NCBI RefSeq assembly: GCF_009834025.1
Contig: NZ_CP047156.1
Coordinates: 3,742,067 to 3,806,066 of the forward strand
Origin: Epidermidibacterium keratini
Lineage (GTDB): Bacteria > Actinomycetota > Actinomycetes > Mycobacteriales > Antricoccaceae
DNA: 64,000 nucleotides
Reading direction: 5' to 3'
A model generated the notes under the pieces. The model was not told where the DNA came from. It saw nothing but the letters and a program-made list of their open reading frames with translations, and did no database searches. Made by a program: the position numbers and the translations under genes. The first letter of the stretch is position 1. Each line of letters opens with the position of its first letter. Of this stretch, positions 1 to 64,000 are shown one piece after another.

Positions 1-418
1 CGCCACGCTGCTCACCATCGGCCATCACGTCGACCACCTGATCCGTGGCAACCACGTCGGGTGGCCGGTCACCGACCAGGTCACCGCCTTCACCATCAGC
101 CTGCTGATCTATCCGATCCTGATCACCGCCGTAGCGCTGTTTCTTGCCGGGCGGATCGGACCGGGCACCTGGGCCTTCATCTCCGGTGGAGGAGCGGTGT
201 TCGTGACGGTGCTGCACTTCGGGCCGTTTGCCGTCGATCCGCCGCACGACATCGTCGGGCAGTACGACGGCCTCGCCGGGCCGTTCTGGATGGGCTGGCT
301 CATCCTGCTGGTCATCACGCTCGTGGTGACCTGCATCGTCGAGACCGCCTTCTGGCTACGGTCGCGCAAAGACACTGCGTCCACCCCGGCAGCCTCGCGC
401 GTGACGGTCGAGGGCTGA
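1..418 (+). CDS. Membrane protein, 5' end cut off by window edge
   Basis: An open frame enters from the left edge (first full codon at base 2) and stops at 416-418, giving 138 residues. It contains at least three hydrophobic stretches: around LLIYPILITAVALFLAG, around AFISGGGAVFVTVLHF, and around GWLILLVITLVVTCIV. The tail is short and charged with SRKD. This is a multi-pass integral membrane protein. I do not recognise the family and give no function. The next gene starts five bases after the stop, so the two are probably co-transcribed. Confidence 0.6.
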   Translation, partial: ATLLTIGHHVDHLIRGNHVGWPVTDQVTAFTISLLIYPILITAVALFLAGRIGPGTWAFISGGGAVFVTVLHFGPFAVDPPHDIVGQYDGLAGPFWMGWLILLVITLVVTCIVETAFWLRSRKDTASTPAASRVTVEG

Positions 419-423
419 AGACC

Positions 424-1053
424 GTGTTTGCCGGTCACTACGCGGTCGCGTTTGGTGCCAGGGCGCTCGCACCGGCGGTGCCGCTCGGCGTGCTGTTTGT
501 GGCGGCGCAGGCCAGCGACATCGTGTCGTCGGTGCTGCTGTTGCTCACGGTCGAACGGGTCCGCATCGACCCGAGCGTGCCCGGGCAGCAGGCCGTCGTT
601 ACCGAGTTTGTGCCGTTCTCGCACGGGTTCATCGCGGCCGCTGCACTCGCGCTTGCCGCCGCCTTCGCCACGCGGCGATGGCTACCGCGCGCTGGCCGTC
701 GCGGCGCGGTGGCGGTGGGCGCCGTGGTCGCGACACATCCACTGCTCGACCTGGTCACTGCCGGCCCACTGGCGCTGTTCGTGATCGAGACCGGTCTGTA
801 CGTCCTCGGTTGCGTGCTCTATCTGCGCGCAACACCGAAGGCGCCCACCGCGAGTCAGATCGCGATGGGCGCCTTCATGCTGGGGCTGCTCGGCTTCAGC
901 GTGGTCGTGGCGACGTCGTCGCCACCGAGCTCGGTGACCGCGTTAGCGCTGGCCAACCTCGGCGCGTACGGCGTACTCGCCGCGTTGGCCGCGTGGCTTG
1001 ATCGGTCTAGCTCAGCGAGGCGACACCTGCCGGCAGGAACCGCTCGCCGTTGA
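424..1053 (+). CDS. Small multi-pass membrane protein of the FAGHY/HPLLDL type
   Basis: 209 residues from a GTG start, five bases after the upstream stop. It begins VFAGHYAVAF and carries the spaced motifs VPFSHGF and VVATHPLLDL, with about six hydrophobic helices. Histidine/aspartate motifs of this kind recall a family of unnamed membrane proteins distantly like YdjM-type putative metal-dependent hydrolases; the assignment is by memory and weak. After HPLLDL the chain goes almost straight into the next helix, so a loop usual in relatives may be missing. The 3' end overlaps the convergent fadB gene by 47 bp. Confidence 0.55.
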   Translation: MFAGHYAVAFGARALAPAVPLGVLFVAAQASDIVSSVLLLLTVERVRIDPSVPGQQAVVTEFVPFSHGFIAAAALALAAAFATRRWLPRAGRRGAVAVGAVVATHPLLDLVTAGPLALFVIETGLYVLGCVLYLRATPKAPTASQIAMGAFMLGLLGFSVVVATSSPPSSVTALALANLGAYGVLAALAAWLDRSSSARRHLPAGTARR

Positions 1054-3112
1054 CCTTCTCGCTGGTGCCGGTGCGGTCGAGGTACGGCGTGATGCCGCCG
1101 TTCCAGAACGGCCAGCCGGCACCGAGGATCAGGCACAGGTCGATGTCCTGGGGGCCCGCGACGACACCCTCGTCGAGCATCAGCTTGACCTCCTCGGCGA
1201 TGGCCTCGAGCGCCTTGGTGCGCACCTGTTCGCCGGTGAGCGGCGAGTCGCCGCGGGTCCACAGCGCCTCGACCTCGGGATCGACCGACGGACGGCCCTT
1301 CTCATCCCACGTGTAGACGCCGGACTTGCCGACCTCGACGAACTTGCGCATGTTCTCGCTGACGCCGAACCGCTCGGGGAACGCCTCGTGCAGCGTCTCT
1401 GCGGTGTGCAGTGCGACCGCCGGGCCTACCAGCTGCAGCAGCACCAGCGGGCTCATCGGCAGACCGAGCGGCTCTAGGGCCTGGTCGGCGACAGCGAAGT
1501 CGGTGCCGTCGTCGATCGTGCCGATGACGGTGCCGAGGAACCGGGTCAGCAGCCGGTTGACCACGAAGCCCGGCGCGTCCTTGACCAGCACGCACGACTT
1601 GCCGAGCTTCTTGCCGGTGGCGAAGGCGGTGGCGAGGGCCGCGTCGTCGGTCTTCTCGCCGCGGATGATCTCCAGCAGGGGCAGTACGGCGACCGGGTTG
1701 AAGAAGTGGAAGCCCACGACCCGCTCCGGATGTGACAGACCGGCGGCCATGTCGGTGATCGACAGCGACGAAGTGTTGGTCGCGAAGACGCACTCGGCGC
1801 TGGTGTGCTTCTCGATCTCGCCGAAGATCTGCTTCTTCAGCTCGAGCTCCTCGAAGACGGCCTCGATCACGAAGTCGGCATCGGAGAAGGACTCGTAGCC
1901 GACCTCACCGGAGATCAGTGCCTTCAGGCGGTTGTGCTTGTCCGGGCTGATGCGCTTCTTCTGCAGCAGCTTGTCGAGCTCGGCGACGACGTACGCCACG
2001 CCCTTGTCGGCGCGCTCCTGGTCGAGGTCGGTCATCACGACCGGCACCTCGAGCTTGCGCACGAACAGCAGCGCGAGCTGGCTGGCCATCAGCCCGGCAC
2101 CGACGATGCCGACCTTGGTGACCGGGCGGGCGAGCTTTTTGTCCGGTGCGCCGACGGGACGCTTCGCGCGCTTCTGGACGAGGTCGAACGAGTAGAGGCT
2201 GGCGCGCAGCGAGTCGCTCATCAGCAGGTCGGCGAGCGCGTCGTTCTCGGCCTGGAAGCCCTCGTCGATCGAGGCGGTCTTGGCCAGCTCCATCAGCTGC
2301 AGGGCACGGTAGGCACCGTCGGCGGCACCGTGGCTGCGTGCGTCGGCGATCGCCTTGCCGCGCGCGAGGGCGGCGTTCCACGCCTCACCGCGGTCGACCT
2401 CCGGACGCTCGACAGTGGTCGTGCCGCTGACGACATCACGCAGCCACAGCAGCGACTTCTCCAGGAAGTCAGCCGAGTCGAACACCTCGTCGACGATCCC
2501 GAACTCCTTGACCTGCGTGGGGCGCAGCGTCTTGTTCTGGTTCATCGCGTTCTCGATGATCACCGTGACGGCCTTGTCGGCGCCGATGAGGTTGGGCAGC
2601 AGCTGCGTGCCGCCCCAGCCGGGCACCAGGCCGAGGAAGACCTCGGGGAAGCCGACCATCGCGGCGTTGGAGCTCAGTGAGCGATAGTCGCAGGCCAGCG
2701 CCAGCTCCAAGCCGCCGCCAAGCGCCGCGCCGTTGACGAACGCGAACGTCGGGATGTCGGTCTTGATGAGCTTGCCGAACGTGTCGTGACCGGCCTGCGC
2801 GATCTGCCGCGCGAGCTCGCGGTCGGTGACCGACGGTACGCCGGACAGGTCGGCGCCGACGGCGAAGATGAACGGCTTGCCGGTCACCGCGATCGCGGCC
2901 GGCTTGGCGGCGATCGCCGCGTCGATGGCCTCGGCGAGCGAGGCGAGCCCACCCGGACCGAACGTCGAGGGCTTGGTGTGGTCCTCGCCGTTGTCGATCG
3001 TGATCAGTGCGACCTTGCCGTCGAGGCCGGGGACGGTGACCTCACGCAGGTGGGCCCTGGTGACGAGCTCGTCGGTGAAGACGTCGGCCGCGTTCGTTGT
3101 CGTGGTGCTCAT
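1007..3112 (-). CDS. fadB: Bifunctional enoyl-CoA hydratase / 3-hydroxyacyl-CoA dehydrogenase
   Basis: 701 residues, the usual size for the alpha subunit of the fatty-acid oxidation complex. The N-terminal crotonase domain (about 1-310) has the oxyanion-hole segment GAALGGGLELALA with Glu136 and the second Glu157 in FPEVFLGLVPGWGG. The NAD-binding dehydrogenase domain starts near 330 with VGIVGAGLMA. The catalytic His469 lies in VVGFHFFNP, followed by two helical dehydrogenase domains. It performs hydration and NAD-dependent oxidation of enoyl-CoA in beta-oxidation, in the cytoplasm. It starts two bases after the fadA stop, so the pair is an operon coding for both subunits. Very confident in function; chain-length range unknown. 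Confidence 0.95.
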   Translation of the reverse strand: MSTTTTNAADVFTDELVTRAHLREVTVPGLDGKVALITIDNGEDHTKPSTFGPGGLASLAEAIDAAIAAKPAAIAVTGKPFIFAVGADLSGVPSVTDRELARQIAQAGHDTFGKLIKTDIPTFAFVNGAALGGGLELALACDYRSLSSNAAMVGFPEVFLGLVPGWGGTQLLPNLIGADKAVTVIIENAMNQNKTLRPTQVKEFGIVDEVFDSADFLEKSLLWLRDVVSGTTTVERPEVDRGEAWNAALARGKAIADARSHGAADGAYRALQLMELAKTASIDEGFQAENDALADLLMSDSLRASLYSFDLVQKRAKRPVGAPDKKLARPVTKVGIVGAGLMASQLALLFVRKLEVPVVMTDLDQERADKGVAYVVAELDKLLQKKRISPDKHNRLKALISGEVGYESFSDADFVIEAVFEELELKKQIFGEIEKHTSAECVFATNTSSLSITDMAAGLSHPERVVGFHFFNPVAVLPLLEIIRGEKTDDAALATAFATGKKLGKSCVLVKDAPGFVVNRLLTRFLGTVIGTIDDGTDFAVADQALEPLGLPMSPLVLLQLVGPAVALHTAETLHEAFPERFGVSENMRKFVEVGKSGVYTWDEKGRPSVDPEVEALWTRGDSPLTGEQVRTKALEAIAEEVKLMLDEGVVAGPQDIDLCLILGAGWPFWNGGITPYLDRTGTSEKVNGERFLPAGVASLS

Positions 3113-3114
3113 CG

Positions 3115-4356
3115 TTACTTACCGCCGTTCCAGTTGGGGTTCTCCCAGATGACCGTGCCGCCCATGCCCAGCCCGATGCACATGCTGGTGAGGCCGTAGC
3201 GCACCTCGGGGTGCTCGTCGAACTCGCGCGAGAGCTGGGTCATCAGCCGTACGCCGGAGCTGGCCAGCGGGTGACCGATCGCGATCGCGCCGCCCCACGG
3301 GTTGACCCGCTCGTCGTCGTCGGCGATGCCGAAGTGGTCGAGGAAGGCGAGCACCTGCACGGCAAACGCCTCATTGAGCTCGAAGAGGCCGATGTCCTCG
3401 ATATCCAGGCCGGCCTTGGCGAGCGCCTTCTCGGTCGCCGGTACCGGGCCGATGCCCATGACCTCGGGCTCGACGCCGACGAAGGCGAAGTTGACCAGCT
3501 TCATGCCGATCGGCAGACCGAGCTCCTCGGCGGTCTCCTTGGCGGCGATGATCGCGCCGGTGGCGCCGTCGTTGATGCCCGCTGCGTTGCCGGCGGTGAC
3601 CCGTCCGTGAGTGCGGAACGGAGTCTTCAGAGCCGCCAGGTCCTCCAGCGTCGTACCCGGGCGCGGCGGCTCGTCGGTGGTCGCCAGACCCCAGCCTTCC
3701 TCGCTCGAGCGAGTCGCGACGGGCACCAGCTCAGGCCCGATCTTGCCGGCCTTGAGCGCGGCGTCGTACTTGTCCTGCGAGGCCTTCGCGAACTTGTCGG
3801 CGCGCTCCTTGGTCAGCTGCGGGAAGCGGTCGTGGATGTTCTCAGCGGTCGCGCCCATCACGATGGCGGACTCGTCGATGAGCTTGTCGGCGATGAAGCG
3901 CGGGTTGGGGTCAGCCTGCTCACCCATCGGGTGACGGCCCATGTGCTCGACGCCGCCGGCGATCGCGACGTCGTAGGCGCCGAAGGCGATGCCCGAGGCG
4001 GTCGTGGTGACGGCGGTCATGGCACCGGCGCACATGCGGTCGATGGCAAAGCCCGGCGTCGACTTCGGCAGCCCGGCCAGCAGGGCCGCGGTGCGTCCGA
4101 TGGTCAGGCCCTGATCGCCAATCTGGGTGGTAGCGGCGATCGCGACCTCCTCGACGCGCTCCGGCGGAAGCTCGGGGTGGCGAGCCAGCAGCTCGCGGAT
4201 CACGCGCACGACCATGTCGTCGGCACGGGTCTCGGCGTACTGCCCGGTCTTGGTGCCCTTGCCGAACGGGGTGCGGACGCCGTCGACGAAGACGACCTCC
4301 CGACCGCCGGCCGGCGTGGCGTCTTTAGGTGCGCGCGTGGGCGCAGCGGTAGTCAT
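3115..4356 (-). CDS. fadA: Acetyl-CoA acyltransferase (3-ketoacyl-CoA thiolase)
   Basis: 413 residues, normal thiolase length. The acyl-accepting cysteine is Cys109 in IDRMCAGAMTA. The C-terminal His motif reads GHPLASSG instead of the commoner GHPLGASG. The second catalytic cysteine is Cys393 in TSMCIGLGMGG. It cleaves 3-ketoacyl-CoA with CoA to release acetyl-CoA, the last step of beta-oxidation. It is the first gene of fadA-fadB; an ATG start is preceded by an AGGAG-like site. A palindromic operator candidate sits about 80 bases upstream (4436-4453). Confidence 0.95.
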   Translation of the reverse strand: MTTAAPTRAPKDATPAGGREVVFVDGVRTPFGKGTKTGQYAETRADDMVVRVIRELLARHPELPPERVEEVAIAATTQIGDQGLTIGRTAALLAGLPKSTPGFAIDRMCAGAMTAVTTTASGIAFGAYDVAIAGGVEHMGRHPMGEQADPNPRFIADKLIDESAIVMGATAENIHDRFPQLTKERADKFAKASQDKYDAALKAGKIGPELVPVATRSSEEGWGLATTDEPPRPGTTLEDLAALKTPFRTHGRVTAGNAAGINDGATGAIIAAKETAEELGLPIGMKLVNFAFVGVEPEVMGIGPVPATEKALAKAGLDIEDIGLFELNEAFAVQVLAFLDHFGIADDDERVNPWGGAIAIGHPLASSGVRLMTQLSREFDEHPEVRYGLTSMCIGLGMGGTVIWENPNWNGGK

Positions 4357-4435
4357 GGATGCTGCTCCTGTCGATGAGATGGTGCGAGCGCGGGTACGCC
4401 GTCTGAGCCGTCGGGCTGACGGGTCCCGACGGTTA

Positions 4436-4453
4436 TGTTACCCGTGAGTAACA
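4436..4453. promoter_or_regulatory. Palindromic operator candidate upstream of fadAB
   Basis: A perfect inverted repeat, TGTTAC, six bases, GTAACA, lies in the 105-bp spacer between fadA (starting leftward at 4356) and the end of the RNase D gene. Size and symmetry suit a TetR- or GntR-type repressor, and palindromes of this look are common before actinobacterial beta-oxidation genes. The regulator is not encoded next to it. Position is seen; binding is inferred. Confidence 0.5.
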
Positions 4454-4461
4454 AGCCTTGG

Positions 4462-5754
4462 TTAGGCGGTCGGCACTCCCACCAGAGCCGTCGTGACCGG
4501 GGCCGCGAGCAGCGCACGCTGCCAGTCGCGCGCCCGGTACTCGCGCATGCGCGCATCGACACTCTCGGCGGTGATCGGGGTGGGTGGATCCCAGGCCAAC
4601 GAGCGAATCGCCTGCGGGGGCATCAGGTTCTCGGCCGGGATGGAGAGCCGCTCGGACTCGGCGAGTACGACGGCACGCGCGGCGGCGTACCGCTCGGCGA
4701 CGTCTGGCTCTTTGCCCATCCAGCGGGATGGGGGAGCGTGGGGGTCCGGCGGTGCGGTGCGCGGCGGTAGGTCGACCTCGCGTAGGTCGAGCGCCCGCGC
4801 GATTGCCTTCCACCATTGACGGCGAAACGTGATCGTGGTGCGCCGCGTGAACCCGTCGAGCTCGAGCATGTCCTGCAGCGACCGCGGTTGCGCGAGCGCG
4901 GCAGCGACGATCGTGCGGTCGGGAAGCAGCCGGCCCGGCGCGAGATCCTGTTCCTGCCCGATTCGGTCGCGTTCGGTCCATAGCGACTGCACGATGGCGA
5001 CGCCGCGGCGATCCTTGACCTTCGAGAGCCCGGAGGTACGCCGCCACGGGTCCGGGCGTGGGGGCGCCGGCTGAGCGGTGCGGACCGCCTCGAACTCCTC
5101 GCGAGCCCAGTCCAGCTTGCCTTGCTCGCGAAGCTCGGTCTCGACGGCATCGCGCAACTCGAGGAGTACGTCGACGTCGAGCGCTGCGTAGGTCAGGTAG
5201 TCCCCGGGCAGCGGACGGGTGCTCCAGTCGGCGGCCGAGTGGCCCTTGGCCAGCGAGAGGCCAAGCAGGTTCTCGGTCATCGTGCCGAGTGCCACGCGTT
5301 CGTAGCCGGCAAGGCGCCCGCCGAGCTCGGTGTCAAACAGCGAGTCAGGGCGCATGCCCACATCGGCCAGGCACTCCAGGTCGGCGACCGCCGCGTGCAG
5401 CACCCACTCGACGCCACTCAGCGCCTCGCCGATCGCGCTCAGGTCACCGGTCGCGATGGGGTCGATCAGCACGATGCCGGCGCCGGCGCGGTGCAGCTGC
5501 ACGAGCTGGGCGCGCGCGGAGTAGCGGTAACCCGAGGCGCGTTCGGCATCGACGCCCACCGGTCCGGTGCCCGCAGCGAGCTGGTCGGCCACCCGCTGGA
5601 CGTCGGCCGGGTCGGTGATCAGCGGTGGCTTACCGCCGCGCGGACGGCGTAGCGGGGTCGGCGCCGGGCCCGCTGCTGTGGGCCCTTCGGCCGCAGCGGG
5701 ATCGGAGCCGGTCGGCGTGGGCTGGTCGGCGTCGGATGAGCGCCGCGGGCTCAC
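4462..5754 (-). CDS. rnd: Ribonuclease D-like 3'-5' exonuclease with HRDC domain
   Basis: 430 residues from a GTG start. The DEDD exonuclease domain spans about residues 45-230: the first acidic pair is in VGVDAERASGYRY, the middle Asp in LHAAVADLECL, and the last Asp in YLTYAALDVDVLLEL. An HRDC-type helical domain follows near 245-320 (KVKDRRGVAIVQSLW). RNase D trims the 3' ends of tRNA and other structured RNAs. The start overlaps the stop of the DUF3000 gene by four bases (GTGA), so translation is likely coupled. An Ala/Pro-rich N-terminal stretch of about 40 residues is probably disordered. Confidence 0.9.
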   Translation of the reverse strand: MSPRRSSDADQPTPTGSDPAAAEGPTAAGPAPTPLRRPRGGKPPLITDPADVQRVADQLAAGTGPVGVDAERASGYRYSARAQLVQLHRAGAGIVLIDPIATGDLSAIGEALSGVEWVLHAAVADLECLADVGMRPDSLFDTELGGRLAGYERVALGTMTENLLGLSLAKGHSAADWSTRPLPGDYLTYAALDVDVLLELRDAVETELREQGKLDWAREEFEAVRTAQPAPPRPDPWRRTSGLSKVKDRRGVAIVQSLWTERDRIGQEQDLAPGRLLPDRTIVAAALAQPRSLQDMLELDGFTRRTTITFRRQWWKAIARALDLREVDLPPRTAPPDPHAPPSRWMGKEPDVAERYAAARAVVLAESERLSIPAENLMPPQAIRSLAWDPPTPITAESVDARMREYRARDWQRALLAAPVTTALVGVPTA

Positions 5755-6359
5755 GTCGGCGATGAGGTGCGATTCGAGATCATGCTGACCCCGGGAGGCG
5801 GCGCACCGGCGGCAGAGGCCAGCAGGTCGATCCAGGCACGCAGGTGTCCAGAGAGGTCAGTCGTGCGGGCCGTCCAGGAGGCGCGCATCTCCAGGTCGTT
5901 GGTCGCCTCCTTCGCCGACTCAGAGCCTGCGAGATCGCCGTACCGCGTCGAGGACGTGCGCGTGACGGTGCCACCAAGTGCGGTGTAGTCGGCGCCGGCC
6001 TGCTCGAGCGCGTCGGTCAGCCAGGTCCAGGACACGTCGCTGAGCGCGGGGTCGCCGGCGATGTCGGCTTCCATGCTCGCCGAGATGTAGGACACGATGC
6101 GCAGCGTGCCGTCCCAGGCCTCGTGTCCGTCGGGGTCGTGCAGCACGACGAGCCGGCCGGTCGCCTCGGCGGCCTCGGCCTGCGGGTCGACGAACACCTC
6201 CGCGCCGAGGGCGTGCGAGTATGGCGCCAGGCGCTGCGGAGCCCGGATCGGCTCGAGGGTGACCTCGGGGCGCACCGTCACGCCAGTGAGGCTGGAAATC
6301 GCCTCCTGAAACTCCTGCGGTGCGGCGGACTGTGGATCGGTGGTATCGGGACGTGTCAC
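5751..6359 (-). CDS. DUF3000 family protein
   Basis: 202 residues; matches the actinobacterial DUF3000 family (segments ALGAEVFVDPQAEAAEATGR and VLHDPDGHEAWDGTLRIV). No catalytic motif, signal peptide or membrane helix is visible. In many actinobacteria it sits between hemE and an RNase D-like gene, as here, but no biochemical role is known to me. The start is GTG and the ribosome site is weak. It is divergent from hemE, with a 78-bp shared spacer. Confidence 0.8.
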   Translation of the reverse strand: MTRPDTTDPQSAAPQEFQEAISSLTGVTVRPEVTLEPIRAPQRLAPYSHALGAEVFVDPQAEAAEATGRLVVLHDPDGHEAWDGTLRIVSYISASMEADIAGDPALSDVSWTWLTDALEQAGADYTALGGTVTRTSSTRYGDLAGSESAKEATNDLEMRASWTARTTDLSGHLRAWIDLLASAAGAPPPGVSMISNRTSSPT

Positions 6360-6437
6360 ATCGAACAGCCTAAGTCGGCATCCTCACATCGCCTTGACGG
6401 CACGCCGGGCGCGTCGCGGTGCAACGATGGGAGGGCG

Positions 6438-7538
6438 ATGACGAACTCCGGCATAGACCTGCAGGGCAGCGGTACGGCGAGCGACGACGAGCGCTCTGAT
6501 GACGGGCGTCCGCCCGGCGCGTCGAGCGCCCTGGTGCGGGCCGCGCGCCGCGAGCCCACGGCGTATACGCCCGTGTGGTTCATGCGCCAGGCCGGACGTT
6601 CGCTGCCGGAGTACCGCAAGCTGCGCGAGGGCATCTCGATGCTCGAGTCCTGCATGCGCCCGGACCTCATCACCGAGATCACGCTGCAGCCGGTACGCCG
6701 CCACGGCGTGGACGCGGCGATCTTCTTCTCCGACATCGTGCTGCCGCTGAAGGCGCTGGAGCTGGACCTCGACATCGTGCCCGGCGTCGGGCCGGTGATC
6801 GCCCAGCCAGTGCGCACGATGCAGGACGTGGAGCGGATCCCCGAGCTCACGCCCGAGCACGTCTCGTTTGTCAGCGAGGCCGTCGCGATGCTGGTGCGCG
6901 AGCTCGGCGGGACTCCGCTGATCGGGTTCGCGGGGGCGCCGTACACGCTCGCGTCCTACCTCATCGAAGGTGGCCCGTCGCGACACCACGAGAAGACCAA
7001 GGCCTTCATGCATGCCCAGCCCGACGTCTGGAACGCGCTGCTGGCGCGGTTGGGGCAGATCTCGGCGGAGTTCCTGCAGGTGCAGATCGACGCTGGGGCG
7101 AGCGCCGTCCAGCTCTTTGACTCGTGGGCCGGCTCGCTCTCGCGGGCGACGTACGAGAGATTTGTGCGTCCCCACAGCGAGCGCATCTTTACCTCTATCG
7201 GCGACGCCGTCCCGCGCATCCACTTCGGCGTCGGCACGGCTCAGCTGCTGCGCTCCTTCGGCGAGGCCGGTGCCGACGTCGTCGGCGTCGACGCCGTGAC
7301 GCCGCTCGATGAGGCCAGCGCGCTCATCGGCCCCGACCACGCCGTGCAGGGCAACCTCGACCCGGCACTGCTGTTTGCCGACTGGGAGAGCATCGAGACC
7401 GAGGTGCGCCGGATCGTCGCCGAAGGCCGACGTACTCCCGGGCACATCTTCAACCTGGGCCACGGCGTACTCCCGGCCACCGACCCGGACGTGCTGACGC
7501 GGGTCGTGGCACTCGTGCACGAGATCTCCCAGCGCTAG
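6438..7538 (+). CDS. hemE: Uroporphyrinogen decarboxylase
   Basis: 366 residues from ATG at 6438, preceded by GGGAGGG six to eight bases upstream; a longer in-frame extension is possible but has no better start. The signature PVWFMRQAGRSLPEYR carries Arg50 and Arg54, which grip substrate carboxylates, and the catalytic Asp99 is in FFSDIVLPL. LIGFAGAPYTLASYL and NLGHGVLPATDPD complete the family pattern. It removes four carboxyl groups from uroporphyrinogen III to give coproporphyrinogen III. It leads the hemE-hemY-hemQ operon (6-bp gap, then 4-bp overlap). Confidence 0.96.
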   Translation: MTNSGIDLQGSGTASDDERSDDGRPPGASSALVRAARREPTAYTPVWFMRQAGRSLPEYRKLREGISMLESCMRPDLITEITLQPVRRHGVDAAIFFSDIVLPLKALELDLDIVPGVGPVIAQPVRTMQDVERIPELTPEHVSFVSEAVAMLVRELGGTPLIGFAGAPYTLASYLIEGGPSRHHEKTKAFMHAQPDVWNALLARLGQISAEFLQVQIDAGASAVQLFDSWAGSLSRATYERFVRPHSERIFTSIGDAVPRIHFGVGTAQLLRSFGEAGADVVGVDAVTPLDEASALIGPDHAVQGNLDPALLFADWESIETEVRRIVAEGRRTPGHIFNLGHGVLPATDPDVLTRVVALVHEISQR

Positions 7539-7544
7539 CTCGCC

Positions 7545-8981
7545 ATGGACCGACTCGATCAGGGCACGCTGCCGCGGCGCTGCGACGTACTCGTCATCGG
7601 CGCCGGCGTCAGTGGGCTCGCCGCCGCGCGTGACATCCAGCGCGCACAGCCCGAGCTTGATGTGCAGATCATCGATGTCGCGCCGCAGGCTGGCGGCAAG
7701 CTGCGCTCCGGCGAGCTGGCCGGTGTCCGGATCGACCTTGGCGCTGAAGCGGTCATCGCGCGCCGTCCGGAGGGCCTGGCGCTGATCGAGGATCTCGCGC
7801 TGGGGGAGCAGGTGCACCATCCCGGTCCTGGAGCAGCGCAGGTGCTTGGGTCAGGTGGACCCGTCGGTCTGCCGGCCGACACCCTGATGGGAGTGCCGTC
7901 GTCGGTGGAGTCGGTGGCCGCCAGCGGCGTACTCTCCGACGCCGGATTGCAGCGGCTGGAATCCGCGGTTGCCGGAGGCGAGCTCGGGGATGATGCCAGC
8001 GTTGCCGAGGTGATCGGTGGGCAGCTTGGCTCCGAAGTCGTCGACCGGCTGGTGGAGCCGCTGCTTGCCGGGGTGTACGCCGGCCGCGCCGACCGGCTGT
8101 CGCTGCGGGCCACGATTCCGCCGCTGTGGGCCGCGTTGCAGCATTCATCGAACGTTATCGATGCGGTTGGCGCCGTACGCCGCAACAGCCCCAGCCAGAG
8201 TGGACCGGTGTTTGCGACTGTCGACGGAGGCATCGGTTCGCTGCCGGCCGCGATGATTTCGCGCGACGATCTCGCTGTCAGCCTCGGGACCGCGGCGCGC
8301 TCGATCGAGCGCACCGCCGATGGGTTTGCCGTCGCCGTCGGGGCGGTGCCGGAGCACCGCGCGATCCAGGCCGGCCAGGTCGTGGTGGCGACCCAGCCGC
8401 AGAAGGCCAGTCGGCTGCTCGCCGACGTAGCGCCACTAGCGTCGCGCGAGCTGGCGGACGTCGCGACGTCGAGCATGGCGGTGATCGCACTTGCCTTTCG
8501 CCGCAGCGATCTCGACGCCGCGCCGTCGGCCAGTGGGCTGCTGATCCCGGTGTCGGCGGGGACCGCGGTCAAGGCGTTCACCTTCGTGACGACCAAGTGG
8601 CCGCACCTGACTGATGACTACGTCATCGTGCGCGCCTCGATCGGGCGGGTCGGTGAAGACGTCGTGCTCCAGCGCGACGACACCGAGCTGGTCGAGAGCG
8701 CCCGCGCGGATCTCGCGGCGCTGACCGGCATCACTGCCGCACCGGTCGATGCCGTGGTGCAGCGATGGGCGGGCAGCCTGCCGCAGTACGACGTAGGGCA
8801 TCTTGCACGGGTAGAGCGGATCCGCGCCGCGGTTGACGCGGTGCCGGGGCTCGCCGTGGCCGGTGCGACGTACGACGGGGTCGGGATACCCGGCTGTCTC
8901 AACAGCGCGGCGTACGCCGCCCAGCAAATCATCGAACATCATCGAATCCAACAACGTCGATATGGCAAGGAGACATCGTGA
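7545..8981 (+). CDS. hemY: Coproporphyrinogen III oxidase (HemY/CgoX type, FAD)
   Basis: 478 residues, six bases after hemE. It opens with an FAD-binding dinucleotide fold, [16 protein letters not shown] (about residues 16-31). [19 protein letters not shown] and a C-terminal [21 protein letters not shown] segment are typical of the HemG/HemY family. With hemQ next to it, the expected reaction is oxygen-dependent oxidation of coproporphyrinogen III to coproporphyrin III (coproporphyrin-dependent branch), not protoporphyrinogen oxidation. The stop overlaps the hemQ start. Confidence 0.93.
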
Positions 8982-9742
8982 CGCAGGAACAGGCCCAGGA
9001 ACGGCTGGGAGCCGATGGCCGGCCCGAGCACGCCGGAAATCTTAAGGCGCAGCGGATCAACGAGCTGAACGCGACGATGCGCTATGCGATGTGGACCGTG
9101 TTTCGAGTCTCGTCGTCGCTGCGTGACCTCGACCAGTCACGCGAGGAGGCCGCGAGCGAGCTCGCCGAGCTTCTCGATGAGGCACAGCGCACGCGCGACG
9201 TGACGACCCGCGGGATCTACGACGTGGCCGGCTTCCGCGCCGACGCCGACTTCATGATCTGGACCCACGCCGAGTCGACCGACGACCTGCAGCTGGTCTA
9301 CTCCAAGCTGCGCCAGAGCGCGCTCGGCTCGCACCTGGAGCCGGTGTGGTCTCAGGTCGCGCTGCATCGGCCGGCCGAGTTCAATCGCAGCCACCTGCCG
9401 GCCTTCCTCGCCGACGAGAAGTCGCGGGACTACATCTGCGTCTACCCGTTCGTGCGCTCCTACGAGTGGTACCTGCTGCCGGACGAGGAGCGGCGCGACA
9501 TGCTGCGCGAGCACGGCCAGATGGCCCGACCCTACGAGGGCGTCCGCGCCAACACCGTCTCGTCGTTTGCGCTCGGCGACTACGAGTGGATGCTGGCGTT
9601 CGAGAGCGACGAGCTCGACAAGATCGTCGACTTGATGCGCGACCTGCGCGCCTCGGGAGCCCGCCGGCACGTGCGTGAAGAGACGCCGTTCTACACCGGC
9701 CGCCGGGTCACGCCCGCGCAGCTTCTCGAGCGCCTCCCGTAA
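8978..9742 (+). CDS. hemQ: Coproheme decarboxylase
   Basis: 254 residues; GTG start overlapping the hemY stop (GTGA), with AAGGAG eight to ten bases upstream. A chlorite-dismutase-like fold is indicated by [13 protein letters not shown], whose Tyr156 corresponds to the radical-forming tyrosine, and by MLREHG, where His179 is the probable proximal haem ligand; [17 protein letters not shown] follows. It uses peroxide to turn Fe-coproporphyrin into haem b by two decarboxylations. Ferrochelatase (hemH/cpfC) is not in this window, so the operon is incomplete here. Confidence 0.93.
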
Positions 9743-9747
9743 CCGCG

Positions 9748-9806
9748 ACCTGCGGTGGAACCTCTAACGGTAATGCGCTCATAGCGTTAGAGGTTCCACC
9801 GCAGGT
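9748..9806. terminator. Perfect 22-bp inverted repeat between convergent genes
   Basis: Bases 9748-9769 are exactly complementary to 9785-9806, with a 15-base loop. The hairpin starts six bases after the hemQ stop and ends four bases before the msrB stop, so it can end transcripts from both sides. There is no U-tract, which is common for actinobacterial hairpin terminators. Confidence 0.8.
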
Positions 9807-9809
9807 GGG

Positions 9810-10229
9810 CTATTCGGCGGGCTCGAGCGTGAGGCTGATGCTGTTGATGCAGTAGCGGTCGTCGGTCGGCGTCGGGTAGCCCTCGCCGTGGAAGACGTGC
9901 CCGAGGTGGCTGTGGCAGTTCGCGCAGATCACCTCGACGCGGCGCATCCCGAGCGTGTTGTCCTCCTTGAGGATCACGGCGTCGGAGTCCGACGGCGCGT
10001 AGAAGCTCGGCCAGCCGCAGTGGCTCTCGAACTTGGTGTCCGAGCGGAACAGCTCGGTGTCGCACGCCCGGCAACGGTAGACCCCGACGGTCTTGGTGTC
10101 GGTGTACTCGCCGGTGAAGGGCCGCTCGGTTGCCGCCTGGCGGAGTACGGCGTACTCCTCGGGGCTGAGCTGCTCACGCCACTGCTCGTCGGACTTGGTG
10201 ACCGCAGGCTGCGGGGTGTCGGTAGTCAT
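9810..10229 (-). CDS. msrB: Peptide-methionine (R)-S-oxide reductase
   Basis: 139 residues. Structural zinc cysteines are seen as CRAC (53, 56) and CANC (102, 105). The catalytic cysteine is Cys127 in RYCINS; Cys71 in ESHCGWPSF lies in a family-conserved block. It reduces the R-epimer of methionine sulfoxide in proteins, repairing oxidative damage in the cytoplasm. It is a single gene converging on hemQ across a perfect hairpin. Confidence 0.96.
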   Translation of the reverse strand: MTTDTPQPAVTKSDEQWREQLSPEEYAVLRQAATERPFTGEYTDTKTVGVYRCRACDTELFRSDTKFESHCGWPSFYAPSDSDAVILKEDNTLGMRRVEVICANCHSHLGHVFHGEGYPTPTDDRYCINSISLTLEPAE

Positions 10230-10298
10230 GCCTCAACGGTACGACGATCCGTGCCATGCGCGGTACCGCAGCGCGAACGCCGCCGATACGGTGAGCCC

Positions 10299-11381
10299 AT
10301 GGCGACTGCACCGGTGTTCTTCGACGTCGACGGCGAGCAGGTCAAGATCAGCAGCCCTGACCGGATCTGCTTCCCCGAGCGTGGCATCACCAAGCTGCAG
10401 GTCGCCGAGTACTACCTCGCTGTCGGCCCGGGAATCCTCGGTGCGGTACGCGACCGGCCGACAGCCCTGGAGCGGTGGCCAAAAGGCGTCATCCCGCTCG
10501 ACCCCGACAAGCCGGTGAGCCCGGCCAACGGCGACTTCTTCTACCAAAAGCATGTGCCCAAGAAGGGGATGCCGGAGTACGTCGGCACCGTGCGGATCAC
10601 CTTCCCGAGTGGCCGGCCCGGCACCGAGATCTGCCCGGACAACCTCGCGTCGGTGATGTGGGCGGTCAACATGAACACGGTGACGTTTCACCCCTGGCCG
10701 GTCACCCGCGAGGAAGTCGACAGGCCCGATCAGCTGCGCATCGACCTCGATCCGCAGCCCGGCACCGATTTCAGTGACGCGGTGCGGGCCAGCGGCGTAC
10801 TGCGCGAGGTCCTCGACGACTTCGGGCTTGCCGGGTTCCCGAAGACCAGCGGCGGGCGCGGGCTGCACGTCTACGTCCCGATCGCGCCGCGGTGGGAGTT
10901 CCTGGACGCGCGGCACGCGCTCATTGCGCTCGGGCGCGAGGTCGCGCGCCTCGCCCCGGATCTGGTCACGATGGCGTGGTGGAAGGAGGAGCGCGGCGAG
11001 CGCGTCTTCATCGACTACAACCAGATGGCCCGCGACCGGTCGATCGCCTCGGCGTACTCGGTGCGCGCCAATGCCCGCGCGACCGTGTCAGCGCCCCTGC
11101 GCTGGGACGAGGTCGACAGTGTGCAGCCGGAGGACTTCGACGTCATCAGCATGCCGGCTCGGTTTGCCGAGGTCGGCGACATTGCGACCGAGCTGTACGA
11201 CGCCCCTGCCGGGGACATCTCCGGTCTGCTGGAGCAGTTCGAGCGCGACAAGACCGACCGCGGCGAAGGCGAGATGCCCTTCCCGCCGGACTACCCGAAG
11301 ATGCCCGGCGAGCCGCCGCGGGTGCAGCCGAGCAAGAAGGTCGCCGAGCACTGGGATGACGAGGGCAACCGCAAGGCGTGA
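10299..11381 (+). CDS. Prim-PolC-type DNA primase-polymerase (LigD-polymerase-like)
   Basis: 360 residues from ATG at 10299; a longer in-frame reading exists but overlaps msrB. The family block VKISSPDRICFPERGITK opens the domain. The catalytic metal site is in LRIDLDPQPGTDFSDA, and SGGRGLHVYVPI is the conserved nucleotide-handling loop. There is no ligase or nuclease domain, so it is a stand-alone polymerase. Its partner converging two bases away is LigC, the same pairing as mycobacterial Prim-PolC/LigC, which acts in gap filling during base-excision repair. Ku is not in the window, so a role in end-joining is less likely. Confidence 0.88.
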   Translation: MATAPVFFDVDGEQVKISSPDRICFPERGITKLQVAEYYLAVGPGILGAVRDRPTALERWPKGVIPLDPDKPVSPANGDFFYQKHVPKKGMPEYVGTVRITFPSGRPGTEICPDNLASVMWAVNMNTVTFHPWPVTREEVDRPDQLRIDLDPQPGTDFSDAVRASGVLREVLDDFGLAGFPKTSGGRGLHVYVPIAPRWEFLDARHALIALGREVARLAPDLVTMAWWKEERGERVFIDYNQMARDRSIASAYSVRANARATVSAPLRWDEVDSVQPEDFDVISMPARFAEVGDIATELYDAPAGDISGLLEQFERDKTDRGEGEMPFPPDYPKMPGEPPRVQPSKKVAEHWDDEGNRKA

Positions 11382-11383
11382 GC

Positions 11384-12466
11384 TCAGGTGGTCGGTGAGT
11401 AGGCGAGTACGCCGCTGAACGGGTAATCCTCTGGCCGCTCGATCTGATCGAGCGTGCACGAGCGCGGGTCGCGGTCGGGCCGGAACCGGCGGAACTTGCC
11501 GAGGTGTCGCAGCCGCGGGCCCTGGAACTGGTCGTAGCCGATCTCGACCACAAGCTCCGGACGCACCGCCTCCCAGCTCATGTCCTTCCCGGCGTTCCAG
11601 CGGTTGAGGTTGCCCGGCTTACGCTCACCGTCCATCGCTTCTTTCCAGCCACCCCAAGGATGTTCGGACAGCGACTCGACGCGGTACGGCGCGAGCTCCT
11701 CGACCAGCTCTGCGCGCCGCTTCATCGAGAACGCCGACGTGGCGCCGATGTAGTGCAGCGCGCCGTCGTCGTCGTACAGCCCGAGCATCAGCGAGCCGAC
11801 GATGCCGCCGGACTTGTGCCAGCGAAAACCAGCGATGACCGCATCAAGATCGCGCTGATGCTTGAGCTTTGCGTAGATTCGCGCGCCCGGCTCGTACGCC
11901 GAGTCGAGCGGTTTGGCGATGAGCCCGTCGAGACCGGCGCCTTCGAACTCGACGAACCACTGCATCGCCAGCTCCGCGCTGGTCGTCTCCGGAGTGAGGT
12001 AGAGCGGCGGGCGCACGCCGTCCAATTCGGAGCGCAGGAGTGAGCGACGCTCACCGAGTGGGCGGCTCATCAGCGACTCGTCGCCGAGCGCGATGAGATC
12101 GAAGATCATCATCGAGGCTGGCGTCTTCTCGGCCAGCATCTGCACTCGAGAGTCGGCCGGATGGATGCGCTGCTGCAGCGCGTCGAAGTCGAGCCGCCCG
12201 TCGGTCTCGACGATGATCTCGCCGTCGAGCACGCACCGCGGGGGCAGCTGCTCGCGCAGGTGCGCGACCAGCTCGGGGAAGTAGCGCGTCAGCGGCTGCG
12301 ACGCGCGGCTGCCGATCTCGATCTCGTCGCCGTCCTTGAAGACGATGGCGCGAAAGCCGTCCCACTTCGGCTCGTAGATCCAGCCCTCGCCCGTCGGCAG
12401 CGACTTCGCGGGCTTGGCCAGCGTGGGCTGGAGAGGGTGCGTCACCGGCAGCGTCATGGCGCTCAC
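11384..12466 (-). CDS. ligC: ATP-dependent DNA ligase C
   Basis: 360 residues, the length of mycobacterial LigC. The adenylated lysine is Lys34 in YEPKWDGFRA; VLDGEIIV, FEGAGLDGLIAK and YAKLKHQRD form the remaining nucleotidyltransferase motifs. The C-terminal OB-type domain ends with the LigC-like PDRDPRSCTLDQIERP. It seals nicks after gap filling, probably with the converging Prim-PolC. The GTG start overlaps the AmaP-like gene stop by four bases (GTGA); an in-frame ATG three codons on is the alternative. It is thus the last gene of the Asp23 operon by layout. Confidence 0.9.
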   Translation of the reverse strand: MSAMTLPVTHPLQPTLAKPAKSLPTGEGWIYEPKWDGFRAIVFKDGDEIEIGSRASQPLTRYFPELVAHLREQLPPRCVLDGEIIVETDGRLDFDALQQRIHPADSRVQMLAEKTPASMMIFDLIALGDESLMSRPLGERRSLLRSELDGVRPPLYLTPETTSAELAMQWFVEFEGAGLDGLIAKPLDSAYEPGARIYAKLKHQRDLDAVIAGFRWHKSGGIVGSLMLGLYDDDGALHYIGATSAFSMKRRAELVEELAPYRVESLSEHPWGGWKEAMDGERKPGNLNRWNAGKDMSWEAVRPELVVEIGYDQFQGPRLRHLGKFRRFRPDRDPRSCTLDQIERPEDYPFSGVLAYSPTT

Positions 12467-13050
12467 TGCAGCCGCGTCATCGCGGCTTCAGCGGCCTCGA
12501 CCGTGATCGTGGTGCGGATCGTCTTCGGGTTCGGCTCGTCGAGGGTGACCGCGAGGTGCGGCAGCACCGTACCGGTCACCCGGGCGATCGCGCGGGCCAC
12601 GTCGTACGGCGGGCCCACCGACAGGGTGAGCGCGACGAGTACGACGTCATCCTCGACGCTGACCTTGGCCCGCGCCCGACGGATCTCGTCGTACTCGGTG
12701 GCATCGCGCTCGATGCAGTCCTCGAGGTGGCTGACCGAGACCGACAGCGCGCCCTCCTGCGAGCGACCCAGCTCCAGCCGCTCCGTGCCGCGCGTCCGCA
12801 GCTGCGCCGAGATCCACCACACGCACAGCCCGATCACCACCAGCCCGACCACGCCGACGGTGGGCCAGAGCCAGCTGCCGTTGTCGGCGTACCACGCCGC
12901 CGTCGGGCTCGACACCACCGGCGAGCCGGCACGATCGCGGCCGAGTGCGCCAGAGCTGTGCAGCACGATGGCGATTCCCGCTGCCGCAACGATGATCCCG
13001 ACCACGGCGAGTACGACGCGGTTGATGCGGTCGACCAATGGCGGCTTCAT
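12463..13050 (-). CDS. amaP: AmaP-like alkaline-shock membrane anchor
   Basis: 195 residues with two N-terminal membrane helices (about 11-31 and 62-82) and a soluble C-terminal region rich in beta-type sequence (VVLVALTLSVGPPYDVARAIA, then TVLPHLAVTLDEPNPKTIR). This layout fits AmaP, the anchor that holds Asp23-type proteins at the membrane in Firmicutes. Start and stop both overlap their neighbours by four bases. Function is inferred from topology and context. Confidence 0.7.
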   Translation of the reverse strand: MKPPLVDRINRVVLAVVGIIVAAAGIAIVLHSSGALGRDRAGSPVVSSPTAAWYADNGSWLWPTVGVVGLVVIGLCVWWISAQLRTRGTERLELGRSQEGALSVSVSHLEDCIERDATEYDEIRRARAKVSVEDDVVLVALTLSVGPPYDVARAIARVTGTVLPHLAVTLDEPNPKTIRTTITVEAAEAAMTRLQ

Positions 13051-13649
13051 CGCCGCTCCGAAGATTGCGCTGCGCCATCGGTGCGGGCCGGCGGCTGCGC
13101 GGTGACGACGCTCGAACCGCGGTCAGAGGAGATCTCCACCTGCAGGCTCGGCAGCTGGCTCCAGGGGATCTGCTTGAGGGCGTGCGACAGGGTCCGCTCA
13201 AGCTCGCGGGAGATGTAGTCCGGGTGCGCCAACGGCGCGTCGGCGGTAATGCGCGCCGTGCCGGCGTTGACCTCCGCGGACGCCGATGCGATGCCCGGAA
13301 CGGCCTCGGCCTGACGGCGCAGAATCTGCGCGACGGTACGCGGTGCGATCCGCACCTCGACGCCGTCCTTGGGGGCGCGAAGCCCGATCAGGCGCGGCCG
13401 AGTCAGTACGGCGACCAGCAGGAGCAGCACGCCGATGATGAGGGCGGCGATCCCGACGAGCAGCACGTCTGGGTCATCCCACGCCGTGGTCCGCAGCGCG
13501 TCGTACCACTGGCTGGTCGGCACGATGAAGTTGTCACCACTCACGAGCCCGGCGACGATCTGCCCGACCCCGAGCACCAGGGCCGCGACGAGCACGAGCC
13601 CGACGAGCGCACTGGTGGCGCGCAGCAGGATCCGTTGGCTGGTGCTCAT
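13047..13649 (-). CDS. DUF6286-type membrane protein of the Asp23 operon
   Basis: 200 residues. Two membrane helices are clear (about 10-36 and 60-84), followed by a cytoplasmic-type domain whose VEVRIAPRTVAQILRRQAEAVPGI and AEVNAGTARITADAPL resemble the DUF6286 region seen in actinobacterial Asp23 clusters. No catalytic residues stand out. It begins and ends in ATGA overlaps, placing it firmly in the operon, probably as a second membrane partner of the Asp23 proteins. Confidence 0.7.
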   Translation of the reverse strand: MSTSQRILLRATSALVGLVLVAALVLGVGQIVAGLVSGDNFIVPTSQWYDALRTTAWDDPDVLLVGIAALIIGVLLLLVAVLTRPRLIGLRAPKDGVEVRIAPRTVAQILRRQAEAVPGIASASAEVNAGTARITADAPLAHPDYISRELERTLSHALKQIPWSQLPSLQVEISSDRGSSVVTAQPPARTDGAAQSSERR

Positions 13650-14029
13650 CGCACCCGGCTCCGGCGCATCGTGTGGATCGGCACTGCCTCGACGTCGACC
13701 CCGACCACCTGCATCCCGCAGAGCCGCTCGACATCGGCCGAGACATGACGGCGTACTTCGGTTGCCACATTGGCGATCGGCCGCGCGTAGCTCATGCCCA
13801 CGGTGACGCTCAGGTGCGCGTGTCGGCCGCTGACGTCGGCCCGAGCACGCGGCGGCGGAGCGGTCACCTCAGGCGGCGCCGTGCGCGGCGTGACAGTGCC
13901 AGGGACGCTCGCGCAGGCGTGCGTGGCGATCCGTTCGACGACATGCGGCGAGACCCGCGTCAGCCCGCGGCTCGCTGGGTCGCTCGAGACCGGCTCACCG
14001 GTCGTCGAGCTCATCGCCGGGGCGGTCAT
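13646..14029 (-). CDS. Asp23/Gls24 family envelope-stress protein (second copy)
   Basis: 127 residues. The Asp23 core is visible as SPHVVERIATHACASVPGT, LSVTVGMSYARPIANVATEVR and a C-terminal VVGVDVEAVPI. It lacks the longer disordered N-terminus of the other Asp23 protein at 14534-15040. Members are small soluble proteins that coat the inner membrane face through a membrane anchor and respond to envelope stress. ATGA overlaps on both sides. Confidence 0.82.
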   Translation of the reverse strand: MTAPAMSSTTGEPVSSDPASRGLTRVSPHVVERIATHACASVPGTVTPRTAPPEVTAPPPRARADVSGRHAHLSVTVGMSYARPIANVATEVRRHVSADVERLCGMQVVGVDVEAVPIHTMRRSRVR

Positions 14030-14211
14030 GAACGGTCGCGCCCCTTGCGGGAGTTGACCGAGCTGAGGTCGACCTCACCGTCGACCACCTTGCCGACGAT
14101 GAGTCCAATCGCGCCGAGCGCGGCGACGAGCAAGAAGCCGGGAAAGCCGCCGACGATCGCGGCGAGGCCCATGCCCATGCCTGCGACGAGGCCGATCTGT
14201 GCTGAGGTCAT
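14026..14211 (-). CDS. Small DUF2273-like membrane protein
   Basis: 61 residues with two hydrophobic segments separated by a Gly/Pro turn (GLVAGMGMGLAAIVGGF, then FLLVAALGAIGLIVGKVVDG) and a charged tail SRKGRDRS. DUF2273-type small proteins are regular members of Asp23 operons. It overlaps both neighbours by ATGA, so it is clearly translated despite its size. Confidence 0.72.
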   Translation of the reverse strand: MTSAQIGLVAGMGMGLAAIVGGFPGFLLVAALGAIGLIVGKVVDGEVDLSSVNSRKGRDRS

Positions 14212-14537
14212 GATGTCCTCCCAGGGGACGGCTGGCCGGCGTCGGACGCGAGATCGTCCGGCTCGACAAGATCTTCGATGTGCACGCGGACCTTCCCAGC
14301 GTAGTCACCGGCGACGGCGAGTACGGCGGCACGCACCGCTTTGCCGAGCGCCTGCAGGTCGAGCCCGGGGTAGGACGTGACGTGGATGTCGATGGCGTCG
14401 GGTGCGATACGCACGCCCCAGATACGGCCGTCGGCGGTGAAACTCGAGGCGGTGCCGTGCGGCCCGGCGTGCATCGCGCCGACCCCGGGTACGGCGCGGA
14501 CGGCCCGCTCGATCGCGACGGCGTCCGGAGTGCTCAC
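14208..14537 (-). CDS. Small Asp23-operon protein, Asp23-like fold
   Basis: 109 residues. The segment AIERAVRAVPGVGAMHAG followed by IDIHVTSYPGLDLQALGKAV repeats the helix-then-strand pattern of the Asp23 domain in a shorter, diverged form. No membrane helix. The GTG start overlaps the Asp23 stop (GTGA) and the stop overlaps the next start (ATGA). I treat it as a diverged Asp23 relative; no experimental role is known to me. Confidence 0.65.
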   Translation of the reverse strand: MSTPDAVAIERAVRAVPGVGAMHAGPHGTASSFTADGRIWGVRIAPDAIDIHVTSYPGLDLQALGKAVRAAVLAVAGDYAGKVRVHIEDLVEPDDLASDAGQPSPGRTS

Positions 14538-15040
14538 TGCAGTCGGTCCACGCCGCCGTCGGGCAGCGCAGGGAGGTTGATGTCGTCGACGGTGATGTTG
14601 ACCTCGACCACCTGCAGCCCGGTGTACTGCTCGACGACGCTGATCACGCGGCGGCGTACGTCGCGGGCGATCTCCGTGATCGGCGTGCCGTACTCGACGA
14701 CCAGATCGAGGTCGATGGCGGTCTGGGTCTTGCCGACCTCGACCGAGACGCCGCTGGTGGCGCTCGACGTACCCGAGCCCACCCCGGGAAGGCGGTCGCG
14801 CACGGCGGTCACCGACCGAGCCGTGCCCACGCCGAGGTTGTGTACGCCGCTCACCTCTCGGGCTGCGAGGGCGGCGATCTTGGCGATGACCACCTCGGCG
14901 AAGGTCAGCGTCCCGTCATCGACCGCCAACCCGCTGCTGGCCGGCGGCGCGGGCGGAACGAGCGGCCCGCCGGTCTGCTGGGGCGGCGGCACAGGCGCGA
15001 CGGGGCGGTCGATGGGACGGGTTTCGGAGTTGTCGCTCAC
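14534..15040 (-). CDS. Asp23/Gls24 family envelope-stress protein
   Basis: 168 residues from GTG at 15040, chosen because GGGAAG lies upstream and the longer reading frame runs into PPK2 antisense. The N-terminal 50 residues are Pro-rich and probably disordered (VAPVPPPQQTGGPLVPP). The Asp23 domain follows: VVIAKIAALAAREVSGVHNL, then IDLDLVVEYGTPITEIARDV and VNITVDDINLP. It is the first gene of the six-gene Asp23 cluster that runs into ligC, and is divergent from ppk2 over a 108-bp promoter spacer. Confidence 0.88.
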   Translation of the reverse strand: MSDNSETRPIDRPVAPVPPPQQTGGPLVPPAPPASSGLAVDDGTLTFAEVVIAKIAALAAREVSGVHNLGVGTARSVTAVRDRLPGVGSGTSSATSGVSVEVGKTQTAIDLDLVVEYGTPITEIARDVRRRVISVVEQYTGLQVVEVNITVDDINLPALPDGGVDRLQ

Positions 15041-15148
15041 GTGGCCATCTTCCCTAATCCGCACCGCTCGTGTCGAACGGCGTACCGGTGGCGTGTCGGT
15101 ACAGTCGCCGGAGGCGAGCGCCGTGCTCGCTGCGAGAGGACGGTCAGC

Positions 15149-16039
15149 GTGAGTAAGAAGAAGCGTTCGCACGAGGCGAGCTCGGATCAACCAGACCTGC
15201 GCAGCGTGCTTCGCGTGCCGGCCGAGCCGGACGCCGCACGCTCCTTCCTCTCCTCGCTCGGCCCGGACGCGAAGCCGCGTGGCCCTAAGGACAAGGCGTC
15301 GGCGCCGGCGGCCATGCAGCAGTACGCCGGCGATCTGGGTGAGCTGCAGGAGCGGCTCTACGCCGAGTCGAAAGGTGGCTCGCAGCGCCGCCTGCTGCTG
15401 GTGCTGCAAGGCATGGACACCTCCGGCAAAGGCGGCGTCGTCGAGCATGTCCTCGGGCTGGTCAATCCGGCCGGACTGGCGCTGCGTACGTTCAAGTCGC
15501 CCACCAAGGAGGAGCTCGCGCACCACTTCCTCTGGCGGATCCGCCGCGCTGTGCCGATGGCCGGCGAGATCGGCATCTTCGACCGCTCGCATTATGAGGA
15601 TGTGCTGATCGCGAAGGTGCGCTCGCTCGTCGACGCGGAGACGATCGAGAAGCGGTACGCCGAGATCAACCGGTTTGAGCAGGGGCTGGTCGACGACGGT
15701 GTCACGATCATCAAGTGCTTCTTGAACATCTCCTACGACGAGCAGCGTGAGCGACTGCTGGCCCGCCTCGACGACCCCACGAAGCACTGGAAGTTCAACG
15801 AGGGTGACATCGAGGAGCGCCAGCGGTGGGACGACTACCAGGCGGCGTACTTCGAGGCGCTGACGCGCTGCAACACCGACGCCGCGCCGTGGTACGCGAT
15901 CCCGTCGGACCGCAAGTGGTATCGCAACTGGGCGATCGGGCAGATCCTGCTCGAGACGCTGATGGAGCTGGACCCGCAGTACCCGAAGATGGATCTCGAC
16001 GTGCCCGCGCTCAAGGCCCGCCTCGCACCGCCCAACTAA
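15149..16039 (+). CDS. ppk2: Polyphosphate kinase 2 (PPK2 family)
   Basis: 296 residues from GTG at 15149 with GAGAGGA upstream. Walker A is GMDTSGKGG (about 88-96), Walker B is IFDRSHYEDVLIAKV, and the lid region is KFNEGDIEERQRWDDY. Single-domain PPK2 enzymes phosphorylate nucleoside mono- or diphosphates with polyphosphate; which substrate this one prefers cannot be read from sequence. It faces away from the Asp23 operon and may share its control region, which suggests a stress context. Confidence 0.92.
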   Translation: MSKKKRSHEASSDQPDLRSVLRVPAEPDAARSFLSSLGPDAKPRGPKDKASAPAAMQQYAGDLGELQERLYAESKGGSQRRLLLVLQGMDTSGKGGVVEHVLGLVNPAGLALRTFKSPTKEELAHHFLWRIRRAVPMAGEIGIFDRSHYEDVLIAKVRSLVDAETIEKRYAEINRFEQGLVDDGVTIIKCFLNISYDEQRERLLARLDDPTKHWKFNEGDIEERQRWDDYQAAYFEALTRCNTDAAPWYAIPSDRKWYRNWAIGQILLETLMELDPQYPKMDLDVPALKARLAPPN

Positions 16040-16048
16040 GGGGGCGCT

Positions 16049-17175
16049 TCAGCGCAGCGAGGCGACGAACTCGCGAAGGTCGCTCACCAGCAGATCAGGT
16101 TCTTCGAGCGCAGCAAAGTGACCACCGCGGTCAGAGATGTCCGTCCACCGCACGACGGTGTTCTCCTGCTGCGCCGCAGCGCGAATCCCTACGTCGTGGG
16201 CGAACTGGATCGCCGCAGTCGGTACGCCGGACGGCGCCGCGACGGCCCCCACTCCCCGGGCTGGGCATATCCGACGTACGCCGACGTACCTGCGGTGCGG
16301 GTAAACCAGTAGAGGGAGGCGTTTGCCAGCACGAACTCCAGGCCGAGCACGTCCTCGGCGGCGCTCTCCAGCGGCCAGGTCCACGCTTGTTGCTTATCGA
16401 GCATCCAGGCGAGCTGGGCGACGGGGGAGTCGGCGACCATCCCGCCCAGCAGCGCCGGCCGGGTGCCGTGCAGTGAGATGTAGGCGAACTCGCCCTGCAT
16501 GAACGCATCGACGCGAGCGAGCCGGTCGCGTTCGAGCTCGGACAGCTCGCCCAGACCGTCGGCCTGCTCGGAGGTGACGAACGAACCGAGTGCGCCGTTG
16601 ACGTGTACGCCGATGACGCGGTCGGGTGCGCGCCGGCCCATCTCCGGTGCGACGCCGGCGCCGATGTCTCCGCCTTGAGCAACGAACCGCTCGTAGCCAA
16701 GCCGACTCATGAGCTCGACGAACATCTCGGCGATACCGCCGGTCGAGAAGTCAGCATTCGCGGCAAGCGGCATCGAGAAACCGAAGCCGGGCAGCGAGGG
16801 AATCACGACGTGAAACGCCTCGTCAGCCGTGCCGCCGTACTCGTCAGGTCGGGTGAGTCGGTCGATCAGCCCGACGTGTTCGAGGAACGATCCGGGCCAG
16901 CCGTGCACGAGGATGAGCGGCGTCGCGTCCTCGTGTGGTGAGCGAGCGTGCACCGCGTGGGCCGTTTGGCCGCCGATGTCGGTGACGACGTGGTCGAGGG
17001 CGTTCAACCGTGCTTCGTAGGCGCGCCAGTCGAAGTCGAGCCAGGCGGCGACCAACCGGTCCAGTTGGTCCTGGGGTACGCCGGTCGCACAGTTTCGGTC
17101 CGCTGTTGTCGGCGAGTGCGGCAGGCGCCCGCTTAGATGTGGTGTGGCTGTCACCCAGTGACAGCCACACCACAT
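16049..17175 (-). pseudogene. Epoxide-hydrolase-like alpha/beta hydrolase, frameshifted and 5'-truncated
   Basis: The upstream frame encodes an epoxide hydrolase-type protein: EHN-like DWRAYEARLNALDH, the HGWPGSFLEH oxyanion block, and GGDIGAGVAPEMG with the nucleophile Asp. Reading stays intact to GYAQPGEWG and then goes out of frame; the expected C-terminus (SGVPTAAIQFAHDVG, then DRGGHFAALEEPDLL with the catalytic His) continues in another frame to 16049. The shift lies at a run of five C (16245-16249, plus strand); one extra base there restores one protein. The N-terminal EHN segment is also missing, and the first codons form a hairpin. Sequencing error could explain the shift but not the short N-terminus. 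Confidence 0.8.
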
Positions 17176-17179
17176 CTAA
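17133..17179 (-). terminator. Perfect 22-bp hairpin at the end of the hydroxylase gene
   Basis: Bases 17133-17154 pair exactly with 17158-17179 around a three-base loop. The right arm contains the hydroxylase stop codon (17176-17178). It probably ends the dioxygenase-FAH-hydroxylase transcript and separates the decayed epoxide-hydrolase gene from it. Confidence 0.75.
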
Positions 17180-18753
17180 CTCGTTGGTGAGGGCTCGCGT
17201 ACTCCGGACCGCACCCGAGCTATGAAGAGGTCGACGAGCGCCGAGATCTCACCGGCCGTCGCGGCCGCGCCGTACACCGCCAGATCGGGGCGCACGAGTA
17301 CGGCGCTGGCGCCAAGCGAGTCGCACCACTCGGCATAGGTGCCCCTGGAGTCGATGAAGTCGGCGTCGGCAGCGTCGAACACCACCACGCGTACGCCGTA
17401 CGGGGCGAGGCAATCGGCGTACCGCTGACGGTCGGCAGCGGCCAGCTCGCCCCGCACGATGAGTGCGCCAGCTCCGAAGACGTCATCGAAACGAACCTCG
17501 CCCTCGCCCCCGGGCACCCCGATGAAGCCCTGCGGTGAGATCACTCCGCCGGGAGCCGCGGCGTGCAGGCCCGGGCCGAGCGAGGGTGTCGGCGGCGGCT
17601 GCGGCGCGGTCCGGGCGGCGAGCGCAGCCGTCATCTCGCGATCGCGGGCAGCGGCGGCCTGCGGATCGGTGACGCAGATGATCCGCCCCAGGGCCATCGA
17701 GAAGTCGATCCAGCCCGCGACGTTGGCGACTCGCTCGCTTTCGTAGGTCTCCAGGATGCCGTCGCTGGCCAGGCCGCGCAGCACGAGGTCGAGTTTCCAC
17801 GACAGGTTCGCGATGTCCCGGAACCCGTTGGCCAGCCCCTGCCCGGCAAACGGCGGCATGAGGTGCGCCGCATCGCCGGCAAGCAGCACCCGACCCGATC
17901 GCCACGCGGTCGCCCACCCGGCGGTGAACCGGTAGACGACGGCGCGGTCGATCTGGGAGTTCTCATACGTGACGCCAAACGGCGCCAGCAGCTCGGCGAC
18001 CTTCTCGGGACGGGCGATATCTGCCGGGTCTTCGTCGTCGAGCAGCATGAACTCCCACCGCCGTCGGCCCGGTCCGCCGGGCACGACGGTCGTCGGACGC
18101 ACCGGGTCACACACCTGCAGCGCCAGGTCGGTGATGTTGGTGTCCGGCCCGGGGACGACATCGACCACGAGCCAGTCGAACTCGAAACCGAGGTCGTGCC
18201 AGGCGATGCCGAGGTCGGCGCGCACGGTGCTGCGTGCGCCGTCGGCACCGATGACGTACGCCGCTCGCACCGCCGCCTGCTCACCTGATGCCTCGTTGAC
18301 GAGCGTGAGGTCGACGCCGTACTCGTCCTGGCCGACGACGCGGGCGAGTACGCCGCGCTGCACGGTCACCGAGTCCAGGTCGGCGATCGCCGCATCGAAG
18401 CGCTTCTCGAGCGCCGGCTGGTGGTAGAAGTGCACGTTCGACCAGCCGCAGGAGCCCTCCAGCGACCAGTCGATCTCCTCGAGGTGCTCGCCGGCAGCAT
18501 TGACCCACAGATACGTTCCGAAGTAGGCGAAGGTGGTCTCGGGCGACTGGTCGACCGGCAGCCCGATGTTTTGCAGGATGCGTGCGATCTCGTCGTCATG
18601 CGCGACCGCCCGCGGCAGCGGGTAGTCGGCCATCTTGCGGTCGACGACCAGCACGCGATGCCCGCGCCGCCCCATCGCCAGCGCCGCCATCCGCCCGACA
18701 GGTCCCATCCCGACGATGACGACGTCGTACGCCGCATCCTGCGGTGCGCTCAT
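17176..18753 (-). CDS. FAD-dependent aromatic hydroxylase, MhpA-like
   Basis: 525 residues from ATG at 18753, which overlaps the FAH gene stop (ATGA); a longer frame exists upstream but lies inside that gene. Class A flavoprotein monooxygenase motifs are clear: VVIVGMGPVGRMAALAMGRR (FAD-binding), VIGADGARSTVRADLGI (DG motif) and VLLAGDAAHLMPPFAGQG (GD motif). The closest named relative is 3-(3-hydroxyphenyl)propionate hydroxylase (MhpA). It would add a second hydroxyl to a phenolic acid, making the diol for the dioxygenase encoded upstream. Exact substrate unknown. Confidence 0.85.
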   Translation of the reverse strand: MSAPQDAAYDVVIVGMGPVGRMAALAMGRRGHRVLVVDRKMADYPLPRAVAHDDEIARILQNIGLPVDQSPETTFAYFGTYLWVNAAGEHLEEIDWSLEGSCGWSNVHFYHQPALEKRFDAAIADLDSVTVQRGVLARVVGQDEYGVDLTLVNEASGEQAAVRAAYVIGADGARSTVRADLGIAWHDLGFEFDWLVVDVVPGPDTNITDLALQVCDPVRPTTVVPGGPGRRRWEFMLLDDEDPADIARPEKVAELLAPFGVTYENSQIDRAVVYRFTAGWATAWRSGRVLLAGDAAHLMPPFAGQGLANGFRDIANLSWKLDLVLRGLASDGILETYESERVANVAGWIDFSMALGRIICVTDPQAAAARDREMTAALAARTAPQPPPTPSLGPGLHAAAPGGVISPQGFIGVPGGEGEVRFDDVFGAGALIVRGELAAADRQRYADCLAPYGVRVVVFDAADADFIDSRGTYAEWCDSLGASAVLVRPDLAVYGAAATAGEISALVDLFIARVRSGVREPSPTS

Positions 18754-19622
18754 GACGATGTGTCGCCGACGAGCCGGTTTGTCATGCTGCCCAGGCCTTC
18801 GATGGTGCTGATGAGGGTGTCGCCAGGCTGCAGGTAGACGCCGCGACCGAGCCCGACTCCTGCTGGCGTGCCGGTGAAGATGATGTCGCCGGGATACAGC
18901 GTGACCACCTGGGACAGATCGGAGATGATGCGGTCGACCGGGAAGATCAGGTCTGCCGTCGTACCGTCCTGCACCGTCCACGAGTCGGTGCCCTGGGCCT
19001 TCGCGGTCGGCCCCTCGATGACGGCCTTGATCGCCAGCGCGTCGGGGTTCGCGAGCTCATCGGCGGTGACCACGGCGGGCCCAAACGGGGCGAAGCCCGG
19101 ATAGGACTTGCCGAAGCTGAACTGCGCCGCGGGGCCGCGGGTCTGCACGACCCGCTCGCTGAGGTCCTGGCCGATCGTGTAACCCGCGACGGCCTCGCGT
19201 GCCTGCTCCGGTGACACCCGGTGGGCCTCCCGACCGATCACGACGACGAGCTCGACCTCCCAGTCGACGTTCTCGCTGGGCAGCGCGACCTCGGAGTTCG
19301 GACCGGTGAGCGACGAGGCGAACTTGGTGAAGACCACCAGGTCGTCCGGGTAGGCGAGCTTGGCCTCGTCGGCGTGGTCGCGGTAGTTCAGCCCGATCGC
19401 GAAGATCTGGCGCGGGTCGGTGATGGGGGCTTCCAGCTGCTGCGGGTCGTACGGCGTACTCGCCGCATCGGCCGCGGGCCCCTCCCACGCGCTGAACGCT
19501 GCCCAGTCCTCGAACACCGCGCGGGTGCTCGGCCCGAAGCGGCCGGCGCTCGCCTCGGCGATGTCGATTGCGCGGCCGTCCTGCAGCAGTACGGCGCGTC
19601 CATCAATGTTGGCGATCTGCAT
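18750..19622 (-). CDS. Fumarylacetoacetate hydrolase (FAH) family protein
   Basis: 290 residues. The FAH core is seen in FAIGLNYRDHADEA, the metal-binding DWEVELVVVIGREA and GDIIFTGTPAGVGLG near the end. FAH members in meta-cleavage clusters are 2-oxopent-4-enoate hydratases/decarboxylases or acylpyruvate hydrolases. Here it lies between dioxygenase and hydroxylase genes, supporting a step after ring opening. It begins 15 bases after the dioxygenase stop. Confidence 0.85.
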   Translation of the reverse strand: MQIANIDGRAVLLQDGRAIDIAEASAGRFGPSTRAVFEDWAAFSAWEGPAADAASTPYDPQQLEAPITDPRQIFAIGLNYRDHADEAKLAYPDDLVVFTKFASSLTGPNSEVALPSENVDWEVELVVVIGREAHRVSPEQAREAVAGYTIGQDLSERVVQTRGPAAQFSFGKSYPGFAPFGPAVVTADELANPDALAIKAVIEGPTAKAQGTDSWTVQDGTTADLIFPVDRIISDLSQVVTLYPGDIIFTGTPAGVGLGRGVYLQPGDTLISTIEGLGSMTNRLVGDTSS

Positions 19623-19637
19623 GGTTTCTGGTGTCTC

Positions 19638-20324
19638 CTACTTAGTCGGCTCGGGAACGCCATCGGCGATGGCGGGATCTGCGGCGATGCGTGCAGGCCA
19701 CGGATCGTCAAACGTCACGGTCGGTCGTGGCTGGTCGGGGAGGTACTCGCTGCGGCGGGTCCGCTCGTGGATCTCCTCGGCACTCAGGCCGTCGGCTCGT
19801 GCGGCAGCGAGCTTGTCGGGATCAAACTGGGGGCCGATCTGGTCGGCGGCGAACTCCTGCGATGCCCACATCCACTCCTTGGAGAGCTTCCAGTCGCCAA
19901 ACATGTCGACCTGGATCTCGACGCCGTTGCCGTCGGGGTCGGCGTAGTACATCGACATCGTCATGCCGTGGTCGAGGCAGATCTCGGGGCGGATTCCAGC
20001 GTCGCGCAGCCGCTCGTAGTTATCGAGCCACTCATCGAAGTTGTCGTACTCGAACGCGGTGTGGTGCAGGCCCGCGCTATGCGGCTTGTCCACCGGCGGC
20101 TTCGTGCCCGGCAGCGCGAGCAGCGCGATTCGGTGGTTGGCCTCGTCGTTGGTCAGCCACGCGGCCTGCGTCGAGTAGTAGACCGGCTGGAGGCCGGCGA
20201 CGAGCTCGTACCAGGCGACCATCGCATCGACGTCGAGGGTCATGAAGGTGGCGTGGTGCAGCTTCGGCGGCCGGATCGGTCGGGGCTTGGGAGTACGGAA
20301 GTACTGGCTGTGGTCGGTCGACAT
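19638..20324 (-). CDS. Extradiol ring-cleavage dioxygenase (VOC family)
   Basis: 228 residues from ATG at 20324, with GGAGGA six bases upstream. One clear VOC module: the first metal His is in KLHHATFMTLDVDAMVAWYE, the second in SAGLHHTAFEYDNFDEW, and the Glu in GNGVEIQVDM. The C-terminal 80 residues are a charged tail. It is expected to be an Fe(II) type I extradiol dioxygenase cutting a catechol-type ring. It is first gene of the catabolic operon, divergent from a GntR regulator. Confidence 0.82.
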   Translation of the reverse strand: MSTDHSQYFRTPKPRPIRPPKLHHATFMTLDVDAMVAWYELVAGLQPVYYSTQAAWLTNDEANHRIALLALPGTKPPVDKPHSAGLHHTAFEYDNFDEWLDNYERLRDAGIRPEICLDHGMTMSMYYADPDGNGVEIQVDMFGDWKLSKEWMWASQEFAADQIGPQFDPDKLAAARADGLSAEEIHERTRRSEYLPDQPRPTVTFDDPWPARIAADPAIADGVPEPTK

Positions 20325-20381
20325 GGGTCCTCCTCGGTAGACCAGCACCGCCATCGTGCGCAGCAATTAGCGAGAAAGCAA

Positions 20382-20399
20382 TAGATTTACGAAAATCTA
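20382..20399. promoter_or_regulatory. Operator candidate between dioxygenase and GntR genes
   Basis: A perfect inverted repeat, TAGATTT, four bases, AAATCTA, lies in an AT-rich island of the 108-bp divergent spacer, 34 bp before the GntR start. Its place and symmetry are what is expected for the neighbouring GntR/FCD repressor controlling both itself and the aromatic operon. Binding is inferred. Confidence 0.6.
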
Positions 20400-20432
20400 G
20401 GAAATTTGGGGCGCATACGGGACAATGGGTGC

Positions 20433-21134
20433 ATGGCAACCAAGACCCAGTCCCGGGCCGCCCGCGTGCACGACCTCGTGCGGGCCGACATCCTGGCCGG
20501 GCGCCTTCGTCCGGGTGCTCCTCTGCGGCTCGCCGCCCTGGCGCAGGCCTACGACGCCAGCATGTCGGTCGTGCGGGAGGCGCTCGGCAGGCTTGCCGAG
20601 CACAAGCTCGCCGTCCTGAGCCCAAACCAGGGGTTCCGGGTGGTGGAGGTGTCCATCGACGATCTTCGCGCGCTGACTGAGTTACGCATCCTTATCGAGG
20701 GCAAGGCATTGGAGCGGTCGATCGCCGTGGGCGACCTGCAGTGGGAGGCCGCCGTCGTCTCCGCGCACCATCTGCTGGAGCGCGCCGGGGAGGAGACGTC
20801 GGCCGACGGCCACCCGACGGACGAGTGGAGCGACGCGCACGCGGCCTTTCACCACGCGCTCATCGCCGCGTGCGACAACCAGCGCATGCTCGATTTGGCG
20901 AGCAGCCTGCGCGACAGCGCCGAGATCTACCGGCAGCTCTCCGCCGCCGGTGAGGGGGCCGCGGATCGAGATGTTGCGGGGGAGCACCGCAGTCTGATGG
21001 AGCTGGCCACTCGGCGCAGCCCGGAGGCCGTCGACGTGCTCGCAACGCATCTGCAGCGCACCACCGACCTGCTGCTGAGCTCACCGTTGCTCGGTGAGCT
21101 CGAGGACCAGGCGGGTCCACCTGGCTCGCGCTAG
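20433..21134 (+). CDS. GntR family transcriptional regulator (FCD subfamily)
   Basis: 233 residues. A winged-helix N-terminus (about 5-72) holds ADILAGRLRPGAPLRLAALA and SMSVVREALGRLAEH. The all-helical FCD ligand domain has the expected metal/ligand residues in WSDAHAAFHHALIAACDN and a late His in THLQRTTDLL. ATG at 20433 is preferred over an upstream non-ATG extension. It most likely represses the divergent aromatic operon and is released by a pathway acid. Its stop codon overlaps the treY stop on the other strand. Confidence 0.9.
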   Translation: MATKTQSRAARVHDLVRADILAGRLRPGAPLRLAALAQAYDASMSVVREALGRLAEHKLAVLSPNQGFRVVEVSIDDLRALTELRILIEGKALERSIAVGDLQWEAAVVSAHHLLERAGEETSADGHPTDEWSDAHAAFHHALIAACDNQRMLDLASSLRDSAEIYRQLSAAGEGAADRDVAGEHRSLMELATRRSPEAVDVLATHLQRTTDLLLSSPLLGELEDQAGPPGSR

Positions 21135-23445
21135 TCGGCGACGAGTACGGCGACGGGGTAGGAGACCAGCAGGTCAGCGAGCCGCACGGAGCCGGAGTGC
21201 TGCACGCCGGTCAGCGTGTCACGCCATTGGCCGTCGAGAGTCACGGTCGTCTCGCCCCACCCACCGCGCTGCTGCAGACCAACCGGCAGCCGGGTCCCGA
21301 CGGCGATGACGCCGTCGCGCGCGAAGCCGATGAGATGATCTGCGGCTTCGCCCTCGGCCTTGACCGGGCGGTAGCCGGCAAACGCCTCCGGACGCTCTCG
21401 GCGCAGCCGAAGCGCAGCGCTCACCAGCTTGACCTTCGCGCCCGCGGTCTCATCGATCGGCACGATCTCGCCTGAGCGCGCAAGCGAGTCGCGCAGGCGC
21501 TCGTAGTCGACGGTCTTGCGGTTAAGCGGGTCGACCAGGTCGAGGTTCCAGCCCTCGCTGCCGCGATACACGTCCGGTACGCCGGGGCCGGCCAGCTGGA
21601 GTGCCTTGATCGTCAGTGAGTTGGACCAGCCGTCGGGTTGGATGCGCTCGACCCACGCTGCGACCTCTCTGCCGTGCGCCGTGGCAGAAGATCGAAACCC
21701 TTCGATCCATGCCCGCACCGTCGCCTCGAACTCGACGTTGGGAGATGACCAGCTGGTCTGCTCGCCGAACTCGCGTGCGGCTTTGGTGACGTAGTAGTCG
21801 AGGTCGTCGTCGCTCACTGGCCACGCGCCGACCAGGGCTTGCAGCAGCAGGCTGCCCAGCGCGTAGCTGGCCGGCGGCTGGTCGGTGAACCAGCGGCGTA
21901 CGTCGGCCGCCCAGTCATCGGCGAGCTCGCTGAGCACCGCCAGTCGGGCGCGCACATCCTCACCGCGCTTGGTGTCATGGGTGGCCAGGGTCGTCATCGC
22001 GAGGGGGCGTTCGCGGTCGTGTTCGGCAAAGAACGCGTGTGCCTCGTCCGGGGAGACCGACCACCACAGTGGGGTTCCGCCGATCTCGGCCAGCGAGGTC
22101 AGGCGCCCGAACCGGAAGAACACCCAGCTTTCAACGGCGATCCCCATGAGTGAGCCGCTGGTCTGCTGGAAGCGGATCGCGAGCGGGTCTGCCGCGTCGG
22201 CAAGACGAGCCGCGACGGCGTCAATGGCCGAGGTGAGCTGGGGAGCAGCGGCGCGAGCCCGGTCCACCGCGGCGCTGAGCTCAGCTCCGTCGTCCGGCAG
22301 GAACGTCCGGTAGGCGCGGAAGCCGACGAGAATCTCATCCAGGGCCGCGCGCGCGTCGGGGATCTCAGTCGCCATCCGCGCCAGCCGCTCGACATCGGCG
22401 TTGATCGGACCGGCAACGCACTCGCGCCGCGCACGGTCGATGAGCTCCGCCGCGTCCGCCGGCATGCCGAACGACCCGTCGAGGTCGATGAACGCCTGCT
22501 CGCCGGCGGGGTCGACGATAAGGCGGTCGAGGTAGGCCATGACGTCGTAGCCGGTCGTCCCCGCGCACGCGAACTCCAGCGGCATCTTCTCGTCTCGCTC
22601 GAGCACCATCTCGGGCACCACCCAGAGGCCGGGATGAGCCTGCTGCAGGTCGGCGAGGTAGCGGTCGGGATGGGCGAGGCCGTCGATGTGGTCCAGGCGC
22701 AGTCCGTCAGCACGGCCCTCTGCCACCCAGTCCAGGTAGCGGCGGTTGGCCCACTCGAAGACGTCCGGGTTTTCCTGGCGGATGGCCGCGAGCCCGGTCA
22801 CGTTGAAGAAGCGGCGGTACGTCGGCGCGTGTCGGTCGTCGTGCGCCGTCAGCCGGTAGTGCTGACGCTCGAGCACCTCGCGCGGTGTCCCGTCCCCGGT
22901 GCCGTCGGCAATGGGGTAGTCGAGCCCGAGGACCCGCAGCACGTCGCCATCGCGCTCGACCCGATCGAGGTCAGGCGCCGGATCTGAGCTCAGCACCGGC
23001 AGCAGCAGCTTTCCGGCGTCCCAGTCGATGTCGAAGAACTCGGCGTACGCCGAGTCGCGTCCCTCGCGCAGCACCGACCACCAGTACGGATTGGCGCGGG
23101 GCTGCTGGACGCCCATGTGGTTTGGGACCACGTCGAGGATCACCTTCAGACCCAACGACCGGGCGTGGTCGGTGAACGCGATGAACGCATCCTCGCCGCC
23201 TCGTGCGGCGTCCACGATCGTCGGGTCGACGACGTCGTAGGCGTGCGTGGAGTCGGGCACGGCTTGCAGAATCGGCGACAAGTAGATTGCGTCCGCACCG
23301 AGCTCGGCGACATAGTCAAGAACGTCGATACTCGACCACAGCGTCTCGTGCGGCTCACCGCGCAGATGCAGTCGGTACGTCGAGCGCGGTGCACGTGCAT
23401 GCAGCCGTGCAACGGTCGCGATATCGATATCTGTCGATGGGGTGT

Positions 23446-23449
<4 letters not shown>
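21131..23449 (-). CDS. treY: Maltooligosyl trehalose synthase
   Basis: 772 residues, normal TreY size. The GH13 barrel starts at STYRLHLRGEPHETLW; further markers are VILDVVPNHMGV, the nucleophile Asp in GLRLDHIDGLAHPDRYL, the acid/base Glu in WVVPEMVLERDEKMP, and TTLATHDTKRGEDVRARL. It converts the reducing end of maltodextrin to a trehalosyl unit. It overlaps glgX by four bases. The usual partner treZ does not follow; the next gene converges from the other strand. Confidence 0.95.
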
Positions 23450-25560
<2,111 letters not shown>

Positions 25561-25631
25561 CGGCGTCCTTCATGATCGGCGTACTAGACCGACCCATTGT
25601 TCCAGCGACTCCGAAAGCCTGCCGACGCGCC

Positions 25632-25673
25632 CTCGCCCTGCGTGGCCACCTCCCGGTGGCCCCGCAGGGCGAG
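25632..25673 (-). terminator. GC-rich hairpin after the MFS transporter gene
   Basis: Bases 25632-25642 pair with 25663-25673 (11 bp); after one mismatch, 25644-25650 pair with 25655-25661 around a TCCC loop. It begins 14 bases past the MFS stop in the leftward direction and has no U-tract. The rest of the 126-bp spacer is the glgX promoter region, with no other feature visible. Confidence 0.75.
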
Positions 25674-25686
25674 TGTCCGTGGAAAC

Positions 25687-27021
25687 CTACGTCGCCTCGG
25701 TGCCGAGCTTCTCGCGGTCGCGTGCCGGGTTGGCCAGCAGGGCGAAGACGACCCCCGCGACGATGACGGCGATACCGAAGACCTGGAAGGCGCGGCCGAA
25801 GCCTTCGGCCGGCGTCGCGCCGGTCTCGGCGATGATGCCGGTCAGCCACGGGCCGATGATCCCTGCGCATGCGATGAACGCGTAGAGGATCGCCTGCGTC
25901 TTGGCGCGGTGCTTGCGCGGGCTGACCTCGGCGATGAGCGGCGGGCCGATCGGGTAGATGGCCGTCGCGATGCCGTATCCAAGAACCAGCGTGACGATCG
26001 CGGCCGTCGGTGACGTCGCCAGCGGCAGGCAGGCCAGGATGATCCCGCCGATCACGAGCGATGCTGCGCCGACGTACACGCGGGCGACACGCGACGGCTT
26101 TCCCTTGCGCAGTAGGCGATCTGACAGCCAGCCGGCGCCGACCAGCACGATGAGTGAGGAGATGCTCGGCAGGCCAAGCAGCGAGCCGGCGGCCGTCTCG
26201 GACATCCCGAACGCCGAGATGAAGTACGTCGGCAGGAAGGTCAGCACGATCGCGAGAAGCGCACCGTGCGGGAACATCGCGATGACGGTGGCGACGTTGG
26301 TGCGGCAGAAAAGGACCTTGCGCAGCGGTACGTCGCGCTCGACCTCCTCTGCGGTCGTGCCGGTGACCTGCTCCTCGGGGACGGCCGCGGCGCTTGTCAT
26401 CGTCGCGTGCGGGCCCTCTTGGCCGACGAACAGCCACGCGATCGTCCAGACGACACCGATTGCGATGAGCGTGATGAAGCCCCAGCGCCAGCCGTAGGCG
26501 ACGATGATCAGGGTCAGCAGTGGTGCGACCGCGATCTTGGCGACCGACGCACCGGCCGAGAGGATGCCCTGCGGCAGACCACGCTTCTCGTTGGGGAACC
26601 ACGAGTACGCGACGTTGTTGGCCACCGGGTTGAAGGGGCCCTCGGCCGCACCGAGGCCGATCCGGCTAAACAGCAGGCTGCCAAAGCTGGCGACGAGCAG
26701 GACGGGAAGCTGAGTGACCGACCAGAGGATCGCCAGCACGATCAGGATGGCGCGGCCACTGACCTTCGTCATGATCCAGCCAATGGCCAGACAGGTGATG
26801 CCGTAAAGGAAGTAGAACGCGCTGCCGAGGAAGCCGAACTGCGACGTCGTCAGGCCGAACTCGGGGATGATCTGGGCGGCGGTCAGGCCGAGGATGGCTT
26901 TGTCGGCCCAGTTGATCACCATCAGCAAGAAGAGCATCCCGAGGACAACCCAGGCTTTGCGCTGGACGGGCGGCTCGTTCGTTGTGGGGTCGTTGAGGGC
27001 GGCCGGTGAGGTCGCTACCAT
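25687..27021 (-). CDS. MFS transporter, anion:cation symporter-like
   Basis: 444 residues from ATG at 27021 with GGAGAGG upstream; a TTG five codons earlier is less likely. Twelve membrane helices in two halves with a central charged loop (about 215-245). The first half has NWADKAILGLTAAQIIPEFG and RIGLGAAEGPFNPVANNVA, typical of the ACS family that carries organic anions such as sugar acids and aromatic carboxylates. Substrate unknown. A 13-bp palindrome sits 70 bases upstream. Confidence 0.85.
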   Translation of the reverse strand: MVATSPAALNDPTTNEPPVQRKAWVVLGMLFLLMVINWADKAILGLTAAQIIPEFGLTTSQFGFLGSAFYFLYGITCLAIGWIMTKVSGRAILIVLAILWSVTQLPVLLVASFGSLLFSRIGLGAAEGPFNPVANNVAYSWFPNEKRGLPQGILSAGASVAKIAVAPLLTLIIVAYGWRWGFITLIAIGVVWTIAWLFVGQEGPHATMTSAAAVPEEQVTGTTAEEVERDVPLRKVLFCRTNVATVIAMFPHGALLAIVLTFLPTYFISAFGMSETAAGSLLGLPSISSLIVLVGAGWLSDRLLRKGKPSRVARVYVGAASLVIGGIILACLPLATSPTAAIVTLVLGYGIATAIYPIGPPLIAEVSPRKHRAKTQAILYAFIACAGIIGPWLTGIIAETGATPAEGFGRAFQVFGIAVIVAGVVFALLANPARDREKLGTEAT

Positions 27022-27090
27022 CGTGGTCCTCTCCAAGTCGGGGGAGTGATACTAGAATCACGTTCCGATACCCTAGAGGTAAACGTGACA

Positions 27091-27103
27091 TAGTTGTCAA
27101 CTA
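27091..27103. promoter_or_regulatory. Palindrome and -35-like element before the MFS gene
   Basis: The odd-centred palindrome TAGTTGTCAACTA lies in the 159-bp MFS/uvrB spacer. Read leftward it contains TTGACA, which can serve as a -35 element for the MFS gene, with a TAGGGT -10 candidate 19 bases on. A repressor site over the -35 is a plausible reading. The remaining spacer is AT-richer than average but shows no LexA-type (SOS) box that I can recognise for uvrB. Confidence 0.4.
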
Positions 27104-27180
27104 CGTCCCACTATTTGTTTCCTGTGGATTTTGGCTGGTACAGCCCCTGGCGCTGACCTCCAGGGCGCGAGCGCGGCGGC

Positions 27181-29322
27181 ATGTCGGTGGCCGGTCGTAC
27201 CCTGGTGTCCGTGAGAGCGAAGACTGACCTGGTGCCCACCAGCGGCCGTTTCGAGGTCGTGAGCGAGTTTCAGCCATCCGGCGACCAGCCGGCCGCCATC
27301 AACGACCTCGAGCGTCGCGTGCTGGCCGGCGAGAAGGACATCGTGCTGCTCGGCGCGACCGGCACCGGCAAGTCCGCGACGACGGCCTGGCTGATCGAGC
27401 GGCTGCAGCGCCCCACGTTGGTCATGGCGCACAACAAAACCCTCGCCGCGCAGCTGGCCAACGAGTTCCGCGAGCTGCTGCCCAACAATGCCGTCGAGTA
27501 CTTCGTGTCGTACTACGACTACTACCAACCTGAGGCCTACGTGCCGCAGACCGACACCTACATCGAGAAGGACTCCTCGGTCAACGAAGAGGTCGAGCGG
27601 CTGCGGCACAAGGCGACGATGTCGCTGCTCACGCGCCGGGACGTGGTGGTTGTCGCAACCGTCTCGTGCATCTATGGCCTCGGCACGCCGCAGGAGTACG
27701 TCGAGTCCAGCGTCCGGCTGCGCGTCGGCGAGGAGTTCGACCGAGATCGACTGCTGCGCAAGCTCGTCGACATGCAGTACACCCGCAACGACATCGCCTT
27801 CAGTCGTGGCACGTTCCGGGTACGCGGCGACACGATCGAGATCATTCCGGCATACGAGGAGCTGGCGATCCGGATCGAGATGTTCGGCGACGAGATTGAG
27901 GCGCTCTACTACCTCAACCCGTTGACCGGCGAGGTCGTGCGCACGGCAGAGGAGACCTTCGTGTTTCCGGCGACGCACTACGCCGCGGGTCCGGAGGCGA
28001 TCGAGCGGGCACTCACCGGCATCGACCTCGAGCTTGAGCAGCAACTGGCCAAGCTCGAGCACGAAAACAAGATGCTCGAGGCACAACGGCTGCGGATGCG
28101 CACGCAGTACGACGTGGAGATGATCCGCCAGGTCGGCTTCTGCAACGGCATCGAGAACTACTCGCGCCACCTCGACGGACGCGCGCCTGGGTCGGCGCCG
28201 TCTTGTCTGCTCGACTACTTCCCGGACGATTTCCTGCTGGTCATCGACGAGTCGCACCAGACCGTCCCGCAGGTCGGCGCGATGTATGAGGGCGACATGT
28301 CTCGCAAGCGCACGCTCGTCGAGCACGGGTTCCGTCTGCCGAGCGCGATGGACAACCGACCGCTGAAGTTCGAGGAGTTCTCCGACCGCATCGGGCAGAC
28401 CGTCTATCTGTCGGCGACGCCGGCCAAGTACGAGCTCGATCTCGCGCAGGGCGAGTTCGTCGAGCAGGTCATCCGCCCGACCGGGCTGGTCGACCCGGAG
28501 GTGGTCGTCAAGCCGACCAAGGGACAGATCGACGACCTCGTCCATGAGATTCGCGAACGCAGCGACCGCGACGAGCGGGTGCTCGTCACGACGCTGACCA
28601 AGAAGATGGCCGAGGACCTCACCGACTACTTGCTCGAGCTGGGCATCAAGGTGCGCTACCTGCACTCCGAAGTCGACACGCTGCGCCGGGTCGAGCTGCT
28701 GTCAGAGCTCCGCCGCGGCGAGTACGACGTACTCGTCGGGATCAACCTGCTGCGTGAGGGACTCGACCTTCCCGAGGTGTCTCTGGTCTCGATTCTCGAT
28801 GCCGACAAGGAGGGCTTCCTGCGCTCGGACACCTCGCTGATCCAGACGATCGGTCGCGCGGCTCGTAACGTGTCCGGCCAGGTGCACATGTACGCCGACA
28901 CGGTGACACCGTCGATGGAGCGGGCGATCGAGGAGACCAACCGGCGCCGCGAGAAGCAGATCGCCTACAACACCGAACACGGGATCGACCCGGCGCCGCT
29001 GCGCAAACGCATCGTCGACATCCTCGAGGGGATCTACCGCGAGGCCGATGACCAGCCAGCTCCGGGTGGCAGCGGGCGGTCGCAGTCGCGGGGCAAGCAG
29101 TCGGTCAAGTCCGGCGGTGCTGGTCCCGAGCTCTCCTCGGGTGTGGTCCCCGACGATGTGTCATCACTGCCGCGTTCGGAGCTGGCCGATCTGATCGCCA
29201 AGCTGCAGGACCAGATGCTGGCTGCTGCGCGCGAGCTGCAGTTCGAGCTGGCAGCGCGGCTGCGCGACGAGATCAAGGACCTCAAGCGCGAGCTACGCGG
29301 CATGGACCGCGCCGGTGTCTAG
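27181..29322 (+). CDS. uvrB: Excinuclease ABC subunit B
   Basis: 713 residues, full length. Walker A GATGTGKS at 58-65; the damage-probing beta-hairpin [20 protein letters not shown]; motif [19 protein letters not shown]; motif [11 protein letters not shown]; and a C-terminal UVR domain ([16 protein letters not shown]) that binds UvrC. It verifies lesions and loads UvrC in nucleotide excision repair. ATG at 27181 is used; GTG at 27211 is an alternative and would remove ten residues. No uvrA or uvrC in the window. Confidence 0.96.
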
Positions 29323-29330
29323 CCGACTAT

Positions 29331-29378
29331 CGGCGGTCGAGCAGGGCGAGGAACGAGCCCGGTTGTCGAGACCCCGAG
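29331..29378 (+). repeat. REP-like intergenic repeat, copy 1
   Basis: Between the convergent ends of uvrB and the acyl-CoA oxidase gene. It has the two family cores GGTCGAGCAGGGCGAGG and GGTTGTCGAGACC. Related degenerate copies lie at 36890-36948, 36970-37048, 41240-41281 and 59371-59409. Actinobacterial genomes often carry repeats of this GGTNGAGCAG...GTCGAGACC type between genes. Confidence 0.65.
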
Positions 29379-29397
29379 ACGCTCGCCGCGCCCGCTG

Positions 29398-31383
29398 CTA
29401 GCCGAGCAGTTCCTCGGCGCGCAGCATCTCGCGCGGTACGCCGAACGCGTCGACAAGATCGACTGCGATCGGGCGGACCTTGCGGCACAGGTCGTCCACC
29501 TGCCGGGTGATCGCCTTCGAACGGGCGACACTGAGTCGGCCGTGCTCGATGAACCATCCGCGGTCGGCCTCGATCACGCTGAGCGCGTGCAGGTCGCACA
29601 GCAGCCCGATCGTCGCCTTGAGATCGCCGTCGGGAAGCGCGCGGTACTTGTCGACGAACGCATCGAGCACCAGCCGCTCGACGTGCGAGTGGGCGAGCGC
29701 CATGACGTGGGGCTGAACTCGCGAGAACGCCTCGCCGGAGCTGAGCCCGGACCCGGTCGCCGACTTCAGGCGCCGTGCGACTCCCGACAGCTGGTGCTCC
29801 TCGCGAAAACGCAGCATCGCTTGGTGATAGCGCGAGTCGAGCAGACCGGCTTCAGAGTCCCACTGGTCCCCGCCAGGCAATGCGTCGCGGATTCGCTCGA
29901 AGAGGGTGTGCACTGCGGTCTTCTCGAGGATCGTCTCCACTGCCATCCCGGTGACCATCCGCACCATCTCGAGCTGGTCAAGATCCTCGAAGGCGCCGGC
30001 ATAGTCGGTCAGCAAACCCTTCGCGACGAGCTGCAGCAGCACGTGGTTGTCGCCCTCGAACGTGGTGAAGACGTCGGTGTCGGCACGTAGTGCGGCAAAA
30101 CGGTTCGCCGACAGGTAGCCGGCACCACCGCAGGCCTCACGGCATTCCTGGATGGTGCGCGAGGCATGCCACGTGCCGAGAGCTTTGGTGCCGGCCGCAC
30201 GCGACTCCAGCTCGCGGCGAGTGTGCTCGTCGGCGGGATTGTCTGGTGGTGCAGAGAAGACTGCATGGAGCTGTTCGGTCAGCACCTCCTGGGCGAAGTG
30301 CAGTGCGTAGGTGTGAGCAAGCAGGGGCAGCAGTCGGCGCTGGTGCTGACCGTAGTCGAGCAGCAGCTGCTCTTGCGCGCTGTCGTCGATCGAGAACTGG
30401 CGGCGCCGGTCGGCGTACCGCACGGCTACCGTGAGCGCGACCTTCGAGGCGTTGATTCCGGCTCCGCCGACGCTCACCCGGCCCTGCACAAGAGTCCCGA
30501 GCATGGTGAAGAAACGCCGGTTGGGATTCTCGATAGGTGAGCTATAGATGCCTTCTGCGGACACATCGGCGAACTGGTTGAGCAGCGCGGCCCGCGGCAC
30601 CCGCACGTTGTCAAACCAGATGCGGCCGTTGTCGACGCCGTTGAGACCGATTTTTGCCCCGCAGTCTCCGATGCGTACGCCGGGCAGCACCTCGCCATCG
30701 CGGCGCAGCGGCACGACGAAGGCGTGTACGCCATGCTGTTCGCCGGCCACCTCCAGCTGGGCGAATACCACCGCGAGCTCGGCATGCAGCGCCGCGTTGC
30801 CGATGTAGTCCTTGCGTGCGGCATCGTCCGGCGTCGTGATGACAAACTCTTCGGTCGCCGGGTCATAGCGCGCGATCGTCTGCAGCGCCTGCACATTTGA
30901 ACCGTGACCGGTCTCGGTCATCGCGAAGCACCCCAGCAGCGCGCCGCTGGCTATGTCGCGTAGGTAGGCGTCGTGGTGGCGCTTGGTGCCGAGCTGCGCG
31001 ATCGCGCCGCCGAAGAGGCCGAACTGCACGCCGACCTTGACCATGACCGAGAGGTCGCCGAAGGCGAGCGTCTCGAACGCTGCGACTGAGGCACCGATAT
31101 CGCCGCCTCCGCCGTATGCCTCGGCAAAGCCGAAACCGGTCTGGCCGGTCTGCGCGAGTGCGAGCACGACGTCCTTGACCCGCTCGCGATATGCGGTCCA
31201 GTCGAGCGTCTCGGCGTCGGTCAGAAGGTCGGCGTGCGCGACGAGGTTGTCTCGCGCCAACCGCCGCACGTCGGCGTACTTGCCATCGAGCAGCGCGCTG
31301 AGCGCCGGTACGTCGACATCGGGTTGGCGGTAGCCGTCGGTCGACGGCAGTGGTTCGGTCGCGACATCCTCACGTGGGCTCAT
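29398..31383 (-). CDS. Acyl-CoA oxidase / acyl-CoA dehydrogenase family
   Basis: 661 residues, the length of peroxisomal-type acyl-CoA oxidases rather than the ~380 of acyl-CoA dehydrogenases. It has the FAD-binding LLGCFAMTETGHGSNVQAL block, RVSVGGAGINASKVALTVAVRYADRRRQF, and the C-terminal catalytic-Glu region DVFTTFEGDNHVLLQLVAK; a second helical domain fills the last 200 residues. It oxidises acyl-CoA to trans-2-enoyl-CoA, passing electrons probably to O2. It would feed the fadB/fadA pair. Confidence 0.88.
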   Translation of the reverse strand: MSPREDVATEPLPSTDGYRQPDVDVPALSALLDGKYADVRRLARDNLVAHADLLTDAETLDWTAYRERVKDVVLALAQTGQTGFGFAEAYGGGGDIGASVAAFETLAFGDLSVMVKVGVQFGLFGGAIAQLGTKRHHDAYLRDIASGALLGCFAMTETGHGSNVQALQTIARYDPATEEFVITTPDDAARKDYIGNAALHAELAVVFAQLEVAGEQHGVHAFVVPLRRDGEVLPGVRIGDCGAKIGLNGVDNGRIWFDNVRVPRAALLNQFADVSAEGIYSSPIENPNRRFFTMLGTLVQGRVSVGGAGINASKVALTVAVRYADRRRQFSIDDSAQEQLLLDYGQHQRRLLPLLAHTYALHFAQEVLTEQLHAVFSAPPDNPADEHTRRELESRAAGTKALGTWHASRTIQECREACGGAGYLSANRFAALRADTDVFTTFEGDNHVLLQLVAKGLLTDYAGAFEDLDQLEMVRMVTGMAVETILEKTAVHTLFERIRDALPGGDQWDSEAGLLDSRYHQAMLRFREEHQLSGVARRLKSATGSGLSSGEAFSRVQPHVMALAHSHVERLVLDAFVDKYRALPDGDLKATIGLLCDLHALSVIEADRGWFIEHGRLSVARSKAITRQVDDLCRKVRPIAVDLVDAFGVPREMLRAEELLG

Positions 31384-31411
31384 GGAGCAAAGATATCGCC
31401 TGGTGGCAGGC

Positions 31412-31894
31412 CTACATGAGCCCGGCAGCGTACGCGCCGACGGTGCTGGCCAGCTCCTGGATCTGCTCGGTCATCGCCGCATCGGGGTCGCGGTTGACGA
31501 TGAGCGGTTCGGCCACCTGCTGCCAGCCAAGGCCCGTGGTGATCGCTTGCAGGCCGCGCAGCGCGCCGGCGGCGTCCTGGTTGGAGTGCAGCACGGCGGC
31601 GAAGGGCAGCGTCCGTGTCGCTTCGAGGCACGGGTAGTAGATCTGGTCGAAGTAGTGCTTGACCGCCCCAGCGAGATATCCGATGTTCACCGGCGACAGC
31701 ACGATCACAGCGGAGGCTTCCAAGGTATAGGCGACATCGGCGTGCAGCGCGGGCACCGCCACGACCTCGAGACCGGCCAGCTCCTCAACGTGGAGCCCCG
31801 CCATCACTGCGTCATAGACGGCCTGCGTCGACGGGGAGATCGTGTGGTGCACGACCAGGACTTTCGGCGCGTCAGCAGTCTTCTCATCGCTCAT
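31412..31894 (-). CDS. Flavodoxin-like NAD(P)H-dependent oxidoreductase
   Basis: 160 residues from ATG at 31894, with GGAGG upstream. The flavodoxin-like fold is suggested by VLVVHHTISPSTQAVYDAVM (phosphate-binding loop) and the FMN-contact region SAVIVLSPVNIGYLAGAVKH. It matches small NADPH-dependent FMN reductases in size. The role is not specified by the neighbours; an amidase gene is divergent and the acyl-CoA oxidase gene lies 28 bases downstream. Confidence 0.75.
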   Translation of the reverse strand: MSDEKTADAPKVLVVHHTISPSTQAVYDAVMAGLHVEELAGLEVVAVPALHADVAYTLEASAVIVLSPVNIGYLAGAVKHYFDQIYYPCLEATRTLPFAAVLHSNQDAAGALRGLQAITTGLGWQQVAEPLIVNRDPDAAMTEQIQELASTVGAYAAGLM

Positions 31895-31988
31895 CGTTGC
31901 TCGCCTCCGTCGGTAGGTGGGCACGTTGGCCCCAGTTGCCACCATGCCACGGCGTTAGAGTCACAGCACCGAAAGGCAAGGAGGGCCA

Positions 31989-33320
31989 ATGATCGACGAG
32001 CGGCTACGCGGGCCGTACTACCGAGCAACGTTAAGCGAGATTCGCGCTGATGTAGAAGCCCGTGGCCCGGTCGCGGTGGCAGAGGACGCGCTTACAGCGA
32101 TCAATCGCATCAACCCTGAGCTCAACGCGTTCGTCTACGTCGATCCCGATGACGTCCGCGCGCAAGCTCGTGCGCTTGCTGAGATCGATGCGGCCGACCG
32201 CGGCCCGCTCCACGGCGTACCGGTCGCCATCAAGGACCTGATCGATGTCGCCGGATATCCGATCACCCTGGGCTCGAAGGTGTACGCCGAACGAGTTGCC
32301 GAGCAAGATGCCGAGGGAGTACGCCGACTTCGCGCAGCCGGGGCGATCATCGTCGGCATCACGCTGACCCACGAGTTTGCGTTTGGCCCCACCGGCGATG
32401 TCTCGGCGTACGGTGCCGCCCATAATCCGCACGACCTCACGCGGATGACCGGCGGCTCGAGCGGCGGGAGTGGGGCAGCGGTCGGAGCCGGGCTGGTCCC
32501 GCTCGCCCTCGGCACCGACACGGGAGGCTCGATCCGGATTCCGGCGGCGCTGTGCGGGGCCGTGGGGTTCAAGGGCGCGCACGGCGCGGTGCCGACGGCT
32601 GGCGTGTTTGACCTCGCTCCGTCGATGGATCATCTTGGCCCGATCGCCTTAGACGTTGAGATTGCCCGACTCGGGTTCGAGGTGCTCTCGGGCGCGACGG
32701 TGACACCGCAGACCACGTTTGTCGCGCGACGACAGGACATCTCCCAGGTGCCGTATGTCGACCCGCGGGTTGCGGCGTTGGTGATAGATGCGGCCGCTTC
32801 CCTCGGCGCATCCACCGGTGATGATCCCGTGGGTCTCGGCGACTGGGCACGCATGCGGGCCGACGCGGCTACCGTCATGACGCGCGAGGCTTTCGTTGTG
32901 CACCAGGACATCTTGGACGTTCACCGTGAGGACTACCAGCGCGAAGTGTGGGAGCGCATCGACGGTGGACGCGAGATCGACGAGGCAACGTTCGCGGCGG
33001 CGCGTGCTGCCGGAGACGAGCTGCGCTCAGAGCTTCAACGGCGCCTCGGCGATGACGACGTGTTGGTAAGTCCCACGGTCGGCATCACGGCGCCACCGAT
33101 CGGCGAACGCGAGACGGTCGTCGAGGGAGCGTCGGGTGCGACGCGGGCCATCGTCACGAACCTCACCACTCGCTGGAATCTTCTCGGTTTTCCGGCGATC
33201 AGCGTCCCGTGCGGTGACATCGACGGCCTGCCCGTGGGACTGCAGCTCGTCGCCAAGCCGGGCAGCGAGAGTGCATTGTTCGCGGCGGCCGCTGCCTGGG
33301 AGGCGCGCCGGACGCGCTGA
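31989..33320 (+). CDS. Amidase (amidase signature family)
   Basis: 443 residues, with AAGGAGGG eight bases before ATG. The Ser-Ser-Lys triad is complete: Lys82 in VPVAIKDLIDVAG, the bridging Ser157 in MTGGSSGGSGAAVG, and the nucleophile Ser181 in GTDTGGSIRIPA. It hydrolyses an amide to acid and ammonia. It lacks GatA-specific partner genes nearby, so a catabolic amidase is more likely than a tRNA amidotransferase subunit. Confidence 0.9.
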   Translation: MIDERLRGPYYRATLSEIRADVEARGPVAVAEDALTAINRINPELNAFVYVDPDDVRAQARALAEIDAADRGPLHGVPVAIKDLIDVAGYPITLGSKVYAERVAEQDAEGVRRLRAAGAIIVGITLTHEFAFGPTGDVSAYGAAHNPHDLTRMTGGSSGGSGAAVGAGLVPLALGTDTGGSIRIPAALCGAVGFKGAHGAVPTAGVFDLAPSMDHLGPIALDVEIARLGFEVLSGATVTPQTTFVARRQDISQVPYVDPRVAALVIDAAASLGASTGDDPVGLGDWARMRADAATVMTREAFVVHQDILDVHREDYQREVWERIDGGREIDEATFAAARAAGDELRSELQRRLGDDDVLVSPTVGITAPPIGERETVVEGASGATRAIVTNLTTRWNLLGFPAISVPCGDIDGLPVGLQLVAKPGSESALFAAAAAWEARRTR

Positions 33321-33356
33321 GCACAGCCGCGCACTGGCGGCGATAAGGTCGGCTGC

Positions 33357-35282
33357 ATGCAACCAACCGACCTCACGAAGATCCGCAGCCTCAGCAGTCC
33401 CACCGTTGATCCCGGCGGAGTACATGTCGTCTTTGCCGTCGCCACGCCTGACACCGACGCCAACACGTACGTGTCATCGCTGTGGCGCCTCCCGATCGCG
33501 CGTGGCGAAGCGAAGCGGCTGACGGAGGGGGAGAGTGACTCGTCCCCGGCGTACTCGCCGGATGGGCACACCATCGCCTTCCTTCGTGGAGACGACAAGA
33601 AGCGCCCGCAGCTGTGGGTTCTTCCGGCGGACGGTGGCGACGGCCGGCCGCTGACCGAGGCACCGCTCGGTGTGAGTTCGTTTGCCTGGTCGCCCGATTC
33701 GGCGAAGATCGCCTACGCCGCAAGGGTTCCAGAGCAGGGACGCTACGGCACCGATGATGATGTGTCTGCTGAGCAGGAGGCGCCGCGGCTCATCGAACAC
33801 GTCGGCTACCTCGCCGACGGCTTGGGATATGCCCTTGACCGACCGTCGAAGATCTTCACCGTCGACGTGGGCAGCGGCGTCGAGTCGGTGAACCAGGTGA
33901 CCACCGGTGGTGGCGACGACCAGTCTCCTTGCTGGCTGGACGGCGGAGCGCGGATCGGCTTCGTCGCGAGCCGAGATCGCCGTGGACGCTGGAAGCCCGA
34001 CTCGCTCGTGAGCGACCTGTTCTCGATAACGCCTGCAGGTAAAGGCATCCGCAGGCTGACTGACGGCTCCGGCACGATTGCGTCGGTCGTGACTGACGCG
34101 GCCGCGACGCAGGCGTACTACCTTGCCAACGACCTCGGCCCATCGCACCAAGACTTCGTCGGTCGCAACTTTGTCTGGCGCAAGCTCGGCGACGACACGC
34201 CCCTGACGGATGCCGAAACTGACCACGCGGTTGGCGTCGCGACGATCGAGGGCAACCGGCTGCTCGGGGTGTTCGAAACCCGGGGAACCGCCGTACTGCG
34301 CGAGATCGGCGGCTCCGGTGCTTCGGTGCTCGGCGGAGACCGGAACGTGACAGCCGTCGGTTCGGCTGGTGGAGTGATCGCCGCGGTGGCCGCCGACGGA
34401 GCGTCGTACGGCGAGCTGTATGTCGGCAAGGGAACCCGGCTGCGCAAACGCACCGACTTCGCTGCTGAGCTCACTGGAAGTGCTGCGCCGCTCGAGAAAT
34501 CCGAGCTCACCGCGACGAGCGGTGACGGCTATCCGGTGCACGGATGGGTGATCAAGCCGCGGGGCAAGGGCCCGCATCCCGTCGTACTCATGATCCACGG
34601 CGGCCCGTACGCGCAGTACACGTCGGCGGTGTTCGACGAGGCCGAGGTCCTTGCCGGTGCCGGATACGCGGTGGTGATGTGCAACCCACGTGGCGGCGCT
34701 GGCTACGGTGCGTCACATGGACGCGTGCTCAAGGACGCGATCGGCACCGTGGACGTGGCTGACCTGCTCGCCTTCCTTGACGAGGCACTCAAGGACCGTG
34801 ACCTCGACAACGACCGTGTGGGCATCATGGGCGGTTCGTACGGCGGTCTCATGACGACCTGGATCCTGGGACACACCGATCGTTTCGTGGCCGGCATCAG
34901 CGAGCGGGCGGTCAATGCGTGGGACAGCTTCGCTGGCACGAGTGACATCGGGTGGTTCTTCGCCGACGAGTACGCCGGTGATCGCCAGTATGCTCAGTCC
35001 CCGCTGACGCATGCCGATCAGATCACGACGCCGTTGATGATCATCCACAGTGAACGCGACTTCCGGTGCCCCCTCGAACAGGGCCAGCGGCTGTTTGCGC
35101 TGCTGAAAAAGCGCGGCGTGCCCACGAAGCTTCTGGTCTTCCCCGGCGAAGGTCATGAGCTCAGCCGCAGCGGTCAGCCCCGGCATCGACTCCAGCGCTT
35201 CGAGCACATCCTCGACTGGTGGTCGCACTATCTGCCGGTCGGCAAGGGATCGCGCAAGGCGAAGAGCAAGGGCAAGGCCTGA
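33357..35282 (+). CDS. S9 family (prolyl oligopeptidase-type) serine peptidase
   Basis: 641 residues. An N-terminal beta-propeller (about 1-370) with repeated strands such as SSPAYSPDGHTIAFLRG and VSSFAWSPDSAKIAYAAR is followed by an alpha/beta-hydrolase domain. The triad is Ser in GIMGGSYGGLMTT, Asp in IIHSERDFRCPLEQG and His in FPGEGHELSRSG. No signal peptide, so it is cytoplasmic and probably cleaves short peptides (acylaminoacyl-peptidase/DPP-like). The C-terminus is Lys-rich (SRKAKSKGKA). Confidence 0.92.
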   Translation: MQPTDLTKIRSLSSPTVDPGGVHVVFAVATPDTDANTYVSSLWRLPIARGEAKRLTEGESDSSPAYSPDGHTIAFLRGDDKKRPQLWVLPADGGDGRPLTEAPLGVSSFAWSPDSAKIAYAARVPEQGRYGTDDDVSAEQEAPRLIEHVGYLADGLGYALDRPSKIFTVDVGSGVESVNQVTTGGGDDQSPCWLDGGARIGFVASRDRRGRWKPDSLVSDLFSITPAGKGIRRLTDGSGTIASVVTDAAATQAYYLANDLGPSHQDFVGRNFVWRKLGDDTPLTDAETDHAVGVATIEGNRLLGVFETRGTAVLREIGGSGASVLGGDRNVTAVGSAGGVIAAVAADGASYGELYVGKGTRLRKRTDFAAELTGSAAPLEKSELTATSGDGYPVHGWVIKPRGKGPHPVVLMIHGGPYAQYTSAVFDEAEVLAGAGYAVVMCNPRGGAGYGASHGRVLKDAIGTVDVADLLAFLDEALKDRDLDNDRVGIMGGSYGGLMTTWILGHTDRFVAGISERAVNAWDSFAGTSDIGWFFADEYAGDRQYAQSPLTHADQITTPLMIIHSERDFRCPLEQGQRLFALLKKRGVPTKLLVFPGEGHELSRSGQPRHRLQRFEHILDWWSHYLPVGKGSRKAKSKGKA

Positions 35283-35331
35283 GCGTTCGCAGCACAGTGA
35301 TATAAAAATTGAACTAGCGGGAGGATCGGCC

Positions 35332-35835
35332 ATGAAGCTCAGCGACGGACCCAGTACAAGCGCCTCGGTTGAGATCGAGGCGCCGGCTGACACGGTGTTT
35401 CGCATCGTCAGCGACCTGAACACGCCGGCGCACAGCAGCTCTGAGTTCCGTGGGGCGGAGTGGCTGGACGGCGCCGAGCCCGGCGTGGGTGCGCGTTTTC
35501 GAGGACGTAATGAGCATCCGGCGATCGGGGCGTGGGAAACGGTCGCTGAGGTGGTCGCCTACGAGCCGAACCGAGTGTTCGGCTACGAGATTCCCAACGA
35601 CGACGGTCCGCCCGGTGCCACCTGGCAGTACACGATCGATGAACGTGACGCGGGGGTGCTGCTCACGCAGTCGGTGCAGATGGGGCCGGGGCCATCGGGC
35701 ATCTCGAAGGCGATCGAGATGATGCCCGAGAAGGAAGACCGCATCCTGCAGCGTCGCCTCCAGGAGCACACCACCAACATCGAGGCCAACCTGCAGACCA
35801 TCAAGCGTCTCGCTGAAGAAGCGGGCGCATCGTGA
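35332..35835 (+). CDS. SRPBCC family protein
   Basis: 167 residues from ATG with GGGAGGA upstream. The START-like fold is indicated by SVEIEAPADTVFRIVSDLNT, then AVAYEPNRVFGYE-like strands and a long C-terminal helix. Such proteins bind hydrophobic ligands or act as cyclases/lyases; nothing specific can be said. The TATAAAAATT stretch upstream (about 35301-35310) may be part of its promoter. Its stop overlaps the start of the next gene, GTGA. Confidence 0.75.
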   Translation: MKLSDGPSTSASVEIEAPADTVFRIVSDLNTPAHSSSEFRGAEWLDGAEPGVGARFRGRNEHPAIGAWETVAEVVAYEPNRVFGYEIPNDDGPPGATWQYTIDERDAGVLLTQSVQMGPGPSGISKAIEMMPEKEDRILQRRLQEHTTNIEANLQTIKRLAEEAGAS

Positions 35836-36854
35836 AGATCGGCATCAACGTCGCGCCGTACGACGACGACGGGCTGCGCGTCGCGGTGGAAGCAGACCAG
35901 CTTGGTGTGGACTCGCTGTGGGCGCCGGAGGCGTGGGGCTACGACGCATTGACTCCTCTGGCCTTCGTCGCCGCCCGCACCCAGCGAGCGCGGCTGATCT
36001 CTGGTATCGCGCAGCTTGGTGCGAGAACTCCTGCCATGCTTGCGATGTCGGCGATGTCTCTGCAGGCTCTCTCGAATGGACGGTTTGTCCTCGGCCTCGG
36101 GGTCAGCGGTCCACAGGTGGTCGAAGGCTGGCACGGGGTCCCGTTCGCAAAGCCCGTGACGCGCACCCGAGAGACGGTGGAGATCGTTCGGGCGCTATGC
36201 CGCGGCGAGCGATCGTCGTACGACGGAAAGATCTTCCAGCTGCCACTTCCCGGCGGTGAAGGCAAGGCGATTCGGTCGATGGCGCCACCCGTGGACGTGC
36301 CAATCTTCCTGGCCGCGTTGGGACCTGCGAACCTACGGCTCACCGGAGAGATCGCGGACGGGTGGATCGGTAACTCCTTCCTAGCCGGCGCGCCGGAGTC
36401 TGCCGAAGCGCTGCTCGGACCGATTCGCGAGGGCGCAATCGAAGCCGGTCGCGACCCGGACGCGATCGAGCGAACTGTTGCTGTATCGCTGGAGTTTTCC
36501 GACGATGTCGAGTCGGTCGCGGCCAAGCACGCGGGCGGCTACGCCTTCACGTTTGGTGCGATGGGCAGCGGCAAGAGCAACTTCTACAGCTCGGCTTTTG
36601 AGCGCCAGGGGTACGGCGACCAGATCGCCGAGGTGCACCGGCTGTGGCAGGCCGGAGACCGTGAGGCAGCGGCCCGGGCCGTGCCACTGGAAATAGGGCT
36701 GCGCACCAACCTGCTCGGCACCGATGACACAGTGCGTGAGACATTGCGGGGCTTCGCCGATGCCGGGATCGACACGCTGCGGGTCAACCTGGTCGGTGAC
36801 GACGCCGACACCCAGCTTGCCGCGCTCGACCGACTGTTGTCTCTCATCAACTAG
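35832..36854 (+). CDS. Luciferase-like (LLM) F420-dependent oxidoreductase
   Basis: 340 residues from GTG. It has the LLM barrel pattern: VAVEADQLGVDSLWAPEAWG at the start, QALSNGRFVLGLGVSGPQVV, and a F420-enzyme-type FLAALGPANLRLTGEIADGW. These enzymes move hydride with deazaflavin F420 or FMN; substrate unknown. It is translationally coupled to the SRPBCC gene, suggesting a common small-molecule pathway. Confidence 0.82.
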   Translation: MKIGINVAPYDDDGLRVAVEADQLGVDSLWAPEAWGYDALTPLAFVAARTQRARLISGIAQLGARTPAMLAMSAMSLQALSNGRFVLGLGVSGPQVVEGWHGVPFAKPVTRTRETVEIVRALCRGERSSYDGKIFQLPLPGGEGKAIRSMAPPVDVPIFLAALGPANLRLTGEIADGWIGNSFLAGAPESAEALLGPIREGAIEAGRDPDAIERTVAVSLEFSDDVESVAAKHAGGYAFTFGAMGSGKSNFYSSAFERQGYGDQIAEVHRLWQAGDREAAARAVPLEIGLRTNLLGTDDTVRETLRGFADAGIDTLRVNLVGDDADTQLAALDRLLSLIN

Positions 36855-36889
36855 GAGTCATCGCTGGTTCAGCAGGTATCTCGTCAGGC

Positions 36890-36948
36890 GGTGGTGGTTT
36901 CGACGGACGCCGCTCGCCCCGAGGGGCTCGCGCCTGCTCAACCACCGA
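36890..36948 (-). repeat. REP-like intergenic repeat, copy 2
   Basis: Read leftward it starts CGGTGGTTGAGCAGGCGCG and ends with GTCGAAACCACC, the two conserved ends of the family. It is the most complete copy and lies just past the LLM stop, in the 217-bp spacer before the convergent bluB-cobT gene. Confidence 0.65.
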
Positions 36949-36969
36949 GTTGCGGCGTCCCGCTTTATC

Positions 36970-37048
36970 GGTGATCGAGCAGCGAGGGAGCGTTAGCGAC
37001 TGAGCGGTTGTCGAGATCCCCAAACCGCCGTCTGCTCAGCCACCGAGC
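36970..37048 (+). repeat. REP-like intergenic repeat, copy 3 with partial inverted copy
   Basis: GGTGATCGAGCAGCGAGG and GGTTGTCGAGATCC mark a rightward copy (36970-37021); it runs into an inverted fragment containing CTGCTCAGCCACCGAG (37031-37047). With copy 2 this spacer holds nothing but such repeats. Confidence 0.6.
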
Positions 37049-37071
37049 TCGAGCCGGGATTGCTCAGATAG

Positions 37072-38754
37072 CTAGTGCGTGCGGGCGACGCCGCGCCGGA
37101 TGGCGAGCCCGTCCAGTAGCAGCCCGCACGCCAGTGCCGCACCGACGCCCTCACCGGAGCGGATGCGCAGATCCAGCAGCGGCTCGAGGCCGAGCTCGGC
37201 AAGCACGTCAGAGTGTGCCGACTCGCGGGAGCGCTGGCCGGCGACCAGATGAGCCACGACGCCAGGCTCCAGGCGGGCCGCGATGAGCGCGCACACGCTG
37301 GTCGCGAGCCCGTCGAGTACGACGCCGGCGCCGGCCTCGCACGCGCCGAGGACGACACCGGTGAGCACCGCGAACTCCGCGCCACCGACCGTGCGAAGCA
37401 CATCGTCAGGCGCCCGGGTGGTGAGCCGGGCAAGGGCTTGCGCGACGACATCGCGCTTGCGGTCGAGCATCGCGGCATCGGCACTGGCACCGCGCCCGAC
37501 CACATCATCGGGGGAGCGCCCCAGCAGCGCAGCGGTAAGCGCGGCCGCGACCGTGGTGTTGCCAATGCCGATCTCGCCGAGGGCCACGATGCCGTGACGC
37601 CCGGCGCGTGAGCCGGCCGCCTTGCCGTCCGCAACGAGCCGGGTCAGCTCATCGCGATCCAGAGCATCGGCCGCGGTGATGTTTCCGCGTCGTACGCCGA
37701 CTCCGGCGTCGATCGTGATGAGCTCAAGCCCGGCCGACCGTGCCGCAACCGCGCCCATCGACTCACCGCGCGTGGTCGCGGCAAACACGTCGCGAGTGAC
37801 CGTCGTGTCGAAGGCACTGACGCCGTGGTCGGTGACGGCGTGGTCAGCGGCGGCGACCACCAGCGTTCCGCTCTCCAGCGGGCCAGGCAGCGCGGTGAGT
37901 CGATCGAGCACGCGATCGAGGACGCCGAGCGAGCCCGGTGGGGTCAACAGCTCATCGGCGCGGTCGCGGGCAGCGACGACCCGGTCCTGGTTCGGGGCAG
38001 CGAACCTGTCACCAGCCAGATGCGACGGGGGAGGCGTCGCGTCAGCCTCCCAACGCTCGTGCATCACGACATCGGCCAGCGGCTGGCGTTTCGACCACCC
38101 GGCGCGTTGCAGGCCCGGCTCCGGCGGGCGCTCGTCGGGCCAGCCAAGGCACAGCCAGCCGAGCGTCTCGACACCGTCGGGCAGACCCAGCAGCGCGGCG
38201 AGCTCGGCCGGCTCAAACAGCGTCACCCACCCCATGCCGAGCCCGTAGACCCGAGCGGTCAGCCACATGTTCTGGATCGCGGTGGCGCAACTCCACAGGT
38301 CGGCATCGGGGAACGTCGCTCGGCCGAGTACGCCGGCAGCCGGCGTACGCCGATCACAGGCCACGACGATTCCGACGGGAGCCTCGCGGATGCCCTCAAG
38401 CTGCAGGTCCAGCAGCCCACGGGCCGAGGCCTCGTCCATCTGGGCGGCCTGCTTGATCCGAGCACGGTCAGCCATCGCTGCAGCGGCGTCGCGGGTGCCC
38501 GGCTCGCGAACGACGATGAACCGCCACGGCTGGGAATGCCCGACCGATGGTGCGCGATGGCCGGCTTCGAGTACAGCGGTGAGTATGTCGTCGGGGACGG
38601 CGTCAGGTCGGTATCGCCGTACATCCCGGCGCGCAGCGACAACGTCGGCAAGTCCGAAGATGTGCTCGGGCATCTGCCATCCGCGCGGATCACTGGCCCG
38701 ATCAGCGGCGCTGCTGCCGTCGCCGATCGTGGGCACCGGGCGCGGATAAGTCAC
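37072..38754 (-). CDS. BluB-CobT fusion: DMB synthase plus DMB phosphoribosyltransferase
   Basis: 560 residues with two enzymes in one chain. Residues about 28-235 are a BluB-type flavin destructase (ARRDVRRYRPDAVPDDILTA, GHRAPSVGHSQPWRFIVVRE, WSCATAIQNMWLTARVYGLG), which makes 5,6-dimethylbenzimidazole from reduced FMN. Residues about 255-560 are CobT: ELLTPPGSLGVLDRVLDRL, VVAAADHAVTDHGVSAFD, IGIGNTTVAAAL and the catalytic Glu in RSGEGVGAALA, which makes alpha-ribazole phosphate. Together they make and activate the lower ligand of cobalamin. A start at MPEHIFGL (codon 28) is possible. No other cobalamin gene is in the window. Confidence 0.92.
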   Translation of the reverse strand: MTYPRPVPTIGDGSSAADRASDPRGWQMPEHIFGLADVVAARRDVRRYRPDAVPDDILTAVLEAGHRAPSVGHSQPWRFIVVREPGTRDAAAAMADRARIKQAAQMDEASARGLLDLQLEGIREAPVGIVVACDRRTPAAGVLGRATFPDADLWSCATAIQNMWLTARVYGLGMGWVTLFEPAELAALLGLPDGVETLGWLCLGWPDERPPEPGLQRAGWSKRQPLADVVMHERWEADATPPPSHLAGDRFAAPNQDRVVAARDRADELLTPPGSLGVLDRVLDRLTALPGPLESGTLVVAAADHAVTDHGVSAFDTTVTRDVFAATTRGESMGAVAARSAGLELITIDAGVGVRRGNITAADALDRDELTRLVADGKAAGSRAGRHGIVALGEIGIGNTTVAAALTAALLGRSPDDVVGRGASADAAMLDRKRDVVAQALARLTTRAPDDVLRTVGGAEFAVLTGVVLGACEAGAGVVLDGLATSVCALIAARLEPGVVAHLVAGQRSRESAHSDVLAELGLEPLLDLRIRSGEGVGAALACGLLLDGLAIRRGVARTH

Positions 38755-38784
38755 CGTGCCAGGGTACGGCGTACCGATCCGGAG

Positions 38785-39213
38785 TTAGTCCTTGGAGCGG
38801 CGCTGACGCGGTTCGGTCGGCTGCCCGGCCTCTTTCCACGCGCCGAAGCCCCCATCCATGTGCGCGACGTCCTCGACGCCCATGTCAGTCAGCGACGCGG
38901 CCGACAGCGCCGACCGCCAGCCGCCGCCGCAGAAGAGCACGAGCTTCTTGCCGTTGTCGAGCTCGGAGCGGTAGTAGGGGCTCTCGGGGTCGACCCAGAA
39001 CTCGAGCATTCCCCGGGGGGCATGGATTGCGCCGGGGATGGTGCCCTCTCGGTCGAGCTCGCGCACGTCGCGGATGTCGACGAACTGCACGTTAGGGTCT
39101 TCGCGCCGTTCTGCCGCTTCGGCGACAGACAGCGTCTCGACCTTCGCGTCAGCCTCCGCCACGATCGTCTTGAAGTTCCGCGCGAGGGGCTCGCCGGGTT
39201 GGCGCTTGCTCAT
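38785..39213 (-). CDS. Rhodanese-like domain protein
   Basis: 142 residues from ATG at 39213 (an in-frame start four codons earlier exists). One rhodanese domain: VQFVDIRDVRELDREGTIPG, then the active-site loop LFCGGGWRSALSAASL with the cysteine present, so it can carry a persulfide. A sulfurtransferase or sulfur-carrier role in the cytoplasm is likely. It lies 30 bases from the bluB-cobT start on the same strand. Confidence 0.88.
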   Translation of the reverse strand: MSKRQPGEPLARNFKTIVAEADAKVETLSVAEAAERREDPNVQFVDIRDVRELDREGTIPGAIHAPRGMLEFWVDPESPYYRSELDNGKKLVLFCGGGWRSALSAASLTDMGVEDVAHMDGGFGAWKEAGQPTEPRQRRSKD

Positions 39214-39365
39214 GAGCGACTCCACACCAGTTGGGCGCCGGACGGGACGCGGCGCGTTCGATAACGGTTAGGTCAGACATTACGCCGCCGGTAGGTGAAC
39301 CAGGACACAGATGCGCGGAGTGCGGTTAACATGCGTGTCACACCGCAGCCCGACGGAAGGCCATC

Positions 39366-41228
39366 ATGACCGCAGGCAACCCGACCACCGGACCCGAGTC
39401 GACCGCAAACACCCAAGTCACAGCGCCAAATAGCGACCTCGACGTCTCGGAGATGAGCAGTGTCGGCGAGCTGTTCCGAGCGCGGGCGGCCGCCACGCCA
39501 AACGGCGAGGCGCTGCGCTTCCGTGGCGCTGACGGTAACTGGACGTCGCTGACGTGGGCCCAGACCAAGGACCGCGCCTACGACTGGGCAGCGGGGTTGA
39601 TCGCGCTCGGGGTTGAGCCGCAGGACAGGGTCGCGATCGCGAGCGCCACCCGCGTCGAGTGGGCGTTGGCCGACCTGGCGGCGATGTGTGCCGGTGCCGC
39701 GACGACGACGGTATATCCGACCACTATCGCCGGCGACGTGGCGTACATCCTCACTGACTCTGGTAGCCGAGTCGTCATCGCCGAGGACGACGAGCAGATC
39801 GAGAAGCTCCGTGCGCATCGCGACGAGCTGGGCGACGTCATCAAGGTCGTGACGTTTGCAGGCACGCCGGACGGCGACTGGGTGATCGACACCGACGAGC
39901 TCGCTCGACTCGGTCGCGAGCTGCTGGCCGACAAGCCGGACGCCGTCGATGCGCGCATCGATGCGCTGCGACCCAGCGAGCTCGCAACGATCATCTACAC
40001 CTCAGGTACGACGGGCAAGCCGAAGGGTGTGCGCCTGTCGCATTCGGCGTGGATCTTCACCGGTGCGGCAACCCAGGCCAACGGTCTGCTGACGACCGAC
40101 GACCTGCAGTTCCTATGGCTGCCACTGGCCCACGTGTTCGGCAAGGTGCTGCTGACAATCCCTCTCGTGATTGGCTTCCCGACCGCGATCGACGGGCAGA
40201 TCGACAAGATCGTCGACAACGTAGGCGAAGTTAAGCCGACCTTCATGGGCGCTGCACCGCGGATCTTCGAGAAGGCCTATGCGCGCATCAACCAGATGCT
40301 GCAAAGCGAGGGCGGCGTGAAGGGCAAGATCGCGCACTGGGCACTGGGAGTCGCGCAGGAGTCGATCCCGGCGCGAGAGCGTGGCGAGCAGCCGAGCGGG
40401 CTGAAGTTCAAGATCGCCGACAAGCTGGTGATGGGCAAGGTTCGCGATCGCTTCGGTGGTCGGGTGCGCTTCTTCATCTCCGGCTCGGCGCCGCTCAATC
40501 TCGATGTGGCGAAGTGGTTTGGCTCGATGGGCCTGCTCATCCTCGAGGGATACGGGCTGACCGAGACGAGCGCCGCGGCCACCTTGAACGAGCCAGACGC
40601 GTTCAAGTACGGCAGCGTGGGCAAGCCAATCGCCGGCTCCGAGGTCAAGATCGCCGAGGATGGGGAGATCTTGATCCGGGGCGGCCAGGTGATGCAGGGC
40701 TACCACCACCGCGACGACGCGACCGCTGAGGTGCTCACCGCCGACGGCTGGTTCCATACCGGCGATATCGGCCACCTTGACGACGACGGGTTCCTCTTCA
40801 TCACCGACCGCAAGAAGGATCTGTTTAAGACCTCAGGCGGCAAGTACGTCGCTCCCTCGCAGATCGAGTCGCGATTCAAGGGCATCTGTCCGTTCGTCAG
40901 CCAGTTCGTCGTACACGGCGCATCGCGCAACTACGCCACCGCACTCGTCACGCTGGACGAGGAGGCGATCACCGGCTGGGCGACGCAAAACGGCCTGGGC
41001 GGCAAGTCGTACGCCGAGATCACCCAGGCGCCGCAGACCCGCGAGATGGTGCAGGGCTACATCGACAAGCTCAACTCCGAGCTCAACCGGTGGGAGACGA
41101 TCAAGAAGTTCGAGATCCTCGACCACGACCTGACTGTCGAAAACGGTGACCTAACCCCGAGCCTGAAGCTCAAGCGCAAGGTGGTCATGGACAAGTACAA
41201 GGACGACCTGGACTCGATGTACCAGTAG
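39366..41228 (+). CDS. fadD: Long-chain fatty acid-CoA ligase (AMP-binding)
   Basis: 620 residues. The adenylate-forming core motifs are TIIYTSGTTGKPKGVRLSH (P-loop), LEGYGLTETSAAATLN and GDIGHLDDDGFLFITDRKKD; GGKYVAPSQIE is the hinge, and the C-terminal Lys lies near DLTPSLKLKRKVV. Size and the long-chain type linker suggest long-chain acyl-CoA synthetase. It activates fatty acids for beta-oxidation or lipid synthesis. Single gene with 152 bp of upstream spacer in which I see no clear operator. Confidence 0.92.
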   Translation: MTAGNPTTGPESTANTQVTAPNSDLDVSEMSSVGELFRARAAATPNGEALRFRGADGNWTSLTWAQTKDRAYDWAAGLIALGVEPQDRVAIASATRVEWALADLAAMCAGAATTTVYPTTIAGDVAYILTDSGSRVVIAEDDEQIEKLRAHRDELGDVIKVVTFAGTPDGDWVIDTDELARLGRELLADKPDAVDARIDALRPSELATIIYTSGTTGKPKGVRLSHSAWIFTGAATQANGLLTTDDLQFLWLPLAHVFGKVLLTIPLVIGFPTAIDGQIDKIVDNVGEVKPTFMGAAPRIFEKAYARINQMLQSEGGVKGKIAHWALGVAQESIPARERGEQPSGLKFKIADKLVMGKVRDRFGGRVRFFISGSAPLNLDVAKWFGSMGLLILEGYGLTETSAAATLNEPDAFKYGSVGKPIAGSEVKIAEDGEILIRGGQVMQGYHHRDDATAEVLTADGWFHTGDIGHLDDDGFLFITDRKKDLFKTSGGKYVAPSQIESRFKGICPFVSQFVVHGASRNYATALVTLDEEAITGWATQNGLGGKSYAEITQAPQTREMVQGYIDKLNSELNRWETIKKFEILDHDLTVENGDLTPSLKLKRKVVMDKYKDDLDSMYQ

Positions 41229-41239
41229 GCCTTCCGTTG

Positions 41240-41281
41240 CTCTCGACAACCGGCCTCGTCCCTCGGCCTGCTCGACCATCG
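41240..41281 (-). repeat. REP-like intergenic repeat, copy 4
   Basis: Read leftward: GATGGTCGAGCAGGCCGAGG, then GGCCGGTTGTCGAGAG. It almost matches copy 1, including the central GGGACGAGGCCGG against GGAACGAGCCCGG. It lies between the convergent ends of fadD and the universal-stress gene. Confidence 0.65.
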
Positions 41282-41295
41282 CAGAGTCCTGAACC

Positions 41296-41841
41296 CTAGG
41301 TGCGCGGTGGGCGAAGGCCGGGACGTCCGGACTTCGCCGCCGCGTCGGCCGTCGCCTTGGCAATCTTCTTGCCCGTGGCGCGCACCTTGCCTTCGGGCGG
41401 GTGCGCAACCGGCGGCATCACCAGGACCGGACATTCCGCCTCGTGGATGAGCTTGCCGGCAACCCGGTGAGCCGACACGGTGGTATCGCGCGGTGACCCG
41501 AGCACGATGATGTTCGCGCCCTGGCTCAGTCGGCGAAGTGCCACGGACGGCGAGCCGCGAAGCAACCCGAGCGTCGCAGAATGCTTGGTGCCAAGCGCAT
41601 CTTTGACGAATGACGAGAGCTTGGCGAGTACGTCGTCGGCCGAGTCGTCCGGTGCGGTCCGCGATACCGCCGGCGGGCGAACGCTCGGAGTTGCCGGCGG
41701 ACGCGGCTGCCGGTAGACCATGACCGCGACGAGCGGGAGCTTGTTGACCTTCGCGTACTTCGCACCCCATTGAAGTGCGGCGGGGGAGCCGGATCGGGTG
41801 CTGACGCCGACAATCACTGCGCCATCGGGGATCGTTGCCAT
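41296..41841 (-). CDS. Universal stress protein family
   Basis: 181 residues with one Usp domain: AVIVGVSTRSGSPAALQWGA at the N-terminus and a C-terminal VAGKLIHEAECPVLVMPP. The ATP-binding Gly motif near IIVLGSPRDTTVSAHRV is only partly conserved, so ATP binding is uncertain. An added tail of about 35 residues is Lys/Ala-rich (KKIAKATADAAAK), resembling nucleic-acid-binding tails. It starts one base after the MFS stop on the same strand, so the two form an operon. Confidence 0.82.
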   Translation of the reverse strand: MATIPDGAVIVGVSTRSGSPAALQWGAKYAKVNKLPLVAVMVYRQPRPPATPSVRPPAVSRTAPDDSADDVLAKLSSFVKDALGTKHSATLGLLRGSPSVALRRLSQGANIIVLGSPRDTTVSAHRVAGKLIHEAECPVLVMPPVAHPPEGKVRATGKKIAKATADAAAKSGRPGLRPPRT

Positions 41842-41842
41842 C

Positions 41843-43459
41843 TCACGACCCCCTCGGTGAGTCCGGTCCCGGTCGGGACGGTCCGTCGCGTCGGCTGGTG
41901 TCCGTCAGGTCATCCGGATCGGAGTGCGGCGTACTTCCCGGGGGCTCGTCGGCGACACCGCCGGCATTGACCCGCACAGCCGACAGCGGCTCGGCGACGT
42001 CCTCCAGCGACTTCTGCTCGGCATCGATGCCGATGAACCAGGCGACGAGTCCGCCGATGATCATGATGATCGCCCCGACGATGTAGCCCCACGTGAGTGG
42101 ACCGGTGTCTGGAGCGACCCCTGATTCCTGGATCTGAGCGGGATCACCGATCAGCTGTCCGAACAGGAACGGCGCGACGACGCCTCCAGCGCCCTGGGAG
42201 ATCGCGAAGAAGTACGAGATCGCCTGTCCGCGCAGCTCCAGCGGGAAGATCTCCGAGACGGTCAGGTACGCCGACGAGGCGCCCGCGGAAGCGAAGAAGA
42301 AGATGATGCACCACAGAACCGTCTGCGTCACCGCGGTGAGCACCCCGGCGTTGAAGAGGAACGCGGTGATCAGCAGCAGCACTCCGGATCCGCCGTACGT
42401 CGCAAGGATCATCTTGCGACGTCCGATGGTGTCGAAGTACTTGCCCAGAATGAGCGGCCCGGCGAGGTTGCCTAAGGCAAAAGGCATGAAGTACCAGGGG
42501 ATCGAGCCGGGTGGAATCCCGTAGTACGTCGTGAGCACCAGGGCGTAGGTAAAGAAGATCGCGTTGTAGAGGAACGCCTGGGTCACCATCATGGTGAACC
42601 CGAGCACCGACCGTTTCGGGTACTTCTGGAAGAAGATCTTGCTCAGCTGCCCGAAGCCCATCGGCGGGGTTTCCTTCAGCTCGATCGCCTTCGAGTCTGG
42701 CACGGGCTCGAGCTTCACGCCCTCGCGCGCGATTCGCGCTTCGATGTCGTCGATCGTGCGCTCGGCCTCCTCGGCGTGACCGTGCATCAGCTGCCAGCGC
42801 GGGCTTTCGGGCAATGTGCGCCGGATGAAGATGATGACTAGGCCGAGCACCGGGCCGATGAAGAAGCCGATGCGCCAGCCCCAGTCGACCGGGATTGCAC
42901 CTGAGAAGAGGAAGAGTCCGGCGACGTTCCCGAGCATCGCGCCGCCCCAGTAGGTGCCGTTGACGGCAATGTCGACACGGCCGCGGTACTTCGCGGGGAT
43001 GAGCTCATCGATTGCGGAGTTCATCGCGGTGTACTCACCGCCGATCCCGAGCCCGGCGATGAAGCGGAACGCCGCTAGCGACCAGAAGTCCCAGGCGAGG
43101 CCGCCGAGACCGCTGCCGATCAGATAGATCGCGAGCGTCAGGATGAACATCTTCTTGCGGCCGACTTTGTCGGTACGCCGGCCGAAGTAGAGTGCGCCGA
43201 CCACTTCGCCGGCGAGATAGATCGAGCCGAGGGCGCCGACCTGACCGGCGGTGAGCTGAAGCCCGCCTTCCGGATGCGTCAAGGCGGCGCCGTTTAAGGA
43301 GACGATCTGGATTTCCAGCCCGTCAAGAATCCATGAGACACCGAGGCCGATGACGACGAGCCAGTGAAACTTTGTCCACGGCAATCGGTCCATGCGCGCC
43401 GGAATGGTGCTTTTTGCGACTACTGGTTCAGGAACATCAACATCTGAGTGTGTGCTCAC
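41843..43459 (-). CDS. MFS metabolite:H+ symporter (sugar-porter type)
   Basis: 538 residues from GTG at 43459, chosen for GGGAGGA nine bases upstream. Twelve helices, with the family loop YFGRRTDKVGRKKMF between helices 2 and 3 and RFIAGLGIGGEYTAMNSA in helix 4. The central loop holds LPESPRWQLMHGHAEEAER. The last 50 residues are polar and probably disordered. Substrate not deducible. Upstream spacer 43460-43681 (222 bp) holds divergent promoters but no motif I can name. Confidence 0.85.
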   Translation of the reverse strand: MSTHSDVDVPEPVVAKSTIPARMDRLPWTKFHWLVVIGLGVSWILDGLEIQIVSLNGAALTHPEGGLQLTAGQVGALGSIYLAGEVVGALYFGRRTDKVGRKKMFILTLAIYLIGSGLGGLAWDFWSLAAFRFIAGLGIGGEYTAMNSAIDELIPAKYRGRVDIAVNGTYWGGAMLGNVAGLFLFSGAIPVDWGWRIGFFIGPVLGLVIIFIRRTLPESPRWQLMHGHAEEAERTIDDIEARIAREGVKLEPVPDSKAIELKETPPMGFGQLSKIFFQKYPKRSVLGFTMMVTQAFLYNAIFFTYALVLTTYYGIPPGSIPWYFMPFALGNLAGPLILGKYFDTIGRRKMILATYGGSGVLLLITAFLFNAGVLTAVTQTVLWCIIFFFASAGASSAYLTVSEIFPLELRGQAISYFFAISQGAGGVVAPFLFGQLIGDPAQIQESGVAPDTGPLTWGYIVGAIIMIIGGLVAWFIGIDAEQKSLEDVAEPLSAVRVNAGGVADEPPGSTPHSDPDDLTDTSRRDGPSRPGPDSPRGS

Positions 43460-43681
43460 GGCGAACCGTCCTCCCGGAAAATGGGCGGGGCGAAGCCTCG
43501 TCACGTTGTCGAGTTGTATCAGTGGGTTTTCCGCTGCTCGCCGCCCAAACCGGCGCCGGCGGATGATGCCGTCGGCTAACGTATCGCCCGTAATGTCGTG
43601 CGCGCAACACGTCCTGACCTACCCACTTAGTGGGGCTTTCAATACCTACGTCGACTACCGACAACCCGAAAGGACCGGCGA

Positions 43682-44068
43682 ATGCCTCGCATCAAGTTCA
43701 CCAGCGTGTACGTCGATGACCAGGAGCGGGCGCTGCAGTTCTACACGCGGCGGCTCGGGTTCGCGCTGAAGGCCGACGACCACATCGGCGAGTCACGATG
43801 GCTCAGCGTGGTGAGCGACGAGGACCGAGGCGGTCCCGAGCTGCTTCTCGAGCCCACCGCCAACATGGTCCGTCGTCGCCTGCAAGATTCTCTTTATTCG
43901 CAGCGGATTCCTGCCATGACTCTCGAAGTCGACGACCTGGAATACGAGTACGACCGGCTGGTCGATCTTGGGGTCACGTTCACCGCGGCGCCCCATAAGG
44001 ACGGTCCGCATCGCAGTGCCGTACTCGATGACACGTGCGGAAACTGGATCCGGTTGGTCGAGGAGTAG
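43682..44068 (+). CDS. VOC family (glyoxalase/dioxygenase-like) protein
   Basis: 128 residues; AAAGGA lies nine bases before ATG. One VOC module: IKFTSVYVDDQERALQFYTR, LELLLEP-type strand (GPELLLEPTAN), VDDLEYEYDRLVDLGVTF and CGNWIRLVEE. The usual metal His is not obvious at the first strand, so enzymatic activity is uncertain. The SRPBCC gene follows 41 bases later on the same strand. Confidence 0.78.
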   Translation: MPRIKFTSVYVDDQERALQFYTRRLGFALKADDHIGESRWLSVVSDEDRGGPELLLEPTANMVRRRLQDSLYSQRIPAMTLEVDDLEYEYDRLVDLGVTFTAAPHKDGPHRSAVLDDTCGNWIRLVEE

Positions 44069-44109
44069 GACCACCTGCACCCGGCGCGTGCCGGTGCAAT
44101 ACTGGCGGC

Positions 44110-44574
44110 ATGTCTGATGAGAAGAAGCTTGTTGTAGAGCGCGTCATCGACCAACCGGCCAAGGACATCTTCGATGTCTTGTCCAACCCGCAGCGCCACG
44201 CGGAGATCGATGGCTCGGGGTTCGTGAAGTCCGACGACAAGACCGACCGCGTGACCGAGGTCGGTCAGGTCTTCCGGATGAACATGGAAGGCGACCACAT
44301 GGGCGGTGAGTACAAGACCGAGAACCATGTGACCGGATATGAGGCCAACAAACGTCTTGCCTGGCAGACGGCACCCGAAGGCGTCGAGCCGCCGGGCTGG
44401 CAGTGGGTGTGGGAGCTTGACGCGCAGGGTTCGGACTCAACCCTCGTGCGGCTGACCTACGACTGGAGTGGCGTCACTGACCAGGCGCTGCTGAAGAAGG
44501 TGGGATTCCCGCTCGTGACCGCCGAGCAACTTGACGAATCATTGTCGAACCTGGCCGCTGCCGTCGGCAGCTAA
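44110..44574 (+). CDS. SRPBCC family protein
   Basis: 154 residues. START-like fold shown by VVERVIDQPAKDIFDVLSNP, the central YKTENHVTGYEANKRLAWQT, and a C-terminal amphipathic helix EQLDESLSNLAAAVG. Probably a small ligand-binding or polyketide-cyclase-like protein. Not closely similar to the SRPBCC protein at 35332-35835. Confidence 0.75.
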   Translation: MSDEKKLVVERVIDQPAKDIFDVLSNPQRHAEIDGSGFVKSDDKTDRVTEVGQVFRMNMEGDHMGGEYKTENHVTGYEANKRLAWQTAPEGVEPPGWQWVWELDAQGSDSTLVRLTYDWSGVTDQALLKKVGFPLVTAEQLDESLSNLAAAVGS

Positions 44575-44690
44575 GCGCACGATGTCGTCGCCCTAGCATC
44601 GGTCTCACGTGCACGAAGATGTTGCGCGTGAGACTGGTGTTATGGCAGGTTCAGGCTCATCCACACTCGTGGTCCTCACGAAGGAGAGTC

Positions 44691-45551
44691 ATGAACTCAA
44701 TGCTCCGAAGAATGATCGGGCTGTTCATCGCCGCTATCGCGGCAGTGGCGGTCTCGACTGCCCCCGCTTCGGCAATCACCGGCGGCGAGCCGGATGGCAA
44801 CCGCCATCCCAGCGTCGGCATGATCGCGTTCTACCAAGACGGTGAGCGCTACCGCTGCACGGCAACCCTCGTCACCCCGACCGTGTTGTTGACGGCCGCG
44901 CACTGCACCGACGGAACGTCCGGCAAGACGATCGTGACCTTCGAATCGGTGATCGCCGAGCAGCCGCCTTCTGGCCTGCCGGTCGCGGCCGACCCTGCGG
45001 CGGGTTACACCTCGGCGGACGTTGCCGGTACGACGTACCTCGCGGGTACGGCGTACTCGCACCCCGACTACTCGAACTTCACCGACATGGCCAACTGGAA
45101 CGATGTCGGTGTCGTCGTGCTGGATGAGCCGGTGGCGGGTATCGAGCTGTCGCCGATCGCTCCGCAGGACTATCTCGAGCAGTACGCGCAGCCGACGCTG
45201 AACTCGACGATCTTCACGATCGTCGGTTACGGCACCGAGGTTCGCAAGCCCGATGCCGGTCCGCAGAAGCCGACGCCTCAGTCGTACCCGCTGCTGCGGC
45301 GGTACGCCGAAGCGCCGGGCCAGAAGCTGACTCCGCAGATCCTTCAGGTCAACGGAAACCCCAATGACACCAGGGGAACTGGCGGCTCGTGCTTCGGTGA
45401 CTCCGGTGGTCCGACGTTCTTGAACGGGTACGTCGTCACGGTGACCTCCTACGGTTACACCGAGAACTGCCGCTACCTCGACGGGCTGCAGCGCGTCGAC
45501 ATTGCCGGCGTGCAGCAGTGGCTGGCGACCTTCGGGGTAACCCCCGGCTAA
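44691..45551 (+). CDS. Secreted trypsin-like serine protease
   Basis: 286 residues; AAGGAG sits five bases before ATG at 44691. A signal peptide ends at APASA28. The mature chain starts ITGGEPDG, the type of N-terminus that activates chymotrypsin-fold proteases by insertion. The triad is His71 in LLTAAHC, Asp138 in NWNDVGVVVLDEP and Ser238 in CFGDSGGPTF; paired cysteines suggest three disulfides. It should be exported by Sec and degrade extracellular protein. No adjacent inhibitor. A strong hairpin follows. Confidence 0.9.
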   Translation: MNSMLRRMIGLFIAAIAAVAVSTAPASAITGGEPDGNRHPSVGMIAFYQDGERYRCTATLVTPTVLLTAAHCTDGTSGKTIVTFESVIAEQPPSGLPVAADPAAGYTSADVAGTTYLAGTAYSHPDYSNFTDMANWNDVGVVVLDEPVAGIELSPIAPQDYLEQYAQPTLNSTIFTIVGYGTEVRKPDAGPQKPTPQSYPLLRRYAEAPGQKLTPQILQVNGNPNDTRGTGGSCFGDSGGPTFLNGYVVTVTSYGYTENCRYLDGLQRVDIAGVQQWLATFGVTPG

Positions 45552-45567
45552 GGCCCTCAACGCACAG

Positions 45568-45609
45568 ACACAACTCGGCCCGGGGCACGCGCCCCGGGCC
45601 GAGTCGTGT
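45568..45609 (+). terminator. Strong hairpin terminator after the protease gene
   Basis: Bases 45568-45585 pair with 45592-45609: an 18-bp stem with one mismatch and a six-base loop, followed by TT. It begins 17 bases after the protease stop and ends just before the convergent CoA-transferase stop, so it may act both ways. Confidence 0.88.
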
Positions 45610-45615
45610 TCGGGT

Positions 45616-46260
45616 CTAGACGTGTAGCTCTGGCTCGGTTGCCTCGCGGACCTCGTCGAGGCTGATTCCCGGCGCGAGCTCGACTAGGTGCATGCCGTCG
45701 TCCTCGATCGCGATCACCGCGAGGTCGGTGTAGAGGCGGGTCACCGCACGAGCGGCCGTGAGGGGATAGCTGCACGAGCGGACGACCTTCGAGCGTCCGT
45801 CTTTGGTGCGATGCGTCATCATCGCGAAGACCTGCTTGGCTCCGACGGCAAGGTCCATCGCCCCTCCGACCGCGGGCGCGATCGAGGTGTCGCCGGTCGA
45901 CCAGTTAGCCAGATCGCCGTGTTCGGACACCTCGAAGCCACCGAGGACGCAGATGTCCAAGTGCCCGCCGCGCATCATCATGAAGGAGTCGGTGTGGTGG
46001 AAGATCGACCCGCCGGTGAGGAGGGTGACCGGCTGCTTGCCGGCATTGATGAGCTCGGCGTCGTACTGCTCGGGAGTTGGTGACGGCCCCATTCCAAGAA
46101 TGCCGTTTTCGCTATGCAGCAGGATCTCCTTGTCGGCGGGGAGAGCGTCGCCGACCAGCGTCGGCATCCCGATGCCGAGGTTGACGTAGGAGCCGTCGGG
46201 AATGTCGGCGGCGATCCGCGCAGCCAGCGCCTGCTTGCTGAAACCTCGTTCAGTGCTCAT
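45616..46260 (-). CDS. 3-oxoacid CoA-transferase subunit B
   Basis: 214 residues from ATG at 46260. SYVNLGIGMPTLV and the catalytic-Glu loop LLHSENGILGMGP identify the beta subunit of ScoB/AtoA/PcaJ-type family I CoA-transferases; GGHLDICVLGGFEVSEHGD follows. It moves CoA from succinyl- or acetyl-CoA to a 3-oxoacid. It lies four bases after subunit A. Whether the acceptor is acetoacetate or 3-oxoadipate cannot be told from sequence; no other protocatechuate genes are near. Confidence 0.92.
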   Translation of the reverse strand: MSTERGFSKQALAARIAADIPDGSYVNLGIGMPTLVGDALPADKEILLHSENGILGMGPSPTPEQYDAELINAGKQPVTLLTGGSIFHHTDSFMMMRGGHLDICVLGGFEVSEHGDLANWSTGDTSIAPAVGGAMDLAVGAKQVFAMMTHRTKDGRSKVVRSCSYPLTAARAVTRLYTDLAVIAIEDDGMHLVELAPGISLDEVREATEPELHV

Positions 46261-46264
46261 GAGC

Positions 46265-46927
46265 TCAGCCCACCTCGACAATGCGGTCGACGAAGATTCC
46301 TGGGGTAATGATGTGCTCCGGGTTGAGCCCACCGAGCTCGACGAACTCGCGCACCTGCACGATGGTCGTTGCGGCGGCGGTGGCCATCGTGGGCCCGAAG
46401 TTGCGAGCGGCGAGATGGTAGGTCAGGTTGCCCCACCGGTCGGCCTGCTGTGCGTGGACCAAGGCAAAGTCACCCGGCAGCGGCTGCTCGAGAACGTGCA
46501 GCCGTCCGTTGATCATGCGCGTCTCCTTGCCCTGCGCGAGCTCGGTCTCGGCTCCCGTCGGGGTGAAGAAACCGCCAAGCCCGGCGCCGGCGGCGCGCAT
46601 CCGCTCGCTGAGCGTGCCCTGTGGCACCAGCTCAAGCTCAAGGGCGCCTTCGTCCCAGCGCTGTTTGAACCAGTGCGAGCCGGTCGAGCGGGGGTAGGAG
46701 CAGATGAGCTTCGCGACGCGCTTTTCGCGGATCAGGGCGGCGATATCGGTCTCTCCGGACCCGCCGTTGTTGGTCACGATCGTCAGGTCGCGGACGCCAC
46801 GGTCGAGTACGGCGTGGCAGAGCTCGACCGGGATTCCCGCGTCACCGAAGCCGCTGACCAAGATCGTCGCGCCGTCGTCAATTCCCTCGACCGCTTCGGC
46901 GAGCCCGCCGACTCTCTTGTCGATCAA
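46265..46927 (-). CDS. 3-oxoacid CoA-transferase subunit A
   Basis: 220 residues. The CoA-binding glycine loop is ILVSGFGDAGIPVELCHAVL; LTIVTNNGGSGETDIAALI and KLICSYPRSTGSHW complete the alpha-subunit pattern, along with ITPGIFVDRIVEV at the end. It forms a heteromer with the subunit B coded next to it. The pair probably runs from its own promoter in the 73-bp spacer before the cation efflux gene. Confidence 0.92.
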   Translation of the reverse strand: MIDKRVGGLAEAVEGIDDGATILVSGFGDAGIPVELCHAVLDRGVRDLTIVTNNGGSGETDIAALIREKRVAKLICSYPRSTGSHWFKQRWDEGALELELVPQGTLSERMRAAGAGLGGFFTPTGAETELAQGKETRMINGRLHVLEQPLPGDFALVHAQQADRWGNLTYHLAARNFGPTMATAAATTIVQVREFVELGGLNPEHIITPGIFVDRIVEVG

Positions 46928-47000
46928 CGTGCCTCTCCTCTGCCTCGGCTAGTTACCCATGCTAATGAGTTCACATGGTGGGACGGCATCGGCGTACCGC

Positions 47001-47960
47001 TTACGTGTCGTGGCGCTTGTCGCTCGAAATCGCGTCGCCCAAGGGGATCTCGGCAGGATAGTCGTCGTACGCGCGCGGATCCTCGATCGGCTCAAGATGG
47101 CTGATCAGCTGGACGTCCTCAAGTTCCTTATGCACCGCAGCCTCGATCTCCTCAAGCAGATCGTGCCCGCGCCAGACGGTCCAGTCGCCGGGGACCAGAA
47201 CGTGCATCTCGGCGAACCGGTGGTGGCCGGACTGCCGGGTGCGAACCCCATGAATCGTGACCTCGTCGGTGCGGAACGGACGGACCGCGTTGGCGAGCGC
47301 CTCGTTGTCCTCATCGCTCCAGGCCACGTCCATCAGCCCGAGCGTGCTCTCCTGAACAAGGCGGTAACCCTGGAAGAGGATGTTCATCCCGACCAGGATC
47401 GCCACGATGGGATCGAGCAGATCCCAGCCGGTGACACCGACCAGCAAGACGCCGACGACGACGCCGCCGGACGTCCAGACGTCGGTCATCAGGTGCTTAC
47501 CGTCCGCGACAAGGGTGAGTGAACGGTGCTGTCGTCCGGCGCGCAGTAGCACGAGCGCGATCGAGCCGTTGATGGCGGCCGCGACGACAGAGATGACGAG
47601 GCCGATCCCCACGTTTTCGATCGGCTGCGGGTCGAGGATGCGGCCGATGGCCGAGTAGATGATGAACGCCGCCGCCACGAAGATCATCAGACCTTCGATC
47701 CACGCCGAGAAATACTCGGCCTTACTGTGCCCGAACTGATGGTTCCAGTCGGCCGGCTTGGCCGCGACTCGCAAGGCGATGAGGGCGACGATCGCCGCCA
47801 CCAGGTTGACCACGGACTCCGCGGCATCCGAGAGCAGTCCGACCGAGCCGGTCAGCAGATATGCGCCCATCTTCAGCGAGATCGTGACGATCGCGGTCGC
47901 GATCGACAGCCACGCATACTTCTGGAGGTCTCGGGGTCGGTCGTTGGTGGAGTTAGGCAC
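47001..47960 (-). CDS. Cation diffusion facilitator (CDF) transporter
   Basis: 319 residues from GTG at 47960 with GGGAAG upstream; a longer reading frame would overlap the next gene and is rejected. Six membrane helices; the zinc-site motif of helix 2 is present as SDAAESVVNLVAAIV, that of helix 5 as DGKHLMTDVWTSGG. The C-terminal cytoplasmic domain holds HHRFAEMHVLVPGDW. It exports divalent metal ions (Zn, Fe, Mn or Co) in exchange for protons. Confidence 0.92.
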   Translation of the reverse strand: MPNSTNDRPRDLQKYAWLSIATAIVTISLKMGAYLLTGSVGLLSDAAESVVNLVAAIVALIALRVAAKPADWNHQFGHSKAEYFSAWIEGLMIFVAAAFIIYSAIGRILDPQPIENVGIGLVISVVAAAINGSIALVLLRAGRQHRSLTLVADGKHLMTDVWTSGGVVVGVLLVGVTGWDLLDPIVAILVGMNILFQGYRLVQESTLGLMDVAWSDEDNEALANAVRPFRTDEVTIHGVRTRQSGHHRFAEMHVLVPGDWTVWRGHDLLEEIEAAVHKELEDVQLISHLEPIEDPRAYDDYPAEIPLGDAISSDKRHDT

Positions 47961-47994
47961 CGGTCGATTCTTCCCTACGCGGATGACGCGCGTG

Positions 47995-48417
47995 CTACCG
48001 ATCCAGTCCCATCGACTTGCGGATCTGGGCGAGTCGGTCGGCGCCGGCTTTGTCCAGCGCCTCGCGTTCCTCACGGGCGCTGCGCTCGGCCGGAAGCTCG
48101 GTATCGAGAGCCTCCTGACCATCGGCCGTCGCGGAGCGCTGCTCGATCCGTTCGCGCACGGCATCGAAGGTCGGTACGCCGTCGTCTGTGTAGTAGCCCG
48201 CGGGCAGCGGCGATTCCGGGGGGTTGTCGAAGATCCCGGGCTCGGCGGGTGGGGCCGGCGCGGCCTGCGGGGCGTGCTCGGTGGAATCGGTCGGAGTGTG
48301 CCCGGGTGCATCGGTAGCGGTGTCGGGCGGCGGTGGCTGGGCCGATGTCGCGTCGGTGTCGGCGTCGACATCCGCCGGCTTGTCCGTCGTGGGCTCGGGT
48401 TCGTTCTCGCTGGCCAT
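47995..48417 (-). CDS. Hypothetical acidic, Pro-rich small protein
   Basis: 140 residues, not recognised. The first 70 are acidic and rich in Pro, Thr and Ala (ADVDADTDATSAQPPPPD) and surely disordered. The second half, from IFDNPPESPLPAGYYTDDG to KAGADRLAQIRKSMGLDR, is helical with charged repeats and looks conserved in kind. No signal peptide or membrane helix. It lies 34 bases upstream of the CDF gene on the same strand. Codon use matches the neighbours, so I take it as real. Confidence 0.6.
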   Translation of the reverse strand: MASENEPEPTTDKPADVDADTDATSAQPPPPDTATDAPGHTPTDSTEHAPQAAPAPPAEPGIFDNPPESPLPAGYYTDDGVPTFDAVRERIEQRSATADGQEALDTELPAERSAREEREALDKAGADRLAQIRKSMGLDR

Positions 48418-48461
48418 GACCTCAGGCTAGCCGTCGTCGGCCGTCGGTGCCGAGTACGCCG

Positions 48462-49577
48462 CTACCTGCGGTCCAGACGCACGAGGACCTCGCTGTGTGA
48501 CGTCTGGGGGAACATGTCAAACAGGCGGGCATGGGTCGCGGCGTACGACGGCAGCGCGGCGAGGTCACGAGCCAGCGACTGTGGGTTGCAGCTGGAATAC
48601 AGCACCGTCCGTGGGGCGCGACGTTCGATGAAGCCGGTGAGCTCGCCGATGCCGCGCCGCGGCGGGTTCACCACGACGGCCGCCGGCTGCGGCAAGGCGT
48701 CGGTGGTCAAGGTGGCATCGCCGACGTGAAACTGTGCGCGTGCACCCTCTGGTAGTCCGGCGCGGGCGTTGTGCACCGCATCGGCTGACAGCTCGATCCC
48801 GACGACCTCGCGCCCGGGGCTGAGCAGGTGGCGGGCAAACCCGCCGACGCCGCAGTAGAGGTCCCAGACTGACCCGGATGCGTCGTCGCTGAGCCAGTCG
48901 GCACCTTGGCGATACAGGCCGGCGGCGACGGCGGTGTTGGTCTGAAAGAAGCTTTGCGGGCCGAGCATGAGGGTGTGGCCGTTGATGCGCATCGGCAGCG
49001 CGACCTCGTCGGTCAGCGGCACCTCGGTGTCGCCCTCGATCACGGCCTTGTGCTCGGGATGCAGGTTGGCGGTGACCACCCGCAGCCGCGGAATCGACTC
49101 CAGCAGATGCGGCAGCCGCGAGCGAAGCTTGGCCAGCAGCCCCTTCGAACGCAGGACGAAGCGCAGCATCAGCTCGTCGTCCGGGGAGTAGGTGACGATC
49201 AGGTACTTCAGCTCGCCGCGTCTCGTCGTCACGTCGTACGGCGTGAGGCCGGCCGTCGTGATGAACCGCGCGAGCTCGTCGAAGGTCGCGGCGAGCCCCG
49301 GCTCGTAGAGGCCGCAGGCGCGCAGGTCGATGCCGGCGCCGTCACGACCGAGGATGCCGAGCGTGGGCTCCTGTGCGCTGCCGCCGACCACCAGCTTTGC
49401 TTTGTTGCGGAAGTGCGACTCATGACTGGCAAACGGAGCGCGCCACGCACCGTCGGGCACCTGCGCAGCCAGCTCAGCGGCGACGCGCTGCTGCTTGGCG
49501 TGGAGCTGATCGGCGTACGGCGTGCCCATCAGGGTGCAGGACCTGCACCTGCCGTGGTCGAAGTAGTTGCACTGCAC
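48462..49577 (-). CDS. rlmC: 23S rRNA (uracil-C5) methyltransferase, RlmC-type
   Basis: 371 residues. The N-terminus MQCNYFDHGRCRSC gives three of the four [4Fe-4S] cysteines, the fourth being in LRACGLYEP. The SAM fold reads VWDLYCGVGGFARHLL, the catalytic cysteine lies in VLYSSCNPQSLARDL, and PAAVVVNPPRRGIG is the family motif. No TRAM domain, as in RlmC (RumB). It makes m5U in 23S rRNA, U747 in E. coli. Confidence 0.9.
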   Translation of the reverse strand: MQCNYFDHGRCRSCTLMGTPYADQLHAKQQRVAAELAAQVPDGAWRAPFASHESHFRNKAKLVVGGSAQEPTLGILGRDGAGIDLRACGLYEPGLAATFDELARFITTAGLTPYDVTTRRGELKYLIVTYSPDDELMLRFVLRSKGLLAKLRSRLPHLLESIPRLRVVTANLHPEHKAVIEGDTEVPLTDEVALPMRINGHTLMLGPQSFFQTNTAVAAGLYRQGADWLSDDASGSVWDLYCGVGGFARHLLSPGREVVGIELSADAVHNARAGLPEGARAQFHVGDATLTTDALPQPAAVVVNPPRRGIGELTGFIERRAPRTVLYSSCNPQSLARDLAALPSYAATHARLFDMFPQTSHSEVLVRLDRR

Positions 49578-49603
49578 CGGCTCACTTTACGAGCCGGCGG
49601 AGG

Positions 49604-50419
49604 CTAGTGCTGGCGCGGCAGCAAGGCGAGCTGCCGGCTTTGCGCGATGAGCCGGTCCGAGTCGTCCCACACGACACCGTCTTCCTCCAGGAAACCGCCG
49701 GTGACGAAGCGTGTGGTGAACTCGCATCGCAGCCAGCCACCCTCGGGACGCGCCCGGACATGGGCCGTCAGCTCAACTGTGGGAGTCCAAGCCACCGGCA
49801 GCGCCGCGTTAAACGCGGTCGGCGGGAAGGCATCGACGGCAAGCAGCAGCCCGAGCGAGTCGAGTGGCTCGTCATCGAGCAGCCGGAACCAGCCGCGCAC
49901 CTGTGCCCGCCCATGCGGCGCCCCGGAGATGAACCCGACATCGTCCGGATGCATGCGCAGGTCGATGTTGTTCATCATCGGCGGCGGGAAGCCCGATGTG
50001 CCCTCGACGCGCACGCACTCATCCGGCGGTGGGAGCTGCGGGGGAGCGCCCTCGACGCGTTCGACCGTCGTGGCTCGCGAGCTTAGGTCGCCGAACGTCC
50101 CGGTCGCATGCAGCAGCATCTTGTCGTCTCGCGTCATGCCACCGGTCACCGTGGTGAAGGTCTTGCCGGCCTTGAGCACGGTCGCGTCGATGTCGACCGG
50201 CCCAGGTTTGCCCGGCGACAGATAGTGCGCGGTTACCGAGACCGCGTCGGGCTTCCCGCTCGCATCCCGCAGCGCGCGCGCCAGTGTCGCAAGCAGGTAG
50301 CCGCCGTTGGCGTTACCGGCGATGTCCCATCCCTCGGCGAGCGTGGCGCTGTAGCGGGCGTCATTCTCACGGCGCACCGCTGTGGCAGAGGCGAAGCGAC
50401 CGGGCGCAGATTCAGGCAT
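49604..50419 (-). CDS. Acyl-CoA thioesterase (TesB-like double hotdog)
   Basis: 271 residues from ATG at 50419. Two hotdog halves are suggested: WDIAGNANGGYLLATLARAL with YLSPGKPGPVDIDATV in the first, and LGLLLAVDAFPPTAFN with WTPTVELTAHVRARP in the second, ending in RLIAQSRQLALLP, a typical end of TesB-like thioesterases. It should cleave acyl-CoA. It lies 10 bases from the glutathione peroxidase stop on the same strand. Confidence 0.83.
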   Translation of the reverse strand: MPESAPGRFASATAVRRENDARYSATLAEGWDIAGNANGGYLLATLARALRDASGKPDAVSVTAHYLSPGKPGPVDIDATVLKAGKTFTTVTGGMTRDDKMLLHATGTFGDLSSRATTVERVEGAPPQLPPPDECVRVEGTSGFPPPMMNNIDLRMHPDDVGFISGAPHGRAQVRGWFRLLDDEPLDSLGLLLAVDAFPPTAFNAALPVAWTPTVELTAHVRARPEGGWLRCEFTTRFVTGGFLEEDGVVWDDSDRLIAQSRQLALLPRQH

Positions 50420-50429
50420 GGGCCCGATC

Positions 50430-50912
50430 TTAGGGGGCGAGAGCCGCCTCGATGTCACCGGCGATCTTGGCCGGCTTGGTCGACGGCCCGAACCGGTCGA
50501 TGACCTGACCGTCTCGGCCGATGAGGAACTTGGTGAAGTTCCACTTGATCCGGTCGCCGAGTACGCCGCCCTTCTGGTCGCGCAGCCACTGATACAGCGG
50601 ATGAGCGTCGGCGCCGTTGACGTCGATCTTGGCGAACATCGGGAAGCTCACGCCGTAGTTGGTCTGGCAGAAGCCGGAGATCTCAGCCTCGTCCCCGGGT
50701 TCCTGGTGACCGAACTGGTCGCAGGGGAAACCGAGCACGACGAACCCGTCGTCGCCGTACTTGTCCCATAGCTGCTGCAGTCCTTCGTACTGCGGGGTGA
50801 AGCCGCATTTGGAGGCGGTGTTGACGACGAGGGCAACCTTGCCGTCGTACATCGATAGGGGCTGCTCCTGGCCGTCGATCGTGGTGGCGCGAAACTCGTG
50901 CAGTGACGTCAT
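50430..50912 (-). CDS. Glutathione peroxidase family (thiol peroxidase)
   Basis: 160 residues. The peroxidatic cysteine is Cys36 in NTASKCGFTPQYEGL; the Gln in FPCDQFGHQEPG and the Trp in KWNFTKFLI complete the active site. It is a Cys, not selenocysteine, enzyme. In actinomycetes such proteins usually run on thioredoxin or mycothiol. Role: reduction of hydroperoxides in the cytoplasm. Confidence 0.93.
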   Translation of the reverse strand: MTSLHEFRATTIDGQEQPLSMYDGKVALVVNTASKCGFTPQYEGLQQLWDKYGDDGFVVLGFPCDQFGHQEPGDEAEISGFCQTNYGVSFPMFAKIDVNGADAHPLYQWLRDQKGGVLGDRIKWNFTKFLIGRDGQVIDRFGPSTKPAKIAGDIEAALAP

Positions 50913-50949
50913 GACAGTCCTTCGTTGTCGAGCGCCCGTCGGATGGCCG

Positions 50950-52002
50950 CTAGCGGCGCGGCATCAGCACGGTGTAGTCGAAGTCGAGTACGACGGACGG
51001 GTCGTACTTGCCGTCGTCGCCCTTGAGCGGGAAGTCGGCACCGCTGCGATCCTTGGTGGCGACGGTACGCAGCCGCAGCGCGCCCACGTCGGTGCGACCG
51101 GGGATCTCCAGGCGATCGAGCACCTCAGACCACGCGTAGATGGTGTTGCCGGCGAAGGTCGGGTTGGTGTGGCTGCCGCCGTTGATCGCGGCGACGTACT
51201 GGGCGTTGGCCAGGCCGTTGAACGACAGGGCGCGGGCGAGGCTGATGATGTTGCCGCCGTAGATGAGCCGGCGCCCGTTGCGGCCTTGGCCCTCCACGTG
51301 CTGGTTGAAGTGGACCTTGGCGGTGTTTTGGTAGAGCCGAGTGGCGATCATGTGCTCGGCTTCTTCGATCGTCATGCCATCGACATGGTCGATCTTCTCG
51401 CCGACTTCGTAGTCGTCCCAGACGAAAGGCGACCCCGCGAGGGTGGTGTCGTAGTCGCCGGTGACCTCAAACGGCACCTGAAGATCGTCGATCGCGACCG
51501 CGCCCGGCAGGTCCGGGATCACCGTCTCGGGAGCGGGCGCGTCCTGGTCGCGCTTGTTGACCATGACCCAGCGGACGTACTCGACGACCATCTCGCCGCG
51601 CTCGTTCGTTCCCGTGGTGCGCACGTAGACGACGCCGGTCTTGCCGTTGCTGTTTTGCTTCAGGCCGATCACTTCAGAGGTGGCGGCGAGGGTGTCGCCG
51701 GGATAGACCGGTACGCCGAACCGGCCGCCGGCATACCCGAGGTTGGCGACGGCGTTCAGCGAGATGTCCGGCACCGTCTTGCCGAAGACGATGTGGAAGA
51801 CGAGCAGCGGATCGACCGGCATTCCCGGCATACCAAGCGATTCGGCGAAGCTGGCGCCAGAGGTGAGGGCAAACCGCGAGCCGTAGAGCGCGGTATACAG
51901 CGCCAGGTCGCCGTCGGTGACGGTGCGCGGCGTCGCGTGCACGATCTGCTGGCCAACGGTGAAGTCTTCGAAATAGTTGCCCGGCTGGGTCTTGCTCGTC
52001 AT
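50950..52002 (-). CDS. MaoC family dehydratase, mesaconyl-CoA hydratase-like
   Basis: 350 residues with two hotdog halves: NYFEDFTVGQQIVHATPRTV, the MaoC-type GDTLAATSEVIGLKQNSNGK, then a second half at FVWDDYEVGEKIDHVDGMTI with IYGGNIISLARALSFNGLA. Size and double-hotdog build resemble mesaconyl-CoA (beta-methylmalyl-CoA) hydratase. It could serve the ethylmalonyl-CoA or methylaspartate route; no other gene of those routes is in the window. A GTGAGGGT site precedes ATG, and four 21-bp repeats lie upstream. Confidence 0.82.
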   Translation of the reverse strand: MTSKTQPGNYFEDFTVGQQIVHATPRTVTDGDLALYTALYGSRFALTSGASFAESLGMPGMPVDPLLVFHIVFGKTVPDISLNAVANLGYAGGRFGVPVYPGDTLAATSEVIGLKQNSNGKTGVVYVRTTGTNERGEMVVEYVRWVMVNKRDQDAPAPETVIPDLPGAVAIDDLQVPFEVTGDYDTTLAGSPFVWDDYEVGEKIDHVDGMTIEEAEHMIATRLYQNTAKVHFNQHVEGQGRNGRRLIYGGNIISLARALSFNGLANAQYVAAINGGSHTNPTFAGNTIYAWSEVLDRLEIPGRTDVGALRLRTVATKDRSGADFPLKGDDGKYDPSVVLDFDYTVLMPRR

Positions 52003-52046
52003 ACCCTCACGTTATCGGCCAGTCCCGCAACCCCCACGACCCCCCG

Positions 52047-52130
52047 CGATCCGAACGTTATTCCCGCCGATCCGAGCGTTAATTCCGCCGATCCGAGAGA
52101 TATTGCCGCCGATCCGAGCGTTAACTCCGC
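52047..52130 (-). repeat. Four tandem 21-bp repeats upstream of the MaoC gene
   Basis: Four adjacent units at 52047-52067, 52068-52088, 52089-52109 and 52110-52130. The plus-strand consensus is CGATCCGAGCGTTAATTCCGC; each unit differs by a few bases, mainly in the centre. The array fills most of the 118-bp spacer before MaoC, and the last unit overlaps the LLM stop codon. Possible roles are an array of regulator sites or a slipped-replication product. Confidence 0.9.
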
Positions 52131-53014
52131 AGCGGAGCGGCGATCTCGGTCCAGAACTGCTCGGCGAACTCGTCGATCTCGGCAACGCTCCGCTTCCCGA
52201 ACGTCGAGACGATGAACTCGTCGACGCCGGCGTCGCGGTACTCACCCACGATGTCGGTCAGCTGCGACGTGGTGCCGCCGATCGCCGGACGTCCTGACGC
52301 CGCCGCCTTTTCGGCACCGTCGGCACCGATAAAGATGAGCGCCTGCGTCGTACGCCGCAACGTGGCCGGATCGCGATCGCGGGCTTCGCACGCCCTGCTC
52401 ATGACGGCCGACTTATGGGCAAATACATCCGGGGTCGCCCAGGTGTTCCACTCGTCGGCGTACGCCGCCACGATGCGCGGCATGGTCCGCTCACCGCTCG
52501 CGCCGATGAGCAGCGGGAGCGACCCGACTGGCCCGGGACTCAACGAGGCATCGCGCAGTTGATAGCGCGTTCCGTCGAAGGTCACCGGCTCGCCAGAGCG
52601 CAGGCGGGTGATCACTTCGCAGGCCTCGGCAAACCACGCGAGCCGTTCGCGCACGCTGCCGAGCTCAATTCCGTATGCCGTGTGCTCGTTGACCTGCCAC
52701 CCTGCGCCGATGCCGAGGACAAACCGCCCCTGGCAGATTTCGTCAATGGCCGCAGCGGTTTTGGCCACCACCGCCGGGTGCCGGTAGGTGTTGCCGAGGA
52801 CGAGCGAGCCAAGACGCACCCGCGGTACGACGGCGGCTAACGCCGCAAGTTGAGCGAGGCATTCACCCATCGGCTCGGAGTTTGGCTCGGGCGTGTTGGT
52901 CATGAAGTGGTCGGCGAGCCAGATCCCGTGCCAGCCGCGCTGCTCGGCGCGCATCGCGAGATCGTGCAGCTCGTTCCATGGGCGGTTGGCGGGAAGCCAC
53001 AGGCTCAGATCCAT
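52121..53014 (-). CDS. Luciferase-like (LLM) F420-dependent oxidoreductase
   Basis: 297 residues. MDLSLWLPANRPWNELHDLA, GWHGIWLADHFMTNTPE, VRLGSLVLGNTYRHPAVVAK and GRFVLGIGAGWQVNEHTAYG are the standard blocks of the actinobacterial LLM/F420 class. The C-terminal part has LLIGASGERTMPRIVAAYAD and DAGVDEFIVSTFG. Substrate unknown. Its stop lies inside the 21-bp repeat array. Confidence 0.88.
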   Translation of the reverse strand: MDLSLWLPANRPWNELHDLAMRAEQRGWHGIWLADHFMTNTPEPNSEPMGECLAQLAALAAVVPRVRLGSLVLGNTYRHPAVVAKTAAAIDEICQGRFVLGIGAGWQVNEHTAYGIELGSVRERLAWFAEACEVITRLRSGEPVTFDGTRYQLRDASLSPGPVGSLPLLIGASGERTMPRIVAAYADEWNTWATPDVFAHKSAVMSRACEARDRDPATLRRTTQALIFIGADGAEKAAASGRPAIGGTTSQLTDIVGEYRDAGVDEFIVSTFGKRSVAEIDEFAEQFWTEIAAPLRS

Positions 53015-53059
53015 GGACCGAGCCTACGACGATGGCGCCCGGGCTCGTAGGCTGGAGCG

Positions 53060-53884
53060 GTGACCGACCGACCCGCCGTACACACCACCCGCATCGACGG
53101 AGAGAGCCGCACTGTCGTCTTTCTTCACGGGCTTTTCGGTCAGGGGCGCAACTTCGCCTCGATCGCCAAGACGTTGACGCCGAAGTACGGCGTACTGCTT
53201 GTCGATCTGCCCAACCACGGCGCGTCGGCCTGGACCGACTCAGTCGACTACCTCGCTATGGCGGACTCGGTGGCGGAGGCGATTCGAGCGCAGTGCGGCG
53301 ATGAGCAGGTTGCGCTGGTCGGTCATTCGATGGGCGGCAAGGTCGCGATGGTCGTCGCGTTGCGCCATCCTGATTTGATCGCCGAGTTGGTTGTCGTCGA
53401 TATCGCGCCGGATGCGAGCGAGGGCGCGTCGGAGTTCGCGTACCTGCTCGAGTCGCTGGCGAAGATCGACCTCGAGGCTGTCGGGCGGCGCTCCGACGCT
53501 GACCTGGCACTAGCCGAGATGGTGCACAGCGCGACGTTGCGTGGGTTCTTGCTGCAGAACCTGCAGCGCAGCGAGGGCGGGTGGGGCTGGAAGGCCAACC
53601 TCGAGCTCCTCCGCCGCGAGCTGCGAGCGGTGGGCGAGTTTCCCGAGGGCCTCGAACAGCACCCTTACACCGGACCTGTGCTGTGGATCGCCGGTGCAAA
53701 CTCCGACTATGTCCAACCTGAGCGCCATGGGGAGCAGATGCGGGCACTGTTTCCACGAGTACGCCGCATCGTGATCAAGGGCGCCGGCCACTGGGTGCAC
53801 TCCGAGCAGCCGGATACGTTCATCATCACGCTGCGCAGGTTCCTCGACGACTCTGAGAAGCACCACGCCGCGAACCCAGCCTGA
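53060..53884 (+). CDS. Alpha/beta hydrolase
   Basis: 274 residues from GTG at 53060. VVFLHGLFGQGRNFASIAKT holds the oxyanion residues, the nucleophile is Ser in ALVGHSMGGKVAMVVALR, the acid is Asp in VLWIAGANSDYVQPE (approximate), and the His is in KGAGHWVHSEQPDTF. It resembles esterase YbfF in layout; cytoplasmic. It is divergent from the LLM gene over 45 bp. Confidence 0.85.
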   Translation: MTDRPAVHTTRIDGESRTVVFLHGLFGQGRNFASIAKTLTPKYGVLLVDLPNHGASAWTDSVDYLAMADSVAEAIRAQCGDEQVALVGHSMGGKVAMVVALRHPDLIAELVVVDIAPDASEGASEFAYLLESLAKIDLEAVGRRSDADLALAEMVHSATLRGFLLQNLQRSEGGWGWKANLELLRRELRAVGEFPEGLEQHPYTGPVLWIAGANSDYVQPERHGEQMRALFPRVRRIVIKGAGHWVHSEQPDTFIITLRRFLDDSEKHHAANPA

Positions 53885-53956
53885 GACCCGAGGAAATTGG
53901 CTCGCGAGCCACGTCCGGGTTAGGCACACTGGCCGCATCCAACGAAAGGGGCTGCG

Positions 53957-54601
53957 GTGCAAGGGTTCTCACCGGAGTCGAGCTTCGGTCCGGAAGCGGC
54001 CGGGAGGTACGACGACCGTCCGCGCGGTGACGGACACGCGGCGAGCGAGTTCCTAGCCGCCCGCGCCCACGGTGCCCGAGCACTGGAGTTTGCGATCGGC
54101 ACCGGACGGATTGCGCTTCCACTATCCGAACTCGGCGTGGAAGTCGACGGCATCGAGCTGTCCGAGGCGATGGTTGCTCAGCTGCGCAAGAAGCCCGGGG
54201 GAGCAGACCTCGACGTGTGGTCCGGAGATATGACTGCCATCCGCACGGGATCCAGCTATGGGCTCATCTACGTGCCCAGCGCGTGGATTAAGACGAATGC
54301 ATATGCGCGGCCGGAAGATGTGGCGGCGAACGCCGTCGTACTCGATGTCTGCACCTATGACCCGGCCACGCAGATCCTGGATGAAAACCACGTGCGGATT
54401 GGTGACGATGGCGTACGGTTCAGCCCGATCTCGTGCCGGCTCGCGTGGCCGTCCGAGCTCGACCTGATGGCGCGGATCGCAGGCCTGTCACTTCTCGAGA
54501 GATACGGCGGCTGGCACCAGCAGCCGTATACCGGCGAAGGCATGCATGTCTCGGTTTACGGTCGTGCACCAGCTTCGTCGCGCGCCCGGCAGACGAAGTA
54601 G
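53957..54601 (+). CDS. SAM-dependent methyltransferase with apparent internal deletion
   Basis: 214 residues from GTG. The N-terminal half is a good class I fold: ALEFAIGTGRIALPLSELGV, DGIELSEAMVAQLRKKPGG, SGDMTAIRTGSSYGLIYV. It then jumps from YGLIYVPSAWIKTN to RPEDVAANAVVLDVCTYDP, while relatives known to me have about 35-40 more residues here (a FNTLFNLLTQ-like strand and the next helix). The C-terminal SPISCRLAWPSELDLMARIAG is conserved. The frame is kept, so it may be a folded short form or a decaying gene. The 3' end overlaps the convergent gene by 46 bp. Confidence 0.7.
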   Translation: MQGFSPESSFGPEAAGRYDDRPRGDGHAASEFLAARAHGARALEFAIGTGRIALPLSELGVEVDGIELSEAMVAQLRKKPGGADLDVWSGDMTAIRTGSSYGLIYVPSAWIKTNAYARPEDVAANAVVLDVCTYDPATQILDENHVRIGDDGVRFSPISCRLAWPSELDLMARIAGLSLLERYGGWHQQPYTGEGMHVSVYGRAPASSRARQTK

Positions 54602-55281
54602 GCGCGCACCGACTCGTCACTCGCGTCCTGACCACCGATTTCGCGGACCTCGAGTACGTCGAACCCGGCATCCTCGACCATGGCGCGCACTGTGTCGAGC
54701 GGAAAGGCGACCTCGACGATGACTTCACGCTGCGGCTGCTCGCCAGCCACCTCAGCGTTGATTTCCCAGTCATATTGGGCATCTTGAGTAGGTCTCACGT
54801 CCATCGTGAGCGTGGCGTCGTCGACGTCGAAGGTAACCGGAGTGTTTTCGGCAAGCGTCCGAAGGCGCCCGACGGTATTCATGTCCCAGAGGAAGATTCC
54901 CCCGGGCTGCAGATGCGAGCGGGCGACAGCAAACGTGGCTGCCCACTTCGTAGGATCAACGATGTGGTTGATCGTGTCGAAGACGCACGCGACAACGTCG
55001 AATCGCTGGTCCAGCGCGAGCCGCGTGATGTCGTCCTCGATCAAGCGGGCGCCTAGATCCTTCGATCGCGCAACGGTAAGCATTGCGCTTGAGCGATCCA
55101 CTCCGACCTTGTTCCACGCTTTCGGCAGCTCGGCGAGTACGCCGCCCGTGCCACATCCGAGCTCGAGAAGCGACCGCGGTTCGTCGCCGTACTGCCGCGC
55201 CTTGTCGATGACCCACGCGGCAAAGCCAGCCGGTGAGTCGCCCTCGGCCCTGTCGTAGTACTTCGCAAATACGTCGTACAT
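54556..55281 (-). CDS. Class I SAM-dependent methyltransferase
   Basis: 241 residues from ATG at 55281; a longer frame to 55416 overlaps the divergent gene start and is rejected. SLLELGCGTGGVLAELPKAW is motif I, VGVDRSSAMLTVARSKD motif II, FDVVACVFDTINHIVDPTKW motif III and LQPGGIFLWDMNTVGRL the post-III strand. The C-terminal part with FPLDTVRAMVEDAGFDVLEV is typical of small-molecule methyltransferases. Substrate unknown. Confidence 0.82.
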   Translation of the reverse strand: MYDVFAKYYDRAEGDSPAGFAAWVIDKARQYGDEPRSLLELGCGTGGVLAELPKAWNKVGVDRSSAMLTVARSKDLGARLIEDDITRLALDQRFDVVACVFDTINHIVDPTKWAATFAVARSHLQPGGIFLWDMNTVGRLRTLAENTPVTFDVDDATLTMDVRPTQDAQYDWEINAEVAGEQPQREVIVEVAFPLDTVRAMVEDAGFDVLEVREIGGQDASDESVRAYFVCRARDEAGARP

Positions 55282-55347
55282 CAGCGCGACGCTAGCAGCG
55301 TTCTGCACGCTGGGGGAGCGGATGCGGGGCGGTGCAAAGATCGGGTG

Positions 55348-56031
55348 ATGAGCGACTATGAGGCCTTCGCAGACCAGTTCGCGGCACACGCCGAGGGCTC
55401 GGCGTTCAATGCTCACTATGACCGGCCCGCAGTGCTGGCGCTATTAGGGCCGGTCACGGGGCTCCGGGTACTTGATGTCGGCTGCGGACCTGGGCTGTAC
55501 CTCGAGGAGTTGCTGCGTCGCGGAGCGGCAAAGGTGATCGGCTCTGATGCAAGCCAGCGGATGGTCGAGCTCGCCCGGGCGCGGGTGGGCGAGAACGCCG
55601 AGCTCCGCGTGCATGACCTCAACGAGCCGATGCCGTGGATGTCGACCGGCTCAGGCGAGCGTGTGGTGATGGCGCTAACGATCCACCACCTAGAACGGCC
55701 GCGGGTGGCACTCCATGAGGCGCATCGCGTCCTCACCGCCGATGGCCGCATCGTCATTTCGACGGTGCACCCGATTTCAGACTGGATGCAGCTCGGCGGG
55801 AGCTACTTCGCCGACGAGATCGTCGAGGACACGTGGAACGTCGGCTGGGACGTACGCTTCAGACGAGCACCACTAGAGGCGCTGGTGGCTGACTTCAAAG
55901 CAGCTGGTTTCGTGATCGAGGATCTCGTCGAGCCGCGACCGGCTCCCTCGATGGCAGCCGCGTTTCCAGACGTCGCGGAGCGGCTCGAGCGCGAGCCGGC
56001 GTTTATCGCGTTTCGGCTGCGCAAGGCGTGA
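55348..56031 (+). CDS. Class I SAM-dependent methyltransferase
   Basis: 227 residues from ATG at 55348 (GTG immediately before it is the alternative). VLDVGCGPGLYLEELLRRG is motif I; VIGSDASQRMVELARARVG, ALTIHHLERPRVALHEAHRV and LTADGRIVISTVHPISDW follow the UbiE/SmtA-like order. Not closely similar to its two methyltransferase neighbours, so not a recent duplicate. Substrate unknown. Confidence 0.84.
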   Translation: MSDYEAFADQFAAHAEGSAFNAHYDRPAVLALLGPVTGLRVLDVGCGPGLYLEELLRRGAAKVIGSDASQRMVELARARVGENAELRVHDLNEPMPWMSTGSGERVVMALTIHHLERPRVALHEAHRVLTADGRIVISTVHPISDWMQLGGSYFADEIVEDTWNVGWDVRFRRAPLEALVADFKAAGFVIEDLVEPRPAPSMAAAFPDVAERLEREPAFIAFRLRKA

Positions 56032-56035
56032 GCGA

Positions 56036-56548
56036 CTACTCGCGTACGCCGATCATGCCGCTGAGGTACGCCGCCTGGCCCGCGTGCTGCGCCGCATCGT
56101 CGATGACGCTGACGAGCCGTACGCCGCGGGTGACCGGCGGGTTCCACATGCGGTCGACGACCTCGTCGAGACCGTCGTTATCGACCGTCTTCAGGTAGGC
56201 GACGGTGGCGTCGGTAGCCGCGTCCAGGTATCCGGTCAGCAATGACGTGTCATCAACCGTCACGCGGGCGGCCTCGGCGGGCGAGTGTCCGTAGCCCATC
56301 GAGTCGTCTGGCAGGTCCAGCCCGAAACGGCCGACCCAGTCGTCGCGCTGCCACACCTGCTCAGTGCCTGCGAGCGTCGCGATCTGGGCGTCCTGCTCGC
56401 GAGCCATGTGCCACAGCAGCCAGCTGATCGAGTTCAGTCCCTCGCCCGGCTGCCAGTTGGCCTGTTCAGCGGTGAGCCCGTCGAGCGCGCCGTTCCCGGC
56501 CTCGCGGGTGCGTTCAATGCCGTCAATAAGTAGGTCGCGTGCCTCCAT
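56036..56548 (-). CDS. DinB-like (DUF664-type) four-helix protein
   Basis: 170 residues. The DinB four-helix bundle is indicated by three metal-ligand histidines: SWLLWHMAREQDAQ, GYGHSPAEAARV (less certain) and DDAAQHAGQAAYLSG. In actinobacteria, members include mycothiol-dependent enzymes and maleylpyruvate-isomerase-like proteins. It stops four bases after the convergent methyltransferase gene. Confidence 0.82.
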   Translation of the reverse strand: MEARDLLIDGIERTREAGNGALDGLTAEQANWQPGEGLNSISWLLWHMAREQDAQIATLAGTEQVWQRDDWVGRFGLDLPDDSMGYGHSPAEAARVTVDDTSLLTGYLDAATDATVAYLKTVDNDGLDEVVDRMWNPPVTRGVRLVSVIDDAAQHAGQAAYLSGMIGVRE

Positions 56549-56596
56549 ACTTCGACGATACCCACGACCACAGACAGCGGTGTCGAGACAGAGTGC

Positions 56597-57427
56597 CTAG
56601 AGGTGTACGACGCCATCGAGATAGCGCCGGTATGCGCCGCTGAGTTCCACCCGATCGCCGATGACCTCGCAGTCAACCGTGCCGCCGCGTCTGGAGATCT
56701 GCCGGCCGACGAGGTGGGATTTGCCCAATGCAGCCGCCCAGTACGGCGCGATCTGGGCGTGTGCCGACCCGGTGACGGGATCTTCGTCGACGCCCGACTC
56801 GCCGCCGAACCAGCGCGATACGAAGTCAATTCCGGCGTACCGCTCACCTGCAGCGGCGGTGAGCACGAACCCGCGCTGCGGGAGTCGGGCGAGGGCTGAG
56901 AAGTCCGGCGTCGCGGCGAGTACGTCGGCAGCCGAAGGAGCGACGCAGATCAGGTCGAGGGACTGCAGCATTTCGTGCACTGGCACGCCCAGCGCCTCGA
57001 CGACCACAGCGTCGAGGTCGACAGGGGAAGACGGCTCGGCGGGAAAGTTCATCCGCAGCCAACCTTGCTGGTCACCTCGCGTGACGCTCAGCCACCCGCT
57101 CAACGTCCAAAACCAGATTCGCTCGGCCGACGGGTCGACGTCGTCGAACAGGTACGCCGCGGTTGCCAACGTCGCGTGACCGCAGAGAGTCACTTCGATC
57201 GACGGGGTAAACCACCGCAGGTGATACGTCGGCCCGGGGCCAGGTGGGCCGGTCGCGTCAGGCGGCAGGTCAGGCACGAAAAACGCGGTCTCAGAGAGAT
57301 TGTTTTCCTGCGCGATTCGCTGCAGTAGATCGTCAGGCAGCCACTCCGCAAGCGGCATGACTGCCGCCGGGTTGCCTTCAAACGGCCGCTCGGCAAACGC
57401 GTCGATCTGGAACAACGGGACATCCAT
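56597..57427 (-). CDS. PhzF family epimerase/isomerase
   Basis: 276 residues from ATG at 57427. PLFQIDAFAERPFEGNPAAV, the catalytic Glu in NNLSETAFFVP, RWFTPSIEVTLCGHATLATA and GVDEDPVTGSAHAQIAPYWA are all standard. PhzF proteins are diaminopimelate-epimerase-like isomerases; outside phenazine operons their substrate is mostly unknown. There are no phenazine genes here. Confidence 0.9.
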   Translation of the reverse strand: MDVPLFQIDAFAERPFEGNPAAVMPLAEWLPDDLLQRIAQENNLSETAFFVPDLPPDATGPPGPGPTYHLRWFTPSIEVTLCGHATLATAAYLFDDVDPSAERIWFWTLSGWLSVTRGDQQGWLRMNFPAEPSSPVDLDAVVVEALGVPVHEMLQSLDLICVAPSAADVLAATPDFSALARLPQRGFVLTAAAGERYAGIDFVSRWFGGESGVDEDPVTGSAHAQIAPYWAAALGKSHLVGRQISRRGGTVDCEVIGDRVELSGAYRRYLDGVVHL

Positions 57428-57487
57428 GCCGCAGACTCTTCCACAGTGCCATCCCCGCGCCGCACGGCGCGACGAGAGGAGCCCGTC

Positions 57488-57841
57488 ATGCGTGTTATCG
57501 AGATCATCGCGGACCTGCACGTCGACGACCTCAGCGATGCGAAGGACTTCTACGCGAGCTACCTGGGGCTCGCCGACGAGGAGTTCAACCTCGGCTGGGT
57601 CGCGCGTCATACCTCGCCACAGACCGGCGCGCACGTTCAGCTGGTGACCCGCGACGAGACGGCGGCCGAGGATCCGGTCGTGTCGGTCAAGGTCGACGAC
57701 GTCGATGCGGCGTACCGCGAGGCGCAGGAGTGTGGCTACGAGATCGTGCACCCGCTCACCGACGAGACGTGGGGAGTACGCCGCTTCTTCGTCCGTGCCC
57801 CCGACGGCAACGTGCTCAACATCGTGGCCCATCGCACCTGA
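57488..57841 (+). CDS. VOC family (glyoxalase/bleomycin-resistance-like) protein
   Basis: 117 residues from ATG with GAGGAG eight bases upstream. One VOC module: IIADLHVDDLSDAKDFYASY, HVQLVTRDETAAEDPVVSVK, VDAAYREAQECGYEIVHPLT and RRFFVRAPDGNVLNIVAH. Two-copy dimers of such modules form metal or drug-binding sites; function unknown. Confidence 0.8.
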   Translation: MRVIEIIADLHVDDLSDAKDFYASYLGLADEEFNLGWVARHTSPQTGAHVQLVTRDETAAEDPVVSVKVDDVDAAYREAQECGYEIVHPLTDETWGVRRFFVRAPDGNVLNIVAHRT

Positions 57842-57920
57842 GCTGACCCGTCGTCCGCGACACGGAAATCTTCGCCACCTTTGGGCCCCGATGCGCGCGA
57901 CGGAGCGCTACACTGACTCG

Positions 57921-58030
57921 CTGGCGAAGGGGAGTATCCCGATACGCCGCGATCGTCATCACGGGGCCTGGCCTCCGGTCGCGGGGCGCACTGTCACAAG
58001 ACGAGCGCGGGAGAGACGTTCGCGCTGTCC
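57921..58030 (+). promoter_or_regulatory. yybP-ykoY-like manganese riboswitch leader of terC
   Basis: The 213-bp spacer before terC contains in order GAAGGGGAGTA (57927-57936), GATCGTCATCACGGGGCC (57951-57968), a GC-rich helix region, and GCGGGAGAGACGTTCGC (58007-58023), the arrangement of yybP-ykoY leaders, which regularly precede TerC-family genes. A TACACT -10 candidate lies at 57909-57914, putting the transcript start just before the aptamer. The aptamer senses Mn2+ in studied members. Assignment is by eye; a covariance search would decide. Confidence 0.7.
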
Positions 58031-58054
58031 GCGCACCCACCGAGAGGCCATTCC

Positions 58055-59359
58055 TTGACCGCCTACCAGATCTTCGAGATCGCCTCCATGGCAGTTCTCG
58101 TCGCCATCCTGATCTTCGACCTGTCCCTGGTCATCCACCGCCCGCACGTGCCCTCGATGAAGGAAGCGACCGGCTGGGTCGGCTTCTACATCGCGTTGGC
58201 GCTGATCTTCGCCGGTGTGCTGTTCTGGATGGGCGACTCCGGCAAAGCCACCGAGTTCATGACCGGCTGGCTGCTGGAGTACTCGCTGTCGATTGACAAC
58301 CTGTTTGTCTTCATCATCATCCTGAGCCGCTTTACCGTGCCGAAGGAGATGCAGCAGCGCATCCTGATGATCGGCATCCTGATCGCGATCGTGCTGCGCG
58401 GCATCTTCATCCTGGTCGGCGTACGCATCATCGAGCAGTTCTCCTGGGTGTTCTACATCTTCGGCGCCTACCTGGTGTACGTCGGCTTCAAGCAGGCGTT
58501 TGGCCACGATGATGACGCCGGCGAGAAGGACTCGTGGCTGATTCGGCTGCTGAAGAAGCGCGCGAACTTCACCGATACGTGGAACGGCGGCAAGGTCACC
58601 AAGAACATTGACGGGACGAAGTACCTCACCCCGTTCCTGTTGGTGATCCTCGCGCTGGGTACGACGGACCTGCTGTTTGCGATCGACTCGATCCCCGCGA
58701 TCTTCTCGGTAACGACCGATCCGTTCTTGGTCTTCGCCTGTAACATCTTCGCGCTGATGGGCCTGCGCCAGCTCTACTTCCTGCTCGGCGGGTTGCTCGA
58801 GCGCCTGGTCTACTTGCACTACGGCATCGCTGCGATCCTCGCCTTCATCGGCGTCAAGCTGGTGTTCCACGCGATGAAGGCCAACGATGTCCCGTGGATC
58901 AACAACGGCGAGCCGATCAAGTGGGTCCCGGAGATCCAGAACTGGCACTCGCTGCTGGTGATCGTGGTGTCGATGATCGTTGCCGTCGTCGCGTCGCTGA
59001 TCAAGATGCGTCGCGACGCGCAGACGACCGGCGACACTTCGATGCACATCGGGCCGTCGGAGGCTGAGCTTGGTCCAGACGGGCACTATCACATCGTTGA
59101 CATGACCGGCGCGAGCTTCATGCGTCCGCTGCGGGTGGAGCCGACTGACACCGGCACGCTGACGGTGATCGACGCAAAGGGCAAGGAAGCACCGGCGACC
59201 CAGTTCGAGCGCGAGACACTGCGGGCCGCAGCGCGCGAGGACATGGACGAGGACGAATTGCAGAAGGTGCGCGATCACATCGCCAAGCACGGCGACGGCC
59301 GCGATACGCAAGACGCGTCTGCCGCTGGCAACGACTCACCCGAGCAGCCAACCCGCTAA
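58055..59359 (+). CDS. TerC family integral membrane protein
   Basis: 434 residues from a TTG start (58055) with GAGAGG eight bases upstream; no ATG fits better. About eight to nine helices; the acidic family motifs are present as WLLEYSLSIDNLFVFIIIL and TDLLFAIDSIPAIFSVTTDPF. The C-terminal 100 residues are cytoplasmic, charged and unusual in length for the family. TerC-type proteins are thought to export Mn2+ or to load metal on secreted proteins; the riboswitch-like leader supports manganese. Confidence 0.9.
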   Translation: MTAYQIFEIASMAVLVAILIFDLSLVIHRPHVPSMKEATGWVGFYIALALIFAGVLFWMGDSGKATEFMTGWLLEYSLSIDNLFVFIIILSRFTVPKEMQQRILMIGILIAIVLRGIFILVGVRIIEQFSWVFYIFGAYLVYVGFKQAFGHDDDAGEKDSWLIRLLKKRANFTDTWNGGKVTKNIDGTKYLTPFLLVILALGTTDLLFAIDSIPAIFSVTTDPFLVFACNIFALMGLRQLYFLLGGLLERLVYLHYGIAAILAFIGVKLVFHAMKANDVPWINNGEPIKWVPEIQNWHSLLVIVVSMIVAVVASLIKMRRDAQTTGDTSMHIGPSEAELGPDGHYHIVDMTGASFMRPLRVEPTDTGTLTVIDAKGKEAPATQFERETLRAAAREDMDEDELQKVRDHIAKHGDGRDTQDASAAGNDSPEQPTR

Positions 59360-59370
59360 TCGACCCACCA

Positions 59371-59409
59371 TCGGTGGTTGAGCAGTGCGAGCCCGTCCGT
59401 CGAGACCTC
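59371..59409 (+). repeat. REP-like intergenic repeat, copy 5
   Basis: TCGGTGGTTGAGCAGTGCGA, then CCGTCCGTCGAGACC, shorter in the middle than the other copies. It lies 12 bases after the terC stop, between convergent genes, followed by a true hairpin at 59435-59467. Confidence 0.6.
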
Positions 59410-59434
59410 GCACCCAGCAACGCCACCAACACCA

Positions 59435-59467
59435 AAGCGGCGCCACCCACATCGGGTGGCGCCGCTT
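59435..59467. terminator. 14-bp perfect hairpin between terC and the surface protein gene
   Basis: Bases 59435-59448 pair exactly with 59454-59467 around a five-base loop; AA/TT flank the GC-rich stem, so it can work in both directions for the two convergent genes. Confidence 0.85.
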
Positions 59468-59497
59468 CGGCGTACTCGTGCGCGAGAGAGCTCGGTG

Positions 59498-61228
59498 TTA
59501 CTCCGAGGCTTCGACGCGGCGGCGGGTGGTCAGCAGCAGCGCGCCGCCAGCCACAACGAGCCCGGCGGCGATACCGCCAAGAGCACTGAGGTCAGAACCG
59601 GTCTTAGCGAGCTCCGGTTTAGCCGTACCCCCGGTTCCGGGCGTGTCAGTGCCTGTGCCCGGCATGCAGTCGTCATCGCTCCCTGACGGCGAGGACGTCG
59701 CCGGAGTCTGCGGGTTCGGCTGGTCCGGGTTCGGAGTCTCGACGCAGGTCGTCTCCGGCTCGGTGGTCCCCGGAGGAGTCGTCACCGGCGGTGTGGTGGT
59801 CGGCGGCGTCGTCACTGGAGGAGTCGTCGTCGGAGGGGGAGTGGTCGGCGGCGGTGTGGTGGTCGGCGGCGGAGTCGTGGTGACGACACTCGCCGTGTTG
59901 GTCAGTGAGACCGTGACCGTCTTCTGCTCCTGAACGGTGACCTGTGCCGACTTACCGTCCGCGGCGATCACGATTCCCTCGGAGCCTCCGGAGAACTTCG
60001 GGTCGCCCCACTCGACGCCTGAGATGGCAGGCAGCTTGATCTCGTCGAGCGTGACGACGGTGCCCGTCGGCAGGTTGGTGATGGTCTGCGCGGCGCCGCC
60101 GGCGGTCATCGTGACCTCCTTGGTCACCGGCTGACCGTCCTGCTCGTACGTCGCCTGAACCGTGAAGGTGGTGTCCGCGGGTACGGCGCTCGCGCCTTCA
60201 CCGGCGATGGCGAGCTTCTGCACGCCGATGCTGCCGAAGCCGGGGCCGTTGATGTCGCCGCCGCCCTCGAAGCGACGGGTGACCTTGGAGCGCACGTCTT
60301 GGCCCTCGAAGCTTGCGACGTTGTCGTAGACCTCGCCCTCGGCGGAGGTGGTGGTCTGCGAGATGTACTGGACGCGGTAGAGCTTCTCGGGGTTGAAGAC
60401 CTCAAGCGGGATCGACATCGTGAACCCGGTTTCGGTCGCGACCATCTCGACACCGCGAGTGTCGCCGTTGTACGCCGCGACAGTGGTCCACGCGTTCGCC
60501 CCCGGCGCGTCCTGCTCCTGAATCTGCCAGCCCTCCTTCATGACCTGATTCGGGCCAAGGACGTCGGTGATGACGAGAGGATCCGTGGTGCCGACGGAGT
60601 TGCCGGGGACGAAGATCGACCAGATGATCTCGCTGCGGTCGGGTCCGGTGAACCAGCCCCACTTCGCTGGCTGCTCGGGGAAGACCGTGTCCTCCGGACC
60701 GATGCCGCCCTCGCCCGGCAGGTCGACCGGAACGACCTCACCGTTGATATCGAAGTTCACGGTCTCCTCGGAGACCTGCTTGCTGGCCTGAGCCTTGAGC
60801 CACACGCCGCCCTCGACGAACTCGCGGTCAGCGACCTTCTCGTTGAGCGTGCAGGTGACCGTCGATCCGTCACTGCCCGAGGTGGTGCAGCTGCCGAGCG
60901 TGACGCCGTCCTTGTCCTTTAGATCGAAGGTGATCGCTGAGGTGCGGAACGAGTTGGGCAGCTTCAAGCTGAAGGTATCGCCGGCCGCTGGCGCAGCCTT
61001 GCCTTCGCTCGAGAACTCGAAGCTGATCTCTACTTCGTTCCACTGGTTCAGTGGCGCGTCGGGATCAGAGCCCGATGTGTTGGTGATGGCGATCGAGTCA
61101 CGGTTGATGAGATCGGAGCGGTCGGCGGCGTACGCCGGACTCGCAATGGCAAGTAGGCCGACTCCGAGTACGGCGGCCATAAACCACCGCAGCACCCTCG
61201 AAGCACGGCAAGAAAGCAGTGTGGACAC
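59498..61228 (-). CDS. Sortase-anchored (LPXTG-type) surface protein with DUF5979-like domain
   Basis: 576 residues from GTG at 61228 with GGGGGA upstream. Signal peptide to about ASPAYA33. Residues about 40-330 form beta-rich Ig-like adhesin domains (SIAITNTSGSDPDAPLNQWN). A DUF5979-like module (about 335-435) reads SIGVQKLAIAGEGASAVPAD to VTVSLTNTAS. A Pro/Thr stalk (TTTPPPTTTPPPTT) spans about 440-480, then the sorting signal LAKTGS at 540, a hydrophobic helix and RRRVEASE. It is anchored to the cell wall; likely adhesion or surface role. The cognate sortase is not in the window. Confidence 0.9.
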   Translation of the reverse strand: MSTLLSCRASRVLRWFMAAVLGVGLLAIASPAYAADRSDLINRDSIAITNTSGSDPDAPLNQWNEVEISFEFSSEGKAAPAAGDTFSLKLPNSFRTSAITFDLKDKDGVTLGSCTTSGSDGSTVTCTLNEKVADREFVEGGVWLKAQASKQVSEETVNFDINGEVVPVDLPGEGGIGPEDTVFPEQPAKWGWFTGPDRSEIIWSIFVPGNSVGTTDPLVITDVLGPNQVMKEGWQIQEQDAPGANAWTTVAAYNGDTRGVEMVATETGFTMSIPLEVFNPEKLYRVQYISQTTTSAEGEVYDNVASFEGQDVRSKVTRRFEGGGDINGPGFGSIGVQKLAIAGEGASAVPADTTFTVQATYEQDGQPVTKEVTMTAGGAAQTITNLPTGTVVTLDEIKLPAISGVEWGDPKFSGGSEGIVIAADGKSAQVTVQEQKTVTVSLTNTASVVTTTPPPTTTPPPTTPPPTTTPPVTTPPTTTPPVTTPPGTTEPETTCVETPNPDQPNPQTPATSSPSGSDDDCMPGTGTDTPGTGGTAKPELAKTGSDLSALGGIAAGLVVAGGALLLTTRRRVEASE

Positions 61229-61252
61229 TGGTCCCCCGTGGTAGCGCGTGGC

Positions 61253-61296
61253 AAAACCCGCACCCGGAGACGTTTCCCCACGTCCGGGCCGGTTTT
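61253..61296 (-). promoter_or_regulatory. Stem-loop in the leader of the surface protein gene
   Basis: Read leftward, AAAACC pairs with GGTTTT and, inside small bulges, CCCGGA pairs with TCCGGG and CGT with ACG. The hairpin lies 25-68 bases before the start codon in a 291-bp spacer. It could be a leader control element or an upstream transcript end. I see no further motif between it and 61463 apart from AT-richer promoter-like sequence near 61360-61440. Confidence 0.4.
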
Positions 61297-61463
61297 GTGG
61301 TCGTCCCCATGTCGACCAGCCACGAACCTAACAAAGATGCCACGCGCGTGGTGGGAGTCGACGGCAGAAAGTAAGAATCGTCTCAGCCGCTTGATCTGCA
61401 ATCAGATTTCAACCGCGCCACCTGGGGATTTGCATTATGCGTTCGCGCAACCTCGAGACGGGG

Positions 61464-61505
61464 AATGGAGCGTTGGCCGCCGACTTCTGCGACCAACGCT
61501 CCATT
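61464..61505 (-). terminator. 13-bp perfect hairpin after the DHA2 efflux gene
   Basis: Bases 61464-61476 pair exactly with 61493-61505 around a 16-base loop. It begins 15 bases past the efflux gene stop in the leftward direction and isolates the TetR-efflux operon from the surface-protein promoter. Confidence 0.8.
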
Positions 61506-61519
61506 GCGGTAGCGGGCGG

Positions 61520-63061
61520 TTAGTGCTCGCCGGTGATGCTGAACTTCTTAGGCACGAGCCTGAACACCGTGATCGATGCCAGCAGGAGGATCACGCCACC
61601 GATGATCGAGGCGAAGCCGAGGCCATCGTTGAACGCGTCGGTCGCGGCAGTTGCCAGCGCCGGGATGTCGAGTTCATTCGACACGCTCATCGCGCCGACA
61701 ATCGAGTCCTCGGCAGCGTGTGCCAGGGCAGGATCGAGTCCCTGCGCGACGAAGTCCGAGATGCCAAGATTGGAACGGTAGATTGCCGAGGCGGCGCTGC
61801 CGATCACCGCGATACCAAGGACATTTCCGACGTCGTACATCGACTCTTCAATGGCCGCAGCGTTTCCGGCCTTCTCGGTCGGCGTACTTCCCATGATGAT
61901 GGCCGACGCGATCGCCAGAGATCCGGTGCCAGCGCCCACCATCAGCAGGGGTACGACGAACTGCCAGTAGCTGATGAGGTCGCCCATGAACGCGATGCTC
62001 AAGATCCCGACGCCTGCGATCACCAGCCCGCCGGTGATGACGGCTCGCGGTGTCGTGCGCTGTGCGAGCGCCGGCGCAAACGGTGCTGACAGCATCCCGC
62101 CAAGCGCCATCGGCAGCAGTGCGACACCTGCGAGGATCGGCGTGAACTCGCCGACTGTCTGCAGCCACTGCGCAACGAGCAGCAGGACTCCGGCCATCGC
62201 AAGGCTCGCGACGAGCGCGGCGATCACGCCGGCGCTGAACGGCTTGCTCTTGAAGAGCCGCAGATCGAGCATCGGGTCGTTGCTGTGCAGACAACGCAGG
62301 ACGAACAGCGCGAGGATCGCCAGGCCGCCGGCGAGCATTGCCCAGGAGCCGAAGTCGTCCAGGCCATTCTTGGCAAGATTCTTTATTCCCCAGACGGTTC
62401 CGACCATTCCCGCGATCGCAAGCAGTGAGGCGAGCATGTCCCAGCGCGGCGGGTTGGGGTCACGCGCTTCGGGGAGCAGGATGATCCCAGCTGTGATCGC
62501 CAGGATGACGATCGGAACGTTGATCAAGAACGCCGAGTGCCAGCTGAAGAACTCGAGCAGTGCGCCGCCGACCAGCGGTCCGACGACTGCGCCGAGGCCG
62601 GCGGTGACCGACCAGACCGCGAGGGCCCGTGCCCGCTCGGCCGGGTCGGTAAAGATGGTCCGGATCATCGACAGGGTGGTAGGCATGATCATCGCGCCAC
62701 CGACGCCGAGTGCGGCTCGCAGTGCGATCACTTGGCCTGACGTTGTGGCGATCAGTACTAGCGCTGAGACGATGCCGAAGATAGCGAAGCCGGTGAGCAG
62801 AATCTTCTTGCGTCCCCAGCGATCGGCGACCGCGCTCATCGGGATCAGAAGTCCGGCAAGCACCAGAGAGTAGACGTCGACGATCCACAGCTGCTCGGTC
62901 GCTGTCGACGACAGTTCGGCGACCAGATTCGGCAGCGCCATGATGAGGATCGTCATGTCCATCACGACGATCATCAGCCCGACCGACAGCATGGTCAGCG
63001 CGGACCAACGCTGTCTCTTCGATAAGGATCCGGGCTTCTTCGGGGCGAGCAGGCTGGTCAC
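61520..63061 (-). CDS. MFS drug efflux transporter, DHA2 (EmrB/QacA) family
   Basis: 513 residues, 14 predicted helices. Motif A is DRWGRKKILLTGFAIFG; motif D1 is seen around MDMTILIMALPNL; motif C is AVWSVTAGLGAVVGPLVGG, typical of exporters. It exports drugs or other hydrophobic compounds with protons. The GTG start overlaps the TetR stop by four bases, so regulator and pump are made together. Confidence 0.92.
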   Translation of the reverse strand: MTSLLAPKKPGSLSKRQRWSALTMLSVGLMIVVMDMTILIMALPNLVAELSSTATEQLWIVDVYSLVLAGLLIPMSAVADRWGRKKILLTGFAIFGIVSALVLIATTSGQVIALRAALGVGGAMIMPTTLSMIRTIFTDPAERARALAVWSVTAGLGAVVGPLVGGALLEFFSWHSAFLINVPIVILAITAGIILLPEARDPNPPRWDMLASLLAIAGMVGTVWGIKNLAKNGLDDFGSWAMLAGGLAILALFVLRCLHSNDPMLDLRLFKSKPFSAGVIAALVASLAMAGVLLLVAQWLQTVGEFTPILAGVALLPMALGGMLSAPFAPALAQRTTPRAVITGGLVIAGVGILSIAFMGDLISYWQFVVPLLMVGAGTGSLAIASAIIMGSTPTEKAGNAAAIEESMYDVGNVLGIAVIGSAASAIYRSNLGISDFVAQGLDPALAHAAEDSIVGAMSVSNELDIPALATAATDAFNDGLGFASIIGGVILLLASITVFRLVPKKFSITGEH

Positions 63062-63606
63062 TTCGTTCCTTCCATGAGTCGGCGGATTGCCGCGGTCATC
63101 TCGTCTTCGTTGGGCGCGGTGCCGCGAAGTGCTTGCAGGACGACGCCGTCGCTATACGTGGCGACCGCCCGAGCGGCGGTGGGATCGACGTACTTCGAGA
63201 GATGCTCGACGAGGCCGTCGTACCACTGCGTCGTTAGCGCGGCGAGCTTCGGATTCTCTAGATTCGCTACGTAGAAGGCGGTTTCGGCACGCACGCGGTC
63301 CTTGTCGCTGAGGTACGCCGCCAGCTCGCGGGCGATGGTGCGCGGGCGGTCGGTCGAGGTCTGTAGGTCATCGACGAGGGTGGCCATCTCGGCCTCCATC
63401 GCTTCGGCGAGGGTGGCGAGCGCTTCGGCGAGCAGATCGTCCAGGGTCGCGAAGTACTGCGTCGTCGAGCCGAGGGGTACGCCGGCCTTCGCCGCGACTT
63501 TGCGATGCGTCACGCCGTTCAGGCCGAGGTCGATGATGAGGTCCGCGGCAGCCGCCACGATCGCTCGCTTGCGACCCTCTGGGTCACGTGTGGTCTTCGA
63601 GGTCAT
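63058..63606 (-). CDS. TetR family transcriptional regulator
   Basis: 182 residues from ATG at 63606. The helix-turn-helix is in AAADLIIDLGLNGVTHRKVA and GVPLGSTTQYFATLDDLLAE, an unusual recognition helix (TTQYFATLDD instead of the common LYYHF). The ligand domain is helical with a MEAEMATLVDD segment. It most likely represses itself and the coupled DHA2 pump, acting on the palindrome at 63615-63634. Confidence 0.9.
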   Translation of the reverse strand: MTSKTTRDPEGRKRAIVAAAADLIIDLGLNGVTHRKVAAKAGVPLGSTTQYFATLDDLLAEALATLAEAMEAEMATLVDDLQTSTDRPRTIARELAAYLSDKDRVRAETAFYVANLENPKLAALTTQWYDGLVEHLSKYVDPTAARAVATYSDGVVLQALRGTAPNEDEMTAAIRRLMEGTK

Positions 63607-63614
63607 GTATCTAA

Positions 63615-63634
63615 TGTACATGCGTACATGTACA
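63615..63634. promoter_or_regulatory. TetR operator candidate and -10 box
   Basis: TGTACAT, six bases, ATGTACA forms a 20-bp inverted repeat nine bases before the TetR start; another GTGTACA lies at 63636-63642. Read leftward, TACATT (63613-63618) is a -10 candidate only seven bases from the ATG, so the transcript may begin at or next to the start codon (leaderless). Operator and promoter overlap, as expected for autorepression. Confidence 0.6.
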
Positions 63635-63733
63635 GGTGTACAGGATATGCTTTGTGACCCCACCCTCACCTTGTCCGGTCGGTTCGGGGCGTCGATCCGC
63701 CGTTCAGGGCAATCCTCAGGCGAGACTTGGGGA

Positions 63734-64000
63734 GTGACGGAACTACCAGCGATTGAGATTGGCGCGCTCGCACCCGAGGCGCGATTGCTCCTTGAGGCGA
63801 TCGTGAACGCGAGGCGGGTAGTCGTGCGGCAAGACGGAGCGACGTTGGGCCGCCTCACCTTCGAGCCTCAGGCTGTTCAGCCGGTCGATGCCGAACGCCC
63901 CAAGATCGTCGTGGCCGCAATGGATCTTCCCGACGAAGCACTCGACAAGCTCAGGGATGACTTCGGTCCCGGGTTCGTCGTGATGGACCTGCACGACGCG
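63734..64000 (+). CDS. Unrecognised protein, 3' end cut off by window edge
   Basis: At least 89 residues in one open frame from GTG at 63734 to the edge. It reads VTELPAIEIGALAPEARLLL, a helix, then VVRQDGATLGRLTFEPQ, two strands like those of small antitoxin or DNA-binding modules, then VVAAMDLPDEALDKLRDDFG. I do not recognise it. The GTG has GGGGA almost touching it, so the start is uncertain. The 127-bp spacer to tetR carries the divergent promoters. Confidence 0.45.
   Translation, partial: MTELPAIEIGALAPEARLLLEAIVNARRVVVRQDGATLGRLTFEPQAVQPVDAERPKIVVAAMDLPDEALDKLRDDFGPGFVVMDLHDA

Follow-up and report, generated by a model that had tools for sequence, protein, structure and literature searches.

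The closest described system is the BluB/CobT2 fusion of the cheese bacterium Propionibacterium freudenreichii (CBL56167.1), which has been purified and which formed 5,6-dimethylbenzimidazole (DMB) from FMN with NADH and turned DMB into alpha-ribazole phosphate with nicotinate mononucleotide (NaMN) (Deptula et al., 2015, PMC4657239). According to the same source, alpha-ribazole phosphate exceeded the DMB obtained from the first reaction alone by about 2-3-fold, use of adenine was not detected and channelling was supported; the protein has 626 residues, a mass of 66.4 kDa and a linker of about 34 residues with 23% proline (PMC4657239). BluB-CobT fusions are described there as rather widespread among Actinobacteria, that of Streptomyces griseus having an N-terminal part of unknown kind (PMC4657239). 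In a later study, 338 sequences more than 50% identical to the P. freudenreichii fusion were reported and six organisms, including Terrabacter and Blastococcus, were chosen by the fusion gene for a vitamin B12 assay (Dudko et al., 2023, PMC10038948). The existence of the fusion, both of its activities and the idea of channelling have thus been published. Stand-alone BluB (S. meliloti, PDB ID: 2isj) and CobT (Salmonella, Thermus) share the families and the compared residues of such fusions but are separate proteins.

The stretch of DNA analysed here (64 kb, hereafter the window) comprises positions 3742067-3806066 of a 4.02-Mb one-contig assembly. The original prediction, that BluB and CobT are joined in one 560-residue protein at 37072-38754, had the coordinates right and both domains match; the strand, which it left unstated, is minus.

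Gene and domain organisation

The BluB-CobT fusion is real and is encoded in one open frame of 560 codons (Table 1). The aligned relatives are homologous from residues 1-3 onwards and keep the first 30 residues, and ten N-terminal residues are invariant in 14 aligned fusions (R5, P6, P8, G11, D12, A16, R19, A20, P23 and W26). Because of this conservation, the GTG start is likelier than an in-frame ATG at codon 28.

Table 1. Coordinates of the fusion gene, its parts and its upstream neighbour in the window
Feature	Position	Strand	Basis or remark
bluB-cobT fusion gene, 560 aa	37072..38754	-	GTG start at 38754; stop ending at 37072
Conserved N-terminal segment, residues 1-34	38653..38754	-	Alignment of 14 fusions
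BluB (DMB synthase) domain, residues 35-230	38065..38652	-	TIGR02476; PDB 2isj
Codon of Thr178, aligned to BluB Ser167	38221..38223	-	Residue alignment
Short linker, about residues 236-252	37999..38049	-	Alignment; boundaries approximate
CobT-type (DBI_PRT) phosphoribosyltransferase domain, residues 254-557	37084..37995	-	PF02277
Rhodanese-domain protein, directly upstream of the fusion	38785..39225	-	Domain match

The domain search proposed with the original prediction placed each half in a curated family. The BluB half passed TIGR02476 with 223.5 bits (equivalog cut-off 150) and the CobT half passed PF02277 (DBI_PRT) with 249 bits (gathering cut-off 22.6); PF00881 (Nitroreductase) also matched the protein, at 114.5 bits. 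On TIGR03160 the CobT half scored 217.3 bits, below the equivalog cut-off of 319.3, which was counted against a CobT reading, and this half is classed as a DBI_PRT of CobT2 type and not as a TIGR03160 equivalog. The best PDB sequence matches were BluB 2isj (7e-51) and Thermus CobT 1j33 (8e-46). Eight residues separate the aligned BluB and CobT pieces, and the linker is shorter than the published one of about 34 residues in P. freudenreichii BluB/CobT2. An AlphaFold model of the fusion had a mean pLDDT of 67.2, with a poor BluB half, a weak linker and an interface that is not readable from the model. The best Foldseek matches of this model were structures of CobT and ArsAB, BluB 2isj ranking 28th; this comparison confirmed the two folds only.

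Locus L124 encodes 626 residues with a mass of 66.4 kDa and a proline content of 25% at 258-293 (23.5-26.5% in 34-residue linker stretches), and is probably the P. freudenreichii enzyme, an assignment made from length, mass and linker only. Over 602 columns the window protein shares 52% identity with L124, and it has the same BluB-CobT order as BluB/CobT2. In both proteins the BluB half lies above TIGR02476 and the CobT half below TIGR03160, the latter by a like amount (212.4 bits against 319.3 for L124). After residue 352, the CobT half of the window protein has a loop that is 13 residues shorter than in L124 and two Blastococcus fusions, a difference that was counted against the window protein behaving like BluB/CobT2. 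The fusion is an ordinary member of the published BluB/CobT2 family.

Distribution and phylogeny of the fusion

A search of named genomes returned 17 loci (L002-L018), 14 of which (L002-L015) cover the query in full or lack only its C-terminal end, with 59-71% identity in the best segment. L016 holds a CobT half where a contig begins, and the other two loci match the BluB half distantly (27%). Thirteen relatives were 61-72% identical to the window protein over the aligned part, a range that also holds for the Terrabacter/Terracoccus and Blastococcus fusions among L002-L014; the Terrabacter and Blastococcus strains compared are not necessarily those assayed previously (PMC10038948). The fusion gene of Blastococcus tunisiensis (L015) is spread over three frames, by a frameshift or an assembly error.

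Fusions of the window type (type A) were found near full length in 21 of 149 other genomes of an order sample, with 61-68% identity, and as partial matches in two more (G142; G130, over two contigs), while two genomes carried a fusion type of 43% identity. In a class sample searched at 1e-60, 61 of 296 genomes matched, the own genome included; seven of the others had type A (in one case divided between two contigs) and 53 a type of 36-44% identity. At the same threshold 27 of 97 genomes in the family of G390 matched, comprising 24 of type A, some of them cut, and three of the other type.

This second type (type B) likewise encodes BluB and then CobT in a single frame but is only 36-44% identical to the window protein, has a linker of 19-37 residues, and carries Ser at BluB position 167 and Trp/Met at the CobT S80/Q88 positions, where type A has Thr and the window protein F/V. 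Three type B frames (L063, L072 and L084) read, stop to stop, 342-504 residues before the BluB match, a segment without a Pfam match at 0.001; a fourth reads 14 residues before it (stop to stop). Type B is probably the fusion reported for S. griseus with its extra N-terminal part.

Trees were calculated for each half, as quick trees with a program warning that long branches meet, after removal of alternate type B rows, of L118 and L128, and of the repeats L129-L131. All 58 type A rows fell on one side of a branch both in the BluB-half tree (85 rows, SH-aLRT 99) and in the CobT-half tree (82 rows, SH-aLRT 100), and a single origin of the type A fusions is likely from these sequences. The nearest rows to the window protein in both trees were Terrabacter and Terracoccus. 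In the four further genomes searched from the same family (G002, G018, G031 and G041) the best E-values were only 6e-40 to 2e-44, so the type A fusion appears absent there and is therefore patchy within the family; horizontal transfer or loss is likely to lie behind the type A distribution. Each of these four genomes has a BluB-half match, and G018 and G031 have a separate CobT match, among the matches listed.

Cobalamin genes and proposed function

The check for other cob genes proposed with the original prediction found aerobic corrin-ring genes, a cobaltochelatase and cobD, cobU, cobS and cobO elsewhere on the contig. cobG matched at 183.8 bits, below its cut-off of 234.8, with cobH and a fused cobI-cobJ alongside, and cobN lies on the opposite strand from these genes, behind a cobalamin riboswitch. 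cobM, cobL (CbiE/CbiT), cobK, cobB and a cobA-type methyltransferase were matched on the same contig, and a ChlI/ChlD-type cobaltochelatase and a CbiM-type transporter are present, each preceded by a weaker riboswitch match. cobU, cobS and cobD are grouped together, with cobO elsewhere; cobU (157.4 against 161) and cobS (TIGR00317, 86.5 against 110) scored below the NCBIfam cut-offs and above those of Pfam. The below-cut-off scores of cobG, cobU and cobS were counted against the de novo reading. The genome also has four matches to B12-binding domains, and genes for a substrate-binding protein, a FecCD permease and an ATPase follow its best-scoring cobalamin riboswitch. CbiZ had no match in the genome, the same search being positive in five of 14 control genomes. 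The CobI-CobJ fusion of this genome is a 505-residue protein (L050:11452-12969, minus strand).

Since no other DBI_PRT (PF02277) match exists in the genome, the fusion most likely provides the normal lower-ligand step of the aerobic de novo pathway, and we hold with high confidence that it is a bifunctional enzyme of this step. Domains, residues, family placement and genome context, the basis of this reading, were computed for the window protein, and both reactions, their coupling and the failure to use adenine are transferred by analogy from the P. freudenreichii enzyme. The BluB half would act on reduced FMN and O2, breaking the flavin down to DMB; the CobT half would then move the phosphoribosyl group of nicotinate mononucleotide onto DMB to form alpha-ribazole phosphate, the product that CobS (cobamide synthase) would join to GDP-cobinamide. 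With the two sites on a single chain, DMB is probably handed on with little loss. The original prediction had joined DMB synthesis to its activation with channelling as a possibility, in agreement with the published conclusion for BluB/CobT2 (PMC4657239), and by analogy we infer that the window fusion would do likewise, with channelled transfer.

The further proposal, of an enzyme dedicated to the scavenging or remodelling of imported corrinoids, was not supported. It is true that none of the window ORFs scanned (37 of 54 chosen, at E-value limits of 0.001 to 1e-20) is another cobalamin gene, as had been predicted, but a window free of cob genes says little, because these genes sit elsewhere on the same contig. 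The uptake-type operon behind a cobalamin riboswitch would also suit scavenging; against it stand the aerobic de novo genes, the lack of a CbiZ match and the fact that de novo synthesis would be left without another candidate from PF02277. Scavenging or remodelling as the main role is thus very unlikely and was rejected on genome content, and salvage may be a further role of the fusion, given the uptake-type gene set that follows a riboswitch. As judged from genome content, the organism is likely a producer of cobalamin and not of pseudocobalamin, and the bifunctional enzyme proposed here adds a member to the fusion family used to pick aerobic producers of true vitamin B12 (PMC10038948).

Active-site residues

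In the CobT half, SeCobT residues E317, E174 and K213 align with E535, E394 and K433 of the fusion protein, K213 being taken by us as a key CobT residue. E317 is described as the general base and E174 as a ribose contact in PMC9561151. The SeCobT S80 and Q88 positions, which steer the choice between adenine and DMB, are occupied by F and V in P. freudenreichii BluB/CobT2 (PMC4657239) and by F315 and V323, both hydrophobic, in the window fusion. In the base pocket, Phe315 and Val323 would favour DMB over adenine.

In the BluB half, D32 corresponds to D44, and the R-R-D-x-R motif, G61 and the GWV motif are likewise kept. D32 and S167 are presumed here to be active-site residues of S. meliloti BluB, Ser167 being presumably important in that enzyme. 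At the Ser167 position Thr was found in 58/58 other type A fusions (36/36 and 22/22 in two alignments) and Ser in 27/27 type B fusions (24/24 and 3/3) and in all 11 stand-alone BluBs. The rows counted in the first alignment exclude the window's own entries (L001 and L019), L021 and L026 as copies of L006 and L007, L015 for its interrupted frame, and L016 and L060, each with a single half; in the second, L128 has no readable residue at this position. The expectation that both halves keep their key motifs was borne out for E317, E174, K213 and D32, with the qualification that Thr replaces BluB Ser167. The following residue is Leu in all 58 type A rows and Phe in the 27 type B fusions, and the 11 stand-alone BluBs read Ser-Phe or Ser-Ile at 167-168.

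The Thr was counted against full BluB function, and its presence throughout type A could mean that the BluB half lacks flavin-fragmenting activity, with only the CobT half working on DMB that is taken up. D32 and the BluB motifs named above are kept, however, and this Thr also occurs in L124, the protein that fits the P. freudenreichii enzyme whose assay showed formation of DMB (PMC4657239). Thr at 167 is compatible with activity because L124 also has it, if L124 is the assayed enzyme, and an inactive BluB half was accordingly set aside as extremely unlikely. An open-access literature search on BluB S167/D32 gave no title or abstract on these residues among the matches listed, and the available part of PMC3573010 holds nothing on them; the type A-wide change from Ser to Thr is a small point bearing on flavin fragmentation that was not met in the open-access literature searched.

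Type A fusions differ in both halves, with S167T and Leu at 168 in BluB and, in CobT, Ser/Ala for Leu at 315, mostly Val for Gln/Met at 88, and Ala at 91 where others mostly have Asn. It is conceivable, though rather unlikely, that these coupled changes at both active sites evolved together as a DMB hand-over route, a true structural channel and not mere proximity.

Two separate products by internal initiation, for which an ATG at codon 231 lies close to the domain boundary, have almost no likelihood and were set aside, since this ATG is kept in only 3/13 relatives, the frame across the linker is unbroken in the matched part of 13/13, in support of the single product originally predicted, and no purine-rich ribosome site was seen by eye before the ATG, a weak point as the main GTG likewise has none.

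Genomic neighbourhood

The stop of the rhodanese gene lies 30 bp from the fusion start on the same strand, and co-transcription of the two is possible. No rhodanese neighbour was found at 1e-10 in loci L002-L018, some of which have short flanks, and at this threshold the neighbourhood gave only weak single-neighbour matches (25-35% identity) in 8 of these 17 loci. An Rfam scan of the 64-kb window at the gathering threshold gave no match, cobalamin riboswitch included, a promoter and terminator scan of 36800-39450 found nothing, and a plasmid collection searched with the fusion at 1e-40 yielded no match.

Elsewhere in the window, a HemE frame (5844-7538, plus strand) has about 228 residues before its URO-D domain (match at 229-560 of 564) and is followed by protoporphyrinogen oxidase and HemQ; its start codon may be further in. 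At 9888-12466, a LigD-type primase-polymerase and a separate ATP-dependent DNA ligase lie end to end on opposite strands and are perhaps a split non-homologous end-joining set.
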